Below, in pieces: positions 1-64,000 of a stretch of 64,000 bases of DNA. Each line of letters starts with the position of its first letter. Position 1 is the first letter of the stretch. The DNA is from an uncultured Gemmata sp. (GTDB lineage Bacteria > Planctomycetota > Planctomycetia > Gemmatales > Gemmataceae), in contig CALDUT010000020.1 in NCBI GenBank assembly GCA_937924775.1, positions 1-64,000 on the forward strand, written 5' to 3'. The translations under genes and the position numbers were made by a program. The notes below the pieces were generated by a model. The model ran no database searches and was not told where the DNA came from. It saw nothing but the letters and a program-made list of their open reading frames with translations.

Positions 1-547
1 CGCCGGGGTTGGTCGCGACGCGAAGGATACGCTCGAGAATGGCTTCGGGCATCTGGCAGGGGTGGCCGGTACGCTCACGGAAAGTGCCACACACACGCGG
101 CACATGCCAGGTATCATCGAAGGGGGTGAAGTGGTCGGGGCCGGACCTTCTCCCAGTTCCTTTCCACGTACTCCATCGTCTCCAGCTGGCCCAGCCGGGC
201 GATCGGCCGGGTGTTGGAGTCGAATGCGGGCAGTTCTTCTTCCTCGTCACCGTCAAACTCGAAGCCGAGGGTGGGGTTGTCGAACAAGCGGCCCAAGACG
301 GCTTCGAGGAACGGCTCGGCTTCGGGCGGCCAGGCGTCGGCCTTGGCGAAGCACTTGATCACATCGCGTTCCAGTCGGCAGTCGGCCGGGCCGCACTTTG
401 CTCCAAAAGGGCCTGGAGGGCCGGTCCCAGCGGGCCATGCTCGCGGGCCCAGGCGCAGAATTCCGGCCAGTCCCGCACCACACCGGCGGGCCGACGACCG
501 TCGTAGAAGAGATAAGCTTCGCGGCTTATGCCAAGTCTTCCCGCCAA
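1..547 (-). pseudogene. Frameshifted DNA methyltransferase-like gene, 3' end outside window
   Basis: The last part in the window (about 165 down to 1) encodes PRVCGTFRERTGHPCQMPEA followed by ILERILRVATNPG, the typical C-terminal stretch of beta-class N4/N6 DNA methyltransferases just before the SAM-binding DPF.GSGT motif, which would lie outside the window. The N-terminal part (547 to about 375) is in the same frame, but the middle (about 375 to 165, with an acidic FEFDGDEEEELPAF stretch) is in another frame. Two compensating frameshifts are therefore needed, near 370-390 and near 145-170. In the downstream frame I find no start codon that would make the methylase part a separate gene, and no DPPY catalytic motif is visible. 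Either a decayed gene or indel errors. The first codons overlap the end of the preceding gene by 22 bp. Confidence 0.5.
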
Positions 548-1323
548 TGTTGATTGACCAACTCCGCAAGCTTCGCCATGTTGTTGGTTAAATGCGCTTC
601 CCGAATGGCTTTGCAGGCCTTGGCATTCGGATGCTTGGCCAACAAAGTCATGGCCTTCTTGAGCTGCTCGGCTTCTTGCTTGAGCTTCTCGGCCCGCTTC
701 TTGTGCCGGTTCCGGTCTTTCTCAAGCCGCTCTATCTTCCAGTCTTTGCCCGTGTCAATCCTTCTCAGGAGCGAGTCTTCGTGGCTGTCGCCGACGTCGT
801 ACCCTAGCTTTTCCACCAGATTCATCTTGCTGGCAGAATCGGAGACATCCTTGGCCACCATTTCGTACAACTTGCCGCCCACGGACGCCGCATACTCTTT
901 GTAATCCAGTGACTCGACGTATTCTTGAAACTTCTCTAATACCTCTTGTCGGTACTTGGGATTTTTCACGAAGTCCTCCGGCCGGGATAGCCCGGCTAGC
1001 TTGATCGGCAACATCTGTTCATGCGGCTTCCAACCCCAGCTGTCCCGCTCTTCCGGGGTCGCTTCGTAGATGACTTCCGGCGGGATCACTTCACCCGCCT
1101 GGAACGTCACCTTCTGTTTGGCCTTGTAAACCACTGTACGTTGGTTGCCGTCCGGGCCGGTCACGGTCACTTCGACGTTGCGCTTGGGAGGGAATTCGGC
1201 CGTTTTATCTTTGGGCACCCGGAAGTCGCGGTAGCCGGTGCTGGTCAGGCCGCCGATACCCGGCGGCACCAAATAGGCTATCCCATATTTCTTCTCTTTG
1301 CCATGGATGTTGAGCCCCCCCAA
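526..1323 (-). CDS. Hypothetical protein with C-terminal coiled coil
   Basis: 265 residues if started at the TTG at 1323. I do not recognise the family. The first half is beta-rich with VEVTVTGPDGNQRTVVYK; residues about 200-240 are strongly charged and heptad-like (RHKKRAEKLKQEAEQLKKA), so a coiled coil is likely. It lies in the same frame as the preceding ORF (1351-1683), separated only by TAA 1351-1353 and nine open codons, and no convincing ribosome binding site precedes the TTG. It may be the C-terminal part of one longer protein interrupted by a stop. The end overlaps the methyltransferase-like gene. Confidence 0.5.
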   Translation of the reverse strand: MGGLNIHGKEKKYGIAYLVPPGIGGLTSTGYRDFRVPKDKTAEFPPKRNVEVTVTGPDGNQRTVVYKAKQKVTFQAGEVIPPEVIYEATPEERDSWGWKPHEQMLPIKLAGLSRPEDFVKNPKYRQEVLEKFQEYVESLDYKEYAASVGGKLYEMVAKDVSDSASKMNLVEKLGYDVGDSHEDSLLRRIDTGKDWKIERLEKDRNRHKKRAEKLKQEAEQLKKAMTLLAKHPNAKACKAIREAHLTNNMAKLAELVNQHWREDLA

Positions 1324-1350
1324 GTAGAACGGCGCCCGGGCAGCGCCCCC

Positions 1351-1683
1351 TTACTTGACGTAGTTGTCCGGTTCGCCTGTGGGGTCGTACGCTGAGAATT
1401 CCGCTTTCTGGGCGAACTCCACCAGGTTGACGCCGAACTGGCCACGCTGGGCGGCCCCGGCGAACGTCTTGATGTCGACGCCAACGGCCACCTTGAAGCC
1501 GTCTTTGGTGCGAATCGTTTTCTTGCCGAGCGAGAAGTCCGCCGCACCGGTCTTGCGGTGATGGCGGCACCCGTCGTCCCACAGGATCGGCAGGATGGTT
1601 TCGTAGGCCGTCCCGTACTGCTGGTTGTTGATCTTCCCGTTTTTGTCACGCGGGATTGACGCGAGGATGGCCGCCACCGCCAT
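1351..1683 (-). CDS. Hypothetical protein, 110 aa
   Basis: Starts at ATG 1683, two codons after the TAG (1690-1692) of the preceding ORF and in the same frame. The G-rich stretch ggggtagg before the ATG could act as a ribosome binding site. The product is mixed alpha/beta, begins MAVAAILASIPRDKNGKI and has no motif I recognise. It ends at TAA 1351-1353, after which the same frame stays open into the next gene. Codon use looks like a real coding region, so this is either a small separate gene or a segment of a longer ORF split by nonsense codons. Confidence 0.45.
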   Translation of the reverse strand: MAVAAILASIPRDKNGKINNQQYGTAYETILPILWDDGCRHHRKTGAADFSLGKKTIRTKDGFKVAVGVDIKTFAGAAQRGQFGVNLVEFAQKAEFSAYDPTGEPDNYVK

Positions 1684-1689
1684 TTGGGC

Positions 1690-2274
1690 CTACCCCGGCG
1701 ACCAGTCCTTCTTTTTCACGATCAGTGTCTTGGCGATGTACTCCGACAGCGTCTTGTCTGTCAACCGCTTCTTGCTAACTCGAGTGAGAAAACGTTGCAC
1801 GCGATCCGGCCGGATTTTGGGTTCCTCCAGCAGCACGGTACAATCGGCCGGCCCCCATTCCCTGGCCGCATGGCGTAGCTTTTTGTTAATCTCCGTACCG
1901 ATTTTCTGGGCGGCGGCGATTTGTTGGGCCAGTTCCGGGCTGACATCACTGTAGACGTAGAAGCCGTTGGAGTTGCGGTACTGAGCGATGAGTTCGCGCC
2001 GTTGGCGGTCGTCGCGCAGCAACTGAATAGCGCTACTCTCGCTGACCGTATGCCACCCGTCGGGTTTGTCTGGGTTAACGGGGCGGATGTTGTCGGTAGC
2101 AATAACCGGGGTTTGTTGTCCCGGCTGGGGGCGGTCGCCCGGCTGTTGGCGCTGCTTCTTGGGTTGGCCGGCCTGCTTTTGCTGTTTCTGGAACCGGTTG
2201 GCCGGTTTCTGGTGGTCGGGGTTGTCCGGGTTGTAGTGGACAGGGATGACCCGGCCGTCGGCGATTTCCACCAT
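1690..2274 (-). CDS. Hypothetical protein, Gln/Pro/Lys-rich
   Basis: 194 residues from ATG 2274 to TAG 1690-1692. The frame is open upstream all the way to the stop of the amidohydrolase (2437-2439) and encodes an Arg/Pro/Lys-rich, plausibly coding stretch with CPHREGHKLKTQARQVFEG, but it holds no ATG, GTG or TTG before 2274. The ATG has no clear ribosome binding site. Residues about 25-60 are low complexity (QKQQKQAGQPKKQRQQPG). No recognised domain. The position just after a complete metabolic gene, and the two further same-frame ORFs downstream, suggest a disturbed or unusual gene group. Confidence 0.45.
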   Translation of the reverse strand: MVEIADGRVIPVHYNPDNPDHQKPANRFQKQQKQAGQPKKQRQQPGDRPQPGQQTPVIATDNIRPVNPDKPDGWHTVSESSAIQLLRDDRQRRELIAQYRNSNGFYVYSDVSPELAQQIAAAQKIGTEINKKLRHAAREWGPADCTVLLEEPKIRPDRVQRFLTRVSKKRLTDKTLSEYIAKTLIVKKKDWSPG

Positions 2275-2436
2275 AATATATTGGTGGCCGTCTTTCCCTT
2301 CAAATACTTGTCGAGCTTGTGTTTTGAGTTTGTGGCCTTCCCGATGGGGGCAGACTGTCTTCGGCGTCCGGGTTTTGCGGTTGGGGCGAGGTGAGCGGCC
2401 CGGCGGCGGTCGCTTCTTCGGCGGGCGTAGTTTTGG

Positions 2437-3624
2437 CTAGCGCCACTGGCCGCGGAAGAGGGTGCGGCGCTCGCCTCTGGCGTCGTCGTTTAACAACAGT
2501 TCGTGCGGGTCTGCGGCATCGGCATCCGGCAAGGGAACGACGACCAGATCGGCACTTTTGCCCACCTCCAAACTGCCGCATTCATCCGCCCAGCCCAACG
2601 CTTCGGCCCCCGCCAGCGTGGCCATCCGCAACACGATTTCCCCGGGGCAATCCGGATAACACCGGCGTAAAAACCGAGCTTCGGCCAGAACATCCAGATC
2701 GGGATTAGAAGCCAGGCTATCGGTACCCAGACACACCCGCACGCCGCGAGCGAGCCATTCCCGAAACGGATGCGGCGGATGCCCAAACGCGGCATGGGTG
2801 CGGGGGCAGTACACAATGCTGTGCCGGTTCGTGAGAGCCAAAGCCAGGTCGGGGGGCAAGTAATTGGCGTGAACCAGCAGATACCTTCCCGCCGGCGGTG
2901 TTTCCGTCAGCAGTTTCTGCCAGGTGATCAGCCCGGCAGCATCCCACACCCCCAATTCTTGAAGGAAATCGACCAACGGCCCCTGGTGGGCGTTCAGAAG
3001 TTCGATTTCCGCAGGGAATTCCGCCAGATGCGTGGCGACCAGAGACGCACAAGCGGCCCAGGCGAAGAGGGTCTGGCGGGCGCTGTACGGGGCATGCGGG
3101 CTGAGCGCGGACCGGCAGGTGGCGGTGGACGGATGGTGGCCGAGCCACTGCGCGGCGGCCGCCTGAGCCCACGCGGCCCGCTCTTGGGTTAAGCCAAGAA
3201 GTTCCCAGAAAACGACGGCCCGTGTGGGAGCTTCGGCCAGCCTGTTCCAGGTGCGGCCATCGGCGGAAATATCGCCAATCAGGGTGGTACCGTAGCGCAG
3301 GCATTCGGCCAACCCGTCGCGGATGTCGGCTTCCACCTGGTCGGGAGTGCGGGTCCGTCGATACGCAATGACCGCACGCAACCACGCGGTGAAGTGGTCA
3401 GGATCGGTGGGCGGGATCTGTCCGCAGGCCCCGCTGAGGTCCAGATGGGTATGGGCGTTGACCAAACCCGGAATGATCGCGGCATTGCCGCAGTCGAGAT
3501 CGGGGGTGCGGTGGCCGTGCGGTTCGACGGCGAGAATACGCTCGCCGCGGATAGTGACGATACCCCGTTCCAGCGGCGGCCCCGCCACAGGGAATATCCA
3601 CCGCGCGGAGAGTGTGAACAGCAT
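2437..3624 (-). CDS. Amidohydrolase-family deaminase (COG0402 / ATZ-TRZ type)
   Basis: 395 residues, the usual length for metal-dependent TIM-barrel amidohydrolases acting on amino or amidine groups. Visible ligands are HTHLD after a short N-terminal beta-sandwich, SPHAPYS, the H in ATHLAEFPAE, the H in LLVHANYL, and GTDSLASN with the catalytic Asp near the C-terminal third; the end SLEVGKSADLVVV is the family's closing beta-sandwich. Possible substrates in this family include S-adenosylhomocysteine, guanine and 6-amino-6-deoxyfutalosine. No menaquinone genes are nearby, so the substrate is open. ATG 3624 is preceded by ggagg about 12 nt upstream. Probably monocistronic, since a hairpin separates it from the upstream gene. 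Confidence 0.85.
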   Translation of the reverse strand: MLFTLSARWIFPVAGPPLERGIVTIRGERILAVEPHGHRTPDLDCGNAAIIPGLVNAHTHLDLSGACGQIPPTDPDHFTAWLRAVIAYRRTRTPDQVEADIRDGLAECLRYGTTLIGDISADGRTWNRLAEAPTRAVVFWELLGLTQERAAWAQAAAAQWLGHHPSTATCRSALSPHAPYSARQTLFAWAACASLVATHLAEFPAEIELLNAHQGPLVDFLQELGVWDAAGLITWQKLLTETPPAGRYLLVHANYLPPDLALALTNRHSIVYCPRTHAAFGHPPHPFREWLARGVRVCLGTDSLASNPDLDVLAEARFLRRCYPDCPGEIVLRMATLAGAEALGWADECGSLEVGKSADLVVVPLPDADAADPHELLLNDDARGERRTLFRGQWR

Positions 3625-3652
3625 GCCGGCGACCCGCCTCCAGTCCCAGAAA

Positions 3653-3694
3653 TGAACAGCCGATCCACGTCAGGAATACGTATTCGGCTGTTCA
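3653..3694 (-). terminator. 11-bp stem-loop between GNAT-like gene and amidohydrolase
   Basis: Arms tgaacagccga (3653-3663) and tcggctgttca (3684-3694) are perfect reverse complements around a 20-nt loop. It sits 20 nt past the stop of the minus-strand gene at 3715. The T-run (cttttt) is on the plus-strand side; on the minus strand the tail is only mildly U-rich, so termination efficiency is uncertain. Confidence 0.5.
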
Positions 3695-3714
3695 CTTTTT
3701 ATACAGCTTCCGCG

Positions 3715-4533
3715 TTACACCGTGGCAGACACGATCCGTTCGCCGTGTTCGGTTTGGCGAACAGCGGCCGCCCGGGCCGGACGCAGACGCGGTTGGCAGT
3801 TGGGCGGAAGAGTTTTGTCGTACAGCGGGCTACCCGGTTCGTTATGGTACACCTGCCGATGTAAACCACCGATGATTTCGCGAAGCCGTTCAGGCGTGAA
3901 GGCACTCTCCGGGATATCCATCGGTTTGAGGAATAACTGGAGCGGAACCGGCGGTGCGTCGTCATCATCTTCATCCCAGGCAAAATTGGGGGCCAGGAAA
4001 TCGACACCGTCGATCCACAGACCGCCCACGCGATCGAACAGCCGGGTGCGAGCCGTCCAGTTGTCCCAATCGCTGGCCGGAGCGATCGGGTCGGGCCGAT
4101 GGCTTTCCCACAGGACAAACGGCAGCGGTTCACCCAGCTCCCCCGCATCGACCCGTAAAACCTTGAAGAACTGTTCGAACAATCGCGTGCCCACGCCCAT
4201 CCGCCGGGCCCACTCCGCCACGCCCACATAGCACAAATAACCACCAAAGCCAGGCAGTAGCGCCCCGTAGACGTAGCCGGCCAGCGATTCCGGATCGTCC
4301 TGATGGCCAGCGGGAGCAGCCAGAAGCAAATGCCGGCTCCATTCCCCCGGTCGCGGTTTACACTTCGTCCGATCTTGAACCGACTGTTCAATCCACAACC
4401 AGGGGATGCGTTCGTCCGCGTCGAGGGTTCCTTCATAAAGGTCCGCGGCGGCCAACGTCATCGGATCGTGGATGTCGAAGGCTTCCCAAACGATGATTTT
4501 GGGTGGGGTTTTGTCGAATTGTTGGAATTGCAC
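3715..4533 (-). CDS. GNAT-like acetyltransferase, putative
   Basis: 272 residues from GTG 4533, chosen because AAGGAGAGG lies 8-9 nt upstream (4542-4550); a longer start at 4569 would place that site inside the gene. Around residues 100-125 the segment YVGVAEWARRMGVGTRLFEQ resembles GNAT motif A (R-x-x-G-x-G, acetyl-CoA pyrophosphate loop). The rest is unfamiliar, with an acidic DEDDDD insertion and a Pro-rich end. The substrate is unknown. Terminated by the hairpin at 3653-3694. Confidence 0.55.
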   Translation of the reverse strand: MQFQQFDKTPPKIIVWEAFDIHDPMTLAAADLYEGTLDADERIPWLWIEQSVQDRTKCKPRPGEWSRHLLLAAPAGHQDDPESLAGYVYGALLPGFGGYLCYVGVAEWARRMGVGTRLFEQFFKVLRVDAGELGEPLPFVLWESHRPDPIAPASDWDNWTARTRLFDRVGGLWIDGVDFLAPNFAWDEDDDDAPPVPLQLFLKPMDIPESAFTPERLREIIGGLHRQVYHNEPGSPLYDKTLPPNCQPRLRPARAAAVRQTEHGERIVSATV

Positions 4534-4783
4534 AAAGCACCTCTCCTTACGTTGCCGCGCCAACCACACAGGGGCTGCTAACGATCGGGAGCGATCGTTG
4601 TTTCGCGCGGTTCACTTGGGGTTCGGTTAGATTAACGTGAATGCGAATATGCCCCTTGAGTAAGCACTTCTATTGTACCCGCAGGTGAGAATTTCTGGCG
4701 CTTGGACCGGGGATGGACAACCGCTAAGTTATTCTAGGCATTACCCGAATGTCGCCGCAACTTCAAGCCGGGCAGACACTCCC

Positions 4784-5263
4784 ATGAGGACAAACAGCGG
4801 TCAGAAGTATACTTACGATTATCCACGACCGGCCTTGACGGTGGATGTGGCCGTGCTGACACGCGAAGCCGTTCCACGCGTGCTGTTGATCCGCCGAAAG
4901 CATCCGCCATTTGCCGGAAGTTGGGCATTACCTGGAGGTTACGTCGACGAACAGGAAAAACTCGAGGACGCCGCCCGCCGGGAATTACAAGAGGAGACAG
5001 GAATTATCGTAAATGAATTTGAGCAAGTCTATACCGCCGGCGATCCGGGACGTGATCCGCGGGGGTGGGTAGTCAGCGTGGTATATGTGGCCTCGGTGGA
5101 CCCCGCGACCGTGCAGCCGCAGGCCGCTGACGACGCCCAAGACGTTGGCTGGTTTCCTCTCGATCAACTCCCGCCGCTGGCATTTGACCACGCCGTCATT
5201 CTTGAGCGAATACGATCCCGTTTCTTCCCCCCCACAGAAAAACCGAAGACAGTTAAGTCCTAA
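4784..5263 (+). CDS. Nudix hydrolase, ADP-ribose pyrophosphatase-like
   Basis: 159 residues from ATG 4784. The frame is open 111 nt further upstream, but that part has non-coding character, whereas MRTNSGQKYTYDYPRPALTV is typical of the family N-terminus. The Nudix box is complete: GGYVDEQEKLEDAARREL followed by QEETGI, with the metal-binding REL-EE residues. The tail WFPLDQLPPLAFDH is typical of the group that hydrolyses ADP-ribose or other nucleoside diphosphate derivatives. Monocistronic; divergent from the GNAT-like gene. Confidence 0.85.
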   Translation: MRTNSGQKYTYDYPRPALTVDVAVLTREAVPRVLLIRRKHPPFAGSWALPGGYVDEQEKLEDAARRELQEETGIIVNEFEQVYTAGDPGRDPRGWVVSVVYVASVDPATVQPQAADDAQDVGWFPLDQLPPLAFDHAVILERIRSRFFPPTEKPKTVKS

Positions 5264-5465
5264 GTCCTTTATGAATCGAACTTTATATAGCTATTGAGAA
5301 TTCTACCGGAGGAAATGGACAAACAATATCGCAATCGATGAATTCTCTCTCCCGACCGGTCCGCGGATTGGATCGCGAAAGGGTTCCGTTGGATCAACGA
5401 CTTCCGTAGAATACAGTTGTGACGCTTCTGCTGAAGATTCGCCCCAACACCGGTGGGAGGATACC
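5264..5465. other. Intergenic region with ribosome binding site for 5466
   Basis: About 200 nt without a coding region that I can support. It is AT-richer than its surroundings (ctttatatagctattg near 5281-5296), as expected for a promoter. The start at 5466 is preceded by gggagg (5456-5461). Confidence 0.4.
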
Positions 5466-6104
5466 ATGACGCGAACACACGTGCTTCTCAGCTTGGTCGT
5501 AGCGATCGCCTGCGGCGGTACGGCTTTCGCCGCCGATCCCAGCGGGCCGTTACCACCTCAGCGCGACACGCTCGGCGGAACAACACTCACCCTCGCCGGA
5601 CACGGCAGCGCTGCGGCCGCTGCCACCCAAGACCTTGAACTGACACACGGCTACCGCTATCGGGGCTTCTATGGGTATCGGCCTTGGCCGGTGTTTTACT
5701 CGTACAGCTACGTTCGCCCGGTGTTCTATAGCGGCTTCTACACGGGGTTCTATCGTCCGGCGTGGGTCTGGCCGCGGGTGTACTACTCCTGGCCGGTGTA
5801 CTACTCCTGGCCGGTGTATTATGGCCCCAGCTTTGGTTTCTACATCGGCATCAGTGGCGACGCGAATATCGCCGCGCCCGCGGTTCACCTCGGGGATAGC
5901 TTCAGCCCCCGAGCGCAACCGATAGCGCCCGCTGAGGGGACTTTCCCCTATGACGGCGGACCGGCCCAGCCGGTGCCTTTGCCGCAAGTGGCCCCCCCGC
6001 CGATTCCGCCGGCCAACCCGGCCCCTGTCACCACTCGGACGATTGCTGGCCCCCCGCAGCCTGCGGCTTCGCCCTACCGTTATAAGGCGTATGGTGAAAA
6101 GTAA
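5466..6104 (+). CDS. Exported Tyr-rich protein
   Basis: 212 residues with a clear Sec signal peptide (hydrophobic core LLSLVVAIACGGTAFA, cleavage expected before ADPSG). Residues about 60-120 are extremely rich in Tyr, Trp, Pro and Phe, in short repeats of the type WPVYYS and VFYSGFY. The C-terminal 60 residues are Pro/Ala-rich. This is a low-complexity surface or periplasmic protein of the type seen in Gemmataceae; the function is unknown. Good ribosome binding site gggagg. Followed by a strong hairpin (6136-6160). Confidence 0.7.
   Translation: MTRTHVLLSLVVAIACGGTAFAADPSGPLPPQRDTLGGTTLTLAGHGSAAAAATQDLELTHGYRYRGFYGYRPWPVFYSYSYVRPVFYSGFYTGFYRPAWVWPRVYYSWPVYYSWPVYYGPSFGFYIGISGDANIAAPAVHLGDSFSPRAQPIAPAEGTFPYDGGPAQPVPLPQVAPPPIPPANPAPVTTRTIAGPPQPAASPYRYKAYGEK
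5769..5824 (+). repeat. Tandem 18-21 bp coding repeat (WPVYYS)
   Basis: Three consecutive units, 5769-5789 (21 nt variant), 5790-5807 and 5808-5824, share tggccggtgtactactcc with small changes. They encode repeated Trp-Pro-Val-Tyr-Tyr-Ser/Gly units inside the Tyr-rich exported protein. Confidence 0.8.
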
Positions 6105-6135
6105 GGCGGCCAACGAAAACTATATCGCACCGCGG

Positions 6136-6160
6136 CAGGCGAGCGTTGAGCGCTCGCCTG
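6136..6160 (+). terminator. Perfect 10-bp hairpin after the Tyr-rich gene
   Basis: Arms caggcgagcg (6136-6145) and cgctcgcctg (6151-6160) enclose the loop ttgag. It lies 32 nt after the stop at 6104. No T-run follows, so it may be a weak terminator, an RNA-stabilising hairpin or a REP-like element. Confidence 0.5.
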
Positions 6161-6248
6161 TGCTATTGTCCGCTCCCCGCGAGCCGATGGGTGTTCCTGG
6201 GGTTGGGCGGTGGATTTCCCCTGTTTCTGCTGTCACGTGAGTTCTCCG

Positions 6249-7355
6249 ATGTCCCGATCCGGCCGACGCACCGCCGACAAGTCCCTACCGCCGCTGTATG
6301 CCATGACCCACGGTGGCCTCGAAGCGATTGCGGCCGACGAGATCACTCGCGATTTCGGCGGGGACGTGAAGAAAACCTCCCGCGGCCTGGTGGTCTTTCG
6401 GGTGGATGAACTCACGGATCACATTCTGTCGCTACGAACGACCGAAGACGTTTTCCTGCTGGCCTGGGGTTCCGACACACTGACGTACAAAGCCGAAGAC
6501 CTCGACACGATCCGTCTCTGGACCGCCCGCAAGCCGGATTGGCAGCATCTGTTCAAGCTCCACCACAAGCTTCGCCCCAAAACCAAAGGCAAACCGACCT
6601 ATCACATTGTCTGTCAGATGCAGGGGGAGCACGGTTACCGGCGGGCCGACGCCCGTGGTGCGTTTCTCGAAGGGCTGGCCGGCCACATCCCCCCCGGTTG
6701 GCATTACAACAACGAAAATGCCTGGCTGGAATTGTGGCTAACGATCTACAGCAAAACCGCTGTGTGTGGCGTGCGTCTGTCGGATCGCACCATGCGGCAT
6801 CGGACGTACAAGCTCGACCATGTAGCCGCGTCGTTACGGCCCACGGTGGCCGCGGCCATGGTGCGGTTGGCCGGCATTGGTCCGGGCATGACCGTGGTTG
6901 ATCCCTTCTGCGGAGCCGGAACGATCCTGGCGGAAACACTCGCGGTGGCACGCACGCGGAGCCGCGGCGGCGCGGTCCACGTTCTCGGTGGCGACATCGA
7001 CCCCAACGCCGTCTTCGTCACCTCCCAGAACCTCGAACACGTGGGCCAGGCGGATATCGCCCGTTGGGATGCCACCGCATTGCCTCTGGAACGCGGTTCG
7101 GTCGACCGGATTGTGACCAATCCCCCCTTCGGCAAACAACTGGCCTCGTTGGAGGACATTGAACCGCTCTACACGGCCGCCGCGGCGGAATGGGACCGCA
7201 TCCTGAAACCCGGTGGCCGTGCTGTGCTATTGGTGATGGAACACGACATCCTCAAGCGGGTGCTGCACGCCCGCCGCTGGAGTGCCGCCCGGCAGATCCG
7301 CGTTCGGCTGCTGGGCCAGCCGTGTGTTCTAAGCGTGTGGAACAAACCGGTCTGA
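6249..7355 (+). CDS. THUMP-domain RNA (guanine-N2) methyltransferase, Trm14/RlmL-like
   Basis: 368 residues from ATG 6249; ATG 6210 is possible but adds a non-typical leader. The N-terminal third (LYAMTHGGLEAIAADEI...) is a ferredoxin-like/THUMP RNA-binding region. The C-terminal half is a UPF0020-type Rossmann methyltransferase with motif I DPFCGAGTI (SAM binding), an acidic GGDIDPNAV, and motif IV TNPPFG (base-flipping catalysis). The family makes m2G in tRNA or 23S rRNA. The stop codon lies inside one copy of a 36-bp direct repeat (7333-7368), so the 3' end has been duplicated downstream. Confidence 0.85.
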   Translation: MSRSGRRTADKSLPPLYAMTHGGLEAIAADEITRDFGGDVKKTSRGLVVFRVDELTDHILSLRTTEDVFLLAWGSDTLTYKAEDLDTIRLWTARKPDWQHLFKLHHKLRPKTKGKPTYHIVCQMQGEHGYRRADARGAFLEGLAGHIPPGWHYNNENAWLELWLTIYSKTAVCGVRLSDRTMRHRTYKLDHVAASLRPTVAAAMVRLAGIGPGMTVVDPFCGAGTILAETLAVARTRSRGGAVHVLGGDIDPNAVFVTSQNLEHVGQADIARWDATALPLERGSVDRIVTNPPFGKQLASLEDIEPLYTAAAAEWDRILKPGGRAVLLVMEHDILKRVLHARRWSAARQIRVRLLGQPCVLSVWNKPV

Positions 7356-7440
7356 TCCACTTTCCCGCCTGGAAGTTCGCGTTGGTGACGCGGAATCACC
7401 CGATGCGTGTGGAGCAAACCGGTCTGATCGGCTTTCCCGC
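7333..7440 (+). repeat. Two 36-bp direct repeats, one spanning a stop codon
   Basis: Copy 1 (7333-7368) includes the last codons and stop of the methyltransferase gene; copy 2 is 7405-7440. 33 of 36 positions agree and the period is 72 bp. Copy 2 ends two bases before the stop codon of the converging gene at 7443. Confidence 0.85.
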
Positions 7441-7442
7441 GG

Positions 7443-8255
7443 CTATTTCTGCACGTTCAGATTCCGGGTATTGTCCCCGGCGGTCAATTCTAGCCGTAAG
7501 GGGGATGTGGTCGTCAGTTGATACTGAGCTGGCACCCCGGCACCGGTAACGACGACGATATACGTTCCCGGTGGAATCGCCTCGGTGAACTGATAGCGAC
7601 CCTCGGCTTGGGTTTTGGCTACGAAAACCCGTGGTTTGGGGTGTTGAACCGAAACCAGCACGATATCGGCATCGGACAAGGGTTGATTATCGACGGTGAC
7701 CGTCCCACGAAGGCGGGCATGACCAGCCGGAGTGTCGGTCTTGGGTTCCTTCGGCGGATTCCCTTTCGACGGCGGGTCTTTCGGTTCCTTCTCCTTGGGG
7801 GGATGGACTTTCGGATGTGGTTCCGTCGGTTGTTTGTCCTTCGGCAGATCGATTTTCGGCTCCGGTTCCTTCGCAGGTTCGGGGCGAAGGGCGTCTTTGA
7901 GGTTTTTGCGTACCGCTTCGATGGTTTCGTGGAGCAGGAAGGCTTTGCGGGCGACATCCGCTTCCAACTCGGCTTTCTCCAAGCCGGTGTCGATGAGTTT
8001 TTGGGCCACGGGGCGATGTTGCAATAGCGGGCGGATTGTCAGCAACCCGCCTTGGTACATACGGTACGCTCCGGCATAATCGCGGTGTTTATTGTAAAGA
8101 TCGGCCCCGATGTTGTGGACGTCGCGGAGCGAATCAATCACCTGCTTGTCGAACGTTTTGACATCGGGCAGTTGTGGGTCGGCCGCCGAGGCCAGCGTGT
8201 GAAGCCCGGCGACCAGAGTGATGAAGACCACCCATTGTCCTAGAAAATAGCGCAT
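7443..8255 (-). CDS. Exported protein with Pro/Lys linker and carboxypeptidase-regulatory-like domain
   Basis: 270 residues from ATG 8255, which has GGGGAG a few bases upstream. Layout: signal peptide (MRYFLGQWVVFITLVAGLHT, cleavage near ASA-ADP), an alpha-helical region to about residue 120, a low-complexity linker rich in Pro, Lys and Glu (PKDKQPTEPHPKVHPPKEKE type), then a beta-sandwich beginning ARLRGTVTVDNQPLSDADIV and containing GRYQFTEAIPPGTYIVVVTG, the pattern of carboxypeptidase regulatory-like/SdrD B-type domains. Probably periplasmic or surface-anchored; function unknown. Confidence 0.7.
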   Translation of the reverse strand: MRYFLGQWVVFITLVAGLHTLASAADPQLPDVKTFDKQVIDSLRDVHNIGADLYNKHRDYAGAYRMYQGGLLTIRPLLQHRPVAQKLIDTGLEKAELEADVARKAFLLHETIEAVRKNLKDALRPEPAKEPEPKIDLPKDKQPTEPHPKVHPPKEKEPKDPPSKGNPPKEPKTDTPAGHARLRGTVTVDNQPLSDADIVLVSVQHPKPRVFVAKTQAEGRYQFTEAIPPGTYIVVVTGAGVPAQYQLTTTSPLRLELTAGDNTRNLNVQK

Positions 8256-8418
8256 ATCGCATCTCCCCGAGAGTTCTTGAGCGCGTGGCATTCGATGCAG
8301 GAAGGCCCTCGCCGGAAATTCATCATGACCGGAGTGAGTCGGGGTTGCAACCCGGTGGCGTTTCTGCCTACCATATCGCCCGCAAGAGGTAACCATCCAC
8401 CGCACGGAAGCGGAACCC

Positions 8419-9300
8419 GTGGCCGACAAGCTCACTCAGCAGATTCTTGAAGCCCTGACCCGGGCCGCGGCCGAGCCCAACGGCTTGCCGCTTTATACGT
8501 CGAAATCCGATCCGGGTTTATTTCCCAATACCGCCAGCGCCAAAGCCGCCGCGCAGAAATGTCTCGCGGAAGAGCTGATCCGTGTCGTGGGTTGGGATTC
8601 GCGAACGAAAACCCCGCGGGACCTCTACAGCCTGACCGAGAAAGGCTGGGACTTTCTGCTGGCCGCGGTCAATCCCAAACAGGTGTTGGAAGATTTCGTG
8701 CGGGTTCTCGAAACACGCCAAGGCGAGGTCGGGGAACTGCTGGCCAGCGCGCGGCGGATGGCCGACAGCTTGCAGGGGTTGAAGGAAGCCGTGGCACGGG
8801 TGCTGCCGGTGGTGGAGGCCACACGATTGCCGACCGCCCCCAAGCGCCTGGCGCTCCCCATCCCAGACCGACCCCCGCCCGGCCGCAATGGTATGTCCGG
8901 CGGATTGGCCGCCGCGGTGGCTATTTCCGCCCCCGGCGGCCCGAGTGCGGCGGTGGCCTCCAGCCCCGAGCCGCCTGTCCCAACGCAACCGGTGGAAGCT
9001 TTCACCCGCGGAGTACCGGTGCTCGCCGAGCTGACCAATTGTTGGACAGCCCGGATTCAAGCCTATCTCCGCGAACATACCGGCCCCACCGACTGCACGC
9101 TACCAGAGTTGTACCGGGCGGTGGCGGTTCCCCCGCCCGCACCCAGTATCGGGGAATTCCACGATTGCTTGCGGCAACTCTACGCTGGCGGAACGCTGGC
9201 GCTACACTCGTGGACTGGCCCACTGTACGCCCTCCCCGAGCCGCAGTTCGCCTTGCTCGTGGGCCACGGCATCGCCTATTACGCCTCGTTGAAAGGATGA
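8419..9300 (+). CDS. Putative winged-helix protein paired with AAA-type ATPase
   Basis: 293 residues from GTG 8419 (ggaagcgg upstream). Residues 1-75 look like a winged helix (AAAQKCLAEELIRVVG, then DLYSLTEKGWDFLL, a typical wing end). A helical segment follows, then a Pro/Ala-rich linker of about 60 residues, then a second domain (about 200-293) with another helix-turn-helix-like pattern (CTLPELYRAV, EFHDCLRQLYAGGTLALHSW). It lies 70 nt before the large ATPase gene in the same direction, so the two are probably one transcription unit and functional partners. The family is not recognised by name. Confidence 0.55.
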   Translation: MADKLTQQILEALTRAAAEPNGLPLYTSKSDPGLFPNTASAKAAAQKCLAEELIRVVGWDSRTKTPRDLYSLTEKGWDFLLAAVNPKQVLEDFVRVLETRQGEVGELLASARRMADSLQGLKEAVARVLPVVEATRLPTAPKRLALPIPDRPPPGRNGMSGGLAAAVAISAPGGPSAAVASSPEPPVPTQPVEAFTRGVPVLAELTNCWTARIQAYLREHTGPTDCTLPELYRAVAVPPPAPSIGEFHDCLRQLYAGGTLALHSWTGPLYALPEPQFALLVGHGIAYYASLKG

Positions 9301-9370
9301 ACGAGGACACGCGACGGCCCCACCGCGCGGCAGATCCTTCATCCGTTCATTGAACCCGGAGGTTCTTCTG

Positions 9371-11989
9371 ATGACGACGACACTCACCGACCGCGCCCTG
9401 ACGGAACGAACCCGCGAGGTGCTCAAGCGTGCTGGTAACCCGTTCCGCAACTACTTTGCCCGCAATCCCGACGACGAAGTGTGCGCCCGCTTCCATGTAC
9501 CAGAACTGTTCGCCGCCGAACGCGACCTTCTCCACGCCATCATCGACCTGTACCGCTACGATCCCCAAACCCACAGCGAAGTGGTACCGATTCTCGGTAA
9601 CAAAGGGGCCGGCAAAACCCACTTGCTCCACAGTATCAAACATGGCCTGGGCGGACAGTGGCAATTGCTCGTCACCCCCGGGGTTTATCAACGCGATAGC
9701 GATTTTCTAGAATATCTGCTGTTTCAGATCATCGACACGCTGCTGGGCGGTGGCAAACAGAAGGGCGTTCGTCCGCTCGAATACGTCGGCGATCAACTGG
9801 TGCGGCGGCAACTGGGGGTGACCCTACGTGAACTGGCCGACGAAGAGCGGATCGACCTCTTTCCGCCGCCGGGATTGGGCCGCTGGGCCCGCCGCCTCGG
9901 CCTCGGCACACAACAAGCCCGCGAACGGGCCGAATGGCTCGCCGAGAACCTCAGCGGCTATTCCAACTTCGCCCGGATGCCCACCCCGGTATTGCAAGCC
10001 CTCAGCGATGCCGGACTGACGCCGGCCAGAGCTTTCGAACTCGTTTCCGCCCACATTCAGAAACACGAAGCCCACAACACCGCCGGGCTGATGCGCCGGC
10101 ACATCCTCCAAGGCTTCGCCAAAGCGACACTTTTAGGCGATGAATCCGATTTGGCCAACTTCCTCACCTACGGCTTTGCCGAATTGGAATTCCACGTGCG
10201 CCCGACGCGGCAAGACCTCGTGCTGGCTTTGTTCAAAGTGCTGATGGAAGTCTTCCGCAGCCTGAAAATCCCGGTGGTGGTCGCCTTCGACCAATTGGAA
10301 GACCTGCTCTTGGCCCGCCGCAGCGACGACGCTCACCGCACCGCCGAAGCCTTCTTTGCCGGCATTGTACAGGTGATGCACCAAATCGACGGCCTGTGTT
10401 TCCTCATTTTCGCCGAACGCGGCTTGTGGAATCGCTTCGTGCCCTCGCTCGACGGCTACATCCAAGACCGGCTCAATAACCCGGTGCATGTGCCCAAACA
10501 TGGCACGGTGAAAGCCCTGCGGCTGGAAGCGCCGCCGGCGGAACTCGTCTTCCGCGTGGTCGAGGCCCGTCTGCGCCCGTGTTTGGGCGAATTGCCGCCC
10601 GGACATGAACCGGTGCCGGAGATTTTCCCCTTCACCGAAGAAGAAGTGCTGCGGATCGCCCGCACTGAACCCACCCTGCGCGATATGCTCCAACAGTTCC
10701 GCCATCTGTTCGATCATGTCGTGTACGGACCGGATGATTACGTCGGCGAACGCCGCCCCACCCCCGTGCCCGCTCCCACCCCCGCCGACGCCGCCCCGTC
10801 GGAGCCACCCGGCCCACGCTTCGATTCCACCCCGCTGGCACCACAGATCGAATCCCCCCCGCCGGCCCCCGCCACACCCACAGATTCCTGCGCAACAACG
10901 ACCCACCGCGTCGCCGCCCTGCTCGGTCAGATCGAAACGGAAACGGCTGTTCCACCACCCGCCGACGCGGTCGTCTTCAAACATGTGAACATTGTTGAGA
11001 TGCCCACGGAACCGGTGGCCGAACAGGCCGCGACAGAACAACCCGGTGTGGAAATGCCGCCCCCCCGGCCATCACCGATGATGGAAGTGGCCGATGAAGT
11101 GCCCATCGCAGTGGCCATCGACGACGCCACGGCCGAACCGCCAGAAACACGGGACAATGCCCCTGCCGCCAGCACACCCGCGGCGTTCTGGGGCCACGCC
11201 GACGCCGTGCCCCCTCCGGCGACCGCGGAAACGTCTCCCCCCGGCCCGGTTCTTCCGTCGCTAGCCCCCCTGTCAGCGCCCGCGGCCCCGGAGGTGTCCG
11301 CCGCGATTTCCTTTCCGTCAGCGCTACCGGCGAACGTATCAACCCCCGCTGTGGTGAAACTGACCCCTGCAACCCTGGTCGAATTGTGGGACCAGGAGTG
11401 CCGCGCCGCCCGGCGGAAACTCGAGCCGGAAGGCGCTCTGACCGGGGCGACCCGCGAACTCCAAGCTGGATTGGGGGCGTTTTTGAGCCTGTGCCACGAA
11501 CACGGTGTCAAAGTCGGCCCGTGGCGGCTTCAGCATGTTGTCAATGAGTGGTCGTATGGCGACCACCCAACCTATGGCGTGGTCACCATCGCCCATTGGG
11601 CGTGCAAGGGCGGCGAGCCATGGAAGGTCGGTATCGGGCTATTTCTGGCCCGCGGCGCGGGGAAGCCCAAGGATTTGGAAGTGAAGCTCGCGGTGATGGA
11701 AACCGAACCGGCCATGGTCGATCACTTGATTCTGCTGCGCCCGGAAGACGACCTGGCCATGACCGGCAAGAGCAAAACGCTTCTGCAAGATGCGGAACGC
11801 CGAGGTAAGCACACCCGGCTCGAAGCGGTGTCGCTCGAGGGCTTTGCGCAACTGTATGCCTTTCCCCGATGGCTGGCGGCGATTCACGAAAGCCTGCCCG
11901 CGGGAGCACCGCTGCCCAACCTCGCCGACCTCATCCAAGAGATGTGCGAGAAATTGTTAGAACAGGTGTGCATGCCGGTTCAAGGCTGA
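9371..11989 (+). CDS. Large AAA/STAND-type P-loop ATPase with C-terminal domain of unknown type
   Basis: 872 residues from ATG 9371, with ggagg 9 nt upstream. The Walker A motif is GNKGAGKT at residues 76-83 and the Walker B-like strand is PVVVAFDQLEDL near residue 305, so an ORC/STAND-like ATPase is likely. Residues about 460-640 are a Pro/Ala/Glu-rich disordered linker. The C-terminal 210 residues form a compact conserved-looking domain; the stretch DLEVKLAVMETE may be an ExK-type nuclease core, but this is weak. It follows the winged-helix gene and ends in a strong terminator. Role unknown: DNA-bound remodelling, defence or regulation are all open. Confidence 0.6.
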   Translation: MTTTLTDRALTERTREVLKRAGNPFRNYFARNPDDEVCARFHVPELFAAERDLLHAIIDLYRYDPQTHSEVVPILGNKGAGKTHLLHSIKHGLGGQWQLLVTPGVYQRDSDFLEYLLFQIIDTLLGGGKQKGVRPLEYVGDQLVRRQLGVTLRELADEERIDLFPPPGLGRWARRLGLGTQQARERAEWLAENLSGYSNFARMPTPVLQALSDAGLTPARAFELVSAHIQKHEAHNTAGLMRRHILQGFAKATLLGDESDLANFLTYGFAELEFHVRPTRQDLVLALFKVLMEVFRSLKIPVVVAFDQLEDLLLARRSDDAHRTAEAFFAGIVQVMHQIDGLCFLIFAERGLWNRFVPSLDGYIQDRLNNPVHVPKHGTVKALRLEAPPAELVFRVVEARLRPCLGELPPGHEPVPEIFPFTEEEVLRIARTEPTLRDMLQQFRHLFDHVVYGPDDYVGERRPTPVPAPTPADAAPSEPPGPRFDSTPLAPQIESPPPAPATPTDSCATTTHRVAALLGQIETETAVPPPADAVVFKHVNIVEMPTEPVAEQAATEQPGVEMPPPRPSPMMEVADEVPIAVAIDDATAEPPETRDNAPAASTPAAFWGHADAVPPPATAETSPPGPVLPSLAPLSAPAAPEVSAAISFPSALPANVSTPAVVKLTPATLVELWDQECRAARRKLEPEGALTGATRELQAGLGAFLSLCHEHGVKVGPWRLQHVVNEWSYGDHPTYGVVTIAHWACKGGEPWKVGIGLFLARGAGKPKDLEVKLAVMETEPAMVDHLILLRPEDDLAMTGKSKTLLQDAERRGKHTRLEAVSLEGFAQLYAFPRWLAAIHESLPAGAPLPNLADLIQEMCEKLLEQVCMPVQG

Positions 11990-12026
11990 CGCCGGGAGAT
12001 GATGAGCAAAGACGTTCCCCACGCGG

Positions 12027-12056
12027 AAAACCCCGGCCAATTCTCGGCGGGGTTTT
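12027..12056 (+). terminator. Rho-independent terminator of the ATPase operon
   Basis: Arms aaaaccccg (12027-12035) and cggggtttt (12048-12056), followed by a further T. It lies 38 nt after the ATPase stop and just before folC. Confidence 0.85.
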
Positions 12057-12098
12057 TAAGCTGGAATGAAAACACTACCCCGCGGGGAACTTCCACCT

Positions 12099-13463
12099 AT
12101 GACCTACGACGAGGCCATCGCCTTCTGGTTTGGCCGGATCAATTACGAAGTGCGTTCGGCACGACCGGCTGATCTCAAACTCGAGCGGATGCGGGCGCTG
12201 TTACGTCGTCTGGGTAACCCGCACGACCGGCTGCGGCTGGTTCACGTCACGGGGACCAAGGGCAAAGGTTCTACCAGTGCCATGCTGGCGGCGATCCTGC
12301 AGGCCGCGGGCTACCGCGTCGGGCTCTTCACGTCCCCCCATCTGACCCATGTGGAAGAGCGCCTGCAAGTCAACGGCGTGCCCATCCGCCACGCGGAACT
12401 GACCGCCCGCATGGAAGAAGTCGCCCCCGCGGTGCGGGCTATGGAAACGGAAACGGCCTTCCCCCCGCCAACATTCTTCGAGATCGGAACCGCCCTCGGG
12501 TTTTTGCACTTCTGGCGTCGCCGCTGCGACATCGCGGTGATCGAAGTGGGTCTGGGCGGCCGCTTTGACAGTACCAACGTCTGCCGGCCGCTGGTGTCTG
12601 TGATTACAAATGTGGGGTTCGATCACACCGCGCAGTTGGGCCATACCCTCGAAGCAATCGCTTATCAGAAAGGTGGGATCATCAAACCGCGCGTGCCGGT
12701 GGTCTGTGGTATCACGCAAGATGGGCCGCGGGAAGTGATTCGCCAGATTGCGGCCGCTCTGCTGGCACCGCTGATTTGGGTGCCGCCACCCGATGCTTCC
12801 TGGCTGCCGATGACAAAAGAAAGGGCTGGCAGTCTCCAGGCGGCCGCACTCCCCCCTCGCGAAGAAGTGTCTTCCCCGCCCCCCGGGCTGACGACCAACC
12901 TGCTAGGCCGGCACCAATTACACAATGCGGCCCTGGCCGTTGCGGCCATTGACTGTTTACGCGCAACCGGGATGCCCATTGCCGAGGCCGCGATCCACCG
13001 CGGCTTGCGTCAGGTGAAGTGGCCGGCCCGCGTCGAACACCTCGCCGATCGCCCCACGATCATTCTCGATTCCGCACACAATGTGCCAAGTGCCGAAGCT
13101 TTGGTGCATACCCTGCAAGAATGTTTCCCGGCGGTCGGGGCGAAGCGGGTGGTCTTCGCGGTATCCGCAGACAAGCCGGTGGGGGAGATTCTGCGCGTAC
13201 TCGCTGGTTATTTCGATCATTTCCACCTCACCCAATATGCCAACAATCCGCGGAGTGTGCCGCCGGAGAAACTGGCGGCGGTATTGGCTGAAGTGGCCCC
13301 GGGAAAGCCGTTTTACGTCCATGCCAACGCCATCGCGGCATGGACCGCCGCCCGCGGTGCTGCCGCGGTGAGCGATCTGGTGTGCATCACCGGTTCCGTG
13401 TTTTTGGCCGGCGAATTGCGCCCGTGGCTCGTTGGCCCCGAAACGCTCGCCGGCACCCCCTAG
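12099..13463 (+). CDS. folC: Folylpolyglutamate synthase / dihydrofolate synthase
   Basis: 454 residues from ATG 12099 (MTYDEAIAFWFGRINYE matches the family N-terminus; ATG 12066 is an alternative). It adds glutamate to dihydropteroate or tetrahydrofolate in the cytoplasm. The P-loop is TGTKGKGST at residues 51-59; SPHLTHVEERLQVNG is the folate-binding loop; EVGLGGRFDSTN and SVITNVGFDHTAQLG are Mur-ligase-type metal and substrate motifs; the C-terminal domain has HN at DSAHNVPSAEAL. Preceded by the ATPase terminator, so it should have its own promoter. It converges with the gene at 13460; the two stop codons share ctag. Confidence 0.92.
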   Translation: MTYDEAIAFWFGRINYEVRSARPADLKLERMRALLRRLGNPHDRLRLVHVTGTKGKGSTSAMLAAILQAAGYRVGLFTSPHLTHVEERLQVNGVPIRHAELTARMEEVAPAVRAMETETAFPPPTFFEIGTALGFLHFWRRRCDIAVIEVGLGGRFDSTNVCRPLVSVITNVGFDHTAQLGHTLEAIAYQKGGIIKPRVPVVCGITQDGPREVIRQIAAALLAPLIWVPPPDASWLPMTKERAGSLQAAALPPREEVSSPPPGLTTNLLGRHQLHNAALAVAAIDCLRATGMPIAEAAIHRGLRQVKWPARVEHLADRPTIILDSAHNVPSAEALVHTLQECFPAVGAKRVVFAVSADKPVGEILRVLAGYFDHFHLTQYANNPRSVPPEKLAAVLAEVAPGKPFYVHANAIAAWTAARGAAAVSDLVCITGSVFLAGELRPWLVGPETLAGTP

Positions 13464-14368
13464 CCGATAAACTGTTCCAGGAACTTCCGGCTCTGCCGCA
13501 ATGCCCGTTGCCGGTCGGCCAACGACGCTTCGTAGGCACGATCTTCGACTTCGATACACACCGGGCCAGAATACCCGGTATCGGTGAGTGCGGCGAAGAA
13601 TTCTCCCCACTTCACATCGCCCAAACCCGGCAGTTTGGGAACATGCCAGCCCAGCCCCAATACGCCCACTGCATGGAGCCGGTCGCGGTCGATGCGTTCA
13701 TCTTTGGCGTGAACATGGACGATCTTCGGTCCAAACTCGCGTAAGGCCCGGGCACAGTCGATGAATTGCCAGACGAGATGCGAGGGATCGAAATTCAAGC
13801 CCAGGGTGCCGTCGGGGAACATCTCGAAGAGTCGCTTCCACATGGCCGGGCTTGTCGCGAGATTCTTGCCCCCAGGCCATTCATCGTTGCTGAAGAGCAT
13901 CGGGCAATGTTCGATGCCGAGGCGAACCCCGGCGGCTTTGGCTTCCGCGATCAGTGGCGGCCAGATGGTCTGAACCTGCTCGAAACTCGCTTCGACGGTG
14001 GCCTTCGGATCGCGGCCGATAAAAGTATTGACCACACCGACTTTCAACTTGGCCGCTGCACGGATGACTTTGATCAGATGGTCACAGACCATCTGGCGGT
14101 GGGCGGGGTCCGGGTCGAGGGGGTTGGGGTAGTAGCCCAGCCCAGAGAGGCCCACCCCGTGAATGCGGAGCAGTTCGCGGATTTTCTCCGCGTCGTCGTC
14201 GGTGAAGTGGGTGACGTCGATGTGGGTGACGCCCGCGTAGCGGCGGTCGGCCTTGCCGTGCGGCCAACACATCGGTTCGACGCATGCGAACCCCTCGTCG
14301 GCCGCGAATGCCAACACTTCTTCAAACGGTAGATCGCCCAGGATGGCGCTGACAAAGCCGATTTGCAT
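13460..14368 (-). CDS. Sugar phosphate isomerase/epimerase (xylose-isomerase-like TIM barrel)
   Basis: 302 residues from ATG 14368 (MQIGFVSAILGDLPFEEVL). PF01261-type barrel with the usual metal ligands at strand ends: E in IEHCPM, D and H in NFDPSHLVWQ, H in VHVHAKDE and E in CIEVEDRAYE. Families with this fold include hydroxypyruvate isomerase-like and inositol-related epimerases, abundant in planctomycetes; the substrate cannot be told. A longer frame to 14446 has no typical family N-terminus. It overlaps folC by the stop codon. Confidence 0.85.
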   Translation of the reverse strand: MQIGFVSAILGDLPFEEVLAFAADEGFACVEPMCWPHGKADRRYAGVTHIDVTHFTDDDAEKIRELLRIHGVGLSGLGYYPNPLDPDPAHRQMVCDHLIKVIRAAAKLKVGVVNTFIGRDPKATVEASFEQVQTIWPPLIAEAKAAGVRLGIEHCPMLFSNDEWPGGKNLATSPAMWKRLFEMFPDGTLGLNFDPSHLVWQFIDCARALREFGPKIVHVHAKDERIDRDRLHAVGVLGLGWHVPKLPGLGDVKWGEFFAALTDTGYSGPVCIEVEDRAYEASLADRQRALRQSRKFLEQFIG

Positions 14369-14589
14369 GGCACGGTTCCGATCGTGGGTCTTTCCGGAAT
14401 CCTTACCCCAGGGGAGCGATAGCGATAGAATCTGCGGTCCCGGCACAGACCAAGGATTCCGAATTCTGATGATTTCTCATCCCTTTCTCCCCGAGGGATG
14501 ACTGGACTAACCTCGTGAAATCGTCGATACTGAGGGGAGAGATGGCCGCAGCATACCACGGTTCGCTGCAAAATAAAGAGGTTGCTTCC

Positions 14590-15546
14590 ATGAGAGCGAT
14601 CACGAAGTGGGTTTTGGGTGCGGTGGTAGCGTTGGCCGGTGCGGCGTCGGCGGTCGCGCAGCAGGGGGGGATCGTCAGCGGCGGCGCACCGGTGGGCGGC
14701 GTGGGTTTGGGGGGGGGCAGCAACCTAACCAGTTCCGGACTGGCAGCCGGGCTGAACACCGGGGCCTTCGGCTTGGGCACCAGTGGCATCGGTGCAGGCG
14801 GGTTCGGACGCGGCGGCGGTCTGGGGGGCATCGGCGGTATTGGCGGCGTGGGCGGGACTGCAGCCCTCGGCGGGGCGGGTGCCCGCGGCGGCACGGGAGC
14901 TTCCACCGGCAACCTCTTCTATACCACTTATGGGAATCCCTACGCCCTGGGCTTAACCATCACCTCGGCCACCGCGACTTCCAACGCCACGGGGCTGGGC
15001 CGCACCGGTTCGATCGCGACCAACACCAACGGACAAAGCACACGCACCATGACCAACGTGGGCTTCGGCACCCCGCTTTACGGAACGACGACCACCGCTG
15101 GGCTGGGGGGAGGCCGCGTGGGCGGCATTGGTGGAGTCGGCGGGTTGGGCGGAACGACCCTCGGGGGTGCGGGGGGGATCGGTGGCCGCGGTGGGCTGGG
15201 AGGCGGACTCGGCGGTGGCTTCGGTGGCTTGGGCGGTAACGCGGCCACACAAAGCGGCATTGTAATCCCCATCCCGGTCCAAATTGCGTATGCCGCCGAG
15301 ATGCGTTTTCCGGCCGCTCCCGCACCCGCCACGCAGCTGCAAACCGAACTTCGGACCCTCCTCGATCGCAGTCTGTCGATCACCAACCCGAAAAACATCG
15401 AAGTGCTGATCGACTTGCGGAACAATGTGACCCTCCGCGGAACGGTGGCGGATGCCAGCGAAGCCCGGCATATCGAAGGCCTGATCCGCTTGACACCGGG
15501 AGTCGGCGAAATCAAAAACGAATTGGTCTTCCCGATTGATCGCTAG
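14590..15546 (+). CDS. Exported Gly-rich protein with C-terminal BON domain
   Basis: 318 residues from ATG 14590 (signal peptide core WVLGAVVALAGAASAVA). A long Gly-rich low-complexity region with GGIGGVGG-type repeats covers about residues 25-240. The last 75 residues form a BON domain (TLLDRSLSITNPKNIEVLID, then VTLRGTVADASEARHIEGL and GVGEIKNEL). BON domains usually bind phospholipid or peptidoglycan-associated partners in the envelope. Probably periplasmic or envelope-bound. Followed by a clear terminator at 15589-15619. Confidence 0.8.
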   Translation: MRAITKWVLGAVVALAGAASAVAQQGGIVSGGAPVGGVGLGGGSNLTSSGLAAGLNTGAFGLGTSGIGAGGFGRGGGLGGIGGIGGVGGTAALGGAGARGGTGASTGNLFYTTYGNPYALGLTITSATATSNATGLGRTGSIATNTNGQSTRTMTNVGFGTPLYGTTTTAGLGGGRVGGIGGVGGLGGTTLGGAGGIGGRGGLGGGLGGGFGGLGGNAATQSGIVIPIPVQIAYAAEMRFPAAPAPATQLQTELRTLLDRSLSITNPKNIEVLIDLRNNVTLRGTVADASEARHIEGLIRLTPGVGEIKNELVFPIDR

Positions 15547-15588
15547 TCTTCTGCAATTCACCGCCCACGGTTGCAGCCCCTTTTCGTC

Positions 15589-15619
15589 CCTGCGTCGGTC
15601 CGGACGCAGGTTTTTTTTT
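15589..15619 (+). terminator. Rho-independent terminator of BON-domain gene
   Basis: Arms cctgcgtc (15589-15596) and gacgcagg (15603-15610) with a 6-nt loop, followed by nine T residues (15611-15619). Confidence 0.9.
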
Positions 15620-15678
15620 GTAAACTGAACTATGATACGGTTAGTGCCCCTTTCTCCCTGAGATTCTGAGAAATTCCC

Positions 15679-16098
15679 ATGGCTGGTGTAAATCCCTATA
15701 TTCAGAAGCCTCAAGCAGTTAAAGCAACGCAGCCCTTCACCATCACTTTCATCGACGAAGCCACGGGTCAGTCGCGGGAAGTGCTGGTGGATCCCGCGAC
15801 GTTCCACTTCGGTAACATCGGGCTGGAAGGCAGCATTCTCGACATCGCTGATGCTGCAGGAGTCGAAATCAACCACTCCTGCGGTGGGGTGTGTGCCTGT
15901 TCCACGTGCCACGTTCACGTTCAGCAAGGCGGTTCGAGCTGCTCGCCGGCCACCGAAGACGAAGAAGACATGCTCGACGAAGCCCCCGATGTCGGCCCCG
16001 ATTCCCGCCTGGCGTGTCAGTGCGTTCCTAATGGGACGCAAAACCTGGTCGTCCTGGTTCCCAAGTGGAACCGCAATCTGGTGAAAGAAGGGCACTAA
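15679..16098 (+). CDS. [2Fe-2S] ferredoxin, adrenodoxin/Isc type
   Basis: 139 residues. The cluster ligands are in NHSCGGVCACSTCHVHV (C-x4-C-x-C-x2-C, of which three Cys ligate) plus a C-terminal C in RLACQC. The spacing and the acidic EDEEDMLDEAPDVGPDSRL region are typical of the vertebrate-type/Isc ferredoxins, which pass electrons to Fe-S assembly or P450-like partners in the cytoplasm. There is an N-terminal extension of about 18 residues before the beta-grasp fold. No isc genes are adjacent. Monocistronic between two terminator-bounded units. Confidence 0.88.
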   Translation: MAGVNPYIQKPQAVKATQPFTITFIDEATGQSREVLVDPATFHFGNIGLEGSILDIADAAGVEINHSCGGVCACSTCHVHVQQGGSSCSPATEDEEDMLDEAPDVGPDSRLACQCVPNGTQNLVVLVPKWNRNLVKEGH

Positions 16099-16245
16099 TG
16101 GTCCGCCCCTGCCACCCGGCCCGATGGTCCACGGCGAACAGACGGCCCCTCCCGTTTCCACCATCTGAAAAGCCCTAGCCGAACCGCGGCCACCGACAGA
16201 GGATAAGCTTCTCGGCGTTTCCCTCCCCCCAACCCGGTTCGGCGC

Positions 16246-17475
16246 ATGGATACCCACACGCTTCTCGATCGTTTTCTCCGCTACGTCCGCATCGACACGC
16301 AAGCGGATGACAAATCCCCAACGTACCCCAGCACGCCGGGGCAACTCGTCCTGGGGGCGATGCTCCGCGACGAACTTTTAGCAATGGGTGTCGCCGATGC
16401 CCGGCAAAATGAATACGGCCTCGTGTTCGGCACTATTCCCGGCAATGTCCCCGACGCCCCGACCATCGCCTTCAATGCCCACGTTGATACCAACCCAGAA
16501 AATAGCGGCAAAGACGTCAAACCCCAAATCATCCGCAACTACCCCGGTGGCGACATTCCCCTCCCCAACAAGGGGCTGATGATTCGCGTGGCTGAAAATC
16601 CCGAGCTGAATTCTCTCATCGGGAAAACCATCATCACCACCGACGGCACAACGCTGCTGGGGGCCGACGACAAAGCCGGTGTCGCGGTGATTATGGAAGC
16701 GGCCCGGATCCTGATGGAAAACCCCGAGATTCCCCACGGCCCCATCCGGATCGTGTTCACATGCGATGAAGAAATTGGTCTGGGTGTCAAACACCTGGAA
16801 CCAGAACAGATCGGCGCGGTGGTTGCCTACACGCTCGACGGAGCCGGGGCCGGCGAAATCGAGGACGAAACCTTCTCCGCCGATGCCGCAACCGTCACCA
16901 TCACCGGGGTGAACATCCATCCCTCGATTGCCAAAGGCCGCATGGTCAACGCCATCCGTCTGGCGGCCATGTTCATCGATCGCTTGCCGAAACGGCACCT
17001 CAGCCCCGAAACTACCGCGGGCCGCGAAGGTTTCCTCCACCCGTTGCACATCGAAGGCGGAGTCGGTGAGGTGAAAATCCAACTGTTGCTTCGCTCCTTC
17101 GACACCCCCGAACTGGCGGTGCAGGCGGAGCTATTGCGGGAAATCGCCCGGCACATCGAACGCGATTACCCGGAGGCGAAAATTCAGGTCCAAACCCGCA
17201 AGCAATACCGCAACATGAAAAACGGACTCGCCAAAATGCCGCAAGCAATCACCTACGCGGCAGAAGCAGTCCGGCGAGCGGGTCTCGAACCGAAGCACAA
17301 GATTATCCGCGGCGGCACCGACGGAGCCCAACTGACCGAAAAAGGCCTGCCCACGCCCAACCTTTCCACCGGGGAACACAACCCCCACTCGCCCCTGGAA
17401 TGGACCTGCCTCGAAGAGATGGAAGCCGCGGTTCGCGTGGTGATCGAACTGTGCCAGGTCTGGGCCGGCCGGTGA
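16246..17475 (+). CDS. pepT: Peptidase T (tripeptide aminopeptidase, M20B)
   Basis: 409 residues, normal length for PepT, a cytoplasmic dinuclear zinc aminopeptidase releasing N-terminal residues from tripeptides. Zinc ligands and catalytic residues are visible: H and D in FNAHVDTNPE, D in TLLGADDKAGVAV, EE in FTCDEEIGLG, D in YTLDGAGAGEIE and H in STGEHNPHSPLEW. The dimerisation domain is marked by TGVNIHPSIAKGRMVNAI. Stand-alone gene with a weak ribosome binding site. Confidence 0.93.
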   Translation: MDTHTLLDRFLRYVRIDTQADDKSPTYPSTPGQLVLGAMLRDELLAMGVADARQNEYGLVFGTIPGNVPDAPTIAFNAHVDTNPENSGKDVKPQIIRNYPGGDIPLPNKGLMIRVAENPELNSLIGKTIITTDGTTLLGADDKAGVAVIMEAARILMENPEIPHGPIRIVFTCDEEIGLGVKHLEPEQIGAVVAYTLDGAGAGEIEDETFSADAATVTITGVNIHPSIAKGRMVNAIRLAAMFIDRLPKRHLSPETTAGREGFLHPLHIEGGVGEVKIQLLLRSFDTPELAVQAELLREIARHIERDYPEAKIQVQTRKQYRNMKNGLAKMPQAITYAAEAVRRAGLEPKHKIIRGGTDGAQLTEKGLPTPNLSTGEHNPHSPLEWTCLEEMEAAVRVVIELCQVWAGR

Positions 17476-17528
17476 CCGCACGTTCGCCACCACCCCAAAA
17501 TTTCGCTCTGGCAGTGAAGTTTCGCGGC

Positions 17529-17960
17529 CTAGTCCGGCGGGCCCGCCGGGGTACTCGCCTTCTGCGTCAGCAACACAATCAGGCCACCGCCCAGGGCAAT
17601 ACCCGGCCCTTCCCCCAATATCCACCACAGCGGCCAGCCCGCGGATACATCGATCCCCAGGATCACCAAACCCAAAAGGATATGAAGCCCGCCCAGAAAC
17701 TGAATCAGCGGGCGGAAACGCACCACATCCCACGACAACCGGACAACGAGAGCCCCATGCACGGCATACAGGGCCGACAAACTGCGGGCCATGTAGTCCA
17801 CGATCGGGGCGTTCGGCAATTCCCCCAAACCCAGCCCCTGATTGTGAACCGCGTTCATCCATGACCAGGGGAAGAACACAAACGGAATGGCGCACAGCTC
17901 CACACCACCGATGATGCGGAGCAGCCAGACCAGCAGCCGATCGGAGCGTGTCAGAGTCAT
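17529..17960 (-). CDS. Small integral membrane protein, unknown
   Basis: 143 residues with about four hydrophobic helices: LLVWLLRIIGGVELCAIPFV, then SLSALYAVHGALVV, FLGGLHILLGLVILGID and ALGGGLIVLLTQ. No signature motif. The C-terminus KASTPAGPPD is short and soluble. It lies 22 nt downstream of the lipoprotein gene (17983) on the same strand, so co-transcription is possible. Confidence 0.6.
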   Translation of the reverse strand: MTLTRSDRLLVWLLRIIGGVELCAIPFVFFPWSWMNAVHNQGLGLGELPNAPIVDYMARSLSALYAVHGALVVRLSWDVVRFRPLIQFLGGLHILLGLVILGIDVSAGWPLWWILGEGPGIALGGGLIVLLTQKASTPAGPPD

Positions 17961-17982
17961 GCTGCGGGCGAATCGAAGGGGT

Positions 17983-18456
17983 TCACTCGGGCCGTTTTTC
18001 CAGCACCATCAGCATCGCTTTGTTGTCTTTAGTCGTTTTGAATTCTCTGGGGCGATCGTCCGGGTTGGTGGATTCCACCGCGCAGATGTAGAGCCGGTTA
18101 CCCTCAACTTTGAAAATGCCGTAGGTTTTCTCCTCCGAAGTATCGCCGACCCCGGTCATGTCGATTTCGAACGGTTGTGTGGAAGTATTGATGGTGTAGT
18201 TGACGGGGTCATCCTCCCCGTTGCGGGTGGTGATCATTTGCGTTGGTGTGATGCGGATGGTGCGTTCCGCGTCGTGAGCCCGGGCCAGCTCGGCCGGGTC
18301 CATGGCTTCCCCGTCGGATTCCAAGCCGATGATAAAATACGTTCCCTCAATGCTACTGAGAGTCAGATTCCAGTCATCGAATGTACTGGTCCGACCACAG
18401 CCGGCTACACCGACAACCACCAGACAACCGCCTACGAGCAACAGCAACCGCAGCAT
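17983..18456 (-). CDS. Lipoprotein with TIGR03067-like domain
   Basis: 157 residues from ATG 18456 (gggag 8 nt upstream; GTG 18465 is an alternative). The signal ends in a lipobox VAGC, so it should be a lipid-anchored envelope protein. The mature part fits the planctomycete TIGR03067 pattern: EGTYFIIGLESDGEAMDP, then ERTIRITPTQMITT, and a closing GNRLYICAVEST. Domain function is unknown. Possibly co-transcribed with the membrane protein at 17529. Confidence 0.65.
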   Translation of the reverse strand: MLRLLLLVGGCLVVVGVAGCGRTSTFDDWNLTLSSIEGTYFIIGLESDGEAMDPAELARAHDAERTIRITPTQMITTRNGEDDPVNYTINTSTQPFEIDMTGVGDTSEEKTYGIFKVEGNRLYICAVESTNPDDRPREFKTTKDNKAMLMVLEKRPE

Positions 18457-18541
18457 GAGTCTCACTCCCTCAGGAGGGCCTTTCTTTTAGCCTAAATAAC
18501 CGCTGCGCTGGGTTCCAGAGCCCAAGCGGAAGAAAAACCGA

Positions 18542-20020
18542 TCAGATTCCGGCGAAGAGAACGAACAGTGCCTGCCAACGGGCCGCGCGGTCGTGGAGGA
18601 GAGTTTGCAGTCGCTCCCGCAGGGAAGGACCTGGCATGGCCTCTGGCCGGGGTGTGGTGGGCATAGGCGTGTACGTGGAGGGTGGAACCCACATTTCTGT
18701 TTCCGCGGCGGCAGGGGCCGTGGTGGTGGGCAGCTGATCCCGATCGGTAACGCCCCGGTCAAGGGTTTCGCGGAGCAGCTGCGTCTGTAACGTTTCGATC
18801 TCCGCGTGAAGTTCATAAATGCGATGGAGTTCCCGTTGCAGTGTCGCCCGTTGGTCGGGATTGAGGCGGGCGAACAATTGGTCCAAAAACACCAGGGATT
18901 GTTGAAAGGTATTGGCGGATTGGGTGTGTCCATCGGCCAGGCGGCGGAGCAGAGAACTGATGGTCGTATCGCCCGGCAGCGGGGGTTGTGCCGCGGAGGC
19001 GGAAAGCGAGATCGGGTGGGAAATCGCCCCGCTAGCATCGACGGGGGGCGTTTCGGAGAGCCCGGAAAGAATGTGGGAAGCGGGCAGCCCGGCGGAATCC
19101 AAGTCTTCGCCGAGGTCGATTTCCTCCGGGCGGGACGCCGGTGGAAGCGGTTCGTTGGTGATCGCTTCCACGTGTGGCCCCAAGAAATTGCTGATTGGCT
19201 GGCCGATAGTATCCGCAACAGTTGTGGCTTCAAGCGGGCCAGGGGGCCGGGCGGAACTAGAAGCCACTGGTGGAGTCTTGCCCTCCCCCAACGGGGCGAC
19301 GGAACCGGGGGGCTTAAGGTATTGGCAAGCGATCAGGAATCGGCCGGCCCACAATTCGGCCCCTTGCGGCAATGGAGCCACCCGCATCCGTTCTCCGTTC
19401 ACCACCACCCCGCGGCCGGAAAGATCGACCACCCACAAGCCGTCGCGGGTCAGCACCAGGCCGCAATGATAGGGCGCGATATCGTCGGCATTCAGATGAA
19501 TCTTGCAATCGGGGGCGCGGCCGACCAGCGTGATCAGCCGGTTGACGTTCCAGCGATCTTTGGCCCGTTTCCCGTTGCGGAATTCCAAAGTCACCGTGGG
19601 TCGGGCTTTCACCCCGATATCGGCAGCCAGGGGGTTGTAGTTGGTGGGGAAGGCACTCGGTTCGTCGCTGACACCGCTGCGGATATAGAGCAGAAACGGG
19701 CCGATCCGCACCGGGCGGCCCACGATCAGCCAATTGGAGCCGCGGCTGCCATCGGGCCAAATCAGCCCGGTGCGACTGCCCAAATCAACCGCAAAGACAT
19801 GGCCGCCCAGCACTTGCAGCCATGCATGCCGCATGTTCACTTCGGAATCCGAAAGCGTCACATCGCAGGCATCGTCGCGGCCGACGAGGGTGAACGGCTG
19901 ATCGACCGAACCTTCGGCCAGAGGAGTACCATCGACCAGATCGACCCGCAACTGCAACGGGCCGGTCGCGCCGCAAGCGTGTTTGAATTGGGCGATAAGT
20001 GGATCGTTCACCGGATCCAA
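18542..20020 (-). CDS. Double FHA-domain protein with C-terminal coiled coil
   Basis: 492 residues from TTG 20020 (GTG at 20011 is an alternative). Two FHA domains: the first about residues 40-120 (TLVGRDDACDVTLSDSEVNMRHAW), the second about 160-240 (TLVGRAPDCKIHLNADDIAP, then YHCGLVL and GVVVNGERM). FHA domains bind phosphothreonine. A Pro/Ser-rich linker leads to a helical region (ATLQRELHRIYELHAEIETL) near residue 400. Likely a cytoplasmic adaptor for Ser/Thr kinase signalling, common in planctomycetes; no kinase gene is adjacent. Confidence 0.8.
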   Translation of the reverse strand: MDPVNDPLIAQFKHACGATGPLQLRVDLVDGTPLAEGSVDQPFTLVGRDDACDVTLSDSEVNMRHAWLQVLGGHVFAVDLGSRTGLIWPDGSRGSNWLIVGRPVRIGPFLLYIRSGVSDEPSAFPTNYNPLAADIGVKARPTVTLEFRNGKRAKDRWNVNRLITLVGRAPDCKIHLNADDIAPYHCGLVLTRDGLWVVDLSGRGVVVNGERMRVAPLPQGAELWAGRFLIACQYLKPPGSVAPLGEGKTPPVASSSARPPGPLEATTVADTIGQPISNFLGPHVEAITNEPLPPASRPEEIDLGEDLDSAGLPASHILSGLSETPPVDASGAISHPISLSASAAQPPLPGDTTISSLLRRLADGHTQSANTFQQSLVFLDQLFARLNPDQRATLQRELHRIYELHAEIETLQTQLLRETLDRGVTDRDQLPTTTAPAAAETEMWVPPSTYTPMPTTPRPEAMPGPSLRERLQTLLHDRAARWQALFVLFAGI

Positions 20021-20459
20021 TCCCGTATGCGACCAAATAATTCAAGCCGCGAAACGACACTCCTTGTCGAGCTAATATACACGTTATTGTAGTTCACAGA
20101 ATTCCATCAGGGCGGCATTTTTTTCTTCCAGGCAAAATCATAGTTCCCACAGCGAAAATTTTCGGCGACATTCAACAGCAGTTCAACGCTACGCAGTGTC
20201 CGCGGCGACTGGCACCGGCCAACGTGTAAGCAAAAATTCCTCTTTTTGAGGAGTCTATGGCATATAAACAGAACATCGCCACGCCCCACTGCCTCCTTTC
20301 CGCAGCTGCCATGGTTCGCTCACTGTCGTGGATCGCGACGCCCCTGGACCTTGTCGGTAGCGTGGCGTTTGTGTACGTTCCGCTTTTGAGGTACTGTTTT
20401 CCGGATTGACCGCCAAAGCCGAATCCCACCACAGTGGATGAATCGAAAGGAGCAGCGCG
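20021..20459. promoter_or_regulatory. Divergent intergenic region between FHA and VanZ-like genes
   Basis: About 440 nt without a convincing gene. It is AT-richer at 20040-20165 (aatatacacgttattgtag, catttttttcttcc), consistent with promoters for the divergent genes. The VanZ-like gene has aaggag at 20446-20451, 8 nt before its TTG start. I see no further structure. Confidence 0.4.
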
Positions 20460-21797
20460 TTGAACGCGGCACGGCGGGCTTATGGATGGGCGGTTGTGGG
20501 GGTGGCGGCGTTCATCGTCTACGGCAGTTTGGTTCCGTTTCAGTTTCACCCACGGACCCTGGGGCAAGCCGCGGAGACTTTTCAGCATATCCTCACCGCG
20601 GGTGTGACCATCCCATCACGTTCCGATGCCGTAGCCAATGTGTTACTCGGCCTGCCCTTGGGCTTTGCGCTTATGGGCTGGCTCGCAGCAGAGCGGGGGT
20701 GGTCCCGGTGGCGGGTGGCCCGGTCGGGGCTACTGGCCTGGCCGGTGTGTATGACGTTTTCCGGGGCGGTGGAGTTCGTCCAGTTATTCACACCGACCCG
20801 AACGTGTGCCCTCTCCGATATTCTCGCCCAAGCGGTGGGGGCTTGTGCCGGGATCATCGCCTGGATTGTGAGCGGACCGTCATTCACCGCGACGGTACGA
20901 AAGCTGGTCAGCCGTACCGATCTGAACGCCGCTGGTCGTATCGGACTGGGTTATATTGCGTTTGTGGCCTTCGTGCAAACACTCCCCTTCGACGCGACCG
21001 CCAGCCCAGCGCAGCTGTACTGCAAACTCCGTAACGAGGTCCGATTCCGCCCCTTCAGCGAATGCGACGGACCGACTGCGGCCGAGCGGTGGCAACTCAC
21101 CGGCCGATTGGCCAAGGTTGCCGGTTTGTTCTTCCCCATCGGTCTTTTGGCCGCGCACATCCGCGGCCGGATAGAACGGTGGAATCTTCCCCGCGTGGCG
21201 CTGGCAGCGTTGGGGCTGGCCGTGGGTTTGGAATCGCTGCAATTGATGATTCAATCGCGGGTTCCCAGTACGACGGATGCCCTCATCGGAGCATTGGCCG
21301 CGGTGGCAGGTTGGTACGCAGCACGGGTGCATCAGGAAGGATTGGCCAGACCGTTTGCGGTTAGCTGGTTTCTGATCTGGCTCGCCATGATGACGCCTAT
21401 CACCCAACCGCCTGCCGAAGCTCCACGTCGGCCCAGCCCGCGACCATTCGATTGGATTCCCGGGCTTCCTCTGACTGATGGCCACCCCCTTCTGGCTTTG
21501 GAGGAAATGCTGACGAAGTTGGTGCTATTCGGGTTACTCGGCGTTTTGGTCGCGGCCGCGTGGCTACCGCCACGGACCCGACGCGGCCCTCGCGGTTCTG
21601 CCCGCACAGCCGCAGTAATCGCCGGGATCGCCGGGTTGGTCATCGCCGCAGCCATCGAAAACCGGCAGCGGTGGTTCGATACCCATACACCATGTATCAC
21701 GGACGTATTGTTGGGCGGGCTGGGAGCAGTCATGGGTGTTGCGATGGCCTCCTTGGTGCAACGGCCAGCGTCGGCACCAGCGCGGCGTGTGGGCTGA
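20460..21797 (+). CDS. VanZ-like multi-pass membrane protein, three motif copies
   Basis: 445 residues from TTG 20460 (aaggag upstream decides the start). About eleven hydrophobic helices. The VanZ-type signature (E-x2-Q followed by a D-h-hh-N/G-hhG segment) appears as FVQLFTPTRTCALSDILAQA near residue 100, GLESLQLMIQSRVPSTTDAL near 260, and IENRQRWFDTHTPCITDVLL near 400, suggesting internal triplication. VanZ is linked to low-level teicoplanin resistance in enterococci, but in most bacteria the role of the family is unknown. Confidence 0.7.
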   Translation: MNAARRAYGWAVVGVAAFIVYGSLVPFQFHPRTLGQAAETFQHILTAGVTIPSRSDAVANVLLGLPLGFALMGWLAAERGWSRWRVARSGLLAWPVCMTFSGAVEFVQLFTPTRTCALSDILAQAVGACAGIIAWIVSGPSFTATVRKLVSRTDLNAAGRIGLGYIAFVAFVQTLPFDATASPAQLYCKLRNEVRFRPFSECDGPTAAERWQLTGRLAKVAGLFFPIGLLAAHIRGRIERWNLPRVALAALGLAVGLESLQLMIQSRVPSTTDALIGALAAVAGWYAARVHQEGLARPFAVSWFLIWLAMMTPITQPPAEAPRRPSPRPFDWIPGLPLTDGHPLLALEEMLTKLVLFGLLGVLVAAAWLPPRTRRGPRGSARTAAVIAGIAGLVIAAAIENRQRWFDTHTPCITDVLLGGLGAVMGVAMASLVQRPASAPARRVG

Positions 21798-22200
21798 TGT
21801 TGAGGATCGGACGACTTCAGAAACGTCGCGCCAAACGACAACTCGGCCTGTCAGTCCTTGGAGCGTCACGACTTGGGTGTGTCCGCGGTGGCGATGTCCA
21901 CTTTTGGTGAAAAATGTTCCACGTGGAACGTCGGCGAACGTTAGAATGTCGCGCCGAAGTGTTTACACCAAATGAACATATGAATACTTAATTTATTTTT
22001 CATGATTTTTCCTAAAATTTGGCACGCATTTCTAACTAGACAAAAGTAGACATCAGCCACGCTTCAGCCGATCCGGATGTGGAACGGAATGAGCCAGGGG
22101 CCGCCCGCGGGGGAACGTGGCCCCGCGAGCCCGTGGGTGCCTTGTGCGGCCTACGGGGGCCAACCGCCCATCCTCAGGTCATGCTGTCATGCCGTCGTCC
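21798..22200. other. Non-coding region with parS-like site and AT-rich stretch
   Basis: About 400 nt between the VanZ-like and TIGR03000 genes, which converge. It holds the parS-like palindrome (21915-21930). It also contains a markedly AT-rich segment at about 21970-22025 (gaatacttaatttattttt, catgatttttcc) unlike the surrounding GC-rich DNA. I see no DnaA box of the TTATCCACA type and no supported gene. Confidence 0.5.
21915..21930. promoter_or_regulatory. parS-like ParB-binding site
   Basis: TGTTCCACGTGGAACG contains a perfect 14-bp palindrome GTTCCACGTGGAAC and differs in one end position from TGTTCCACGTGGAACA, a variant of the chromosomal parS consensus TGTTTCACGTGAAACA. It lies in non-coding DNA, as parS sites often do. 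I noticed no second copy in the window. Confidence 0.65.
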
Positions 22201-23430
22201 CTAACGCCCCAGTGCAGTGAAGTCGACCACCACGCGTTCACCCGCGCGGAACGGCACTTTCTGCGTCAGCGTTTCCGGATGGCCGTTGCGGATAATTTCC
22301 GCTTTCAACAAATACGCGAATTCGCGACCAGCGGGCAACAGCGGCGTGGAGAAGGTGCGTACCGGTTCGTTTGACGGGCTTTTGCGATCGTCGACATACA
22401 GCGTGGCTCCCGGGGGCAGTTTCACGGTGATGATGGCCCGATCACTGCTGGTCGCCGCCAGGGCCACGGGCGGTGGAGCCGTCGATTCGGCGGTCGTATT
22501 CTTGACAGGAATCGCGGGCGTTTCGGTTTTCTCGGACTTGTTGGCACCGGTGGTGGTCGTTGGTGCAGGCAGGACATTCGGCATTTGGGCAGCGGTCAGA
22601 TCGACGAATTCCACGATGACGGTAATTCCCGCACGCACCGTCACTTTCTTCGTGACGCTGACGATTTCGCCATCGCGTTCATACTCGGCCCGGAACCGGT
22701 ACTGGAATTCCTGATGGGTTGGCAATTCGGGCGAAACGAACTTCCGCTCGGCTCCGGTGAGGCTCAGCAAACGGTTATCGGCATACAGTTTAGCATCCGC
22801 GGGCAATTTCACAATCACAGTGGCCCGCCCCGACGAACTGTTGGACACCAAGGCCGACGCCGGCCCTCCCGCCGGGCGCAAGCCCACGTTCCCCGGAGCC
22901 GGATCGGGAATCGCATAAGGGATATTCGGACTGCCCGGCGCAGGGTAAGTATCCAGAAGCGGCGGCGGAGCCGACATCGGGATCCCTCCCTGGCACGACA
23001 ACCCCCCGTTGAATACGGGAGTGTACGAAATCGGCATACCGAAGCAGGAGTAGGCCGAACCGACGCACGAGAAACCAGCGCAGGAATAACTCCGCCCACC
23101 ACAGCAGCCGTTGCCGGAGCTATCGCGATCGAACCAGCGTCGGACCCGCTCGGCGAGCCCCCAGCCGAACACACTCCCCCCACAACCGCCACAACCACGA
23201 CACGACGCCGAAGACGCCCCTCCCATACAACCGAAGCACGACGCCGAAGACGCCGTCAGCCCCGAGCAACCGCCATAGCAACTGTACCGCGTCGGCCCGA
23301 TACAACCGCCGCACCCACCACAACCTGCCTGGCTGCTACTGTCGCGGCTGAACAAATCGCGGAAATACCCATTGAATTGCGGCAGCTCCGGGGTTGCGGT
23401 CAATGCGGTTAGCATCACAATGCTATACAT
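22201..23430 (-). CDS. TIGR03000-type protein with Cys/Gly-rich N-terminus
   Basis: 409 residues; gagagaagg precedes ATG 23430. Residues about 30-150 are Cys/Gly/Ser-rich (AGCGGCGGCIGPTRYSCYGG and similar, more than 25 Cys). The C-terminal half holds two copies of the planctomycete TIGR03000 domain: ATVIVKLPADAKLYADNRLL and AIITVKLPPGATLYVDDRKS, each followed by a strand-rich region ending RAGITVIVEF or RAGERVVVDF. There is no ordinary signal peptide, although the N-terminus MYSIVMLTALTATPELPQF is mildly hydrophobic. Function unknown; the Cys pattern suggests metal binding or disulfide cross-linking. Confidence 0.75.
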   Translation of the reverse strand: MYSIVMLTALTATPELPQFNGYFRDLFSRDSSSQAGCGGCGGCIGPTRYSCYGGCSGLTASSASCFGCMGGASSASCRGCGGCGGSVFGWGLAERVRRWFDRDSSGNGCCGGRSYSCAGFSCVGSAYSCFGMPISYTPVFNGGLSCQGGIPMSAPPPLLDTYPAPGSPNIPYAIPDPAPGNVGLRPAGGPASALVSNSSSGRATVIVKLPADAKLYADNRLLSLTGAERKFVSPELPTHQEFQYRFRAEYERDGEIVSVTKKVTVRAGITVIVEFVDLTAAQMPNVLPAPTTTTGANKSEKTETPAIPVKNTTAESTAPPPVALAATSSDRAIITVKLPPGATLYVDDRKSPSNEPVRTFSTPLLPAGREFAYLLKAEIIRNGHPETLTQKVPFRAGERVVVDFTALGR

Positions 23431-23466
23431 AGCCTTCTCTCGCGCCGGTCGTGATCCGATCGTTTG

Positions 23467-23484
23467 GAGACTTTACAAAGTCTC
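23467..23484. promoter_or_regulatory. 8-2-8 palindrome upstream of TIGR03000 gene
   Basis: GAGACTTT, ac, AAAGTCTC: a perfect inverted repeat 37-54 nt upstream of ATG 23430, in the promoter region. It shares the outer GACTTT/AAAGTC arms with the palindrome before actA (39976-40001). Candidate operator or a small hairpin. Confidence 0.4.
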
Positions 23485-23680
23485 TAGCGCGAACATAGCT
23501 GGCGCAAACCCGGCAAGCAAATCGCTTTAGGTAAACTTTACAACGTGGCCCGGAGAACCGCTAGCGGCTCTGGTGCAATACGATTTTTCAGTATACCTGA
23601 CACAATCGGACGAAGCCTCGGCGTCGGTTGCGTCCGGAAAAACCCGCGTGGTTTCCTAGGCGAAACCGTATCATTTCTGC

Positions 23681-24478
23681 ATGTCGATGGAATGGACTTT
23701 GGCGTTTCTGTGTCTCTCGGCGTTTCTGGCCGGTGCCATGAACTCCGTGGCCGGCGGCGGCACCCTGCTGACCTTTCCCGCACTGACGGCCGTAGTCAGT
23801 CCGGCGGTGGCCAATGCCACGAGTACCGTGGCCCTATTGCCCGGATCGTTTGCTGGAGCCTTGGGATATCGCCGCGAGTTGTGGGAATGCCGCCGCTTTG
23901 TGGGCCGTATGCTGCTACCAAGCGTTGTCGGCGGTGGCTTCGGCGCCTGGCTGGTTGTGAACAATCCGAAGGCGTTCGCGAGCCTGGTGCCATGGTTGAT
24001 TCTGACCGCGGCGATGTTATTCGTCATTCAAGCGCCGCTGGCGAAGTGGTTGAAGCGGCGAACCACGGCCCCCCGTGACACCCCGACACGCAAAGTGAGC
24101 CGGCCGATTCAGTGCGCTGTGATGGTCTTCCAACTTTTGATCGCGATTTACGGCGGCTACTTCGGCGCAGGAATCGGTATCCTGATGTTGAGTGCCTTGG
24201 GGTTTATGGGGGTGGGCGATATTCACCGGATGAACGCGGTGAAAACGCTTCTGGCCGCCGTCATCAACACCGCCACGGTGGCCGTCTTTCTTTCGGCCAG
24301 CGATCCCCTCGTGCGGTGGGATTTTGCGTGGCCGATGGTGATTTCGTCCATACTGGGCGGCTATTGCGGGGCACGCGTCGCTCGGCGGTTACCCGCGCAG
24401 TCCGTTCGTTATGCCGTGATCGTGATTGGTTTCAGCCTTGCGGCGTACTACTTTCTCAAGGAGTACGCGACGCTGTAA
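23681..24478 (+). CDS. TSUP (TauE/SafE) family permease
   Basis: 265 residues with eight or so hydrophobic helices; ATG 23681 or 23687. The family signature is present near the N-terminus, FLAGAMNSVAGGGTLLTFPA, and again in the second half, YGGYFGAGIGILMLSALGFM, reflecting the duplicated architecture. The family exports or imports sulfite, sulfoacetate and other small organosulfur anions; the substrate here is unknown. The 3' end overlaps the convergent P-type ATPase gene by 23 bp. Confidence 0.85.
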   Translation: MSMEWTLAFLCLSAFLAGAMNSVAGGGTLLTFPALTAVVSPAVANATSTVALLPGSFAGALGYRRELWECRRFVGRMLLPSVVGGGFGAWLVVNNPKAFASLVPWLILTAAMLFVIQAPLAKWLKRRTTAPRDTPTRKVSRPIQCAVMVFQLLIAIYGGYFGAGIGILMLSALGFMGVGDIHRMNAVKTLLAAVINTATVAVFLSASDPLVRWDFAWPMVISSILGGYCGARVARRLPAQSVRYAVIVIGFSLAAYYFLKEYATL

Positions 24479-27371
24479 GCCGCCACCGGGCGGGTAAGAA
24501 CCCCACCGCTTCCAGCCCCACGAGCAGCCGCTCAGTGAACCACGTTCCCGCGAGCATACCGGCGAGCATACCCGCCGTCATGCCAAGAAAGCTGGCCAGC
24601 GCTGCCAGCGTAACGTGCGCGGTTTCGAACTGCGTCGTCCATTGCCCGCCCGCCATCATCCCGAACACCATCCCGAGATTGCCGCCGGTGAACATCGCCC
24701 ACTGATGCCGGCGACTCGACACCGTTCCTTGTCCCAACCACCGCATCGCGATGTTCGCCAACACAAGCATGCCCACCCACATCCACGGCTTCATCACACC
24801 GGCACGCATCGCTTCCACACACTGACAGCAAACGTGATCGGCGAGGGATGCAAAACCGTTATCAGCCCACCAGCCCAGCAGCATGCCGAGGTTGCCAAAG
24901 GTCAACATCCCCCAGCACATATCCCACGCATGCGGCCAGGTGTACCGCTGCCAGACATACGCCAACCCGCCTCCAGCACCCGCAAATACCACAAGAACCC
25001 CAGCGGCCACCAGAGGTTGTTGCCACGAAGCCAGTAGCAGAATCAGCACTCCGCCTTGCAGCGTGAACGCGAGAGCGTGCAGCACCGCGGGCCAACGCGA
25101 CTTTTCGGAAGGACCAGGCAGCGGAGGAAGACGTGTAGCGTCTGGCAGCCCAGTGACCGCCGGGGCTCGCAGTGAATCCCCAACGGTGTCGGACGACTGA
25201 GCCGATGGGCCAACGACATCGTTCGATGGCACACGGAATGGACCAACGACCGCGTCCGATGATATGCGCGGACGGTTGACCGGAACAGGCTGGTGGCCCA
25301 TGGAATCGGGCTTGTACGGCCCGTCGTCGTTCGTTTCACCACAATGGCCAACGCGGGTCGACGAGAACAGCAAGGTGAGGCTGGAAACCACCATCAAGAG
25401 TGCGGCCACGACCGGGTGCAGCAGGCCACACGCAGCCAAGGTGATGCCGACCAGATTGTAACCAAGTGCGCGGACGAGATTACGCCGTACCGAACGGACT
25501 GCCTCGCGGCTCAGCTCAATCGCCCAGGGGATCGCCCGCAGATCGGCGTGATAGAGTGTCACGGTCGCGGCATTGACGGCCAGATCGGTGCCGCTGGCGA
25601 GGGCCATCCCACAGTGCGCGGAGGCGAGCGCGGCGGCGTCGTTGATACCATCGCCAACGAAAAGCGGTCGGCCGCCAGCGGCTTTGACCGCTTCGACCGC
25701 GGCTTGCTTGTCGGTGGGCAGTAACCCGCTGCGAGCGGGGGGGAGGCCCAGGGCTTCCGCGCGGCCACTCACGTCGCCGGTCAGCACCTCCACCGGCAAG
25801 CCAAGGCGGGTGAAATGGGCCAACGCCTGAGGTGTGGATTCCCGGAGTTTCTCGGCGACCGTCGCGGTTGCGACAACATCGCCATCCAGCGCGACCAGAA
25901 CCCGTTGATGAAGCTGAGCCAGTGAAGAATCAGCCCGGCCGGTGATCCAGGCCGATGTGCCTATGCGAATGGAATGCCGGCGACCGTTGGCTTCTTCCAA
26001 CTCCGCGACAATCCCACACCCGGGAACAGCCACCAACGACCGCACGCGCGGTTCGCGCCCCGGGGGAAACGGCCGTGGCAATTCCGCAAAGGGCTTAGCT
26101 ATCGGGTGTTTGCTGTGGGCTTGCACCAGCGACAGCCAACCGAGCAACCGCGCCCGGTCTTCACCAGTCGTAACGGTTTCAATGTCGATGAGTGTGAAGC
26201 GGTCTTCGGTGAGAGTACCAGTCTTGTCGAAGAGAACGCGATCGACCGACGCGAGCCGCTCCACCGCATCGCCACTACGAACGATGACACCGCGTTCGGC
26301 CAGGCGACTGAGCGCTGACCACACCACCACCGGCGTGGCCAAGCCGATGACGCACGGGCAGGCAACCAGCAGAACCGACATCGCATAAAAGAGCGCGGCT
26401 TCCCACCCCGCCGCCGCGAAGAAACACCAATACGCGAAGGTGCCGATGGCCACAATTACCACGAATGGCAGGAACCACCGACCCAGTGCATCGGCCCGGG
26501 CCTGCAGTGATAACGGTTTGTCACGTGCGGCTTCAACGATGGCCAAGAGCCGATCGACTTCGCGCTGCGTGCCTGGAGCGGTGGCGCGAATGTGGAAACG
26601 GGCATCGTGACTGACCGAGCCGGCCAACACGCGATCTCCGGGCCGGCGGACCACCGCAAACGGTTCGCCCCGCACCGCCGATTCCGAGACAAAACCGACG
26701 CCATCGCAGACAATCCCATCCACCGCGATCCATTCGCCAGGATGCACTTCCACCCAATCCCCCGGCTGCACGTCGGCCACTCGCCGAATGTGTGTCGTGC
26801 CCCTTCCATCCACCACGCGGCAAAAAGCAAGCTGATCGCCCCAGGCTCGCGACGCCGCCAGGGCGGCCGCCCGCGCCCGGGAACCGATGAGCTTGCCGAG
26901 TGTGTACACCACCAGCAGAACGGACACCACCTCGAAATAAATCTTTCCATAGCCGGTCAGATGAGCTTGCAGCGACGCAGCCATCGCTCCGGCCATCGTG
27001 ACCAGAAAGAGAGCCTCGATGGTGAGGCGACCACGACGCCATTCCGCCCACGCCGAGCGCAGAAGAGGGCCGCCCAGAAGCGCGACCACCACCAGCGTAC
27101 CCGCGAGAATCGCCCATTGGGTGAAAGCACGAGCTGCCGCGGGAACGTCGTCGTGGAGGTTGAGCGCCAAGCCGAAAATCATCGACTGACCGACGACAAG
27201 AATCGCGATACCAAGTCGCCAGCCGATGTGGGGGGAAGCGTCGGGTCCGCAAGTTTCCCCGCAGGCGGCTTCGCCCAAGGCCAGACAGCCGAAGCAGCAG
27301 TACACGCGGCCGGCGCGGCCCGTGTGTCCGCCGCCTGTGATCGGTCCGCCGCATTGAACGCAGTTGGTCAT
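24456..27371 (-). CDS. ccoI: Copper-type P1B ATPase (CcoI/FixI-like) with extra C-terminal membrane domain
   Basis: 971 residues from ATG 27371. The N-terminal CVQCGG and YCCFGCLALGE resemble the Cys-rich head of CcoI/FixI-type exporters that supply copper to cbb3 oxidase. ATPase motifs: CPC in VACPCVIGLATP, DKTGTLTED (phosphorylated Asp near residue 380), HSKHPIA and GDGINDAAALA. The actuator loop reads SAVRGEP where TGE is usual. After the normal end (about residue 690) comes a variable linker and about 230 extra residues with six or so helices and two related motifs, FGNLGMLLGWWAD and GGNLGMVFGMMAG, plus a CCQC cluster. It is the last gene of the respiratory block, 55 nt after the ccoP-like gene. 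Confidence 0.85.
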   Translation of the reverse strand: MTNCVQCGGPITGGGHTGRAGRVYCCFGCLALGEAACGETCGPDASPHIGWRLGIAILVVGQSMIFGLALNLHDDVPAAARAFTQWAILAGTLVVVALLGGPLLRSAWAEWRRGRLTIEALFLVTMAGAMAASLQAHLTGYGKIYFEVVSVLLVVYTLGKLIGSRARAAALAASRAWGDQLAFCRVVDGRGTTHIRRVADVQPGDWVEVHPGEWIAVDGIVCDGVGFVSESAVRGEPFAVVRRPGDRVLAGSVSHDARFHIRATAPGTQREVDRLLAIVEAARDKPLSLQARADALGRWFLPFVVIVAIGTFAYWCFFAAAGWEAALFYAMSVLLVACPCVIGLATPVVVWSALSRLAERGVIVRSGDAVERLASVDRVLFDKTGTLTEDRFTLIDIETVTTGEDRARLLGWLSLVQAHSKHPIAKPFAELPRPFPPGREPRVRSLVAVPGCGIVAELEEANGRRHSIRIGTSAWITGRADSSLAQLHQRVLVALDGDVVATATVAEKLRESTPQALAHFTRLGLPVEVLTGDVSGRAEALGLPPARSGLLPTDKQAAVEAVKAAGGRPLFVGDGINDAAALASAHCGMALASGTDLAVNAATVTLYHADLRAIPWAIELSREAVRSVRRNLVRALGYNLVGITLAACGLLHPVVAALLMVVSSLTLLFSSTRVGHCGETNDDGPYKPDSMGHQPVPVNRPRISSDAVVGPFRVPSNDVVGPSAQSSDTVGDSLRAPAVTGLPDATRLPPLPGPSEKSRWPAVLHALAFTLQGGVLILLLASWQQPLVAAGVLVVFAGAGGGLAYVWQRYTWPHAWDMCWGMLTFGNLGMLLGWWADNGFASLADHVCCQCVEAMRAGVMKPWMWVGMLVLANIAMRWLGQGTVSSRRHQWAMFTGGNLGMVFGMMAGGQWTTQFETAHVTLAALASFLGMTAGMLAGMLAGTWFTERLLVGLEAVGFLPARWRLTASRTP

Positions 27372-27458
27372 TGGTATCGACAAGGGTCTGGAATCAGCAA
27401 CCACTCTCGGGCGGTGAAGCCCGCGTATGGTCGCAGGCCTCTTCGAGCGGAACCACCA

Positions 27459-28313
27459 CTAGTTTTTTGTCGGAGGGGGGCCGCTGTCGAGGTCAGAGTA
27501 GGTTATGGGGATCTTCAACAGCTCCGCCTCGGTCACCGGTTGCGTACCGTTGGTGGGGCGGCCACTTTCTTTGGCCCGGGCCGCTTTGACGTGGGCGGCC
27601 GTGATCGCGGGCTTGGCGTTATCTGGGTCGCCCTTGTTACTCCAACTGTTGCGAATGTACATCAAGACACCGGCGATTTCGTAATCTTTCAGCACGTTCC
27701 CCTGTTGCGGCATGACTGCGCCATTGTAGCGGCGACCACTGACGGTGATCGGGCCGTTCAAGCCGTACAGAAGGATGCGCGACAGCCGCGCCGCCGAGGC
27801 TTGATCGCCGACCACCCACTCGGAACCATCAAGTGGCGGAATGTTCTGTGCTGGTTGACCTTGACCGTTGGCACCGTGGCAGGCGGCGCAGATAGTTTGG
27901 TATTTCTGTTCGCCGATGCGTTTGAGTTCCTCAACGGTCTGCGGATCGGGGTCGGGCAGCGGTTTGACCGGCGGGGCGACATTTTTCAAATCGGCCCGAT
28001 CATAGACATCGGCGCGGAAGTCGGCGGTGTATGTGCCGATGTAATAGCCGCCCCAGGCCAGCAAAGCGCCGCAGACGACCGCGACCCAGAACGGCACCGG
28101 TTCGAAGCCATCGCGGGGTTCGGCTTGCTCGCGCATCACCATTTCGTGCAGGCCTTGCACGGAGTCGGAGGCCGTGCCGCCGGGTTCTTCAACAGCTTCA
28201 TCGCTCACACCGGTGGCCGATAGCATCACCGGGTCATTCATCTGCGCCATCTGCGCGCGGTGCATCGCGGCGACCGGATCGCTGCTGGCTCCGGTGAGTT
28301 GTGATTCGTTCAT
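27459..28313 (-). CDS. ccoP: Cytochrome c subunit of cbb3-type oxidase, single-heme CcoP-like
   Basis: 284 residues. A soluble N-terminal region of about 70 residues is followed by one membrane helix (FWVAVVCGALLAWGGYYIGT) and a periplasmic cytochrome c domain with CAACH and distal Met in GAVMPQ. CcoP normally carries two heme c groups; only one CxxCH is present here. The domain would accept electrons and pass them to CcoO/CcoN. It overlaps ccoO by 4 bp (ATGA), indicating translational coupling. Confidence 0.8.
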   Translation of the reverse strand: MNESQLTGASSDPVAAMHRAQMAQMNDPVMLSATGVSDEAVEEPGGTASDSVQGLHEMVMREQAEPRDGFEPVPFWVAVVCGALLAWGGYYIGTYTADFRADVYDRADLKNVAPPVKPLPDPDPQTVEELKRIGEQKYQTICAACHGANGQGQPAQNIPPLDGSEWVVGDQASAARLSRILLYGLNGPITVSGRRYNGAVMPQQGNVLKDYEIAGVLMYIRNSWSNKGDPDNAKPAITAAHVKAARAKESGRPTNGTQPVTEAELLKIPITYSDLDSGPPPTKN

Positions 28314-29131
28314 TCTTTGGCCTCCGGCAGGGGCACTTCCGCTTTGCGGAGTGCCAACAGGTACGCGACGAGGGCTTCACCATCGGTGGTGGGCACAATT
28401 TGGTAATCTTCTTCTGGTGTGGTCAGCCAGAAGTCGAGCAGGCGTTTTTTGCCTGCGGCGGTAGTGAGGTCAAAGGTTTCGGCGGGTGAGTTGGCCAGCA
28501 CTTGCGCCAGGATCGTGGACCCCCGTTCGCGCAGAAGTTCATCCCATTCCTGTTCGCTGGGCCGCCATCGGTAGCCCGGCTGGACAGTCCATTCCCGCCC
28601 CAGCAGCAGGGCTTTGTCGCTGCGATAGCCGACGATCTTTTCACGCTTGTACAAGTATGGGAACGACGGCATGATGCTCCACGGGTTGGCACTCCGCGGA
28701 TTGAGCAGGTGCGTATGGTGCCACATGGCCGAGGGGTTGCGCACGCCGATATTAGAAAGATCGGGCCCGGTGCGCATAGTGCCGAGCATGGTCGGGTTGT
28801 CGTAGATGTAATCGCGCGACACAGTACGGCGTAAGCCCCAGCTACGCTTGATGTCGGCCCCGGTTCGCTCTTCACCGTTTTCGTCCCACCAATTGCCGAA
28901 GCGTTCACTGCGCACTTGCTGCGAGTGGCAATACATGCAACCGTTGGCCTGGTACACCCGCTTGCCGGCCAGAGCGATGCCTTGGAGCGGCTGCGGGTAC
29001 GGGTCGTCGCTCTCCGATTTCTGGTAGGGCTGTTCGTAGCCGAGTTGCTGGAATGGGAAGACAATCAGCCCCAACCAACTCGATGAAAACGTCAAAAGCG
29101 CCCCGAGGAATATCACCATCCCGCGATCCAT
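28310..29131 (-). CDS. ccoO: cbb3-type cytochrome c oxidase subunit II, mono-heme
   Basis: 273 residues from ATG 29131 (MDRGMVIFLGALLTFSSSW), one N-terminal membrane anchor and a periplasmic domain. The heme c motif is CMYCHSQQVR, followed by the usual RTGPDLSNIGVR; the axial Met is in WSIMPSFPYL. It is homologous to CcoO/FixO. It lies 31 nt after ccoN. A longer frame to 29269 is low complexity and not used. Confidence 0.9.
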   Translation of the reverse strand: MDRGMVIFLGALLTFSSSWLGLIVFPFQQLGYEQPYQKSESDDPYPQPLQGIALAGKRVYQANGCMYCHSQQVRSERFGNWWDENGEERTGADIKRSWGLRRTVSRDYIYDNPTMLGTMRTGPDLSNIGVRNPSAMWHHTHLLNPRSANPWSIMPSFPYLYKREKIVGYRSDKALLLGREWTVQPGYRWRPSEQEWDELLRERGSTILAQVLANSPAETFDLTTAAGKKRLLDFWLTTPEEDYQIVPTTDGEALVAYLLALRKAEVPLPEAKE

Positions 29132-29162
29132 AACAATAGCTCCCGTTGTTGCCGCTGGCCGT

Positions 29163-30671
29163 TTAGGCTTCACGCCCGCCGACGAGTTGCTCGCTCCGAG
29201 CCGTGTCGCTCCTGGGTTCGACGAAGAACGTGGGGCCGCCCGCGCGTTGCTGGCCCCAGCCCGCGACATTCATGACAAACAGTACCGTGAACGCGAGGTG
29301 GCCCGCGGTCATCAGTGTGCCCGCGATCGAGCGGGAGAACAGATACGGCAGCGTGTAGTTGACGATATTTGCAAACGGCACATTCGGATTATTCAACATC
29401 CGGCCTTGCCACCAACCGCCGATCGACAACCCGGCAAAGTAAATGGAAATCCCCACCGCTACAGACCAGAAATGGATGCGGATGAGGGTGGAGCTGGCCC
29501 ATTCACGACCGGTCAGCCGTGGCACCATGTAGTAGAACACGCCAAACATTATCATGGTCACAAAGCCATAAACACCCAGATGCGCGTGCGCGACGGTGTA
29601 GTGGGTGAAGTGGGCCACTTCGCTAAAATCCTTGAGAGCTTCAAAAGAACCTTGCACGCTCACCAGTGTGTAGGCGATGGCCCCGAAGACGGTGAACCGC
29701 AACGCCGGGCTGTAACGGAGCCGGTGGAAGTGGCCCCGCATCGTCATGTGGTGGTTGATGGCCACGGCCAGCACCGGAATGAGCATCATCATGCTGCCCA
29801 CGGTGCTGGCACTGGCGAGCCAACCGGGAATGGGGCCGCCAATCAGGTGGTGCATGCCCGCCCACGAGTAAAACAACGCCAACGACCAGAAACCGATAAT
29901 GCTCAGATAATAGCTATGAATCGGCCGACCGATGATCTTGGGAATCAGGTAGTACGCGGTGCCCACGGCCACTGGCGTGAACCATAACCCGATAACGTTG
30001 TGCCCAAACCACCAGTTGACAATCGGCTGAACCACTCCCGCTGCGGTACTCCAGAAGATCATGAATTGGGCGACCAGATACAACCATGGGAACCAGAAAA
30101 TGGCTCCGAGAATGTACCACTGTGTCACATACACATGCTGTTCGCGGCGGCGGCGGAACACCGCGACTGTCCACGCGGAGACAATCCCCACCGCGGCGAT
30201 GAAAAACGGTGGTGCATAGGCGGGGGCCTCCAGCCATTCCACCGAAGTCGCATCCCCCATGATGATGCCCACGACTGCCAGAAACTCCCCAATGTTCCAG
30301 AGGACCCCGGCGCAGATCAGCAACTTCGGGTACACCAATTCCGCCCGCGACAACCGGCACATCTGCCACAACAAGGCTGCCACCGTCGCCAGCGACAGCC
30401 AACCGTAGCCCATTGCTTGCAAGTGGGCCATGCGGACCCGGCCAAAGGTCAGCTCGGGGCTGGCCGTGAAGAGGTACGGGGAGTGGAGTTTCACGGAAGC
30501 CAAAATTGCTAGCACTGAGCCGACCAGAAGCCACACAATGGCGCTGGCGGCGAAGAACAGTACTGGTCCGCGGCACGAGGCGTCGATGGCGGCGCGTTCC
30601 GCAGCCGCTTGCGCCCGTTCGCGGGCGGAGTACTGAGGAACAGTTGTTGTGAGTGCGGCAGTGGTGGCCAT
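29163..30671 (-). CDS. ccoN: cbb3-type (C-family) heme-copper oxidase subunit I
   Basis: 502 residues from ATG 30671 (ggag upstream), about twelve membrane helices. It reduces oxygen to water at a heme b3/CuB centre. Ligands seen: H in RMAHLQAMGYGW (low-spin heme b), WWFGHNVIGLWF (CuB His), GMHHLIG (CuB His pair) and FTHYTVAHAHLGVYGF (b3 and b His). A Tyr lies in FYSWAGMHH, where C-family enzymes place their cross-linked Tyr. Preceded by ccoS by 36 nt and followed by ccoO. Confidence 0.92.
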   Translation of the reverse strand: MATTAALTTTVPQYSARERAQAAAERAAIDASCRGPVLFFAASAIVWLLVGSVLAILASVKLHSPYLFTASPELTFGRVRMAHLQAMGYGWLSLATVAALLWQMCRLSRAELVYPKLLICAGVLWNIGEFLAVVGIIMGDATSVEWLEAPAYAPPFFIAAVGIVSAWTVAVFRRRREQHVYVTQWYILGAIFWFPWLYLVAQFMIFWSTAAGVVQPIVNWWFGHNVIGLWFTPVAVGTAYYLIPKIIGRPIHSYYLSIIGFWSLALFYSWAGMHHLIGGPIPGWLASASTVGSMMMLIPVLAVAINHHMTMRGHFHRLRYSPALRFTVFGAIAYTLVSVQGSFEALKDFSEVAHFTHYTVAHAHLGVYGFVTMIMFGVFYYMVPRLTGREWASSTLIRIHFWSVAVGISIYFAGLSIGGWWQGRMLNNPNVPFANIVNYTLPYLFSRSIAGTLMTAGHLAFTVLFVMNVAGWGQQRAGGPTFFVEPRSDTARSEQLVGGREA

Positions 30672-30707
30672 ATTCACTCCGTCGTTATCGCCCAAAAAGC
30701 CAGTGTC

Positions 30708-30914
30708 CTAGGAGCGTTTGTCGTTCATGTCGGGAAAGCTATCGGTCGGTTCACCGATGGGTTCATCCGGGCCGAAGATCGACTTCGCCCCGCGATCAAA
30801 GTTGCTGAACTGCCCGGAGCGGAAGGCCCAGCCCAGAGCCAGCACCGCGGCACCACCAAAGAGTACGATCGAGCCAATCACGGTTGCGAAAAGCGCGATA
30901 TCGACAGCGGTCAT
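30708..30914 (-). CDS. ccoS: cbb3 oxidase maturation protein CcoS-like
   Basis: 68 residues: a single membrane helix (ATVIGSIVLFGGAAVLALG) followed by WAFRSGQFSNFDRGAKSIF, which matches the CcoS/FixS signature (AxRSGQFDDLE...). CcoS is needed to insert heme b and copper into CcoN. It starts with an ATGA overlap with the gene at 30911, so it is coupled to the actF side of the operon. This supports one transcript for complex III and the oxidase. Confidence 0.85.
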   Translation of the reverse strand: MTAVDIALFATVIGSIVLFGGAAVLALGWAFRSGQFSNFDRGAKSIFGPDEPIGEPTDSFPDMNDKRS

Positions 30915-31276
30915 GGGTTCTTCCCTGGGTTGTTGGTTTTGGGCGGTTCGTCGCTAGGGTCGGGCGTGGGGAACGGGAGTTGATCGTTGGGCGTTTTCAG
31001 GGTGCTGAGGAGTTCCGCGTGGGCTTTTTCCAGTGGCATTTTGGCACCGACGCCGCGGAGGGCAGCATCGTTGCGGGCTTGGACTTCTTCGAGATTGGGG
31101 ACGAACTTCTTTGCGCCATCGGCATCGCCTGAGGCCGCCGGCTGGCGCGTGACCGTGAACCACATCAAAACAAGGAAGACAAAAAGCGCCCCCAGGGCTG
31201 CGGCCACTGTGAAAAACGGGAAGCCTATGGGGTCGGGTCTGGGGTTGTCGTTCAGGGTGTCGGTAGCGTCACTCAT
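30911..31276 (-). CDS. Single-helix membrane protein between actF and ccoS, unknown
   Basis: 121 residues: cytosolic N-terminus, one membrane helix (FPFFTVAAALGALFVFLVLM), then a charged, Pro-rich soluble tail. It overlaps actF (ATGA) at its start and ccoS (ATGA) at its end, so it is fully embedded in the respiratory operon. Possibly an accessory subunit of alternative complex III or a link to the oxidase (an ActG-like role); no homology claim is made. Confidence 0.65.
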   Translation of the reverse strand: MSDATDTLNDNPRPDPIGFPFFTVAAALGALFVFLVLMWFTVTRQPAASGDADGAKKFVPNLEEVQARNDAALRGVGAKMPLEKAHAELLSTLKTPNDQLPFPTPDPSDEPPKTNNPGKNP

Positions 31277-32544
31277 GGTGTTTCATTCTCGTAACCGATG
31301 GTTTCGTTCAGGCGGGCATCGCGAATCGGGATCAACGGATAGTTCGCGAAACCCCAGAAGGTGCTCGCCAGCACCACTCCCAGGAAGAACAGCGGGGCGG
31401 CGATGTCCAGCCAGTGCAGGTGAACCGTATCGTTGTGCAGCACAGGCAGAATCTGCCAATACAGATCGTAGGCGTGCATGGCGAGAATCCAGGCCGCGGC
31501 GAAGGCGAGCCACTGGGGGTTCCGTTTGTGGGCTCGCGGCAACAACACAAAAAACGGCACGACGAAATAGAGGATGGGTAGCAAGATGCTCAGCGTGTAC
31601 CAATCGCCATTGCGACGCAACAGATAAAACTGCGTCTCTTCTGGTACGTTGCCATACCAAATGAGGAAATATTGGGCGAAGGCGATGTAAGCCCAGAAGA
31701 CGGTGAAGCCAAACATGAGTTTGGCGACATCGTGCAGGTGTTCCATCGTGATGGTTTGCCGCAGATAACCGGCCGCGCGCAGCCCTAGCACGATCAGAAC
31801 ACAGCTCGACAGCGACCCGCGGAGCCCGCCCACCCAGAAGTAGACGCCATAAATGGTGCTGAACCACGAGTATTGCAGGCTCATCAGGATGTCGAACGCG
31901 AAAAAGGTGCTGGTCACACCCAGAAGCACCACACCCGAGGGCGCCCACCATTGCATGGTGCGGGTGAGGGCTGCCCCACCGACGGCATCTTGTTTCAGCG
32001 ACCAACGGCGCATTGCGGTGGCGTAGGCGATCCACACGCCGAAGTAGACAGCCAGCCGCGCTAGCAAAAACGGCGTGTTGAAGTACACATGTTTGACGTG
32101 CCAGAGATGCTGCAGATGTTCTTCGCTCGGTTCGGGGCCATGCACAAACGCATACCACGCATGCAGATTACCGCTGAAGGTGCCAATCAACACCGGGATG
32201 AATAGCACCGCCAGAGGGACAATCGCCCGCGTCAGATTCTCAAAGACACGCCGCAGCCCCACCGACCACCCTGCATCCGCGACATGGTGAATCAGCACCC
32301 AAAACAGGGCTCCCAAGGAGATATCGAGAGCGAAAACATAGCCGAATAAGTACGAATGGTAGAACTGCGGCGCATTCACCAACAAGCCGAGAACCAACAA
32401 CGTCCCGGCGGCGAGCATCACCGCGAAGAGAATGCGCATCCCGCCGGCCAGCGCCTCGGTTTCCAGCGGTGCGACGCGATCGGGCAACCCTTCCGGGTAG
32501 CTCAGCGATGGGCCGTTGCCATTGGTCACGCTTGCGGTACTCAT
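31273..32544 (-). CDS. actF: Alternative complex III membrane subunit ActF
   Basis: 423 residues, about ten membrane helices, of the ActF/NrfD-like quinol:electron acceptor oxidoreductase membrane family. Typical segments: FYHSYLFGYVFALDISLGAL, WHVKHVYFNTPFLLARLAVY and FAFDILMSLQYSWFSTIYGV. It follows actE after 132 nt and overlaps the next gene by 4 bp. ActF together with ActC forms the membrane part, with ActC carrying the quinol site. Confidence 0.88.
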   Translation of the reverse strand: MSTASVTNGNGPSLSYPEGLPDRVAPLETEALAGGMRILFAVMLAAGTLLVLGLLVNAPQFYHSYLFGYVFALDISLGALFWVLIHHVADAGWSVGLRRVFENLTRAIVPLAVLFIPVLIGTFSGNLHAWYAFVHGPEPSEEHLQHLWHVKHVYFNTPFLLARLAVYFGVWIAYATAMRRWSLKQDAVGGAALTRTMQWWAPSGVVLLGVTSTFFAFDILMSLQYSWFSTIYGVYFWVGGLRGSLSSCVLIVLGLRAAGYLRQTITMEHLHDVAKLMFGFTVFWAYIAFAQYFLIWYGNVPEETQFYLLRRNGDWYTLSILLPILYFVVPFFVLLPRAHKRNPQWLAFAAAWILAMHAYDLYWQILPVLHNDTVHLHWLDIAAPLFFLGVVLASTFWGFANYPLIPIRDARLNETIGYENETP

Positions 32545-32676
32545 CGACTCCTCAATATTCGGGCTTCAGCCGTTATTGGTCTTTGTTCGTCTCGTCCAAC
32601 GCGTGGTTCACTGCTTATCCGTCCGGTCGTTGCTGTTGTGCGGGTCGATCCCTGCGTATGTTGGCTTGTATGTTGT

Positions 32677-33555
32677 TCATTTCTGATTCAACAATTCATT
32701 GCCGTAGGCGTATTGCAGTTCGCGGAGATAGGCGACGATGGCCCACCGATCGAGGACATCTTTGATCTGATGGCCATAGCCGGGCATTTGCCGAACCCCA
32801 TGTGTGATGACATGGAACAGTTGGCCGTCGGGTTGGGCTTGAATCGCGGGGGTGAGTGTGTTGGCTGGTGGCACGCTCAGTCCGTAAGCTCCCACGATGC
32901 CATAGGCCGCGTCGCCGGCACCGCCCCGGCCGCTGGTGCCGTGGCAGACAGCGCAATGGCGATTGAACTGCACGCGGCCGCGTTGGAACAGCGATTCCCA
33001 ACCGCCGGCGCGTTCGATGGCGATCGGCGGAATGTGGTTCACATAATAGCCTTCGCCAACAAGTTGGCCGTTCTCCCATTTCGGTTTGACCGGAACTTCG
33101 ACACCGTCTTTCATCTCTTTGGCATCTGGGTTGGCGATGCCGAAGTAGTAGCGGCGGTCGGCGCGGAGGAAGTCGGGGTGGGGGGTGGTGTGCTGGCCGG
33201 CGTCGGCGGGGTAGTCGGTCCCGTCGAAGGGGATGGTGCCTTCGGGCGGCAAGCGGCTACTGCGGCCGTCGGCGAAGTAGCGACTCGGTCCCTGCGCGGA
33301 GTATTTGCCCTGGTACTTCATATCCAGGAAGAAATGCCACGGGCGGTCGCGACTGAGGGAACCGCGAGCCCCGAGAGCCACAGTGATGGCAGCGAAGGTG
33401 CCAAAGATCGCGGTGAGCATGTACAGGTATGACATCACCCGGCCGCGGCCCCCCCGCCAGGCCCCCACCAGCGTAATGACCAACAATAGACCGGCAATGC
33501 CGAGAATCCCCAGCATCACCGCATTCATCAGAATGTTCGTGTCGATGTAGTACAT
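32677..33555 (-). CDS. actE: Alternative complex III mono-heme cytochrome ActE
   Basis: 292 residues from ATG 33555 (gaaggag upstream). Two hydrophobic helices at the N-terminus (LGILGIAGLLLVITLVGAW and a second near MLTAIFGTFAAI), then a periplasmic cytochrome c domain with CAVCHG and axial Met in VRQMPGYGHQI. The YYFGIANPDAKEMKDG stretch fits ActE. It lies 13 nt after actCD. ActE hands electrons to the oxidase. Confidence 0.87.
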   Translation of the reverse strand: MYYIDTNILMNAVMLGILGIAGLLLVITLVGAWRGGRGRVMSYLYMLTAIFGTFAAITVALGARGSLSRDRPWHFFLDMKYQGKYSAQGPSRYFADGRSSRLPPEGTIPFDGTDYPADAGQHTTPHPDFLRADRRYYFGIANPDAKEMKDGVEVPVKPKWENGQLVGEGYYVNHIPPIAIERAGGWESLFQRGRVQFNRHCAVCHGTSGRGGAGDAAYGIVGAYGLSVPPANTLTPAIQAQPDGQLFHVITHGVRQMPGYGHQIKDVLDRWAIVAYLRELQYAYGNELLNQK

Positions 33556-33568
33556 CTTGTCTCCTTCG

Positions 33569-35659
33569 TTACGCTTCGACCACCGCGACATGACGGCCGC
33601 CGAGCGATTCGAGGAAAGCTCGCGTTTCGTCGGGGTTGAACTTCTCGTCTTTGGCTTCAATCGTCAGGAAGAAACCGCCTTGTGTGCTGCGATGGAACGT
33701 GGGGTGGCTATCGACGGGGTGAAACAAGCGGGGCAGCCCGCAGAGGCCAATGAGGGCCAGGAGTGTAAAGAAGCCGGCGACCAGCACCGTCATTTCGAAA
33801 AAAATTGGTACGAAGGCTTCCCACGACCGGTACTCCTTGCCGCCGACGATGATCGGGTAGTAGTACGCGGAGAAGTAGAACTGCATGGCCACCGCGGCGG
33901 TCAATCCGGTCAGCGCGCCGGCAAGAGTGAAGAGCGGTAGGCGGCTGCGGGTGCGGCCAATCGCTTCCTTCATGCCGTGAACGTAGAAGGGGGTCCAGGC
34001 ATCGATGTGTTTATAGCCCGCGGCGAGTGTTTTCTTCGCGGCTTCGAGTAGCTGCGTTCCGTTGGCGAATTCGGCGATCGCCCCCCAGGGTGTGCCACGG
34101 CCACCGGGAGTGGGGATGAACGGCGGCACCGGCTCGCTGTGCGGTTTGACCTCCGTGATTGGCAACGATGGCGCACCATACGTGGCCGCTAACGCATGAT
34201 CGGCCGTCGGGTATTCGCCCTCGCTGCCTTTGAGGTACTGCCCGGTGGGGACGAAGTGGTAATGCGGGTTGGCCATCGGCAGAACCCCTTTCACTTCGGC
34301 CACTGCCACCATCGGCAAGAGGCGAATGAACAGCAGTGTGAGGGTGAAGAACAGTCCGAAATCGCCAAGCATTTGCAACCAATCCACCCAGGTGGGGTAG
34401 AATTGGCCCCACGAACCAGGCAAGAAATCGTGATGCAGCGATTGCACGATGATGACAAAGCGCTCGTACCACATCCCGACATTCACAAAGGTGACAACAA
34501 TCAGCACAAACCACGGCGTCTGCCGGCACCAGCGAACCCAGAACACCTGCGGGATGATGAGGTTGCATGTCATCATCACCCAATAGGCCCAGGTGTAGTC
34601 GCCGTCGAAGGCGCGATTCTTGAAGGTTTGCCATTCATAGGGATTGCCGGAGAACCACGCGATGAACAGTTCCATCAGGTAGGCGTAGCCTACCAGCGAA
34701 CCGGTGGCGAGGATGAACTTGCACATCACGTCGATGTGTTTGATCGTCACCACGTTTTCGAGCTTGTACGCGGCCCGCGCCGGGATCATGCACTGCAACA
34801 CCATCGCGAAACCGCCAAAGATGGCTCCGGCGACGAAATAGGGGGGGAAGATCGTCGTGTGCCAGCCAGGAATGATCGAGGTCGCAAAGTCGAAGCTAAC
34901 GACCGAGTGGACCGATAACACCAGCGGCGTACTCAGCCCAGCCAGCATCAGATACGCAACTTCATAATGCCGCCAGTTCCGCGTACTGCCACGCCAGCCC
35001 AGCGACAGGAAGCCGAAGATCCGTTGGCGCATCCGGCTTTTGGCGCGGTCGCGCAAAGTCGCCAGATCGGGAATCAACCCGATGTACCAGAAGATTAACG
35101 ACACCGTGAAATAGGTGCTGACCGCGAACAAGTCCCACAGTAGCGCCGAGCGGAAGTTCGGGAAGATGTGGTTGGCGTTGGGCAAGGGGAACATGAACCA
35201 CGCATACCAAAATCGCCCCACGTGAATCCCGGGGTAAATCCCGGCACAGATCACAGCGAAAATCGTCATCGCTTCAGAGAAGCGGTTGATGCTCGTTCGC
35301 CACTTCTGGCGGAACAAAAACAGAATGGCACTGATGAGCGTCCCGGCGTGGCCAATACCGATCCAGAACACGAAGTTGGTGATGTCGAAGGCCCAGTTCA
35401 CGGGGTTGTTCGATCCCCACACGCCCACGCCGGTGGAGATGAGGTACGTCGCGGCCAGAACGCCGCCGCACAACAGCGACGCGGTGATGAGAAACGCCGG
35501 CCACCACCAATACGGTTGCGGCTTCTCCGTGATGGAGCTGATTTGTTCCGAGAGCGAGTCGTAGGTCGCCGGTCCCCACACCAACGGAATGCGTGGCAGC
35601 GGGTCGGGGAAGGGCGGCCCGTGCGGCGCTTGGTGCGGTGGGTTTGTGGTGGTGGTCAT
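33569..35659 (-). CDS. actCD: Fused ActC-ActD subunit of alternative complex III
   Basis: 696 residues from ATG 35659 (GTG 35671 possible). Residues 1 to about 480 are ActC, an NrfD-like ten-helix membrane protein with the quinol pocket ([38 protein letters not shown]). After a Pro-rich linker, residues about 560-696 are an ActD domain: two helices ([39 protein letters not shown]) and the C-terminal [20 protein letters not shown]. ActC and ActD are separate proteins in Rhodothermus; here they are one chain. In the act operon between actB and actE. Confidence 0.9.
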
Positions 35660-35736
35660 GGCGTCATTCACAGTCGTGTCGGTCAGTGTGTTCCAAGGGG
35701 CTGATGCGGCCTTATGGGTCGAGTGGGCCGCTGGAG

Positions 35737-38700
35737 CTACAGCATTTCGGGGTTCAGGTTCCGCAGCCGGGGCAGATAGCTGGTCCGCGGTTTGGTATTG
35801 AGTTCGCCCAAAAGCAGATAGTCACTGTCGCGCTGTTTGAGTCGGCTGACGCGGCTATTGGGGTCGAGGGCGTTGCCGAAGGTGATGGCCCGCGTGGGGC
35901 ACGCCGCTTCGCAGGCGGTCACGATCACCCCATCGGGCACGATGACACGGCCCTGCGCATCAAGATCGTAGCCGGCGGCACGGGGGTTCTTCGGTTTGCG
36001 GTAGGCCCCGGCCGAACCATTGGCCGGTTGGTAGCTCTCGTCGATTTCCACGACCCGCCGACCTTGGGCCACTTCCGCCGCCGCGATCTTTGCGCCGTAT
36101 TTGCCGCGTTCGATCCGCTGCACACAGTAGGTGCATTTCTCCATCACCCCCCGCATGCGGAGTGAGACATCGGGGTTTTTCTGCATCTTGAGCGTTTCGG
36201 GAACGCCAGTGCCGCGGAAGTTCGCTCCCTCTCTGGCGAAAGGTGTGGGCACCCGCAGTTCGTCCAAGCCGCGTTTGTTGAAATCGAACCAATTGAAGCG
36301 GCGAACTTTGTACGGGCAGGCGTTGGCACAGTAACGAGTACCGATGCAACGATTGTACACTTGCAGGTTCAGTCCTTCATCGCTGTGAACCGCAGCATTC
36401 ACTGGGCACACTTGCTCGCAGGGGGCCGCTTCACAGTGGACGCAAGCGACCGGTTGGGTCACGATCCGCGGTTCCTCACTGGGGCCCGTGAAATAGCGGT
36501 CCAGGCGGATCCAGTGCATTTCGCGGTTCCTCTTCACCTCGTGCTTGCCCACTACCGGGATGTTATTTTCCGCCTGACAGGCGATCATACAGGCCGAACA
36601 GCCGATGCACGCGTTCAGATCGATCACCATGCCCCATTGGAACTGGCTGTCGAGCAATTCGGGCCGGGCCAAATCGAGGGGGAAGCGGGCCTGCTTCTCC
36701 CGGGCCGGGGCGGGTTTCGGCTGCGGATTGCCATAAACCCCTTGGAAACTCTTCTTGAGCATCTCCTCTGTGATGTGTCCATCCGGAGGAATCCCGATCA
36801 GCAGCCGGGAATGGTGCGAGGGTCCGCCGTCGTGGCTGTGTGTTAGCTCGTGCGGCTGGTGCGCGGTATGCGCTTCCTGCACCACCGCTTCGCGGACAAT
36901 ATCGCGGCCCTCAGGGATGACGCCGTGTTCCTGAGTAGTGACGAGATCAAACGTTCGCCCCGTCGGCTTCAGTTGCGCCCCAACGGCGATGTGCCGAGCA
37001 TTCGACGACCGCAACGGGAACACGTTCACACCGCCGCCCTGTGGTACACTCTCGATCCGCATTTCCCCCGACTGACCAAAAGCCAGGGCGAGGGAATAAT
37101 CCGCCTGCCCCGGCAGCACAAAGACCGGGACAGCCACAGCTTGTTGCTGCAGGCGAACTTCGATCAAGTCGCCCGTGCGGATGCCGAATTCGGCCGCTGT
37201 CGCCGGGCTGATACACGCGGCATTGTCCCACACCACTTTGGTGATCGGATCGGGCAGTTCCTGAAGCCAAGGGTTCATCACCCCGCGGCCATCGCCCACC
37301 GTGTACGACGCATGGAAGGTGACTTCAAGCGAGTCTTTCGTCGGCCCCGGAACAGGCTTGGCGGTGGCCACCGCCTTCGCCACACGCGACGTCTGCAGCT
37401 TGCGTGCAGCCGGCGATTCGGCGTCGGCATCGTCCTTTTTGTGCGCGTGAGGCAAAAAGCCGAGTTGCTTGTAGCGGTTGAAGGCCAGATCGAACTCGGC
37501 ATCGGTGATGGCGACACCGCTGCGGGCGGCAAACGATAGCCGCACGAAGTGGTACGCGGCTTTCTGAGCCGCGGTGTACGACACCACCGGTTTGCGGTCG
37601 GGCCCGGGCACTTGGGCCAGTTGCGCAAGCACTTCGAGAGCCGTGCGGCCCCCGCGTGGTGGGGGGGCCAAATCGTCGCTGCCACGGCGGCCACTGTTGA
37701 GCGGGGCGATGAGCGGCTGAACACAGCACAGGGAGCCATCACCGGCTTCAGTATCGCCCCAACTTTCGAGGAAATGGGCCAGCGGCAGATGCCAACTGCA
37801 CCGTTCAGAGGTCTGATCGAAGTAAAGGCCAAGGCGAATGGTGGTGCGGACCTTCGCGAGTTCTTCGGCGAAGCGAAGGTCGGCCGGGGCATTCAAGACC
37901 GGATTGCCGCCGATAATGACCAGTGTATTCACCTGGCCCTGGCGAATAGCATCGACCAATTGGGGCAAGGATGGATCGAGCATCTCCGGCGGCGCAGGGC
38001 GGAATTCCGCCATCCCCGCAGCGTAGTTCCCCAGGGCCACGTTGACAGCATGCGCTAGTGCGTGAACCCACGCCGGTTGCCGCGGACCGACCACCACGAG
38101 GCTGTTGCCGGCATGAGCGACGAAGTCGTTGGCGACCGCTTTCACCCACCGAGGATCGAATTCGCCCGGGCTGGGCAGCGCGGGGATCGCGTCCACATTT
38201 TTGAGAGCGGCCGCATGACGGGTCTTCAGTTCGTGTGCCAGTGCCACCAGATAGAAACCGATTCGCGAAGCCACCAGCCGGTAGCGGTGATCGGCCATGG
38301 TGCCGGTGATAGTGTACGTCGATTCAACAACGTACAGCCGGTTCCTATGCTGTTCGTCTTGGCGTTTGCTGGCGAAATTGCGGGCGTGAAACACGCTGTC
38401 GGTTTCGTTGCCGAGAAAGTCGCTGTCGAGTGCGAGTATTCGTTGGGCTCGCTCGAAATGGTAGCGGGGAAGAAGTTTCTCCCCGAAAGCGATCTCGGCC
38501 CCCTGCAGGGTTTCGCCGAGGTCATAGGCTTCATAGCTGTACCAGACCGTTTCGGGCCACTTGGCCGCGATCGCCTGGCGGAGCAGCCGCAGTGCGGGGA
38601 AGGGAACTTGTTCGGTTAGAATCGCCAGACCTCGGCCTTTGGCGGGCGTGAGTTGTTCGGCCAAGGTCCGGGCGAAACGATCATAGTCTTCCCATTTGCG

Positions 38701-39213
38701 CACGCTGCGGCCTTGCATCACGCCCGGATACCTCTCTGACATCACGCGATCCGGACTGTACAGATCGAAGATACTCGCTTGAGCGAATGCATCCGTGCTG
38801 CCACGGCTGCAGGGGTGCTGGGGATGGCCTTCGATCTTCGTGGGTCGGCCATCGTGGCTTTCCACCAACACCGGTAGCGCCCCGCCGGGGCGTGGAATGC
38901 TCGTGGCATAGAATGTCGGTTTGCCGTGAACAATGTGGCCGGTTTGTTCCTCGGGCACAGCCGCATACGGAAGAATCGGAATCTCCGGACGCCGACAGCC
39001 GGCCAAGGTAGCCATGGCCAAGGTGGCGCTGGAGAGTGTCAGAAACTTCCGCCGCGACAACGCAGCGGCACTAGGGTTATCGTCGCGCAGTTCGGCTTCA
39101 CCGAGCGATTCATAGACGTTGACAAAACCGGGGAATTCCTCGGTGGCCTGCGCACGGAAATCTGGTGTGGCCGCCAGATGATCCAGGCTCCGGTAATAAG
39201 TCGGTGCGGTCAT
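35737..39213 (-). CDS. actB: Alternative complex III Fe-S/molybdopterin-like subunit ActB
   Basis: 1158 residues from ATG 39213. A Tat signal, [21 protein letters not shown], sits at residues 53-72, including a lipobox-like AGC. The first two thirds are the molybdopterin-oxidoreductase-like ActB1 domain, which in this family has lost the cofactor. The last third is a ferredoxin-like ActB2 domain with Cys clusters [38 protein letters not shown] and CTYCVQ, the set binding three [4Fe-4S] and one [3Fe-4S]. Follows actA. Confidence 0.92.
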
Positions 39214-39268
39214 GGTGGGGTTGGGTTCCCAGGCGTGGGTTCGCTGTGTAATTCCACTCACCGGCGGG

Positions 39269-39934
39269 CTACCGGTGGCAACCTTGGCAAGTCATCGGGG
39301 CTTTGATCTGCAAATCCCTAGCGATGCCGGCCCCAATTTCGCTAGCAGTCTGGCCTTCGGGGGGTGCCCACTTCAGATTCGTCACTTCATTCACAGGACG
39401 CAGATGTTCGTGGGGATCAGTGTGGCACTTCAAGCACCAACCCATCGTTAGCGGTTGGTGATGGTAAACCACCTTCATCTCGTTGATGGGGCCGTGGCAC
39501 GCAATGCACGACACCCCCTTGTTCACATGCACCGCGTGGTTGAAGTAGGCGTATTCGGGCAGTTTGTGAATCCGTTTCCACTCCACCGGTTGGCCTGTGT
39601 CGTAGCTGGCACGAATCGGAGCCAATAGCGGGCTGTTGCCTTTCACGTTCGCCATTTTGGGGTTATGGCAATTCATGCACACTTGCGAAGTCGGTACGGA
39701 GGCATGCGGCGATTCATATACCGATTGATGGCAGTAGGCGCAATCCATCCCAAGCTTGCCGGCGTGCAGTTCGTGCGAAAAAGGCACCGGTTGCTCGGGT
39801 GCATAGCCCACCCGTGTGTAGCTTGGCAGTGCGTAGTAATACCAACCGACGACGAAAAGGCTGATCGCGACAAGCACGCCCACCGCGGCTTGACGAACAA
39901 CTGCATCCGTTGATCGCGAGAAGATGGCTGGCAA
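39269..39934 (-). CDS. actA: Alternative complex III pentaheme cytochrome ActA
   Basis: 221 residues from TTG 39934, supported by GAGGAG 8-9 nt upstream. One N-terminal membrane anchor (VGVLVAISLFVVGWYYYAL) and five heme c motifs: CAYCH, CMNCH, CIACH, CLKCH and CQGCH, the last near the C-terminus. This is the ActA pattern, the electron-collecting periplasmic subunit. First gene of the 15-kb respiratory block; a perfect palindrome lies 42-67 nt upstream of the start. Confidence 0.92.
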   Translation of the reverse strand: MPAIFSRSTDAVVRQAAVGVLVAISLFVVGWYYYALPSYTRVGYAPEQPVPFSHELHAGKLGMDCAYCHQSVYESPHASVPTSQVCMNCHNPKMANVKGNSPLLAPIRASYDTGQPVEWKRIHKLPEYAYFNHAVHVNKGVSCIACHGPINEMKVVYHHQPLTMGWCLKCHTDPHEHLRPVNEVTNLKWAPPEGQTASEIGAGIARDLQIKAPMTCQGCHR

Positions 39935-39975
39935 GTTCGATCTCCTCGAAGTGCCTAGCAGGATGCGAACGAACC

Positions 39976-40001
39976 GACTTTGTGAAAAATTTCACAAAGT
40001 C
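39976..40001. promoter_or_regulatory. Rex/CRP-like operator upstream of actA
   Basis: GACTTTGTGAAA and TTTCACAAAGTC are perfect reverse complements separated by AA. The core matches the Rex operator TTGTGAA-N4-TTCACAA at every defined position and also satisfies TGTGA-N6-TCACA of CRP/Clp-type regulators. It lies 42-67 nt before the actA start codon, where a repressor would cover the promoter. Confidence 0.65.
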
Positions 40002-40096
40002 ACTGGTATCATACATTCAGGAACTGTCCGCTGGCAAGTGGGCATCGCCGAACAACTGCGTTGACGATTCTGCGCAGACTATCGTCCCAGCTTTGG

Positions 40097-40204
40097 TTAG
40101 GGTCGGCCAAGGAAGCCGTAGAACCAAAACGGCAACGCGATGAGGAGCGGAATCGCAAAAATCGTGAATAACACCATCGCGGTATGTTTGAGAAACTTGT
40201 TCAT
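40097..40204 (-). CDS. 35-residue membrane microprotein
   Basis: A short ORF from ATG 40204 to TAA 40097-40099, preceded by GGAGG with a 7-nt spacer (a strong ribosome binding site). The product begins MNKFLKHTAMVL and continues as one hydrophobic helix (FTIFAIPLLIALPFWFYG) ending GRP. Same strand as actA, 95 nt upstream of the operator. Too short for ordinary gene finders. It could be a small subunit of the respiratory complexes or a leader; coding is inferred from the ribosome binding site and hydrophobic pattern. Confidence 0.55.
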   Translation of the reverse strand: MNKFLKHTAMVLFTIFAIPLLIALPFWFYGFLGRP

Positions 40205-40241
40205 GATCGGGCCTCCGCGTATTGTGGCGTCCCGGACTACG

Positions 40242-41462
40242 TTACGGGTTTGCCGCCGGTCTGTCTGCACGCCGACGATTATCGAACAGGTAGTAAACCG
40301 GATTGCTGAAGTCGCTTTTCACGGTTGTTGCGCTGGCCATTGTTCCGCGGGGACCGAACTGGCCGCATTGGCCTGTGCGCGGAATCACCCCCACGCGGAC
40401 AAAACCGGCACGCTCGAAAACCGGATTGCTGTGGCCCATCGCTGAGAGAGTTTCGATCCAATCCACCGGGCATAGTTCACACGCCCGCCGCACAAACGCC
40501 GCAGCAATTCCCACACCACGATATATCGGATGAAGCACCACACGCTGAAGCCACCACAACTGCTCATTCAACGCGGCCAGTGCCAGCGGCGACCGTGGCG
40601 ACTTCAACCCGAAGAACCATGAACGCAAGGATAGGCTCGCCGCCGGAGTGGCGAACACGCAAATGCCCACCGGCTCATCACCATGCCACAGCATCACCAC
40701 GCGCTTCACGAAGGCGAGCCGCTGTCCACGATAATGCCACCGTGCGAAGTACGGCCAATCGCGGAGGGAACCCTCCGACAGCCACAACTCGCGTGCCAAG
40801 GAAATACTTCGCCTCTGTCGCCTCCGGCGTTCGACGCTCACGTCGCCATCGCCCCGGCAGCGAACGACAACATCGGGGGCTAGATCGTCGAGGATGTCGT
40901 CATGCGTGGTGGCGGCGAGCAATCCCACGCCGGTGCGCGCCACCCATTTTCGCGCGTTGAAGGCCACGCACTTCGCCACAGTCCGGTCGAGAGTGGCCGT
41001 GAATTCGTCAGCTGCCAAAAACGGGGGCCGCTCTGGCGTAGCCGCCGGCGCAGTGGCGAAACCCCAGCCGAGCCGAAAGCGGTAACGTTCCCCTTCGCTC
41101 AGTTCCTGCGGGGTTCGTAACAACAGCCGTGCTTCGGAAAGTCCGCAGGCGGCGAGTATGGCCAGCCGCTCGTCGATCGCTCCCGGAAGCGCGTCGATCA
41201 GCGGCAATTCTGGTAACAGCTGCGATGCCACATCCAACGCATGCAATTGCTCAGCCACCGCCCGCAGCAAACTGGTCTTGCCGCTTCCACTGGGGCCAAC
41301 AAACAGCACGACATCCGCGGGTTGAATATCGAGCTGGAGATTCTCGCAAACGGTGTATTCAACGGCATGCTCTGGCAGCCCGAATTGGTCGGCGACAACT
41401 GCAGTGGCTAAACTGTGCCGCCGCGGAGTCAACGTATAACGAAGTGTGATCGGTGTTAGCAT
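40242..41462 (-). CDS. ABC-type ATPase fused to GNAT-like acetyltransferase domain
   Basis: 406 residues from ATG 41462 (AGGAGG with a 6-nt spacer). Residues 40-200 are an ABC-type ATPase: Walker A GPSGSGKT at 56-63, signature-like ELSEGERYRFRL, Walker B FLAADEFTATLDR and His switch THDDILD. Residues about 230-400 are GNAT-like: VVLHPIYRGVGIAAAFVRRA fits motif A and GHSNPVFERAGFVRVGVIPR motif B. There is no transporter partner. It sits 3' of the terminase gene on the same strand; phage-related ATPase/GNAT fusions occur next to terminases. Function unknown. Confidence 0.75.
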   Translation of the reverse strand: MLTPITLRYTLTPRRHSLATAVVADQFGLPEHAVEYTVCENLQLDIQPADVVLFVGPSGSGKTSLLRAVAEQLHALDVASQLLPELPLIDALPGAIDERLAILAACGLSEARLLLRTPQELSEGERYRFRLGWGFATAPAATPERPPFLAADEFTATLDRTVAKCVAFNARKWVARTGVGLLAATTHDDILDDLAPDVVVRCRGDGDVSVERRRRQRRSISLARELWLSEGSLRDWPYFARWHYRGQRLAFVKRVVMLWHGDEPVGICVFATPAASLSLRSWFFGLKSPRSPLALAALNEQLWWLQRVVLHPIYRGVGIAAAFVRRACELCPVDWIETLSAMGHSNPVFERAGFVRVGVIPRTGQCGQFGPRGTMASATTVKSDFSNPVYYLFDNRRRADRPAANP

Positions 41463-41538
41463 CGCGGACCTCCTGCATAAACTCAACGGGTGATAAAACA
41501 GCTCGTGTTCTCACTGAGAACACCACAGGCTCAACAGC

Positions 41539-41730
41539 ATGCTATCGGCCCCCCTGGAGCCGAACGGCTTACAGGATCTGCCCACTATCGGGCGCTACGA
41601 ATGGATCAACAGCCAACTGAAGGAAAAACCGATGGGTATCGAGGCGGACGAAATCAACGGTCTTCTCAACCGCTTGTTGGCCACGGTTATTCGTCGGCAC
41701 CAGCTGGCTTCACAGTGGCTGCGTAGCTGA
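41539..41730 (+). CDS. Short ORF between ABC-GNAT and terminase genes, doubtful
   Basis: 63 residues from ATG 41539, or 32 residues from ATG 41632, which has gaagga 10 nt upstream. The C-terminal part (MGIEADEINGLLNRLLATVI) would form an amphipathic helix. On the opposite strand to both neighbours. I cannot exclude a chance ORF; the rest of 41463-41803 shows nothing else. Confidence 0.3.
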   Translation: MLSAPLEPNGLQDLPTIGRYEWINSQLKEKPMGIEADEINGLLNRLLATVIRRHQLASQWLRS

Positions 41731-41803
41731 ACTATTCACCTGCCCCGTCGATACCTCAACTTCACAAGGGCATCACGACGGCATCTGGACATCCTCGTGA
41801 CCG

Positions 41804-43216
41804 TTACCAGATACGAGGTTCGCGACGATCCAGAAGGAAGGCTGCACCCATGGCCGCGGCATCGAGCAGGTCGTCGTGTTCCCCAAAAGGAAAGCTCAGC
41901 ATCTCGTCGTACAATTCGCGTTGACCGACATCAACCATTGTGCCCCTATCTTGTTTGAGTCGGAACGAACCATTCTCGACCGCGACACTGAATGCCGCGA
42001 TGCGGCTAGCTTTGTCGGTGGATTGTGTGACCGCAAGGAGTTTGGGACCAAAGCGGGTTTGCCGCGTGAATAAATCCTTGAGGCCTCGGAAAGCGGCGTT
42101 TGTTTCAAAAAGGATTACCGCCGGGTTCCATGCGCGATCGAAGGCGTCGATGAGTTGTAACAACTCCGGAGCTGCGACCCGTCGGGCCGCACACGCCAAA
42201 ACATGAATCTCCACCACGGATCGCCGCGTAGACGTTCGCCCCAGCACCACCAATGCCGAGCGATCAGCCCCCGCCGTGGTACTCACCGCGGGATCGACCG
42301 CTACCACGATGCTGTCGTATTCTGCCGGCTCACACCAACACCGCACCCAATTGGGGCGAATCAGCGTTTCCTCCGTGGCCACAGGCAGCAACCGATAGCC
42401 CCGGGCGAAGGATGCACTGCCAATCTCCTCAAGCCGGGTTTGCAACCGCTGGGTGGGCCATTTCTCCGGCCACAGTGGTTCCAGATCCGGGCCAATCGCC
42501 CGGCGAAAGATGGCGTAGGCTCCGCTTTTCTTCAACCGCGCGTTGAGATCGTCGCTGTGCCAGGGAGTACACAAGCCCCAGAACCGACCATCGGGTTCTA
42601 GCAGATTCATCAAGTTGTTGGTGAAGTAAGCAGCGACCCGCTCACGCTCAGCGCGGCTATGCAACGCGCGAACGTCCACGACATCATCGCAAATCAGCAA
42701 ATCGGCGCGCGTGCCTGTGCAACCGGTACCGATGCCGAAGGCCGCAACACTCGGCCCGATCTTCGGTGGAGCTGTTGTGAGGGTGAATTCCCTGCTACTC
42801 CACGGGCGACCGCTGCGCAGGGTGGGGAAGGCCGTTCGCACCCGGTCGTTGCGGGAAATGCTATCCCGCAAAAAACGACTCCGTTCGTGAGCCACAGCCT
42901 CGGTGGCGCAAACGATCTTGACCCGCAAGTCCGGGTTCTTGCCTAACTCCCACAACACGCGACAACACACTTGAAAGCTCTTGCCATGATCCCGCGGCAA
43001 TTCCACCAACGCTTTGCTGTGCTGGCTCAGAAAGTCCTGCAATTCCCGATGAAACGCCGCTTGTCGAATCGGCTCGCCGCGTGTGTCGGTAAAGCAATGT
43101 TCGATGAAGTCGTTCACATCCGCGAAGCTCGTGACGACACGGAAGCCACGATCCGGGGGTGGAACCGGATCCGAGCGTGGACGACGACAAACCGGCCACG
43201 GGGCATGGGTACTCAT
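41804..43216 (-). CDS. Phage terminase large subunit-like protein
   Basis: 470 residues from ATG 43216 (ggggag upstream). N-terminal ATPase: Walker A-like LVELPRDHGKS near 70-80, Walker B LLICDDVVD. C-terminal RNase H-like nuclease: VVAVDPAVSTTAGADRSALV supplies the first Asp, FETNAAFRGL a Glu, and EHDDLLDAAAMG the last Asp pair. This is the TerL architecture for packaging DNA into proheads. No portal, capsid, small terminase or integrase is nearby, so it is a domesticated or remnant gene paired with the ABC-GNAT gene. Confidence 0.82.
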   Translation of the reverse strand: MSTHAPWPVCRRPRSDPVPPPDRGFRVVTSFADVNDFIEHCFTDTRGEPIRQAAFHRELQDFLSQHSKALVELPRDHGKSFQVCCRVLWELGKNPDLRVKIVCATEAVAHERSRFLRDSISRNDRVRTAFPTLRSGRPWSSREFTLTTAPPKIGPSVAAFGIGTGCTGTRADLLICDDVVDVRALHSRAERERVAAYFTNNLMNLLEPDGRFWGLCTPWHSDDLNARLKKSGAYAIFRRAIGPDLEPLWPEKWPTQRLQTRLEEIGSASFARGYRLLPVATEETLIRPNWVRCWCEPAEYDSIVVAVDPAVSTTAGADRSALVVLGRTSTRRSVVEIHVLACAARRVAAPELLQLIDAFDRAWNPAVILFETNAAFRGLKDLFTRQTRFGPKLLAVTQSTDKASRIAAFSVAVENGSFRLKQDRGTMVDVGQRELYDEMLSFPFGEHDDLLDAAAMGAAFLLDRREPRIW

Positions 43217-43580
43217 AGCACTCTCCCCCCACCAGGGAAATGACACTCCCCCACCCGGGGGATAGCCGCTGGGGGCTATCCCCCGGCCGTCACCCTAGGA
43301 AGAAAAAGTGTACTTTTGTTACCTGCTCCTGTAACTCTGCGCAATAAGTATTCATTTGTCAACTAAAAATGACAAGAAGTGGTTTTTTTTCCCCCTTGGG
43401 CTTCCGGAGACAAGACCCCACGAGTGAAAAGGGAGCCGACGCGAACTAGCCGGGGCAGAGGTGACAAGAAAACCCACGCGGACCAGCAGAGGCGATAGTG
43501 TTGTGGCGCTCAGGCCATCGCGCCCTTGAACTGTACGAACCCCCGCGCATCCGCCAGTAGAGGCGATAGTGTTGTGCCGC
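43217..43580. other. Non-coding region upstream of terminase gene
   Basis: About 360 nt with no supported gene. It holds a perfect 13-bp hairpin (43255-43286), AT-rich DNA at 43305-43400 (possible promoter: taagtattcatttgtcaac) and most of a duplicated 33-bp repeat (43483-43586). Confidence 0.5.
43255..43286. repeat. Perfect 13-bp inverted repeat in terminase 5' region
   Basis: ccgggggatagcc (43255-43267) and ggctatcccccgg (43274-43286) around loop gctggg. It lies 39-70 nt upstream of the terminase start. It could be a transcription attenuator, or a remnant packaging or recombination site. Confidence 0.75.
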
Positions 43581-43586
43581 TCAGGC
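43483..43586 (-). repeat. Two 33-bp direct repeats, one spanning a stop codon
   Basis: Copy 1 43483-43515 and copy 2 43554-43586 agree at 31 of 33 positions; the period is 71 bp. Copy 2 contains the stop codon (43581-43583) of the glycosyltransferase gene. Similarity continues more weakly for about 15 nt on the gene side. Confidence 0.85.
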
Positions 43587-44423
43587 GGTGCGGGCTTCGA
43601 ACAGGGGGCTTTTCCACAGCCCCGATCGGTTCAGCCAATACCGCATCACCGTGTGGATGGTTTGCACGCCGTATTTCACACTGCGGCGGAAGTTGATCTG
43701 GCTGGCTTCGTCGAAGTAGCGGACCGGTACCGGAATGTCGCCCAAGCGGAAACCGAAGTGAACCGCTTGCACCAGAAATTGCGTATCGAAGACAAAATCG
43801 TCGCTATTGCGTTCAAATGGAATGGTTTCCAGAACCTTCCGCCGGTAGACGCGGAAACCGCTGTGGAACTCGCCCAGATTCTGCCCCAGCATCAGGTTCT
43901 CGAAAATAGTCAGCCCCCGATTACTGATGTACTTCCACCACGGCATACCACACTTCAAGGCTTCTGCTCGGCTGCGAATGCGGTTCCCCAGGATCACATC
44001 GCAAATCCCCAGTTCGATCATTCCGACCGCATGGGGAATGACGCGGGCATCGTATTGGTAGTCCGGGTGGATCATGACCACCACATCGGCCCCATGATCG
44101 AGGCAGTAACGGTAGCAGGTCTTCTGATTGCCACCGTAACCGCGATTCTGTTCATGCACAATCACCGTCAACCCCATGTCGCGAGCCATCGCCACGGTGT
44201 TATCGGTGCTACCGTCGTCCACCAGGAGAATGTCGTCGACACAACCCGGGGGAAAGTCAGCCAGCGTGGCGGCGAGGGTGCGTTCGGCATTGTACGCGGG
44301 CAAAACGGCGATGATCTTGTGCCGCCGGGGCAGGGTGAATTCCTCCGGTTTCAAAATACGATCGACGTGAAAAATCTCGTGAACCGGGTTCAGCGGTGGT
44401 TCGGAAAGGAGTATGGCTGGCAT
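43581..44423 (-). CDS. Family 2 glycosyltransferase, dolichol-phosphate mannosyltransferase-like
   Basis: 280 residues. GT-A fold of GT2: [20 protein letters not shown], nucleotide-binding [22 protein letters not shown], and acceptor/metal site [11 protein letters not shown]. The region [18 protein letters not shown] is typical of polyprenyl-phosphate sugar transferases. No C-terminal membrane helices. It should transfer a sugar to a lipid carrier or glycan. Apparently monocistronic; the stop codon lies in a 33-bp repeat. Confidence 0.85.
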
Positions 44424-44536
44424 CGGTGAGTGTCGGGCTGTGAAACACGGGGGACCCCTTCATCTTATGAAAGATGCTGCCCTCCACGAAAATTCCCCAC
44501 AATTGCCAAAACTTTCGCCACAACGGGCCCTTTGGC

Positions 44537-45277
44537 TCAGCGGGGTTGTAACCGGTAGGGAACTTCCAAGCCGTGGAGTTCCATCAGTTGGGCGTCGGCC
44601 AAAATCTTCGCGGTAGGGCCATCGGCCACGAGCCGCCCGGCGTCGAGAACGAGGACACGGGGGCACAGATCAAGGACCAAATCGAGATCGTGGGTGGCGA
44701 TGAGCTTGGTGCCGGGCAGATCGCGAATGGTGCGGATCAGTTCGCGGCGGCCGCGGGGGTCGAGGAACATACTGGGTTCGTCGAGCAACCACACCGCTGG
44801 CCGCATCGCCAGCACGCCGGCCAGGGCCGCCCGACGTTTTTCCCCCCCCGAAAGCTGAAACGGGACACGGTCGCCGACCTCCGCTAAGCCAACGGCCGCC
44901 AGTGCTTCCATGGCCCGCGTCTTCGCTTCGTCGACACTGGCCCCCATATTCAAAGGACCAAAGGCGACATCGTCCGCCACCGTGGGGCTGAAAAGCTGTT
45001 CGTCCGGATTTTGAAACACCACGCCGACCACTTCAGGTAATTTCTTGCGGTGTTCGGCAATGGCCGGATCAAGGCCGTTGATGTACGCTTGCCCCGGACA
45101 GCCGGCGAGTACACCACAGAGACGGAGAAAGAGCGTCGTTTTTCCGGCCCCATTGGGGCCGACGAGGGCCACACACTCGCCCGCGGTGAGTGTGAAGGAA
45201 ACAGCGTCCAGCGCCAATTGCCCGGACGCATACCGGTGGGAAAGCCGGTGGGTAGCGAGGGTAGGTTGGTCGATCAC
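44537..45277 (-). CDS. cbiO: ECF transporter ATPase, cobalt/nickel type
   Basis: 246 residues from GTG 45277, giving a GTGA overlap with the cbiQ stop (translational coupling). Walker A GPNGAGKTT at 40-48, Q-loop VFQNPDEQLFSPTVADDVAF (the CbiO-type Q-loop), signature LSGGEKRRAALAG, Walker B WLLDEP, and switch ATHDLDLV. Energises uptake with CbiQ and a substrate-binding membrane subunit (CbiM-like), which is absent from the window. Confidence 0.88.
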   Translation of the reverse strand: MIDQPTLATHRLSHRYASGQLALDAVSFTLTAGECVALVGPNGAGKTTLFLRLCGVLAGCPGQAYINGLDPAIAEHRKKLPEVVGVVFQNPDEQLFSPTVADDVAFGPLNMGASVDEAKTRAMEALAAVGLAEVGDRVPFQLSGGEKRRAALAGVLAMRPAVWLLDEPSMFLDPRGRRELIRTIRDLPGTKLIATHDLDLVLDLCPRVLVLDAGRLVADGPTAKILADAQLMELHGLEVPYRLQPR

Positions 45278-46035
45278 GCGAGAACCAGTCGGTCCCAAAG
45301 CACCAGAGCCATCACCGCGGTGACAACGGCCACGAATATTATGATATCACGGGCCGTAGTACGAAATGTGGAAAGTGTATGAAAAGTCCCATCGAAGCCA
45401 CGGGTTCGCATGGCCGCGGAAACGGTCTCGGCGCGTTCGGCACTGCGGACCAACAAGGCCCCGGTGGCATGCCCCAAGGCCTGGTAGCTATGCCGGTTGG
45501 CCCCGACGCGATAGCCCCGCGTCCGCATGGCAATTCGTAACCGCCGGTATTCCTCCGCCAGCAGAAACGCGTACCGATACGTTAGCACCATCACTTGAAC
45601 GAGCAGCCCGGGGAGCTTCAACCGGTGGGCCGCCGCGAGGGTCTGATGCAGCGGCGCCGTTCCGACCAGAACTAACGCCCAGCAACCAATCGCCAGCCCC
45701 CGGCACCCAACGCCTGCCCCCGCCACCAATCCCCGCTCCGAAACCGGCACCAGGCCCAACGACCAGCCGGGGCCCTCGAGAGTCAGCGGCAACATCACCA
45801 CAAACGGGAGTGCCGTGAAAGCGAAAATGGCCAGCCGCGGTATCACCCACCTCCGCGGCAGGCGGGCCAGCGCTAAGCCTCCCAGCCCCAGCAGTACCGC
45901 CGCGGCCGCTGGGGCCAGATGGTTCAGCGTGGCAATCCCCCCCCCTGCAATGAGTACCGCCGCGAGCTTCCACCGGGCGTCCCAGTATGCCAGCGGCGAA
46001 GGCGGAACCGGTCGATGGCGGAAGGCAAGTGTCAT
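45274..46035 (-). CDS. cbiQ: ECF transporter transmembrane component
   Basis: 253 residues from ATG 46035 (MTLAFRHRPVPPSPLAYWDA). Several hydrophobic helices and the two CbiQ coupling motifs: RIAMRTRGYRV and SAAMRTRGFDG, the Ala-x-x-x-Arg-Gly boxes that contact CbiO. The start is chosen because the frame further upstream is not hydrophobic and has no family character. Co-transcribed with cbiO. Cobalt or nickel is the usual ion, but the S component decides the substrate. Confidence 0.83.
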   Translation of the reverse strand: MTLAFRHRPVPPSPLAYWDARWKLAAVLIAGGGIATLNHLAPAAAAVLLGLGGLALARLPRRWVIPRLAIFAFTALPFVVMLPLTLEGPGWSLGLVPVSERGLVAGAGVGCRGLAIGCWALVLVGTAPLHQTLAAAHRLKLPGLLVQVMVLTYRYAFLLAEEYRRLRIAMRTRGYRVGANRHSYQALGHATGALLVRSAERAETVSAAMRTRGFDGTFHTLSTFRTTARDIIIFVAVVTAVMALVLWDRLVLA

Positions 46036-46342
46036 CGCAAGTGCTGTACAATTTCTGGACAGGCCGCGTCGGAATTGTTTGGTCGCAACCCGCTCCAACT
46101 TACGGAAGTTATTGTAATACCCGCAGTCCACTTTTCCCACCCGAGCAAAACGGCCCAGGCCACGGCTTGCCGCCGCCTGCACGCCACTACCGGGTCCACC
46201 TCGGCCCGGGCAACGACGGACTTGGACAATTTCCGCCGACCGGTTATGGTGAATCCGAATTCTGAAAACTGGTACACCGGCCTTGCTCGCCCGCAATGAC
46301 TTTCTCGGGAAGGAATAACGACGGCGGGGAACCAAACGGCTT
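46036..46342. promoter_or_regulatory. Divergent region between cbiQ and recD2
   Basis: About 307 nt. It must hold promoters for both directions. I looked for a cobalamin riboswitch on the cbiQ side and did not find the conserved B12-box elements. No other structure was noticed. Confidence 0.35.
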
Positions 46343-48583
46343 ATGCCAGAACAACTTACGGGCGTGATTGAACGCATCACGTTCCACAATGAAGACAACG
46401 GTTATTGCGTCCTGCGGGTTTCCGCGCAGGGCCATCGCGAATTGATCACCGTGGTGGGGCACTTGCAGCAAGTGGTGGCCGGCGAGTACATCTCCGCGAC
46501 CGGGGATTGGGTCACCGATCGCGTCCACGGCATGCAGTTCAAAGCCGTGGAGATGCAAACGCAACCGCCGCAGAGTGTGGAGGGGATCATTCGCTACCTG
46601 GGTTCAGGGCTCATCAAAGGCATCGGTCCGCGTTATGCGAAGCGAATCGTCGACGTTTTCGGGGAGCGAACGCTCGATGTGATCGATCGGTCCCCCACGT
46701 TTTTGGCGCAGGTGAAAGGGATTGGCCCCAAACTCATCGAAAAAATCCGCAAAAGCTGGGAGGAAACCCGCGGTGCCCGGAAAATCATGGTCTTTTTGCA
46801 TTCGCTGAAGATCGGGCCGGCCCGGGCTACCAAAATTTACCGCCATTTCACCGAACGCGGCGAAGAACCGATCACGGCTATCAAAGCCAACCCCTACCGG
46901 TTGGGCAACGAAATCTGGGGCATCGGCTTCAAACAGTCCGACGAAATCGCTCTCAATCTGGGAATTGCCCTCAATTCGCCGTTCCGGGCGCAGGCCGCGG
47001 TTCGCCATGTCCTGGCGGAAGAAACCAACAATGGGCATGTGGGTTATCCGGAAGAATTGGTGATTCAGAAAGCCTGTGAACTCACCGGTATTGATGCCGT
47101 TGGGATTATCGACGCCGTTGAACAGCTCCGCATTACCGACGAAATTGTTCGGGATAGCCCCGCAGCCGTCACCAAAAACGCCCGGCGCCGCTGCCCGCTG
47201 GCGGAGCTGCCCACCGGGAACCTGCTTTTCCTACGGCCGTTCTTTCTCGCCGAATCCGGCGTCGCCCGGGCGGTGAAGATGTTGGCCCACGGTCCCCATC
47301 CACTCGCGGCGGTTTCGGTGGACGACCTGCTGCACTGGTCCGAGCAGCGGATGAAAATCACCTTTGCCGACAGCCAACGGGCCGCAATCCGGGCCGCAGT
47401 CACGCACAAGCTGTTGGTCATTACCGGGGGGCCAGGCACCGGCAAGACGACTATTGTTCGCGCCATCATCGAAATATTTGAACGATATCAACTCCGGGTG
47501 CTTCTCACCGCCCCCACCGGTCGGGCGGCCAAGCGGTTGAGCGAATCCACCGGCCGCGAGGCCAAAACCATCCACCGCCTGTTGGAATTCACGCCCGGAA
47601 CACGCGAATTTGCCCGCAACCGCGAAAATCCTCTGCCTGTCGATTTGCTGGTCGTGGATGAAACCTCGATGGTCGATGTTCTGCTGATGAACAAACTGTT
47701 ACAAGCGGTGCCCCCGTGGGCGTGTGTGGTGTTGGTGGGCGATGTGGATCAATTGCCGTCGGTGGGTGCTGGAGCGGTCCTGACAGATCTGATCACCGCG
47801 CAAACCGTCCCGGTCGCACGACTGACAGAGGTTCACCGGCAGGCTGAAAGCAGTTGGATCGTTCGCGCCGCCCATGCCATCAATCAGGGGGAAGAACCGC
47901 TTTCGGCCCCCCCGGGCGGCCACGGTGATTTCTACTTCATCGAAGCCAATCAACCCGAAGCCATCATTGAGCGGATTATCCAAATGGTCCGCGACCGCAT
48001 CCCAGCGAAGTTCCAGCTCGACCCCTTCCGCGACATTCAGGTCCTCTCACCCCAAGTGAAAACCCTGCTGGGTGTCCAGAATTTGAACCGCGAGCTGCAG
48101 GCCGTTCTCAATCCGGCCCGCCCCGGCGTGGCCGAAGTGAAAAAATACGACACGGTCTTTCGTGTCGGCGATAAAGTCATGCAGATTCGCAACAACTACG
48201 ACCGCGAAGTGTTCAACGGCGACATTGGCCGCGTTGTGACGATCGACACCTCCGAACACGCCCTGTTCGTCGATTACGACGGCCGCCGGGTGGAGTACGA
48301 TTTCGCCGATCTGGACGAACTGCAGTTGGCCTACGCCATCAGTGTGCACAAATCGCAGGGTTCGGAATATCCGGCAGTGGTGATTCCGCTGCACACGCAA
48401 CATTATCTGATGCTCCAGCGGAACTTGCTCTACACCGGGATCACCCGTGGCCGGCAGTTGGTCGCGCTGGTCGGCAGTCGCAAAGCGTTGTGGAAAGCGT
48501 ACAGCACCGCCGAGACGAAAACCCGCTACTCGCTCCTGAAATGGCGGTTACTCCCGCACGACGACGACGACAACAACCGTTGA
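46343..48583 (+). CDS. recD2: RecD2-type ATP-dependent DNA helicase
   Basis: 746 residues. An OB-like N-terminal region is followed by helix-hairpin-helix repeats (GSGLIKGIGPRYAKRIVDVF, QVKGIGPKLIEKI) and a superfamily 1B motor: motif I GGPGTGKTT near residue 360, motif II VVDETSMVD, motif III VLVGDVDQLPSVGAGAVL, and motif VI YTGITRGRQL preceded by AISVHKSQGSEYP. RecD2 is a 5'-3' helicase of DNA repair and replication-fork processing that works without RecBC. Length and architecture are normal. The C-terminus is acidic (DDDD). Confidence 0.93.
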   Translation: MPEQLTGVIERITFHNEDNGYCVLRVSAQGHRELITVVGHLQQVVAGEYISATGDWVTDRVHGMQFKAVEMQTQPPQSVEGIIRYLGSGLIKGIGPRYAKRIVDVFGERTLDVIDRSPTFLAQVKGIGPKLIEKIRKSWEETRGARKIMVFLHSLKIGPARATKIYRHFTERGEEPITAIKANPYRLGNEIWGIGFKQSDEIALNLGIALNSPFRAQAAVRHVLAEETNNGHVGYPEELVIQKACELTGIDAVGIIDAVEQLRITDEIVRDSPAAVTKNARRRCPLAELPTGNLLFLRPFFLAESGVARAVKMLAHGPHPLAAVSVDDLLHWSEQRMKITFADSQRAAIRAAVTHKLLVITGGPGTGKTTIVRAIIEIFERYQLRVLLTAPTGRAAKRLSESTGREAKTIHRLLEFTPGTREFARNRENPLPVDLLVVDETSMVDVLLMNKLLQAVPPWACVVLVGDVDQLPSVGAGAVLTDLITAQTVPVARLTEVHRQAESSWIVRAAHAINQGEEPLSAPPGGHGDFYFIEANQPEAIIERIIQMVRDRIPAKFQLDPFRDIQVLSPQVKTLLGVQNLNRELQAVLNPARPGVAEVKKYDTVFRVGDKVMQIRNNYDREVFNGDIGRVVTIDTSEHALFVDYDGRRVEYDFADLDELQLAYAISVHKSQGSEYPAVVIPLHTQHYLMLQRNLLYTGITRGRQLVALVGSRKALWKAYSTAETKTRYSLLKWRLLPHDDDDNNR

Positions 48584-48650
48584 CCCGCCCGGCTATTGTC
48601 GGGGGGAAGCAACCGCAAGCCGTACTGGAAATTGCGTAGCCACCAGAAGA

Positions 48651-48688
48651 AAGCTTCCGCAGCCCCAGGGATGAGGCCGCGGAGGCTT
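48651..48688. terminator. Stem-loop between convergent recD2 and peroxidase genes
   Basis: aagcttccgc (48651-48660) pairs with gcggaggctt (48679-48688), with one G-U position. Located 68 nt after recD2 and 38 nt before the end of the converging gene at 48726. It may serve both directions; no clear T-run. Confidence 0.45.
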
Positions 48689-48725
48689 CGCTTGCCGTAG
48701 GGTTCCCGGGCGGCTGGCCGATAGG

Positions 48726-50204
48726 TTACTGAGCCGGGAATTTGTTCGGATCAGTCAGAATTGGGTCGAGCGGGTCGCCATTGAGGGCTTTGAGATACAG
48801 TACCAAATCGGCTTTCTCCTGGGCCGTGAGGCGGAGCTTCAGCGGGATAATCGGCCGCTTGGCGGGGCCGTAGGTTTTCACGTTGGGATCGACCGGTTGG
48901 CCTTGGGCCCGGGCGCGGATGTAGGCGGCTTCGGCGTCGGTATCCCGCATCTTTTCGCTCAGCCACGGATTGACGTTGCCTCCGCGATCATAAAACTCCA
49001 CAACGGCTTCGAGGGTTTTCTCTTCCCCACTGTGCAGGTACGGCGCGGTCCACAGCAGGCCGCGGGTACCGGGGGTTTTGAAGGCCCCGATCATGTTCGG
49101 GTCTTTGTGACCCGGCGGAAGGGCGGCAAAACGGCCGAATTCACTCGGCGGTAGTTCCCCGTCTTTGGCCCCGACACCGAGGTTGTGGAACGAATGATCA
49201 GTAAATGTATCACCGGTGTGACAATTCGAGCAGCGGGCTTTACCGAAGAACAATTCGCGACCCGCCAGAATCCGCTTGGCGTATTCGTCGATTTTCCCGG
49301 CGTCGTTCTCGGCATCAAGACCGAGGTCTTTCAGCACGCTGCTTTTGGCCGCGAATTCCGCTTTTAAGGCCTTGGCATAATCTTCAGCTTTTAGCACAAA
49401 TTTGCCGCTTTCTTCCTCGATCACCCGCTGCCGCATGAGGGCGTTGGCTTTGTCGTCGAGGCTGTTGCCCAAAAGGATCGTGCGTTCGTAGGTGGCGATG
49501 GCTTTGGCGGCGGCGTCGCGGGTGGGGAGGTGACCGAAGACGCGATAGAAAGCTTGAACGTAGCTGGGGTTGGCGCGAATGCGGGCAATCGCTTCTTCCC
49601 ACGGGTCGCCTTTCCCGGCGAACATTTCCTTATCGTTGCCCACCGGGCCTTGAGCCTGTTCTTCCAACGACGCGGCCCGGCCGTCCCAGAATTGGAAGCG
49701 GTTGTAGGCTGCGTTAAAGATCGTCGGCGAGTTGATCGGCCCGATGGCTCCATTGATCCCGGTCGACGTTCTCTGACCATCTGAGAAGCCACGCTCGGGC
49801 GAATGGCAACTGGCGCACGAAACCGTGTTGTCGGTCGAGAGGATTTTGTCGTAGTACAGTCTCTTGCCCAATACCCATTTCTCAACGGTCATGGGGTTTT
49901 CCGGCGGTACGGGGGGGGCTTGGGTCAACCCCAGGGGCACTTTGATTTTCACGACTTTCTGGGTGATTTTCTCCCCGGTGGTGGGATCGATGGTTTCTTG
50001 GGTAGCATCATTCCAGAAGCTCTTGAGTGTCTTCCACTCGGGTTGGTTCATCGTCACAAACACAATCGGGACGCGATCCTTAAATGGCGTCATCTTCGAC
50101 TCATCGGGCAGAAGATAGTTCGCCGAGTCAGGCTTCGGCTGGGCCTCGCCGAAGGCGGGTAGCAGCAGCAAAGCCGCCAGGGAGAGTAACCGTGTGTGTG
50201 TCAT
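48726..50204 (-). CDS. Di-heme cytochrome c peroxidase / MauG-family protein
   Basis: 492 residues from ATG 50204 (aaaggac upstream) with a signal peptide (LLSLAALLLLPAFGEAQ). Two heme c sites: CASCHSPERGFSDG at residue 130 and CSNCHTGDTFTDHSFHN near 328. The block between contains FQFWDGRAASLEEQAQGPV, a hallmark of the bacterial CcpA/MauG family, and the end has TPGTRGLLWTAPYLHSG. Periplasmic; it reduces hydrogen peroxide or carries out related oxidations. About 150 nt downstream of the selenoprotein candidate, which also belongs to a peroxide-related fold. Confidence 0.87.
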   Translation of the reverse strand: MTHTRLLSLAALLLLPAFGEAQPKPDSANYLLPDESKMTPFKDRVPIVFVTMNQPEWKTLKSFWNDATQETIDPTTGEKITQKVVKIKVPLGLTQAPPVPPENPMTVEKWVLGKRLYYDKILSTDNTVSCASCHSPERGFSDGQRTSTGINGAIGPINSPTIFNAAYNRFQFWDGRAASLEEQAQGPVGNDKEMFAGKGDPWEEAIARIRANPSYVQAFYRVFGHLPTRDAAAKAIATYERTILLGNSLDDKANALMRQRVIEEESGKFVLKAEDYAKALKAEFAAKSSVLKDLGLDAENDAGKIDEYAKRILAGRELFFGKARCSNCHTGDTFTDHSFHNLGVGAKDGELPPSEFGRFAALPPGHKDPNMIGAFKTPGTRGLLWTAPYLHSGEEKTLEAVVEFYDRGGNVNPWLSEKMRDTDAEAAYIRARAQGQPVDPNVKTYGPAKRPIIPLKLRLTAQEKADLVLYLKALNGDPLDPILTDPNKFPAQ

Positions 50205-50354
50205 AGTCGTCCTTTCGACAACAGAAGCGGGGCGGGTGTCGGTCACTTGGGCTATGGTCGCGAGTTTGCTTGAGTTAACCGACAACTACGGACATTGACA
50301 ACCGGTCAGCCGGCGGAAAACACTACTGTATCGTTAGCCTTGGCCACGGGAGAG

Positions 50355-50936
50355 TCAATGCGCCGAAGCATCGGAGATGTGATCATGTGAAATCGGTGTT
50401 GCCGATGGAAGCTGCCGCAGCAGTGTGGGGATGGAGGGCCGATCCGTCGGCTCGGCGGAGCGGTACGCGAACAACAGACGACGCTCGCGGGTGATGAGGA
50501 AATCGCCCCCGAGCTGGAGGAGGTCTTCTCCGCGATAAGGGCGTTTCACCCGGTAGCCGCGAAAGATGCCCCGCAAGTAGCCGCCGAGTACTCGCGGTTT
50601 GAAAAACGTCCACCAGCGCGTCCGCTCCAGGCCCAACGCGTTGTAGGCCTCCCGGTGCGGGTCGCACACCAGCGGAACGTGCCAGGTCGCGCGGGCGGCA
50701 TAGAGTGCCAAAACGTCTGGCGTCGCTTGCGACACAGCCAGAAGCGAGCATCCGCGCGCCGCGAATTGTTCGCGGGCAGCGTCCACCTCACCGAGGTGGG
50801 CATTACACAGAATTCACGCCAGATGACGCAGAAAAATCAACAACAGATACTCCGATGTGCAAAATTCCGACAACCGAACGGGAGATCCGTCCGCCTTCCA
50901 AAAAGTGAAATCTGGAATTTCGTTGTGGCTTGTCAC
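50355..50936 (-). CDS. Selenoprotein candidate: peroxiredoxin-like (AhpC/TSA_2, SelL-related) with UxxC
   Basis: 193 residues if TGA 50814-50816 is read as selenocysteine. From GTG 50936 the frame gives IPDFTFWKADGSPVRLSEF, then LLLIFLRHLA, then U-I-L-C (Sec41, Cys44), then NAHLGEVDAAREQFAARG and LLAVSQATPDV, DPHREAYNALGL, and the late LQLGGDFLIT. This is a complete AhpC-TSA_2 thioredoxin fold, with the UGA exactly at the first Cys of the CxxC. Without recoding, only a headless 143-residue frame from GTG 50786 remains. A SECIS-like hairpin follows (50783-50799). 28 nt after the upstream glycosyltransferase stop; the ribosome binding site is weak. Confidence 0.75.
50783..50816 (-). promoter_or_regulatory. 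UGA codon with bacterial SECIS-like hairpin
   Basis: On the minus strand, TGA (50816-50814) is followed by a perfect 7-bp stem ccacctc/gaggtgg (50799-50793 and 50789-50783) with apical loop GGT. The first loop G is the 22nd nucleotide after the UGA. Bacterial SECIS elements have a short stem, a small loop with G in the first two positions and lie about 16-37 nt after the UGA, so all three criteria are met. Confidence 0.7.
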
Positions 50937-50964
50937 AGTCGGCCGTTAGCCCGCCCCAAGGAAT

Positions 50965-52038
50965 TCACGGTGCTAGTTTGGCGATTCCCGCCGCTCGGGG
51001 CAAGAGCCGCATCCGCCCTTGCTTCCACACCTCGGCCCAGAATCCCCAGGCGAAGCCGAAATGAATCGCCACGAACACCCCCGGGATTCGTCCCGCCACG
51101 GCCAGTGGCCGTCGCCACCCCAGAATCACCGCCGCGACCAGCAAAACGCCCCCGTACAACGCTAACGTCGCCAACCACAACCCACCGACCGTAGGCCACA
51201 GCCACCCCAGGCTCCCTCCTGCCAGCACCCACAAGGCCCACAGCGGCGGAACCAACGCCGGCAGCGTCAGCGAGCGCGGATGCTTGAACGCCAGCTTCGC
51301 CCGGCCCCGGCCATAGCGGCTGAGCTGGTAAAACAAGGCCCAGAAGTTCCGCCGCGGTTCGTACACAATCTTCACCTGTGGGGTGAAGAAACAGCGAAAC
51401 CCGGCGGCATGGACCCGTTCATTGAACTCTACATCTTCACAGGCATCAAAGGCTTGATCGAACAGGCCGATGGTGTGGAAAACCTTGCGGGTATACGCGA
51501 CCGCGGTACTTTGTGGGGCCACGAACTTTGCGTCGTTCGAGTAAATGTCCGAATCGGGGTTGTGCCCCAAACGGCTACTGCGGGCGAGACTGACGGCCTG
51601 TTGGAAGGCGGTCGCGTGGGTGATATCGAGCGGCTGAGGACGGCCCAGGCAGTCGGCCCCGGTGGTGGCAAAAGCCGCTGCCACATTCTTCAGATAATCG
51701 CGAGCGGGGATGTGGCAGTGGCCATCCACAACGACGATCACATCTTTGGTGGCATGGCGGATGGCGGTGTTGCGGCCGGCAGAGGCCAACTGCCCCGGGT
51801 TGAAGACGAGCTTCAGGTTGGCGAATTCTCGCTGCAAACGGCGGACAATCGGCACGGTATCGTCGGTGGATACCCCATCAGCCACAATCACTTCAATTTC
51901 CTGGGGCGGAAAATCCTGAGTCAGCAAGGAGCGAAGCGTGGTTTCGATGGACCGGGCTTCATTCCGCACCGGAACAACAACAGAAATCGACGGCACCTGA
52001 GCATTCCTCCTGAATAACTCCGGCGAATCCCAATCCAT
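50965..52038 (-). CDS. Family 2 glycosyltransferase with C-terminal membrane helices (ExoA-like)
   Basis: 357 residues. The N-terminal GT2 domain: ISVVVPVRNEARSIETTLRS, VIVADGVSTDDTVPIV, VVVDGHCHIPARDYL and ACEDVEFNERVHAAGFR (the ED of the acceptor site). From residue about 265, three to four hydrophobic helices anchor it in the membrane. Related to succinoglycan-type ExoA. Part of the exopolysaccharide block, 21 nt after the sugar transferase gene. Confidence 0.88.
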   Translation of the reverse strand: MDWDSPELFRRNAQVPSISVVVPVRNEARSIETTLRSLLTQDFPPQEIEVIVADGVSTDDTVPIVRRLQREFANLKLVFNPGQLASAGRNTAIRHATKDVIVVVDGHCHIPARDYLKNVAAAFATTGADCLGRPQPLDITHATAFQQAVSLARSSRLGHNPDSDIYSNDAKFVAPQSTAVAYTRKVFHTIGLFDQAFDACEDVEFNERVHAAGFRCFFTPQVKIVYEPRRNFWALFYQLSRYGRGRAKLAFKHPRSLTLPALVPPLWALWVLAGGSLGWLWPTVGGLWLATLALYGGVLLVAAVILGWRRPLAVAGRIPGVFVAIHFGFAWGFWAEVWKQGRMRLLPRAAGIAKLAP

Positions 52039-52059
52039 ACCCGCCGCGGCACCGAGCGT

Positions 52060-52803
52060 TCACTCCGTGGGTATCCGCGGCGCCCGGTAGTACAGCCGCT
52101 TCAGGCCGAGCATTTTCAAACCGGTGGCCAGAAGGATGAACAATTCCATCCGCCATGAGCGATGGCGGATGTAGAAGAGGTCGTAAACGAGTTTGTTCCG
52201 CACGCTGCGCAGGCACGAATCGGGCGGCAGGTGAATTTGGGCAAACCCTGTAATACCGGGGGTGACCGCGTGGCGGCGATCGTAGCCCACCACCTGTTCG
52301 CGGAGCCTCTGGACGATCTCCGGGCGTTCCGGGCGCGGCCCGACAAGGCTCATTTCGCCCTTGAGTACGTTGAACAACTGCGGCAATTCATCCAGATGGA
52401 GTTTCCGCAGCACCCGCCCCACCGGGGTGATGCGGGTGTCGCCCGGTCGGGACCAGGTCGGCCCGGTGTCTTTCTCACAATCGTGATACATTGTTCGAAT
52501 TTTGTACAGTGTAAAGACACGCCCCCCCCGACCGACGCGGGTTTGCGTGTAAATGGCCGGCCCACGGGAGCTGAGCCGTACCAATGCCATCGCCCCTAGC
52601 AGAATCGGGATCGCAGGAATCAGCATCAGCACGGCCAGGACTTTATCCCAAGCCGCTTTGGCCCGCTCATCGAAGGGATGAGGCGGAAGTGCCGGAGAAT
52701 CCCCCCAGAGGGGCCGTTTTCGCGGCACCGGTTGTGCGGGCGTTCGCAACGCAGACCTCGGGCTGAACCGAACAGGCGACACAGGACTGACTCGTTGGGC
52801 CAT
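52060..52803 (-). CDS. Bacterial sugar transferase (undecaprenyl-phosphate phosphoglycosyltransferase)
   Basis: 247 residues, the short single-helix form. After a basic N-terminus comes a reentrant membrane helix (VLAVLMLIPAIPILLGAMAL) and the PF02397 motifs: RVGRGGRVFTLYKIRTM, TPVGRVLRKLHLDELPQLFN, GEMSLVGPRPERPE and TPGITGFAQI. It loads the first sugar phosphate onto undecaprenyl phosphate to begin repeat-unit synthesis. Co-directional with the EpsI-like and glycosyltransferase genes. Confidence 0.92.
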   Translation of the reverse strand: MAQRVSPVSPVRFSPRSALRTPAQPVPRKRPLWGDSPALPPHPFDERAKAAWDKVLAVLMLIPAIPILLGAMALVRLSSRGPAIYTQTRVGRGGRVFTLYKIRTMYHDCEKDTGPTWSRPGDTRITPVGRVLRKLHLDELPQLFNVLKGEMSLVGPRPERPEIVQRLREQVVGYDRRHAVTPGITGFAQIHLPPDSCLRSVRNKLVYDLFYIRHRSWRMELFILLATGLKMLGLKRLYYRAPRIPTE

Positions 52804-52885
52804 CAGTTGCTATCCTCACAGGGGCGAGTAGGGGAGCTGCCAGGGCACGCACTTGGGTAGCGGAATCGCGTCATAATCCAGCGAG

Positions 52886-53542
52886 TTAGTGACCGACGGC
52901 AGCCGCGTACTGGCTCCAGGTAGCCAAAACAAAAGCCGTAGTAATCGGATCGTCTTCGGGCAGGCTCTGGGTGTCGCTGTCGTCGGGCAGGGGGGCGATG
53001 ACGTACACCTTGTAGAGCGTCGGCGCACGGAGTTCGCCGGCGAACTGCCAGCGGGGCCGATCGGGGGCCACCCATTGCCCATCGACCAACCAAGCCCAGC
53101 GCACGCGCAGGCGATCACGCTTCGTTTGTGTTTTCTTCTCAAAATCGGCAACGTAGCAGGTACCAGTGCGGCCATCCGGGAGCGTGAAATTCTCTTTGCG
53201 CACCCCACGTAGCGTCTTGTACCCGCTGCTGGGATAGCAGACATCCGGGGTGTGGGTGGCCACCGAACCGGGAATACCGCTGATGAGGCTCACCATCATG
53301 GTGCGGGCATATTTGGCCGAGTCGTAGCGGCGGCTGGTGGCGCTGCACCGTTCGTGGGTAGGCAATTCGGTGGGTACATCCGTCGGTTTCCAGTCTTCCC
53401 ACCGGATTTCGAGCTGATGCAGCTTCTCGGTCAATTCCTTATTCGTTTCCAGTAGATTCCATCGCTGGGTGGTAGCCCCATGGACCAATGCCCCTCCCAC
53501 CACCAAGGCAAGAACCATGAAGTACGTTGCCGGATTCAACAT
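52886..53542 (-). CDS. EpsI-like exosortase-associated protein
   Basis: 218 residues from ATG 53542 with an N-terminal membrane helix (YFMVLALVVGGALVHG). The motif ATHTPDVCYPSSGYKTL is the conserved core of EpsI-type proteins (HTPxVCYP), accompanied by TCYVADFEKKTQTKRDR and WSQYAAAVGH. EpsI is found with exosortase in exopolysaccharide/PEP-CTERM loci, either fused to it or alongside; its activity is unknown. Between the Wzc-like gene and the sugar transferase. Confidence 0.8.
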   Translation of the reverse strand: MLNPATYFMVLALVVGGALVHGATTQRWNLLETNKELTEKLHQLEIRWEDWKPTDVPTELPTHERCSATSRRYDSAKYARTMMVSLISGIPGSVATHTPDVCYPSSGYKTLRGVRKENFTLPDGRTGTCYVADFEKKTQTKRDRLRVRWAWLVDGQWVAPDRPRWQFAGELRAPTLYKVYVIAPLPDDSDTQSLPEDDPITTAFVLATWSQYAAAVGH

Positions 53543-53616
53543 GCGCAAGATTCTCCCCAATTGCGATGCCTTTTGGTGCGAAGCCGCGCCAGCGCCCCCG
53601 GCGCGGAAACGGTAGC

Positions 53617-55893
53617 CTAGCACAAGGCTTCCTGTGGCGTGGCTCCGACGTAAACGAGGCCGGTGTAAGGGATTTCCATCGTCGCGACCCGTTCGGTGGC
53701 GTTCTTCAGCAGCGGAATCGCCGTTTCGCGGTAACGAGCACAGACCAACACCACGTCGCAACGCCGGGCCACTTCCACCGACTCGGCGACGGTCAACAGA
53801 GCATGCCCATGCAGCACCACACAGTCGTAAGGTTCTCTCAGTTTCGCCAGAACGGTTTCGAGTTTCTCACCGGTGGCCGCTTTGCGAGCTTCATCCGACC
53901 ATTTGCCCGCGGGCAGCAAGTGCAGGCCATTGGGGAGGAACTGAATCGCGGAGCGGAGGTCGGTTTCACTCCGCAACAGTTCACAGACGCCTGTGAGGTT
54001 GGGAAGGCCGGCGAAGCTGTGAAGCACCGGTTCGCGCAAGTCGAAATCCACCAAGAGTGTTCGGTAGCCGGCTTGGGCCAAGCTGCTGGCCAATCCGAAC
54101 GCGGTGAAGGCTTTGCCTTCATCGCCAATCGAACTGGTGATGGCGATCGCGGTCGCCCCGCGGCTGAGCCACGTTTGCGCGACATACGCCCGGAGTTTGT
54201 CGATCGCTTCATTAGCAGCGGCCCGTTTAAGGGGATCACGGCCCATCGCTTCGGCCGGATGGAAGGGAATCACCCCCACCACCGGCGACAGCAGGGCCGT
54301 TTTCACATCCGCCAGGGAGCTGACCCGCCGGGTATACGTTTCGTAAGCCACCACACCCAACGCCATGACGACGAAACCCAGAATCCCGGCCAAACCCGTA
54401 CCCAAGTACTGCTTTTTGACATCCCGCTGTATAGGGTGCGACGCCGATTGCAGCACTTTGACCCGCTGTGGCGAATTCAATTCCCAGAACTTCTGGTAAT
54501 ACTGGCGGACCAGTTCGCGGTAGATGCCATCGGTCGTATCGAGGGCGCTGGCCTCGGGCGTGTACGTCATCTTCTCGTCGAGCTTGACGGGGACGATGCC
54601 GTTTTGAGCGGTGGGCAGTGGGAGTTCCAGCAGTTGTTTGCCGGCTTTCTCCAGTTGTTCTTTGGCGTAGTTGTACTGCTCCTGATGGCGTTGCCCGGTG
54701 CGGATGACTTCTTCCAGCTCCGCGGCGATTTTGCTGGCTTGTTCGCGGCGGCGCTGGCCGTCGTAAGTGTCGAGCTTTTCTTTCTTTTTGTCTTCCCACT
54801 TTTTGAGTTGGGCTTCGTAGGTGGCTTTCAGTTCCAAAACGGCCGGCGTGGGATTGTTGGGGTCGCCCGCGTACAGCCAGCGTTCGTACTCCGCTTTGGC
54901 CCGGTTGAGGAGGATTTTCTCGACAATCACATCCTGATCTTTGTCGATCATGTCCACGATGGCTTGCGGGACCGGGGCCTCCTGGAGGGCTTTGAGTTTC
55001 TCTTTCAGCACGGCCTCCCGGCGTTTGTAATCGTTGAGTGTTAAGGGGAGTTGGTCGACCTGCTGTTGCAGCTGGACGATACGATTGATGAGTATCCGCG
55101 GGTCGATGCGCACCAGCACATCGCTGGGGAGAAGCGCGGGAGCGGGAGGCGGTACCGGCGCGGCCGGGGGGGGATCGTCGGTCTTGGCCGCCGGTACGAT
55201 GCCGTCATTGGTTGTGGTCTTTTTGGCGGTTTGGTTGAGAATCCGCTTCATTTCGGCTTGGGCTTTTTCCAATTCGTCCAAAAAGGCCCGTTTATCCTTC
55301 ACGTCGCGTTGAATCACATTGGCCATGAAGGCTTTCTGCACGGCATCAACGATGAGTTTGGCATCGTCGGGGATGGTTCCTTTGAAGGTGATGCGAATTA
55401 CTTCGGAGCCATCTTGCCATAGCACCTGAATTTCTTCATCCAGGAACTTGATGGGGTCTTTTTGGGCTTTGATGGTCGGCAGGTCTTTGATGTCCCGTAA
55501 AGCGGCATTGAGAACAAACTCGGACTTCAGGAGGGCGGCGGTCGTTTTCACATAGGTGGTAAAATCGGTTCGGGCCTGATTGGGGTTGTTGGGGTTGGCC
55601 AGTGCCGTTGGCACGCTCGACACTTGCAAGAGAGCGTACGATTCGTATTTGCTGGCCAATACCTCCCACGCGACCATAGCCCCCACGCCGCCGAGCAGGG
55701 TTCCGCAAAAGGCGATCATAAGCCAGTGCAAGCGCAGATAGGTGAGGATGCGTAAGGGGGTGGTACTGTCGTCGGCCAACGGCTTGGGGCCGGGGCGTAG
55801 TGAGGCCGCTACCGGGTTACTGGGAGGAACCACACCGGCGGAGTTGACAGAGCCGGTCGCCGGCGGGGCAAAGGAAGGTCCGGTCATGGCCAT
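53617..55893 (-). CDS. Wzc-like polysaccharide co-polymerase with degenerate BY-kinase domain
   Basis: 758 residues. An N-terminal Wzz domain has a first membrane helix (HWLMIAFCGTLLGGVGAMVA), long periplasmic coiled coils, and a second helix (GTGLAGILGFVVMALGVVAY) near residue 510. The C-terminal P-loop domain keeps Walker A' (LLVDFDLREPVLHS), but Walker A is SSIGDEGKAFTAF instead of the usual GEGKS/T and Walker B reads VVLHGHALL with His for Asp. There is no C-terminal Tyr cluster. So chain-length control is probable, but tyrosine kinase activity is doubtful. First after the exosortase gene. Confidence 0.85.
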   Translation of the reverse strand: MAMTGPSFAPPATGSVNSAGVVPPSNPVAASLRPGPKPLADDSTTPLRILTYLRLHWLMIAFCGTLLGGVGAMVAWEVLASKYESYALLQVSSVPTALANPNNPNQARTDFTTYVKTTAALLKSEFVLNAALRDIKDLPTIKAQKDPIKFLDEEIQVLWQDGSEVIRITFKGTIPDDAKLIVDAVQKAFMANVIQRDVKDKRAFLDELEKAQAEMKRILNQTAKKTTTNDGIVPAAKTDDPPPAAPVPPPAPALLPSDVLVRIDPRILINRIVQLQQQVDQLPLTLNDYKRREAVLKEKLKALQEAPVPQAIVDMIDKDQDVIVEKILLNRAKAEYERWLYAGDPNNPTPAVLELKATYEAQLKKWEDKKKEKLDTYDGQRRREQASKIAAELEEVIRTGQRHQEQYNYAKEQLEKAGKQLLELPLPTAQNGIVPVKLDEKMTYTPEASALDTTDGIYRELVRQYYQKFWELNSPQRVKVLQSASHPIQRDVKKQYLGTGLAGILGFVVMALGVVAYETYTRRVSSLADVKTALLSPVVGVIPFHPAEAMGRDPLKRAAANEAIDKLRAYVAQTWLSRGATAIAITSSIGDEGKAFTAFGLASSLAQAGYRTLLVDFDLREPVLHSFAGLPNLTGVCELLRSETDLRSAIQFLPNGLHLLPAGKWSDEARKAATGEKLETVLAKLREPYDCVVLHGHALLTVAESVEVARRCDVVLVCARYRETAIPLLKNATERVATMEIPYTGLVYVGATPQEALC

Positions 55894-55993
55894 ACCCGAA
55901 TCCGTTCAGGTGAGAGTGTGCGTGCCGGCCGCTGTCCGTGCGGCACGGAGGTTGGAATTTTGCGCAATTTCGCGGCGAAGGAACACTAAGTTC

Positions 55994-56890
55994 TTATGTA
56001 AAGCGGAGTTGCGGCTCCGGCTCCTCCACCACCAAGCGTTTCAAGACCCACAGTTCGACCGCGAGGAGCATAAGCCCCATCAACATCATGGCGTAGCCAA
56101 AGAAATCATGCAGTTTGTCGCGAACGGCCTGATCGCTGAAGAGGGTGTAGCCAATGCCGGTTGCGGTGATTCGTAACACGTTGGTAACAACGGCAATCGG
56201 GATAATCCCCAACAGCACCATCAGTTTCTCGAAGCGGCTGCGGGGCATCAGTAGGACCGCCCCCACGGAGAACGCCGCGAAGGTGACCAGCATCTTCAGG
56301 CCGCTGCAGGCATCGACAACGCCCAGCCGAACATCGTCGATGAGAATGAGGTTGCCATCCCGAATCGCTGGCAAGCCCAGGGTTTGCAGCAAAAAGGTGC
56401 TGCTCACGGTGGCCGCCGTCTTCAGTGGCCCCCCCACATTGCGTTCCAGTTCATACGGCAGAGGAATCATGAAAATCAAAAACGCGATCGCCGGCCATGT
56501 CCGCTTCAGCACCGGCAGGCCGCCAAACGCGAGGACTGCCCCGGTCATGGCCAATAGCAGCGTCGCGGCATCCAGCTGATACAACAACAGCGAACCTGCC
56601 GCCACCCGTAGGCCCACAATCACCACCAAAAGCAAACCGCCCAACAGCGGCCACGGACGCACCTCCAGGGAATGTGTGGTATACGTCCGCCACACCCAAT
56701 AGCCAGAAAACAACGGCACCAATAATCCGTGGGAATACTGTGGGTCATTGATCCATTTATCTGCGAAGACCAGCAGTGTCGGCCAATAGGCCCAGCCCAG
56801 AACCGCGGCCAAACCCACCAGTTGCACGATCAATCCGGGGGTGAGAACCACCCGGGGGAGCATCGGAGTTGTTGAACCCATTGACGACAT
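55994..56890 (-). CDS. xrt: Exosortase
   Basis: 298 residues from ATG 56890 (agggtg upstream), eight or so membrane helices. The exosortase catalytic triad is visible: C195 in VVDACSGLKML, R240 in VVTNVLRITATG, and H261 in LHDFFGYAMM. Family pattern at the start: WPTLLVFADKWINDPQYSHG. Exosortases cleave PEP-CTERM-type signals and attach exported proteins to the exopolysaccharide. It heads the minus-strand EPS block; no PEP-CTERM substrate is obvious in the window. Confidence 0.9.
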   Translation of the reverse strand: MSSMGSTTPMLPRVVLTPGLIVQLVGLAAVLGWAYWPTLLVFADKWINDPQYSHGLLVPLFSGYWVWRTYTTHSLEVRPWPLLGGLLLVVIVGLRVAAGSLLLYQLDAATLLLAMTGAVLAFGGLPVLKRTWPAIAFLIFMIPLPYELERNVGGPLKTAATVSSTFLLQTLGLPAIRDGNLILIDDVRLGVVDACSGLKMLVTFAAFSVGAVLLMPRSRFEKLMVLLGIIPIAVVTNVLRITATGIGYTLFSDQAVRDKLHDFFGYAMMLMGLMLLAVELWVLKRLVVEEPEPQLRFT

Positions 56891-57096
56891 CCGTGTCACC
56901 CTGAATTCCCGTGTTGAAGAAGCCACTGCTGCGGGTCTATCTCCCCACGGGTAAGAATTGTGACCGATTCACCCGCTGCGAATCAACCCCAATTTGACGC
57001 GCAATGGGAAGTTGTCCGAAAATCGGACACCGGGCCGACAGGGCCCGCCGGCATCTGCTATAACTGTGGCAATCCCTGCGCTGTTTGAGAACGTCT

Positions 57097-58458
57097 ATGC
57101 GTTGGTCTATTGTTCGTTTGATCGCCGGGCGGGAAATCCGCGACCAGCTCCGCGACCGTCGTACCCTGTTTCTCATTCTCGGCTTACCGGTGCTGATGTA
57201 CCCGCTGTTTGTCGGTGTCGGTATTCTCTTTGTCACCGCCCTCAAAGATAAGAAATTGGTGATTGGTTTGGTGGGCGCAGATCATCTGCCGCCACCGCCG
57301 CCAGATTTGTCGCCCCTGGTGGGCGGAGCCGGCCAGCTCGCCCAACGCTTCCAGTCCTACCCCCCGTTATTAACGCCCGAGGGGCAATTTGTCGAACGCT
57401 ACACAGTTGATCCGCTCAATTCGGCCCCGCTGTATGTCAAGCCGTTGGAAGCGGCGCGTAACGAGGAACTTCAAGAACGCCTCGCCGCGCGCGAAGTGGA
57501 TGCGATCGTCGTCATCCCGCCCGAGACCGCCGCCCGATTGGCTCGCGGCCAACGCCCGGAAATTCGCGTCTTGGGCCGGGATGGGGAAGAAAACTCGAAA
57601 CTGGCTGTAACCCGGGTGACGGCGACCCTGCGGCGCTGGGCTGATGAGGTCAAAATTATCCGTTTCCTCCGCGACGGGAAACCCGCCGATTACGATCGCG
57701 TTGTGGATATTCGCGATCCGCAGTCGGAAAAACCGGATGAGAAAAAAGTTGCCGATGAACTGCGCGACATGCTCGTGAAGGTGATCCCGTTTTTGTTGGT
57801 CATGTGGATGCTCACGGGAGCGGTTTATCCGGCAATCGATATGACGGCCGGCGAGAAAGAACGCGGTACCATGGAAACACTCCTGATCAGCCCCGCCGAG
57901 CGGATCGAGATTGTAGCCGGGAAGTTTATCGCCACCGCCCTTTTCGGTTTCAGTACCGCTCTCTGGAATGTCTTGCTGATGGTACTGGCGCTGGCCGTCG
58001 CCCCCCTGTTACGGCCCGACATCTTCAGCTATGAACTGGTTTCGCTGCCAGGCCTGGCGGCATGTATTCTCGCCGCCGTCCCCCTGGCGATGCTCTTGGC
58101 CGCGGTGGCCCTGTCGTTGGGCATCTTCGCTCGCAGCACCAAAGAGGGGAACTACTACATGGTTCCCCTGTTTTTTGCCGCCTTGCCGCTGTCGTACCTG
58201 AGTATGACGCCGGGGATGGAGTTGGACGCGACCACCCGTTGGATTCCTGTGGCCAATGCGTTGCTCTTCCAGCAGCGGTTGATGTCGGTGCGGCCCGATC
58301 CGTTCCCCTGGCCGCACGTCCCGGCGGTGTTTGGCTCACTGGCGGTGTGTGTGGCGATCGCGCTGTGGGCCGCGGTGCGACAATTCCACCGGGAGACCGT
58401 GCTATTTCGCGAAACCGAGTCGAAGACGCAAACCAGGTCGTGGTGGGGGCGGAAATAG
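57097..58458 (+). CDS. ABC-2 type transporter permease (NatB-like)
   Basis: 453 residues from ATG 57097. N-terminal RLIAGREIRDQLRDRRTLFL precedes the first helix; a large extracytoplasmic domain (about residues 45-225) follows, then five to six helices beginning VKVIPFLLVMWMLTGAVYPA and the conserved GEKERGTMETLLISPAERIE loop typical of Na+-export NatB-type permeases. The partner ATPase would be expected next door but is not in the window. The Pro-rich PPPPPD stretch after helix 1 is unusual. Confidence 0.8.
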   Translation: MRWSIVRLIAGREIRDQLRDRRTLFLILGLPVLMYPLFVGVGILFVTALKDKKLVIGLVGADHLPPPPPDLSPLVGGAGQLAQRFQSYPPLLTPEGQFVERYTVDPLNSAPLYVKPLEAARNEELQERLAAREVDAIVVIPPETAARLARGQRPEIRVLGRDGEENSKLAVTRVTATLRRWADEVKIIRFLRDGKPADYDRVVDIRDPQSEKPDEKKVADELRDMLVKVIPFLLVMWMLTGAVYPAIDMTAGEKERGTMETLLISPAERIEIVAGKFIATALFGFSTALWNVLLMVLALAVAPLLRPDIFSYELVSLPGLAACILAAVPLAMLLAAVALSLGIFARSTKEGNYYMVPLFFAALPLSYLSMTPGMELDATTRWIPVANALLFQQRLMSVRPDPFPWPHVPAVFGSLAVCVAIALWAAVRQFHRETVLFRETESKTQTRSWWGRK

Positions 58459-58459
58459 A

Positions 58460-58476
58460 TTGTGTATAATACAAAA
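58460..58476. promoter_or_regulatory. Candidate operator and promoter of the phosphonate operon
   Basis: TTGTGTATAATACAAAA is a near-palindrome centred on GTATAATAC. It also contains a TATAAT box. It lies 96-112 nt upstream of the regulator start (58572), a likely site for autoregulation by the GntR-type protein. Two related words follow (catacaata near 58488, ctatacg near 58543). Confidence 0.45.
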
Positions 58477-58571
58477 ATCCCAGTTTCATACAATATTCAA
58501 CACGAAGGCCCTGGCTTTTCGAATCCTGTGGCATCATACTGTGCTATACGTCTCGGAGCGGAGATGGTCGG

Positions 58572-59729
58572 ATGAGTCATGTCCCGGTTGTGCCCAAATA
58601 TGTTGAAGTGGCGGCGTCACTCGAGCAGCAAATCCGCGAAGGCAAATGGGATGGCGGCAAAATGCCCAGTGTCCGGGGTATTGCTGAACAGCACAGAGTG
58701 AGCGTAGTGACCGCTTCGCGCGCTATCCAGATTCTCCGCGACAAAGGGTTGATTCAGACCATCCATCGCTCGGGGTGTTTCCGCGTACCGCCGCCGACCG
58801 CCGAACGTTGGGCCTTGGTCCTCCGACTGACACCCGGAGCGTGGCAAAAGGCGACCATCAGCCAAAGCCGCTCGGGGTTCGAAGCGTTGGCTCGTCGCGA
58901 ACCGATGCATCTGGAACCCGAACTGATCCAATTATCACTGACCTTATCGGATTTTGAGATTGGGGAATCGATCCGCCGCGCCAAAGCCCGGGGCGTACGC
59001 GGGGTTTTCTTCTTACCCTCCCGCCACCACGACGACGAAATGCGGCTCGATGAACGTTTTCTGGCGGCCTGCGATGCGGAATCGTTACCCGTGGTTTTGC
59101 TCGAACGCAATCTCCGCGGCTATCATCGTGAACTGACACACGATCTGGTCGCGGTGAATGATCTCGATGGGGCCACCTGCTCCACGCGTCATTTGCTGGA
59201 ACTGGGCCGCAAACGCATCGGTCTGATCGTCGCTTCCCCCACCAGCAGTCACAACGACCGCATCGCCGGTTACCTGTATGCGCTCCATGTGGCTTCCCTC
59301 GAAAGCGATCGATCCATCCACGATCTGAAGCCGACGGTACTCTACCAAAGTCACGACATCCCATCGCGAGAAGCGTATGCCAAACTCGCGGATCAGATCA
59401 AAAAATTGAAGCTGGATGGTGTCATTTGCTACCAAGACTACACCGCGATGGGGCTGATTATCGAACTGTTAGCCCGCGGGGCCCGTGTTCCCGATGATGT
59501 CGCTGTGGTAGGTTCCGATGATCTGGCGATTGGCAACTTATTCACGATCGGTATCACTACCTATGCGTATCCTTCGGAGGCGATGGCCGAACAAGCCGTG
59601 CGGCTCATGCGCGAACGCTTGAAAGATCGCTATCGCCGGCCAATAAAAGTCGTCGTTCCAGGGCAATTAATCATCCGCGAGAGTACCATCGGGCCGGCGG
59701 CGATGCGTTCGGAGGGAGAAGGATCGTGA
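58572..59729 (+). CDS. GntR-type transcriptional regulator with LacI-like sensor domain
   Basis: 385 residues; ggag lies upstream of ATG 58572. Residues 1-75 are a GntR winged helix (IREGKWDGGKMPSVRGIAEQ, HRVSVVTASRAIQILRDKGL). Residues about 80-375 follow the LacI/periplasmic-binding-like fold: GVFFLPS, GRKRIGLIVA and DDVAVVGSDDLAIG. It ends by a GTGA overlap with the FAD oxidoreductase, so it belongs to the phosphonate operon and probably controls it; the ligand may be a phosphonate or a product. Confidence 0.82.
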   Translation: MSHVPVVPKYVEVAASLEQQIREGKWDGGKMPSVRGIAEQHRVSVVTASRAIQILRDKGLIQTIHRSGCFRVPPPTAERWALVLRLTPGAWQKATISQSRSGFEALARREPMHLEPELIQLSLTLSDFEIGESIRRAKARGVRGVFFLPSRHHDDEMRLDERFLAACDAESLPVVLLERNLRGYHRELTHDLVAVNDLDGATCSTRHLLELGRKRIGLIVASPTSSHNDRIAGYLYALHVASLESDRSIHDLKPTVLYQSHDIPSREAYAKLADQIKKLKLDGVICYQDYTAMGLIIELLARGARVPDDVAVVGSDDLAIGNLFTIGITTYAYPSEAMAEQAVRLMRERLKDRYRRPIKVVVPGQLIIRESTIGPAAMRSEGEGS

Positions 59730-60868
59730 CAGCACCCAGTTATCGCACGGAAGTCGCTGTGGTTGGCGCAGGCATTGTGGGCTTGGCCTTTGCCTGGGAA
59801 GCCGCACGCCGCGGGCACTCCGTCGTTCTCTTCGATCGAACCGCACGGCCCGAAGGCGCTTCGGTACGCAACTTCGGCATGATCTGGCCGATTGGTCAGC
59901 CCCCCGGCGAAGACTATCAGCGGGCCCTCCGCAGCCGGCAACGCTGGCTCGAGCTGCGCGACCAAGCCGGCCTGTGGGTGGCCGAGTGCGGTTCGCTGCA
60001 TGTCGCGCATCACGACGACGAAAATGAGGTTCTGCGCGAATTTGCCACTGCCGCCGGAAAGCTGGGTGTGGTGTGCGAATACCTCACGGCCACCGAGGCG
60101 GCCAAACGCGTCCCCGCGGTCGCTACTCCGGGGCTTCAGGGGGCATTGTATAGCCCCACCGAACTGGCGGTCAATTCCCCGGCAGCTGTGACCCGTTTAC
60201 CTCAGTTTCTGGTTGAAAGGTATGGTGTCCAACTGCGACTGGGTGTCGCGGTAACTGATGTGAGCATGCCCGAAGTGCGTACAGCCACTGGCGAACGGTG
60301 GCGGGCCGATCGTGTCTTCGTCTGTTCGGGAAGCGACTTTGCCTCGCTCTTTCCCGAAGTCCTGTCCACCGCTGGGATTCGTCGCTGCAAACTGCAAATG
60401 ATGCGGACTCGGCCCCAGCCCAACAATTGGCGACTCGGACCGCACCTCGCCGGCGGGCTGACGCTGGCCCACTACAAGAGTTTCAGAGTGTGCCGTTCCC
60501 TGGGCGTCCTCAAAGCTCGCATCGCCGCGACGATGCCCGATTATGTTCGCTACGGCATCCATGTGATGGCCGCGCAGAACGACTGGGGCGAAGTCATCAT
60601 CGGGGATTCCCACGAATACGATGACGATATCAGCCCCTTTGACAAACCGGACATCGACGAACTCATTCTCGCGTACTTGCGACCGCGGCTGAATCTGCCG
60701 GATTGGCACATCGCGGCCCGCTGGCATGGGATCTACGCGAAACACCCGACGAAATCCTTCGTCACAGCGGAACCGCAACCGGGGTGTGTCATCGCGGTTG
60801 CTCCCGGCAGCACGGGCATGACCATGTCGTTTGGCCTGGCCGCGGATTGGTGGGAGAGCCACACATGA
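59726..60868 (+). CDS. TIGR03364-type FAD-dependent oxidoreductase (phosphonate catabolism)
   Basis: 380 residues from GTG 59726, overlapping the regulator stop. Rossmann FAD motif VAVVGAGIVGLAFAWEAARR, then VVLFDRTARPEGASVRNFGM, and the C-terminal FAD segment APGSTGMTMSFGLA. DAAO/glycine-oxidase fold. Members of this family occur in phosphonate loci and some are reported to oxidise N-methylated 2-aminoethylphosphonate to phosphonoacetaldehyde, which fits the phnX gene two positions downstream. That activity is inferred from context. Confidence 0.8.
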   Translation: MTAPSYRTEVAVVGAGIVGLAFAWEAARRGHSVVLFDRTARPEGASVRNFGMIWPIGQPPGEDYQRALRSRQRWLELRDQAGLWVAECGSLHVAHHDDENEVLREFATAAGKLGVVCEYLTATEAAKRVPAVATPGLQGALYSPTELAVNSPAAVTRLPQFLVERYGVQLRLGVAVTDVSMPEVRTATGERWRADRVFVCSGSDFASLFPEVLSTAGIRRCKLQMMRTRPQPNNWRLGPHLAGGLTLAHYKSFRVCRSLGVLKARIAATMPDYVRYGIHVMAAQNDWGEVIIGDSHEYDDDISPFDKPDIDELILAYLRPRLNLPDWHIAARWHGIYAKHPTKSFVTAEPQPGCVIAVAPGSTGMTMSFGLAADWWESHT

Positions 60869-61428
60869 CGCCAACCGATGTGCTGGCCCGCATCGACCAG
60901 CTGTTCGCCGAACGCGGCGGCCACGAATACCACGGCGAAGCGGTCACTCAACTCGAACATGCCCTCCAGGCCGCGATGCTCGCCGAACGCGACGGGCAGC
61001 CCCCCGAAGTGATTGCCGCCGCTCTATTGCACGACATCGGCCACCTGCTGCACGGCTTTGGCGAAGATTATCTCGACCACCACATCAACGATCAGCACGA
61101 AAACCTCGGCGGCCGCTTCCTCGCCTCGGCATTCGGCCCGGCTGTGACCGAACCCATTCGCTTGCATGTTCCCGCCAAACGCTATCTCTGCACGGTGCGG
61201 CCGGGTTACCAGGCCACGCTGTCGCCCGCATCGGTTCGCAGCCTGAAACTGCAGGGCGGGGCCATGACCGCGGACGAAGTTCGCACCTTCGAAGCTCACC
61301 CGCAGTGGGCTAGCGCGGTCATCCTCCGAGAATACGACGATCGCGCCAAAAGCGTCGGTCGGGCCACCCCGCCGTATGCCCACTTTCGCCGTTATTTGGA
61401 GAAGTGTCTCCGTGCCAGCGCCGTGTAG
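60865..61428 (+). CDS. HD-domain protein of phosphonate degradation, PhnZ-like
   Basis: 187 residues from ATG 60865 (ATGA overlap with the oxidoreductase). The HD metal site: E and H in GGHEYHGEAVTQLEHALQ, HD in ALLHDIGHLL, H in INDQHENLGG and H in IRLHVPAKRYL. This corresponds to the TIGR03276-type family that includes the mixed-valent diiron oxygenase PhnZ, which cleaves the C-P bond of 1-hydroxy-2-aminoethylphosphonate. No PhnY-type hydroxylase is in the window, so the exact substrate is unclear. Confidence 0.82.
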   Translation: MTPTDVLARIDQLFAERGGHEYHGEAVTQLEHALQAAMLAERDGQPPEVIAAALLHDIGHLLHGFGEDYLDHHINDQHENLGGRFLASAFGPAVTEPIRLHVPAKRYLCTVRPGYQATLSPASVRSLKLQGGAMTADEVRTFEAHPQWASAVILREYDDRAKSVGRATPPYAHFRRYLEKCLRASAV

Positions 61429-62224
61429 CATTCAATTGATTGTGTTGGATTGGGCCGGAACAACGATCGACCACGGTTGCCTCGCGCCGGCGGGAGCGTT
61501 TGTGGCGGCCTTCGCAGCACGGGGCGTGGCGGTGACGCTGGCAGAAGCCCGCGGACCGATGGGGCTACACAAGAAAGATCACATCCGCGCAATGCTACAG
61601 ACGGAATCCGTAAGTCGCAAATGGTGCGAAGCGACCGGGCACGCATGGACCGAAACGGATGTCGAAGAGCTGTACCGTGACGTCACACCGCGGCAACTGG
61701 CCGCCGTCGAGCATTACAGCGCCTTGGTCCCCGGCTGGCTAGAGGTGTTGCGGCTTCTTCGTGATCGCGGGTTGAAAATCGCCGGTTCCACCGGTTATTT
61801 CCGTGCGGCGGCCGCCGCGGTCTTCGCGGCTGCGCAACGCCAAGGCTACATGCCCGATTTCAACATCTGTGCCGACGACGTACCCGCGGGCCGCCCGGCA
61901 CCGTGGATGATCTTCCGCTGCATGGAAGCGTTGGGGGTTTACCCCCCGGCGGCAGTGGTGAAAGTTGGCGATACGATCGTGGATATCGAAGATGGCTTGA
62001 ACGCGGGGTGTTGGAGCGTGGGGGTGGTCGATTCGAGTAACGAGATGGGCTTGAGTGCCGAAGAATTCGCCGCGTTGGCCGCGGACGCGAAAGCCACTCG
62101 CCGCGCCGCTGTCAGCCGGCGTTTCACCGCTGCCGGGGCCCACGCGGTTATCGACACGCTCGCAGAACTGCCGGCCCTCATCGACGCATTCAATGCCCGG
62201 CTGAAACGCGGTCAGCGGCCGTGA
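61412..62224 (+). CDS. phnX: Phosphonoacetaldehyde hydrolase
   Basis: 270 residues from GTG 61412 (ggag about 10 nt upstream), overlapping the HD gene by 17 bp. HAD superfamily: nucleophile D13 in VLDWAGTTIDHG, Schiff-base Lys region MGLHKKDHIRAML, GSTGYFR (motif 2) and VKVGDTIVDIEDGLNAG (motif 3). It splits phosphonoacetaldehyde into acetaldehyde and phosphate. Length is normal. Last gene of the operon. Confidence 0.92.
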   Translation: MPAPCSIQLIVLDWAGTTIDHGCLAPAGAFVAAFAARGVAVTLAEARGPMGLHKKDHIRAMLQTESVSRKWCEATGHAWTETDVEELYRDVTPRQLAAVEHYSALVPGWLEVLRLLRDRGLKIAGSTGYFRAAAAAVFAAAQRQGYMPDFNICADDVPAGRPAPWMIFRCMEALGVYPPAAVVKVGDTIVDIEDGLNAGCWSVGVVDSSNEMGLSAEEFAALAADAKATRRAAVSRRFTAAGAHAVIDTLAELPALIDAFNARLKRGQRP

Positions 62225-62293
62225 AAGTCTGCTTCAACGTCACAATCCCCGCCGGATACAATAGGGAATGCACGCAAAGGGAGGGAGTTGGCC

Positions 62294-63643
62294 ATGCTCC
62301 GGTTCGTTCTTGTCGTAACTCTAGTTCTTCCAAAAGCTTATGCCTTCGCTGCCGAACGGGAACCGACACCGGCCGAACGCGGCTACCAGGCCCTGACCCA
62401 AACCGCGTTCATCCCGGGGTTCTGGTCGACCAACGCCCTTGCCAATGCGTGGAAACAGTGGGGCCTGAAGGAAAAACCCGCCGATTACGACGCCGCTATC
62501 CGCGAACGCTACGGCCTTCACCCGGCCCCGTACCCCAACGACGGCCTACCCATGGGGCTGCGCAAAGCCCCGCTGCTGCTGAAAACCGGTATTGGGCTGG
62601 ATTGTATGCTCTGCCACGGCGGCTCGATCCTGGGGAAGAGCTACATTGGCCTGGGCAACAGCACGCTCGACGTGCAAGCGCTTTTCGAGGAGCTGGCCCG
62701 GGCCGACGGACTGAGCGGGAAACTCCCCTTCACCTTCAGCAATGTTCGCGGAACCAACGAAGCCGGCGGCTTCGGCGTCTACTTGCTCGGCTACCGCAAA
62801 CCAGACATGACGCTCAAAAGCGAGTGGACCAACCTCGGCTTGCACGACCATCTGTGCGAAGATGTTCCGGCATGGTGGCTGATGAAGAAAAAGAAAAGCC
62901 TCTACTACACCGGGGCCGCCGACGCCCGCTCGGTGCGCACCCTGATGCAATTCATGATGCACCCGTTGACACCCGCCAAAGACTTCCCCAAACACGAAGC
63001 CGCTTTCCGCGACATTCAACAATACCTCCTCAGCCTCGAACCACCCAAGTATCCCTTCCCCATCGACGCAGCCAAAGCCGCGAAAGGCGAAATCCTGTTC
63101 CAACAACACTGTGCGGAATGCCACGGCACCTATGGGGAGAAATGGACCTATCCGAATAAAATCATCGCCCTGGAGGAAATCGGGACCGACCCGGCCCGCT
63201 ACTACGGCATCGAACGCACCTACGGAGAAGCCTATCTCGAATCGTGGTTCGGTCAGGAAAAGGGCGAATGGAAGTTCCCCGGACAGCGGCCGCTGCGGGA
63301 AACCAAAGGCTATCAAGCCCCGCCGCTTGACGGCATCTGGGCCACCGCTCCGTACTTCCACAACGGCAGCGTTCCCACCCTCTACGGCGTGCTGAACTCG
63401 AAAGCCCGCCCCAAACTCTATAACCGCAGCTTCCAAACCGGCGAAGAGGACTACGACAAAACACACGTCGGCTGGAAAGTGACCGAATTGCATCAACTAC
63501 CTTCTGAGCCACTTTCCCCCTTGGAACGCCGCAAAATCTACGACACGACCCAGCCCGGCCGTAGCAACCGCGGTCACACCTACGGCGATGAACTGACCGA
63601 CGAAGAACGGTTCCAATTGATCGAATATCTCAAAACGCTCTGA
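62294..63643 (+). CDS. Exported di-heme cytochrome c (peroxidase/RoxA-like)
   Basis: 449 residues from ATG 62294 (ggagggag upstream), signal peptide LRFVLVVTLVLPKAYAFAAE. Two heme c motifs: GLDCMLCHGGSILGK near residue 100 and QQHCAECHGTYGEKW near 275. The segment APPLDGIWATAPYFHNGSVP is the shared MauG/RoxA signature with an axial ligand region. Long spacing between hemes and a Trp-rich N-terminus resemble RoxA-like di-heme oxygenases more than classical peroxidases. Periplasmic; substrate unknown. Confidence 0.8.
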   Translation: MLRFVLVVTLVLPKAYAFAAEREPTPAERGYQALTQTAFIPGFWSTNALANAWKQWGLKEKPADYDAAIRERYGLHPAPYPNDGLPMGLRKAPLLLKTGIGLDCMLCHGGSILGKSYIGLGNSTLDVQALFEELARADGLSGKLPFTFSNVRGTNEAGGFGVYLLGYRKPDMTLKSEWTNLGLHDHLCEDVPAWWLMKKKKSLYYTGAADARSVRTLMQFMMHPLTPAKDFPKHEAAFRDIQQYLLSLEPPKYPFPIDAAKAAKGEILFQQHCAECHGTYGEKWTYPNKIIALEEIGTDPARYYGIERTYGEAYLESWFGQEKGEWKFPGQRPLRETKGYQAPPLDGIWATAPYFHNGSVPTLYGVLNSKARPKLYNRSFQTGEEDYDKTHVGWKVTELHQLPSEPLSPLERRKIYDTTQPGRSNRGHTYGDELTDEERFQLIEYLKTL

Positions 63644-63687
63644 AAGAGGTTTCGGCCTCAGCCTGATGTGGCCACGGAAACCGTGCA

Positions 63688-64000
63688 TCAGCCGCGGGGG
63701 GTGAGTAACTCGATCTCCTGGGCCAGCGCCGGCCAGCGGAAGATCAACTCGGCCCGGCGGCCGCTGCGATAATCGGCATACTCGAAACCTGGGGCGACAG
63801 TGCAGCCCAATAACGCAAAGCCCCGGTCACCGACCAGCCGCGAACCCTGCCACACGCCGGCTGGTATAACCACCTGGGGTACTTCCCCCGCCGCCAGATT
63901 CGTGCCCAGAATCACCGACCGAGCGCTGCCATCAGGCCACAGCTGCAGCATACGCACCGGCTGCCCCATGTAGAAGTGAAACACTTCGTCGCTGGCCAGA
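63688..64000 (-). CDS. DUF985-type cupin, 5' end outside window
   Basis: The frame is open to the window edge (last codons give LASDEVFHFYMGQPV), so the N-terminus is missing. RmlC-like cupin pattern: FHFYMG, LGTNLAAGEVPQVVIPAG, VWQGSRL and FALLGCTVAPGFEYADY, as in the DUF985/YML079-like family. Enzymatic role unproven. Convergent with the cytochrome gene, 44 nt apart. Confidence 0.85.
   Translation of the reverse strand, partial: LASDEVFHFYMGQPVRMLQLWPDGSARSVILGTNLAAGEVPQVVIPAGVWQGSRLVGDRGFALLGCTVAPGFEYADYRSGRRAELIFRWPALAQEIELLTPRG

Follow-up and report, generated by a model that had tools for sequence, protein, structure and literature searches.

Classical SelL is characterized by a UxxU motif with a diselenide. 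It is mentioned as a peroxiredoxin (Prx)-like selenoprotein common to prokaryotes and eukaryotes (PMC2398784), and Prx-like selenoproteins with UxxC as well as UxxU have long been known (PMC2398784, PMC1794560). An inventory from 2026 comprising 119 families contains a Prx-like thiol:disulfide oxidoreductase with UxxC/UxxU (PF00578) and a Prx-like cd02970 protein with UxxS (PMC13188914). The NCBIfam family NF040769, "SelL-related redox protein", the Pfam family PF13911 and the name SelL are not listed in this inventory; NF040770, the accession directly after NF040769, stands in its table as a selenoprotein family. NF040769 may have been folded into the PF00578 row. Selenocysteine (Sec) machinery was reported for planctomycetes, including Gemmata obscuriglobus, in 2016 (PMC4807772).

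The window analysed here, a stretch of 64,000 nt, belongs to a genome of the Gemmata group. On its minus strand, positions 50936–50355 are almost certainly one gene, with an internal stop codon that is read as selenocysteine and at which standard gene calling splits the gene. The frame starts with GTG at 50936, contains a single TGA at 50816–50814, is otherwise open and ends with the stop TGA at 50357–50355. With the internal TGA translated as Sec, 193 residues result, including U41-I-L-C44, in which U41 takes the N-terminal position of a CxxC-type redox motif. An in-frame TAA (50948–50946) sits 12 nt before GTG 50936 and bounds the frame, therefore this GTG is the sole ATG, GTG or TTG start before the conserved N-terminal residues. 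As the original prediction had it, ordinary gene calling reaches the frame ending at 50355 only from GTG 50786 (50786–50355, 143 aa), and translation bears out its continuation upstream via one TGA to GTG 50936. The added residues, among them IPDFTFWKADGSPVRLSEF and LLLIFLRHLA, are present as described and supply the missing N-terminal part. Translation restart or two separate genes would make the 143 aa the true product and the upstream 40 codons a leader peptide, and this is indeed what gene callers would give. However, we consider this very unlikely, as the N-terminal 40 residues form the opening strands of the fold and can be aligned to homologues, and the 143-aa form has no UxxC motif; it is a truncated frame and not a real gene. 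Ordinary annotation shortens such genes, so that their products lack the redox centre and seem non-functional. For the locus as a whole, we hold with great confidence that it is a functional gene for a SelL-related, peroxiredoxin-like selenoprotein with Sec at position 41.

The read-through protein matches NF040769 with 185.5 bits over residues 6–175, that is nearly full length, at a curated cut-off of 120 bits. In Pfam it matches AhpC-TSA_2 (PF13911, 64.5 bits) and also AhpC-TSA. These matches confirm the assignment to the SelL-related AhpC-TSA_2 family that had been proposed. We found no difference between the window protein and NF040769, so this kind of protein is already known to curators under that accession. 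With SelL of aquatic animals and bacteria it shares the Prx-like fold and a redox motif that begins with Sec; its likeness to the PF00578 and cd02970 entries likewise consists in a Prx-like fold with Sec at the CxxC site. The reference to known SelL-related proteins with UxxU or UxxC was thus right in the family, but the motif here is UxxC (UILC) and not the UxxU of classical SelL. Because of this motif the protein can form at most a selenenylsulfide. UxxU itself is present in one locus only, L109 from a Chloroflexi MAG (match 3128–3658), where two TGAs yield U-L-P-U, the classical SelL motif. A "ULPU-containing selenoprotein" is listed in PMC5029168 and may belong to the same family as L109. 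Among the other AhpC-TSA genes of the window's own genome, 15 further matches, none has a TGA (0/15). The window gene joins a family that may have been under-recorded so far.

The original prediction had made selA, selB, selC (tRNA-Sec) and selD in the genome a point to be checked, and all of them are present in the host assembly (4.79 Mb, 97% complete). The tRNA-Sec scores 72.9 bits and is also found by ARAGORN, with anticodon TCA; profile matches reach 567.6 bits for selA, 410.2 for selB and 387.9 for selD. TGA serves as a plain stop at the end of the selenoprotein gene and of several neighbours, therefore the codon is not reassigned genome-wide. The same genome probably possesses a second selenoprotein, formylmethanofuran dehydrogenase B (FwdB; TIGR03129, 486 bits), judged by a single in-frame TGA in the context SHTSL-U-HGP (L191:1129-2535; contig C11 near 83.1–84.5 kb). 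The motif UHxP is listed for FwdB as a known selenoprotein family (PMC13188914), and UHGP fits it. A search of this genome for FdhA (TIGR01553) gave no match over the cut-off; one weak match led to the FwdB gene with its TGA.

In a set of 59 related genomes, TGA occurs at the same codon in homologues down to ~33% identity, and the frame is open on both sides of it, clearly more than chance would give. Between the nearest relatives changes are concentrated at third codon positions both before and after the TGA; to judge from the alignments, purifying selection acts on both sides. Homologues beginning only after this codon had been named as an observation that would speak against a selenoprotein. 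What we see is the reverse: they start before the TGA, share it and are collinear across it. In a tree of 29 sequences, one clade of 21 comprises 20 Sec forms (TGA) and a single Cys form, L018 (TGT, motif CAAC), which is nested within the Sec forms and retains the hairpin sequence described below. It reads as a Sec-to-Cys change, and this close relative offers a natural comparison between the two residues. The UGA thus stands at a Cys position, with TGT in L018 and Cys also in class-level relatives.

A genome-wide scan of 84,980 species' genomes yielded 80 loci, two of which are unreadable at the site (in L121 the match begins after it, L150 has no proper motif match). All readable loci, 78 of 78, have TGA there, a count to be read with the caveat that the query alignment was built mostly from TGA proteins; the scan pattern itself (QLGG) sits elsewhere in the protein, therefore the scan does not select for TGA. 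These 78 loci come from Planctomycetota, Acidimicrobiia and other Actinomycetota, Chloroflexota and Acidobacteriota. Related genomes with the TGA version have selA over the cut-off in 23 out of 23 cases, not counting a 65%-complete assembly in which a selA fragment was found, whereas genomes with only Cys forms mostly lack it (Fisher p = 1.2e-5; 2e-4 by a conservative count). Could the TGA be a nonsense mutation in a pseudogene, or a miscalled TGC or TGT in a gene that truly encodes Cys? The existence of Cys relatives, L018 with CAAC and those at class level, would fit such a reading. However, numerous independent assemblies, belonging to several phyla, share the TGA, which excludes a sequencing error, raised already with the original prediction; together with the purifying selection on either side and the complete Sec machinery this makes a pseudogene or an error so improbable that it can practically be neglected.

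Some genomes possess two family members: G017 one Cys and one Sec form (L169 is the second copy), G026 one Sec form and one without TGA (G026:C1:3120887-3121387). A search of viral contigs found no relatives.

A bacterial SECIS (bSECIS) hairpin is predicted at 50799–50783 on the minus strand, CCACCUC-GGU-GAGGUGG, with a perfect 7-bp stem, a GGU loop and -10.0 kcal/mol on its own. The stem, the loop and the agreement with SECIS rules are as originally predicted, but the spacing from UGA to loop is 21 nt and not 22 nt. The hairpin conforms to all four published bSECIS rules: a loop of 3–9 nt on a stem of 4–16 bp, G in the first two loop positions, a spacing of 16–37 nt and an MFE of at most -7.5 (PMC13188914). 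A scan by these rules was passed by 25 of 27 planctomycete sites, versus 13% of the codons used as controls within the same genes. Taken alone, the window hairpin is not striking against dinucleotide shuffles (z = -1.48), nor is the window's own copy (L009) unusually stable against synonymous-codon shuffles (z = -0.39), and the Rfam scan of the locus gave nothing above the gathering score. For the group, synonymous-codon shuffles gave a modest effect (mean z -0.84 versus -0.24 at control sites, p = 0.007). Since codons for HLGEV are prone to form the same palindrome anyway when the genome is GC-rich, covariation was used in place of this test. Across 28 sequences, 94.4% of the stem cells are paired, and sliding the partner by 1–3 columns lets pairing fall to 39–61%. 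Changes on both sides of the stem number 11, versus 2.3 +/- 1.3 in shuffles, none of 500 being as high. The outer pair varies between C-G, G-C and U-A and joins position 3 of one codon with position 1 of a codon further downstream. In the aligned sequences the stem thus displays compensatory base changes, and it is this comparison, not the window alone, that supports the hairpin.

Beyond Planctomycetota, only 28 of 51 loci have a hairpin that the simple bSECIS scan accepts, though other SECIS classes exist (PMC13188914). In a large set of ULPC relatives from Acidimicrobiia and other Actinomycetota (L112-L161), many of which fail the scan, a different hairpin, often of the type GCGGUCGC-CGUGC-GCGACCGC with the loop 26 nt after the UGA, may act as a SECIS.

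Together with the machinery, the hairpin suggests that SelB, bound to it just 3' of the UGA, would deliver Sec-tRNA-Sec and that the ribosome would insert selenocysteine at position 41. The evidence for Sec is drawn from sequences, which leaves some room for the UGA being decoded otherwise, as Trp by a code change or by insertion of Cys; the Sec machinery may insert Cys at UGA when selenium is scarce. We regard such a decoding as highly improbable, however, as TGA is the normal stop in the neighbours and at the gene's own end, the UGA falls in an alignment column with a redox Cys, the replacement found in L018 is Cys, and the SECIS stem covaries.

What kind of enzyme would result from Sec insertion? 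The AlphaFold model, computed with an alignment of 37 members (pLDDT 93.6, pTM 0.87), is a confident peroxiredoxin-like fold with helix 1 at residues 42–53. The model puts Sec41 at the N-terminal end of helix 1, followed three positions later by Cys44, within a peroxiredoxin-like thioredoxin fold; a redox pair that starts helix 1 of such a fold is the arrangement of AhpC-TSA_2/PRXL2 proteins. Its top match in the PDB is human prostamide/prostaglandin F synthase (PRXL2B; 9us9/9usa, TM 0.71/0.83), whose C44/C47 CxxC corresponds to U41/C44 of the window protein; in 9usa these two cysteines are mutated together. The human enzyme shares 16% identity, has Cys and not Sec, and its substrate is unlikely in bacteria. 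The profile alignment pairs U41 with the first Cys of the ResA motif CEPC, in line with the claim that the TGA stands for the first Cys of CxxC, and C44 with the second; the C44 column is also that of the peroxidatic Cys of peroxiredoxins. With canonical peroxiredoxins (AhpE, BCP/PrxQ) the protein therefore has the core fold and this aligned Cys in common, but not the motif PxxxT/SxxC: in FLRHLAUILC, Sec stands where Thr or Ser is found. No signal peptide is apparent, therefore the protein is probably cytosolic.

The most likely chemistry would be an attack of the Sec41 selenolate on a peroxide or disulfide, upon which Cys44 would resolve the intermediate by forming a selenenylsulfide and a reductant of thioredoxin type would regenerate the enzyme, by analogy with PRXL2/prostamide synthase-type enzymes that have CxxC. 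The protein would accordingly reduce peroxides or disulfides via a Se-S intermediate. A competing view, which concerns only the chemistry of an otherwise real selenoprotein, sees a ResA/TlpA-type thiol-disulfide reductase in place of a peroxide reductase. It has the alignment of UxxC with the ResA motif CEPC in its favour, as well as the replacement of Thr by Sec in the absent Prx motif. On the other hand, both the family and the nearest full-length fold are of PRXL2 type, neither a signal peptide nor an anchor is apparent, unlike in ResA/TlpA, and the neighbouring gene encodes a peroxidase. We regard this view as possible, if somewhat doubtful.

The genes around the locus all lie on the minus strand. 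Transcription would pass from an exosortase of the EpsH family (56926–55994; PF09721, 203.7 bits) through a Wzc-like chain-length protein/tyrosine autokinase (55893–53617; Wzz and CbiA domains, weak tyrosine autokinase matches), an EpsI-like gene of the exosortase cluster (53761–52886), a bacterial sugar transferase of the exopolysaccharide cluster (52803–52060; PF02397, 191.8 bits) and a family 2 glycosyltransferase immediately upstream (52038–50965; PF13641/PF00535) to the selenoprotein gene, which is followed immediately by a di-haem cytochrome c peroxidase (CCP_MauG, 50285–48726; PF03150, 166.8 bits). The EpsI-like gene is named by position only; it gave no Pfam or NCBIfam match, despite its conservation in the operon (31–80% identity). 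Whole or in part, Gemmata and further members of the Gemmataceae share this order, including a case with only 34% identity of the selenoprotein (L105). Beside the selenoprotein gene of several more distant relatives neither neighbour is found. Within the genus, 11 of 11 genomes with the selenoprotein gene at this place have the peroxidase orthologue too, and four genomes have the peroxidase without the selenoprotein gene. The exopolysaccharide context thus was seen correctly at the outset, but the selenoprotein gene is no oddity at the end of this operon; it belongs to a gene order conserved in Gemmataceae. This order lets us infer that in this family the gene is transcribed together with the exosortase-type exopolysaccharide genes and the MauG-type peroxidase, and it suggests a redox or peroxide-handling role tied to envelope polysaccharide work.

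Nearly all sampled members of the family, from several phyla, have kept Sec, and the family recurs beside exopolysaccharide genes and a di-haem peroxidase; this retention and recurrence point to a testable role for selenium in planctomycetes. We tentatively combine these observations, with our confidence falling a little short of even, into the reading that a UxxC branch of the SelL-related family is widespread, nearly always has Sec (Planctomycetota, Acidimicrobiia, Chloroflexota, Acidobacteriota), has no entry of its own in the 2026 inventory and has become fixed in the exosortase/exopolysaccharide and MauG-peroxidase set of Gemmataceae. If true, selenium would be tied to envelope polysaccharide assembly in this family.

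An eroded form of the operon, which could instead be an assembly fault, is seen in another genome of the genus (L179:3-2976 in G004). Here the Wzc-like gene is followed by a 59-aa EpsI-like scrap and a 47-aa glycosyltransferase scrap; the selenoprotein gene is gone and the peroxidase that comes next is intact.
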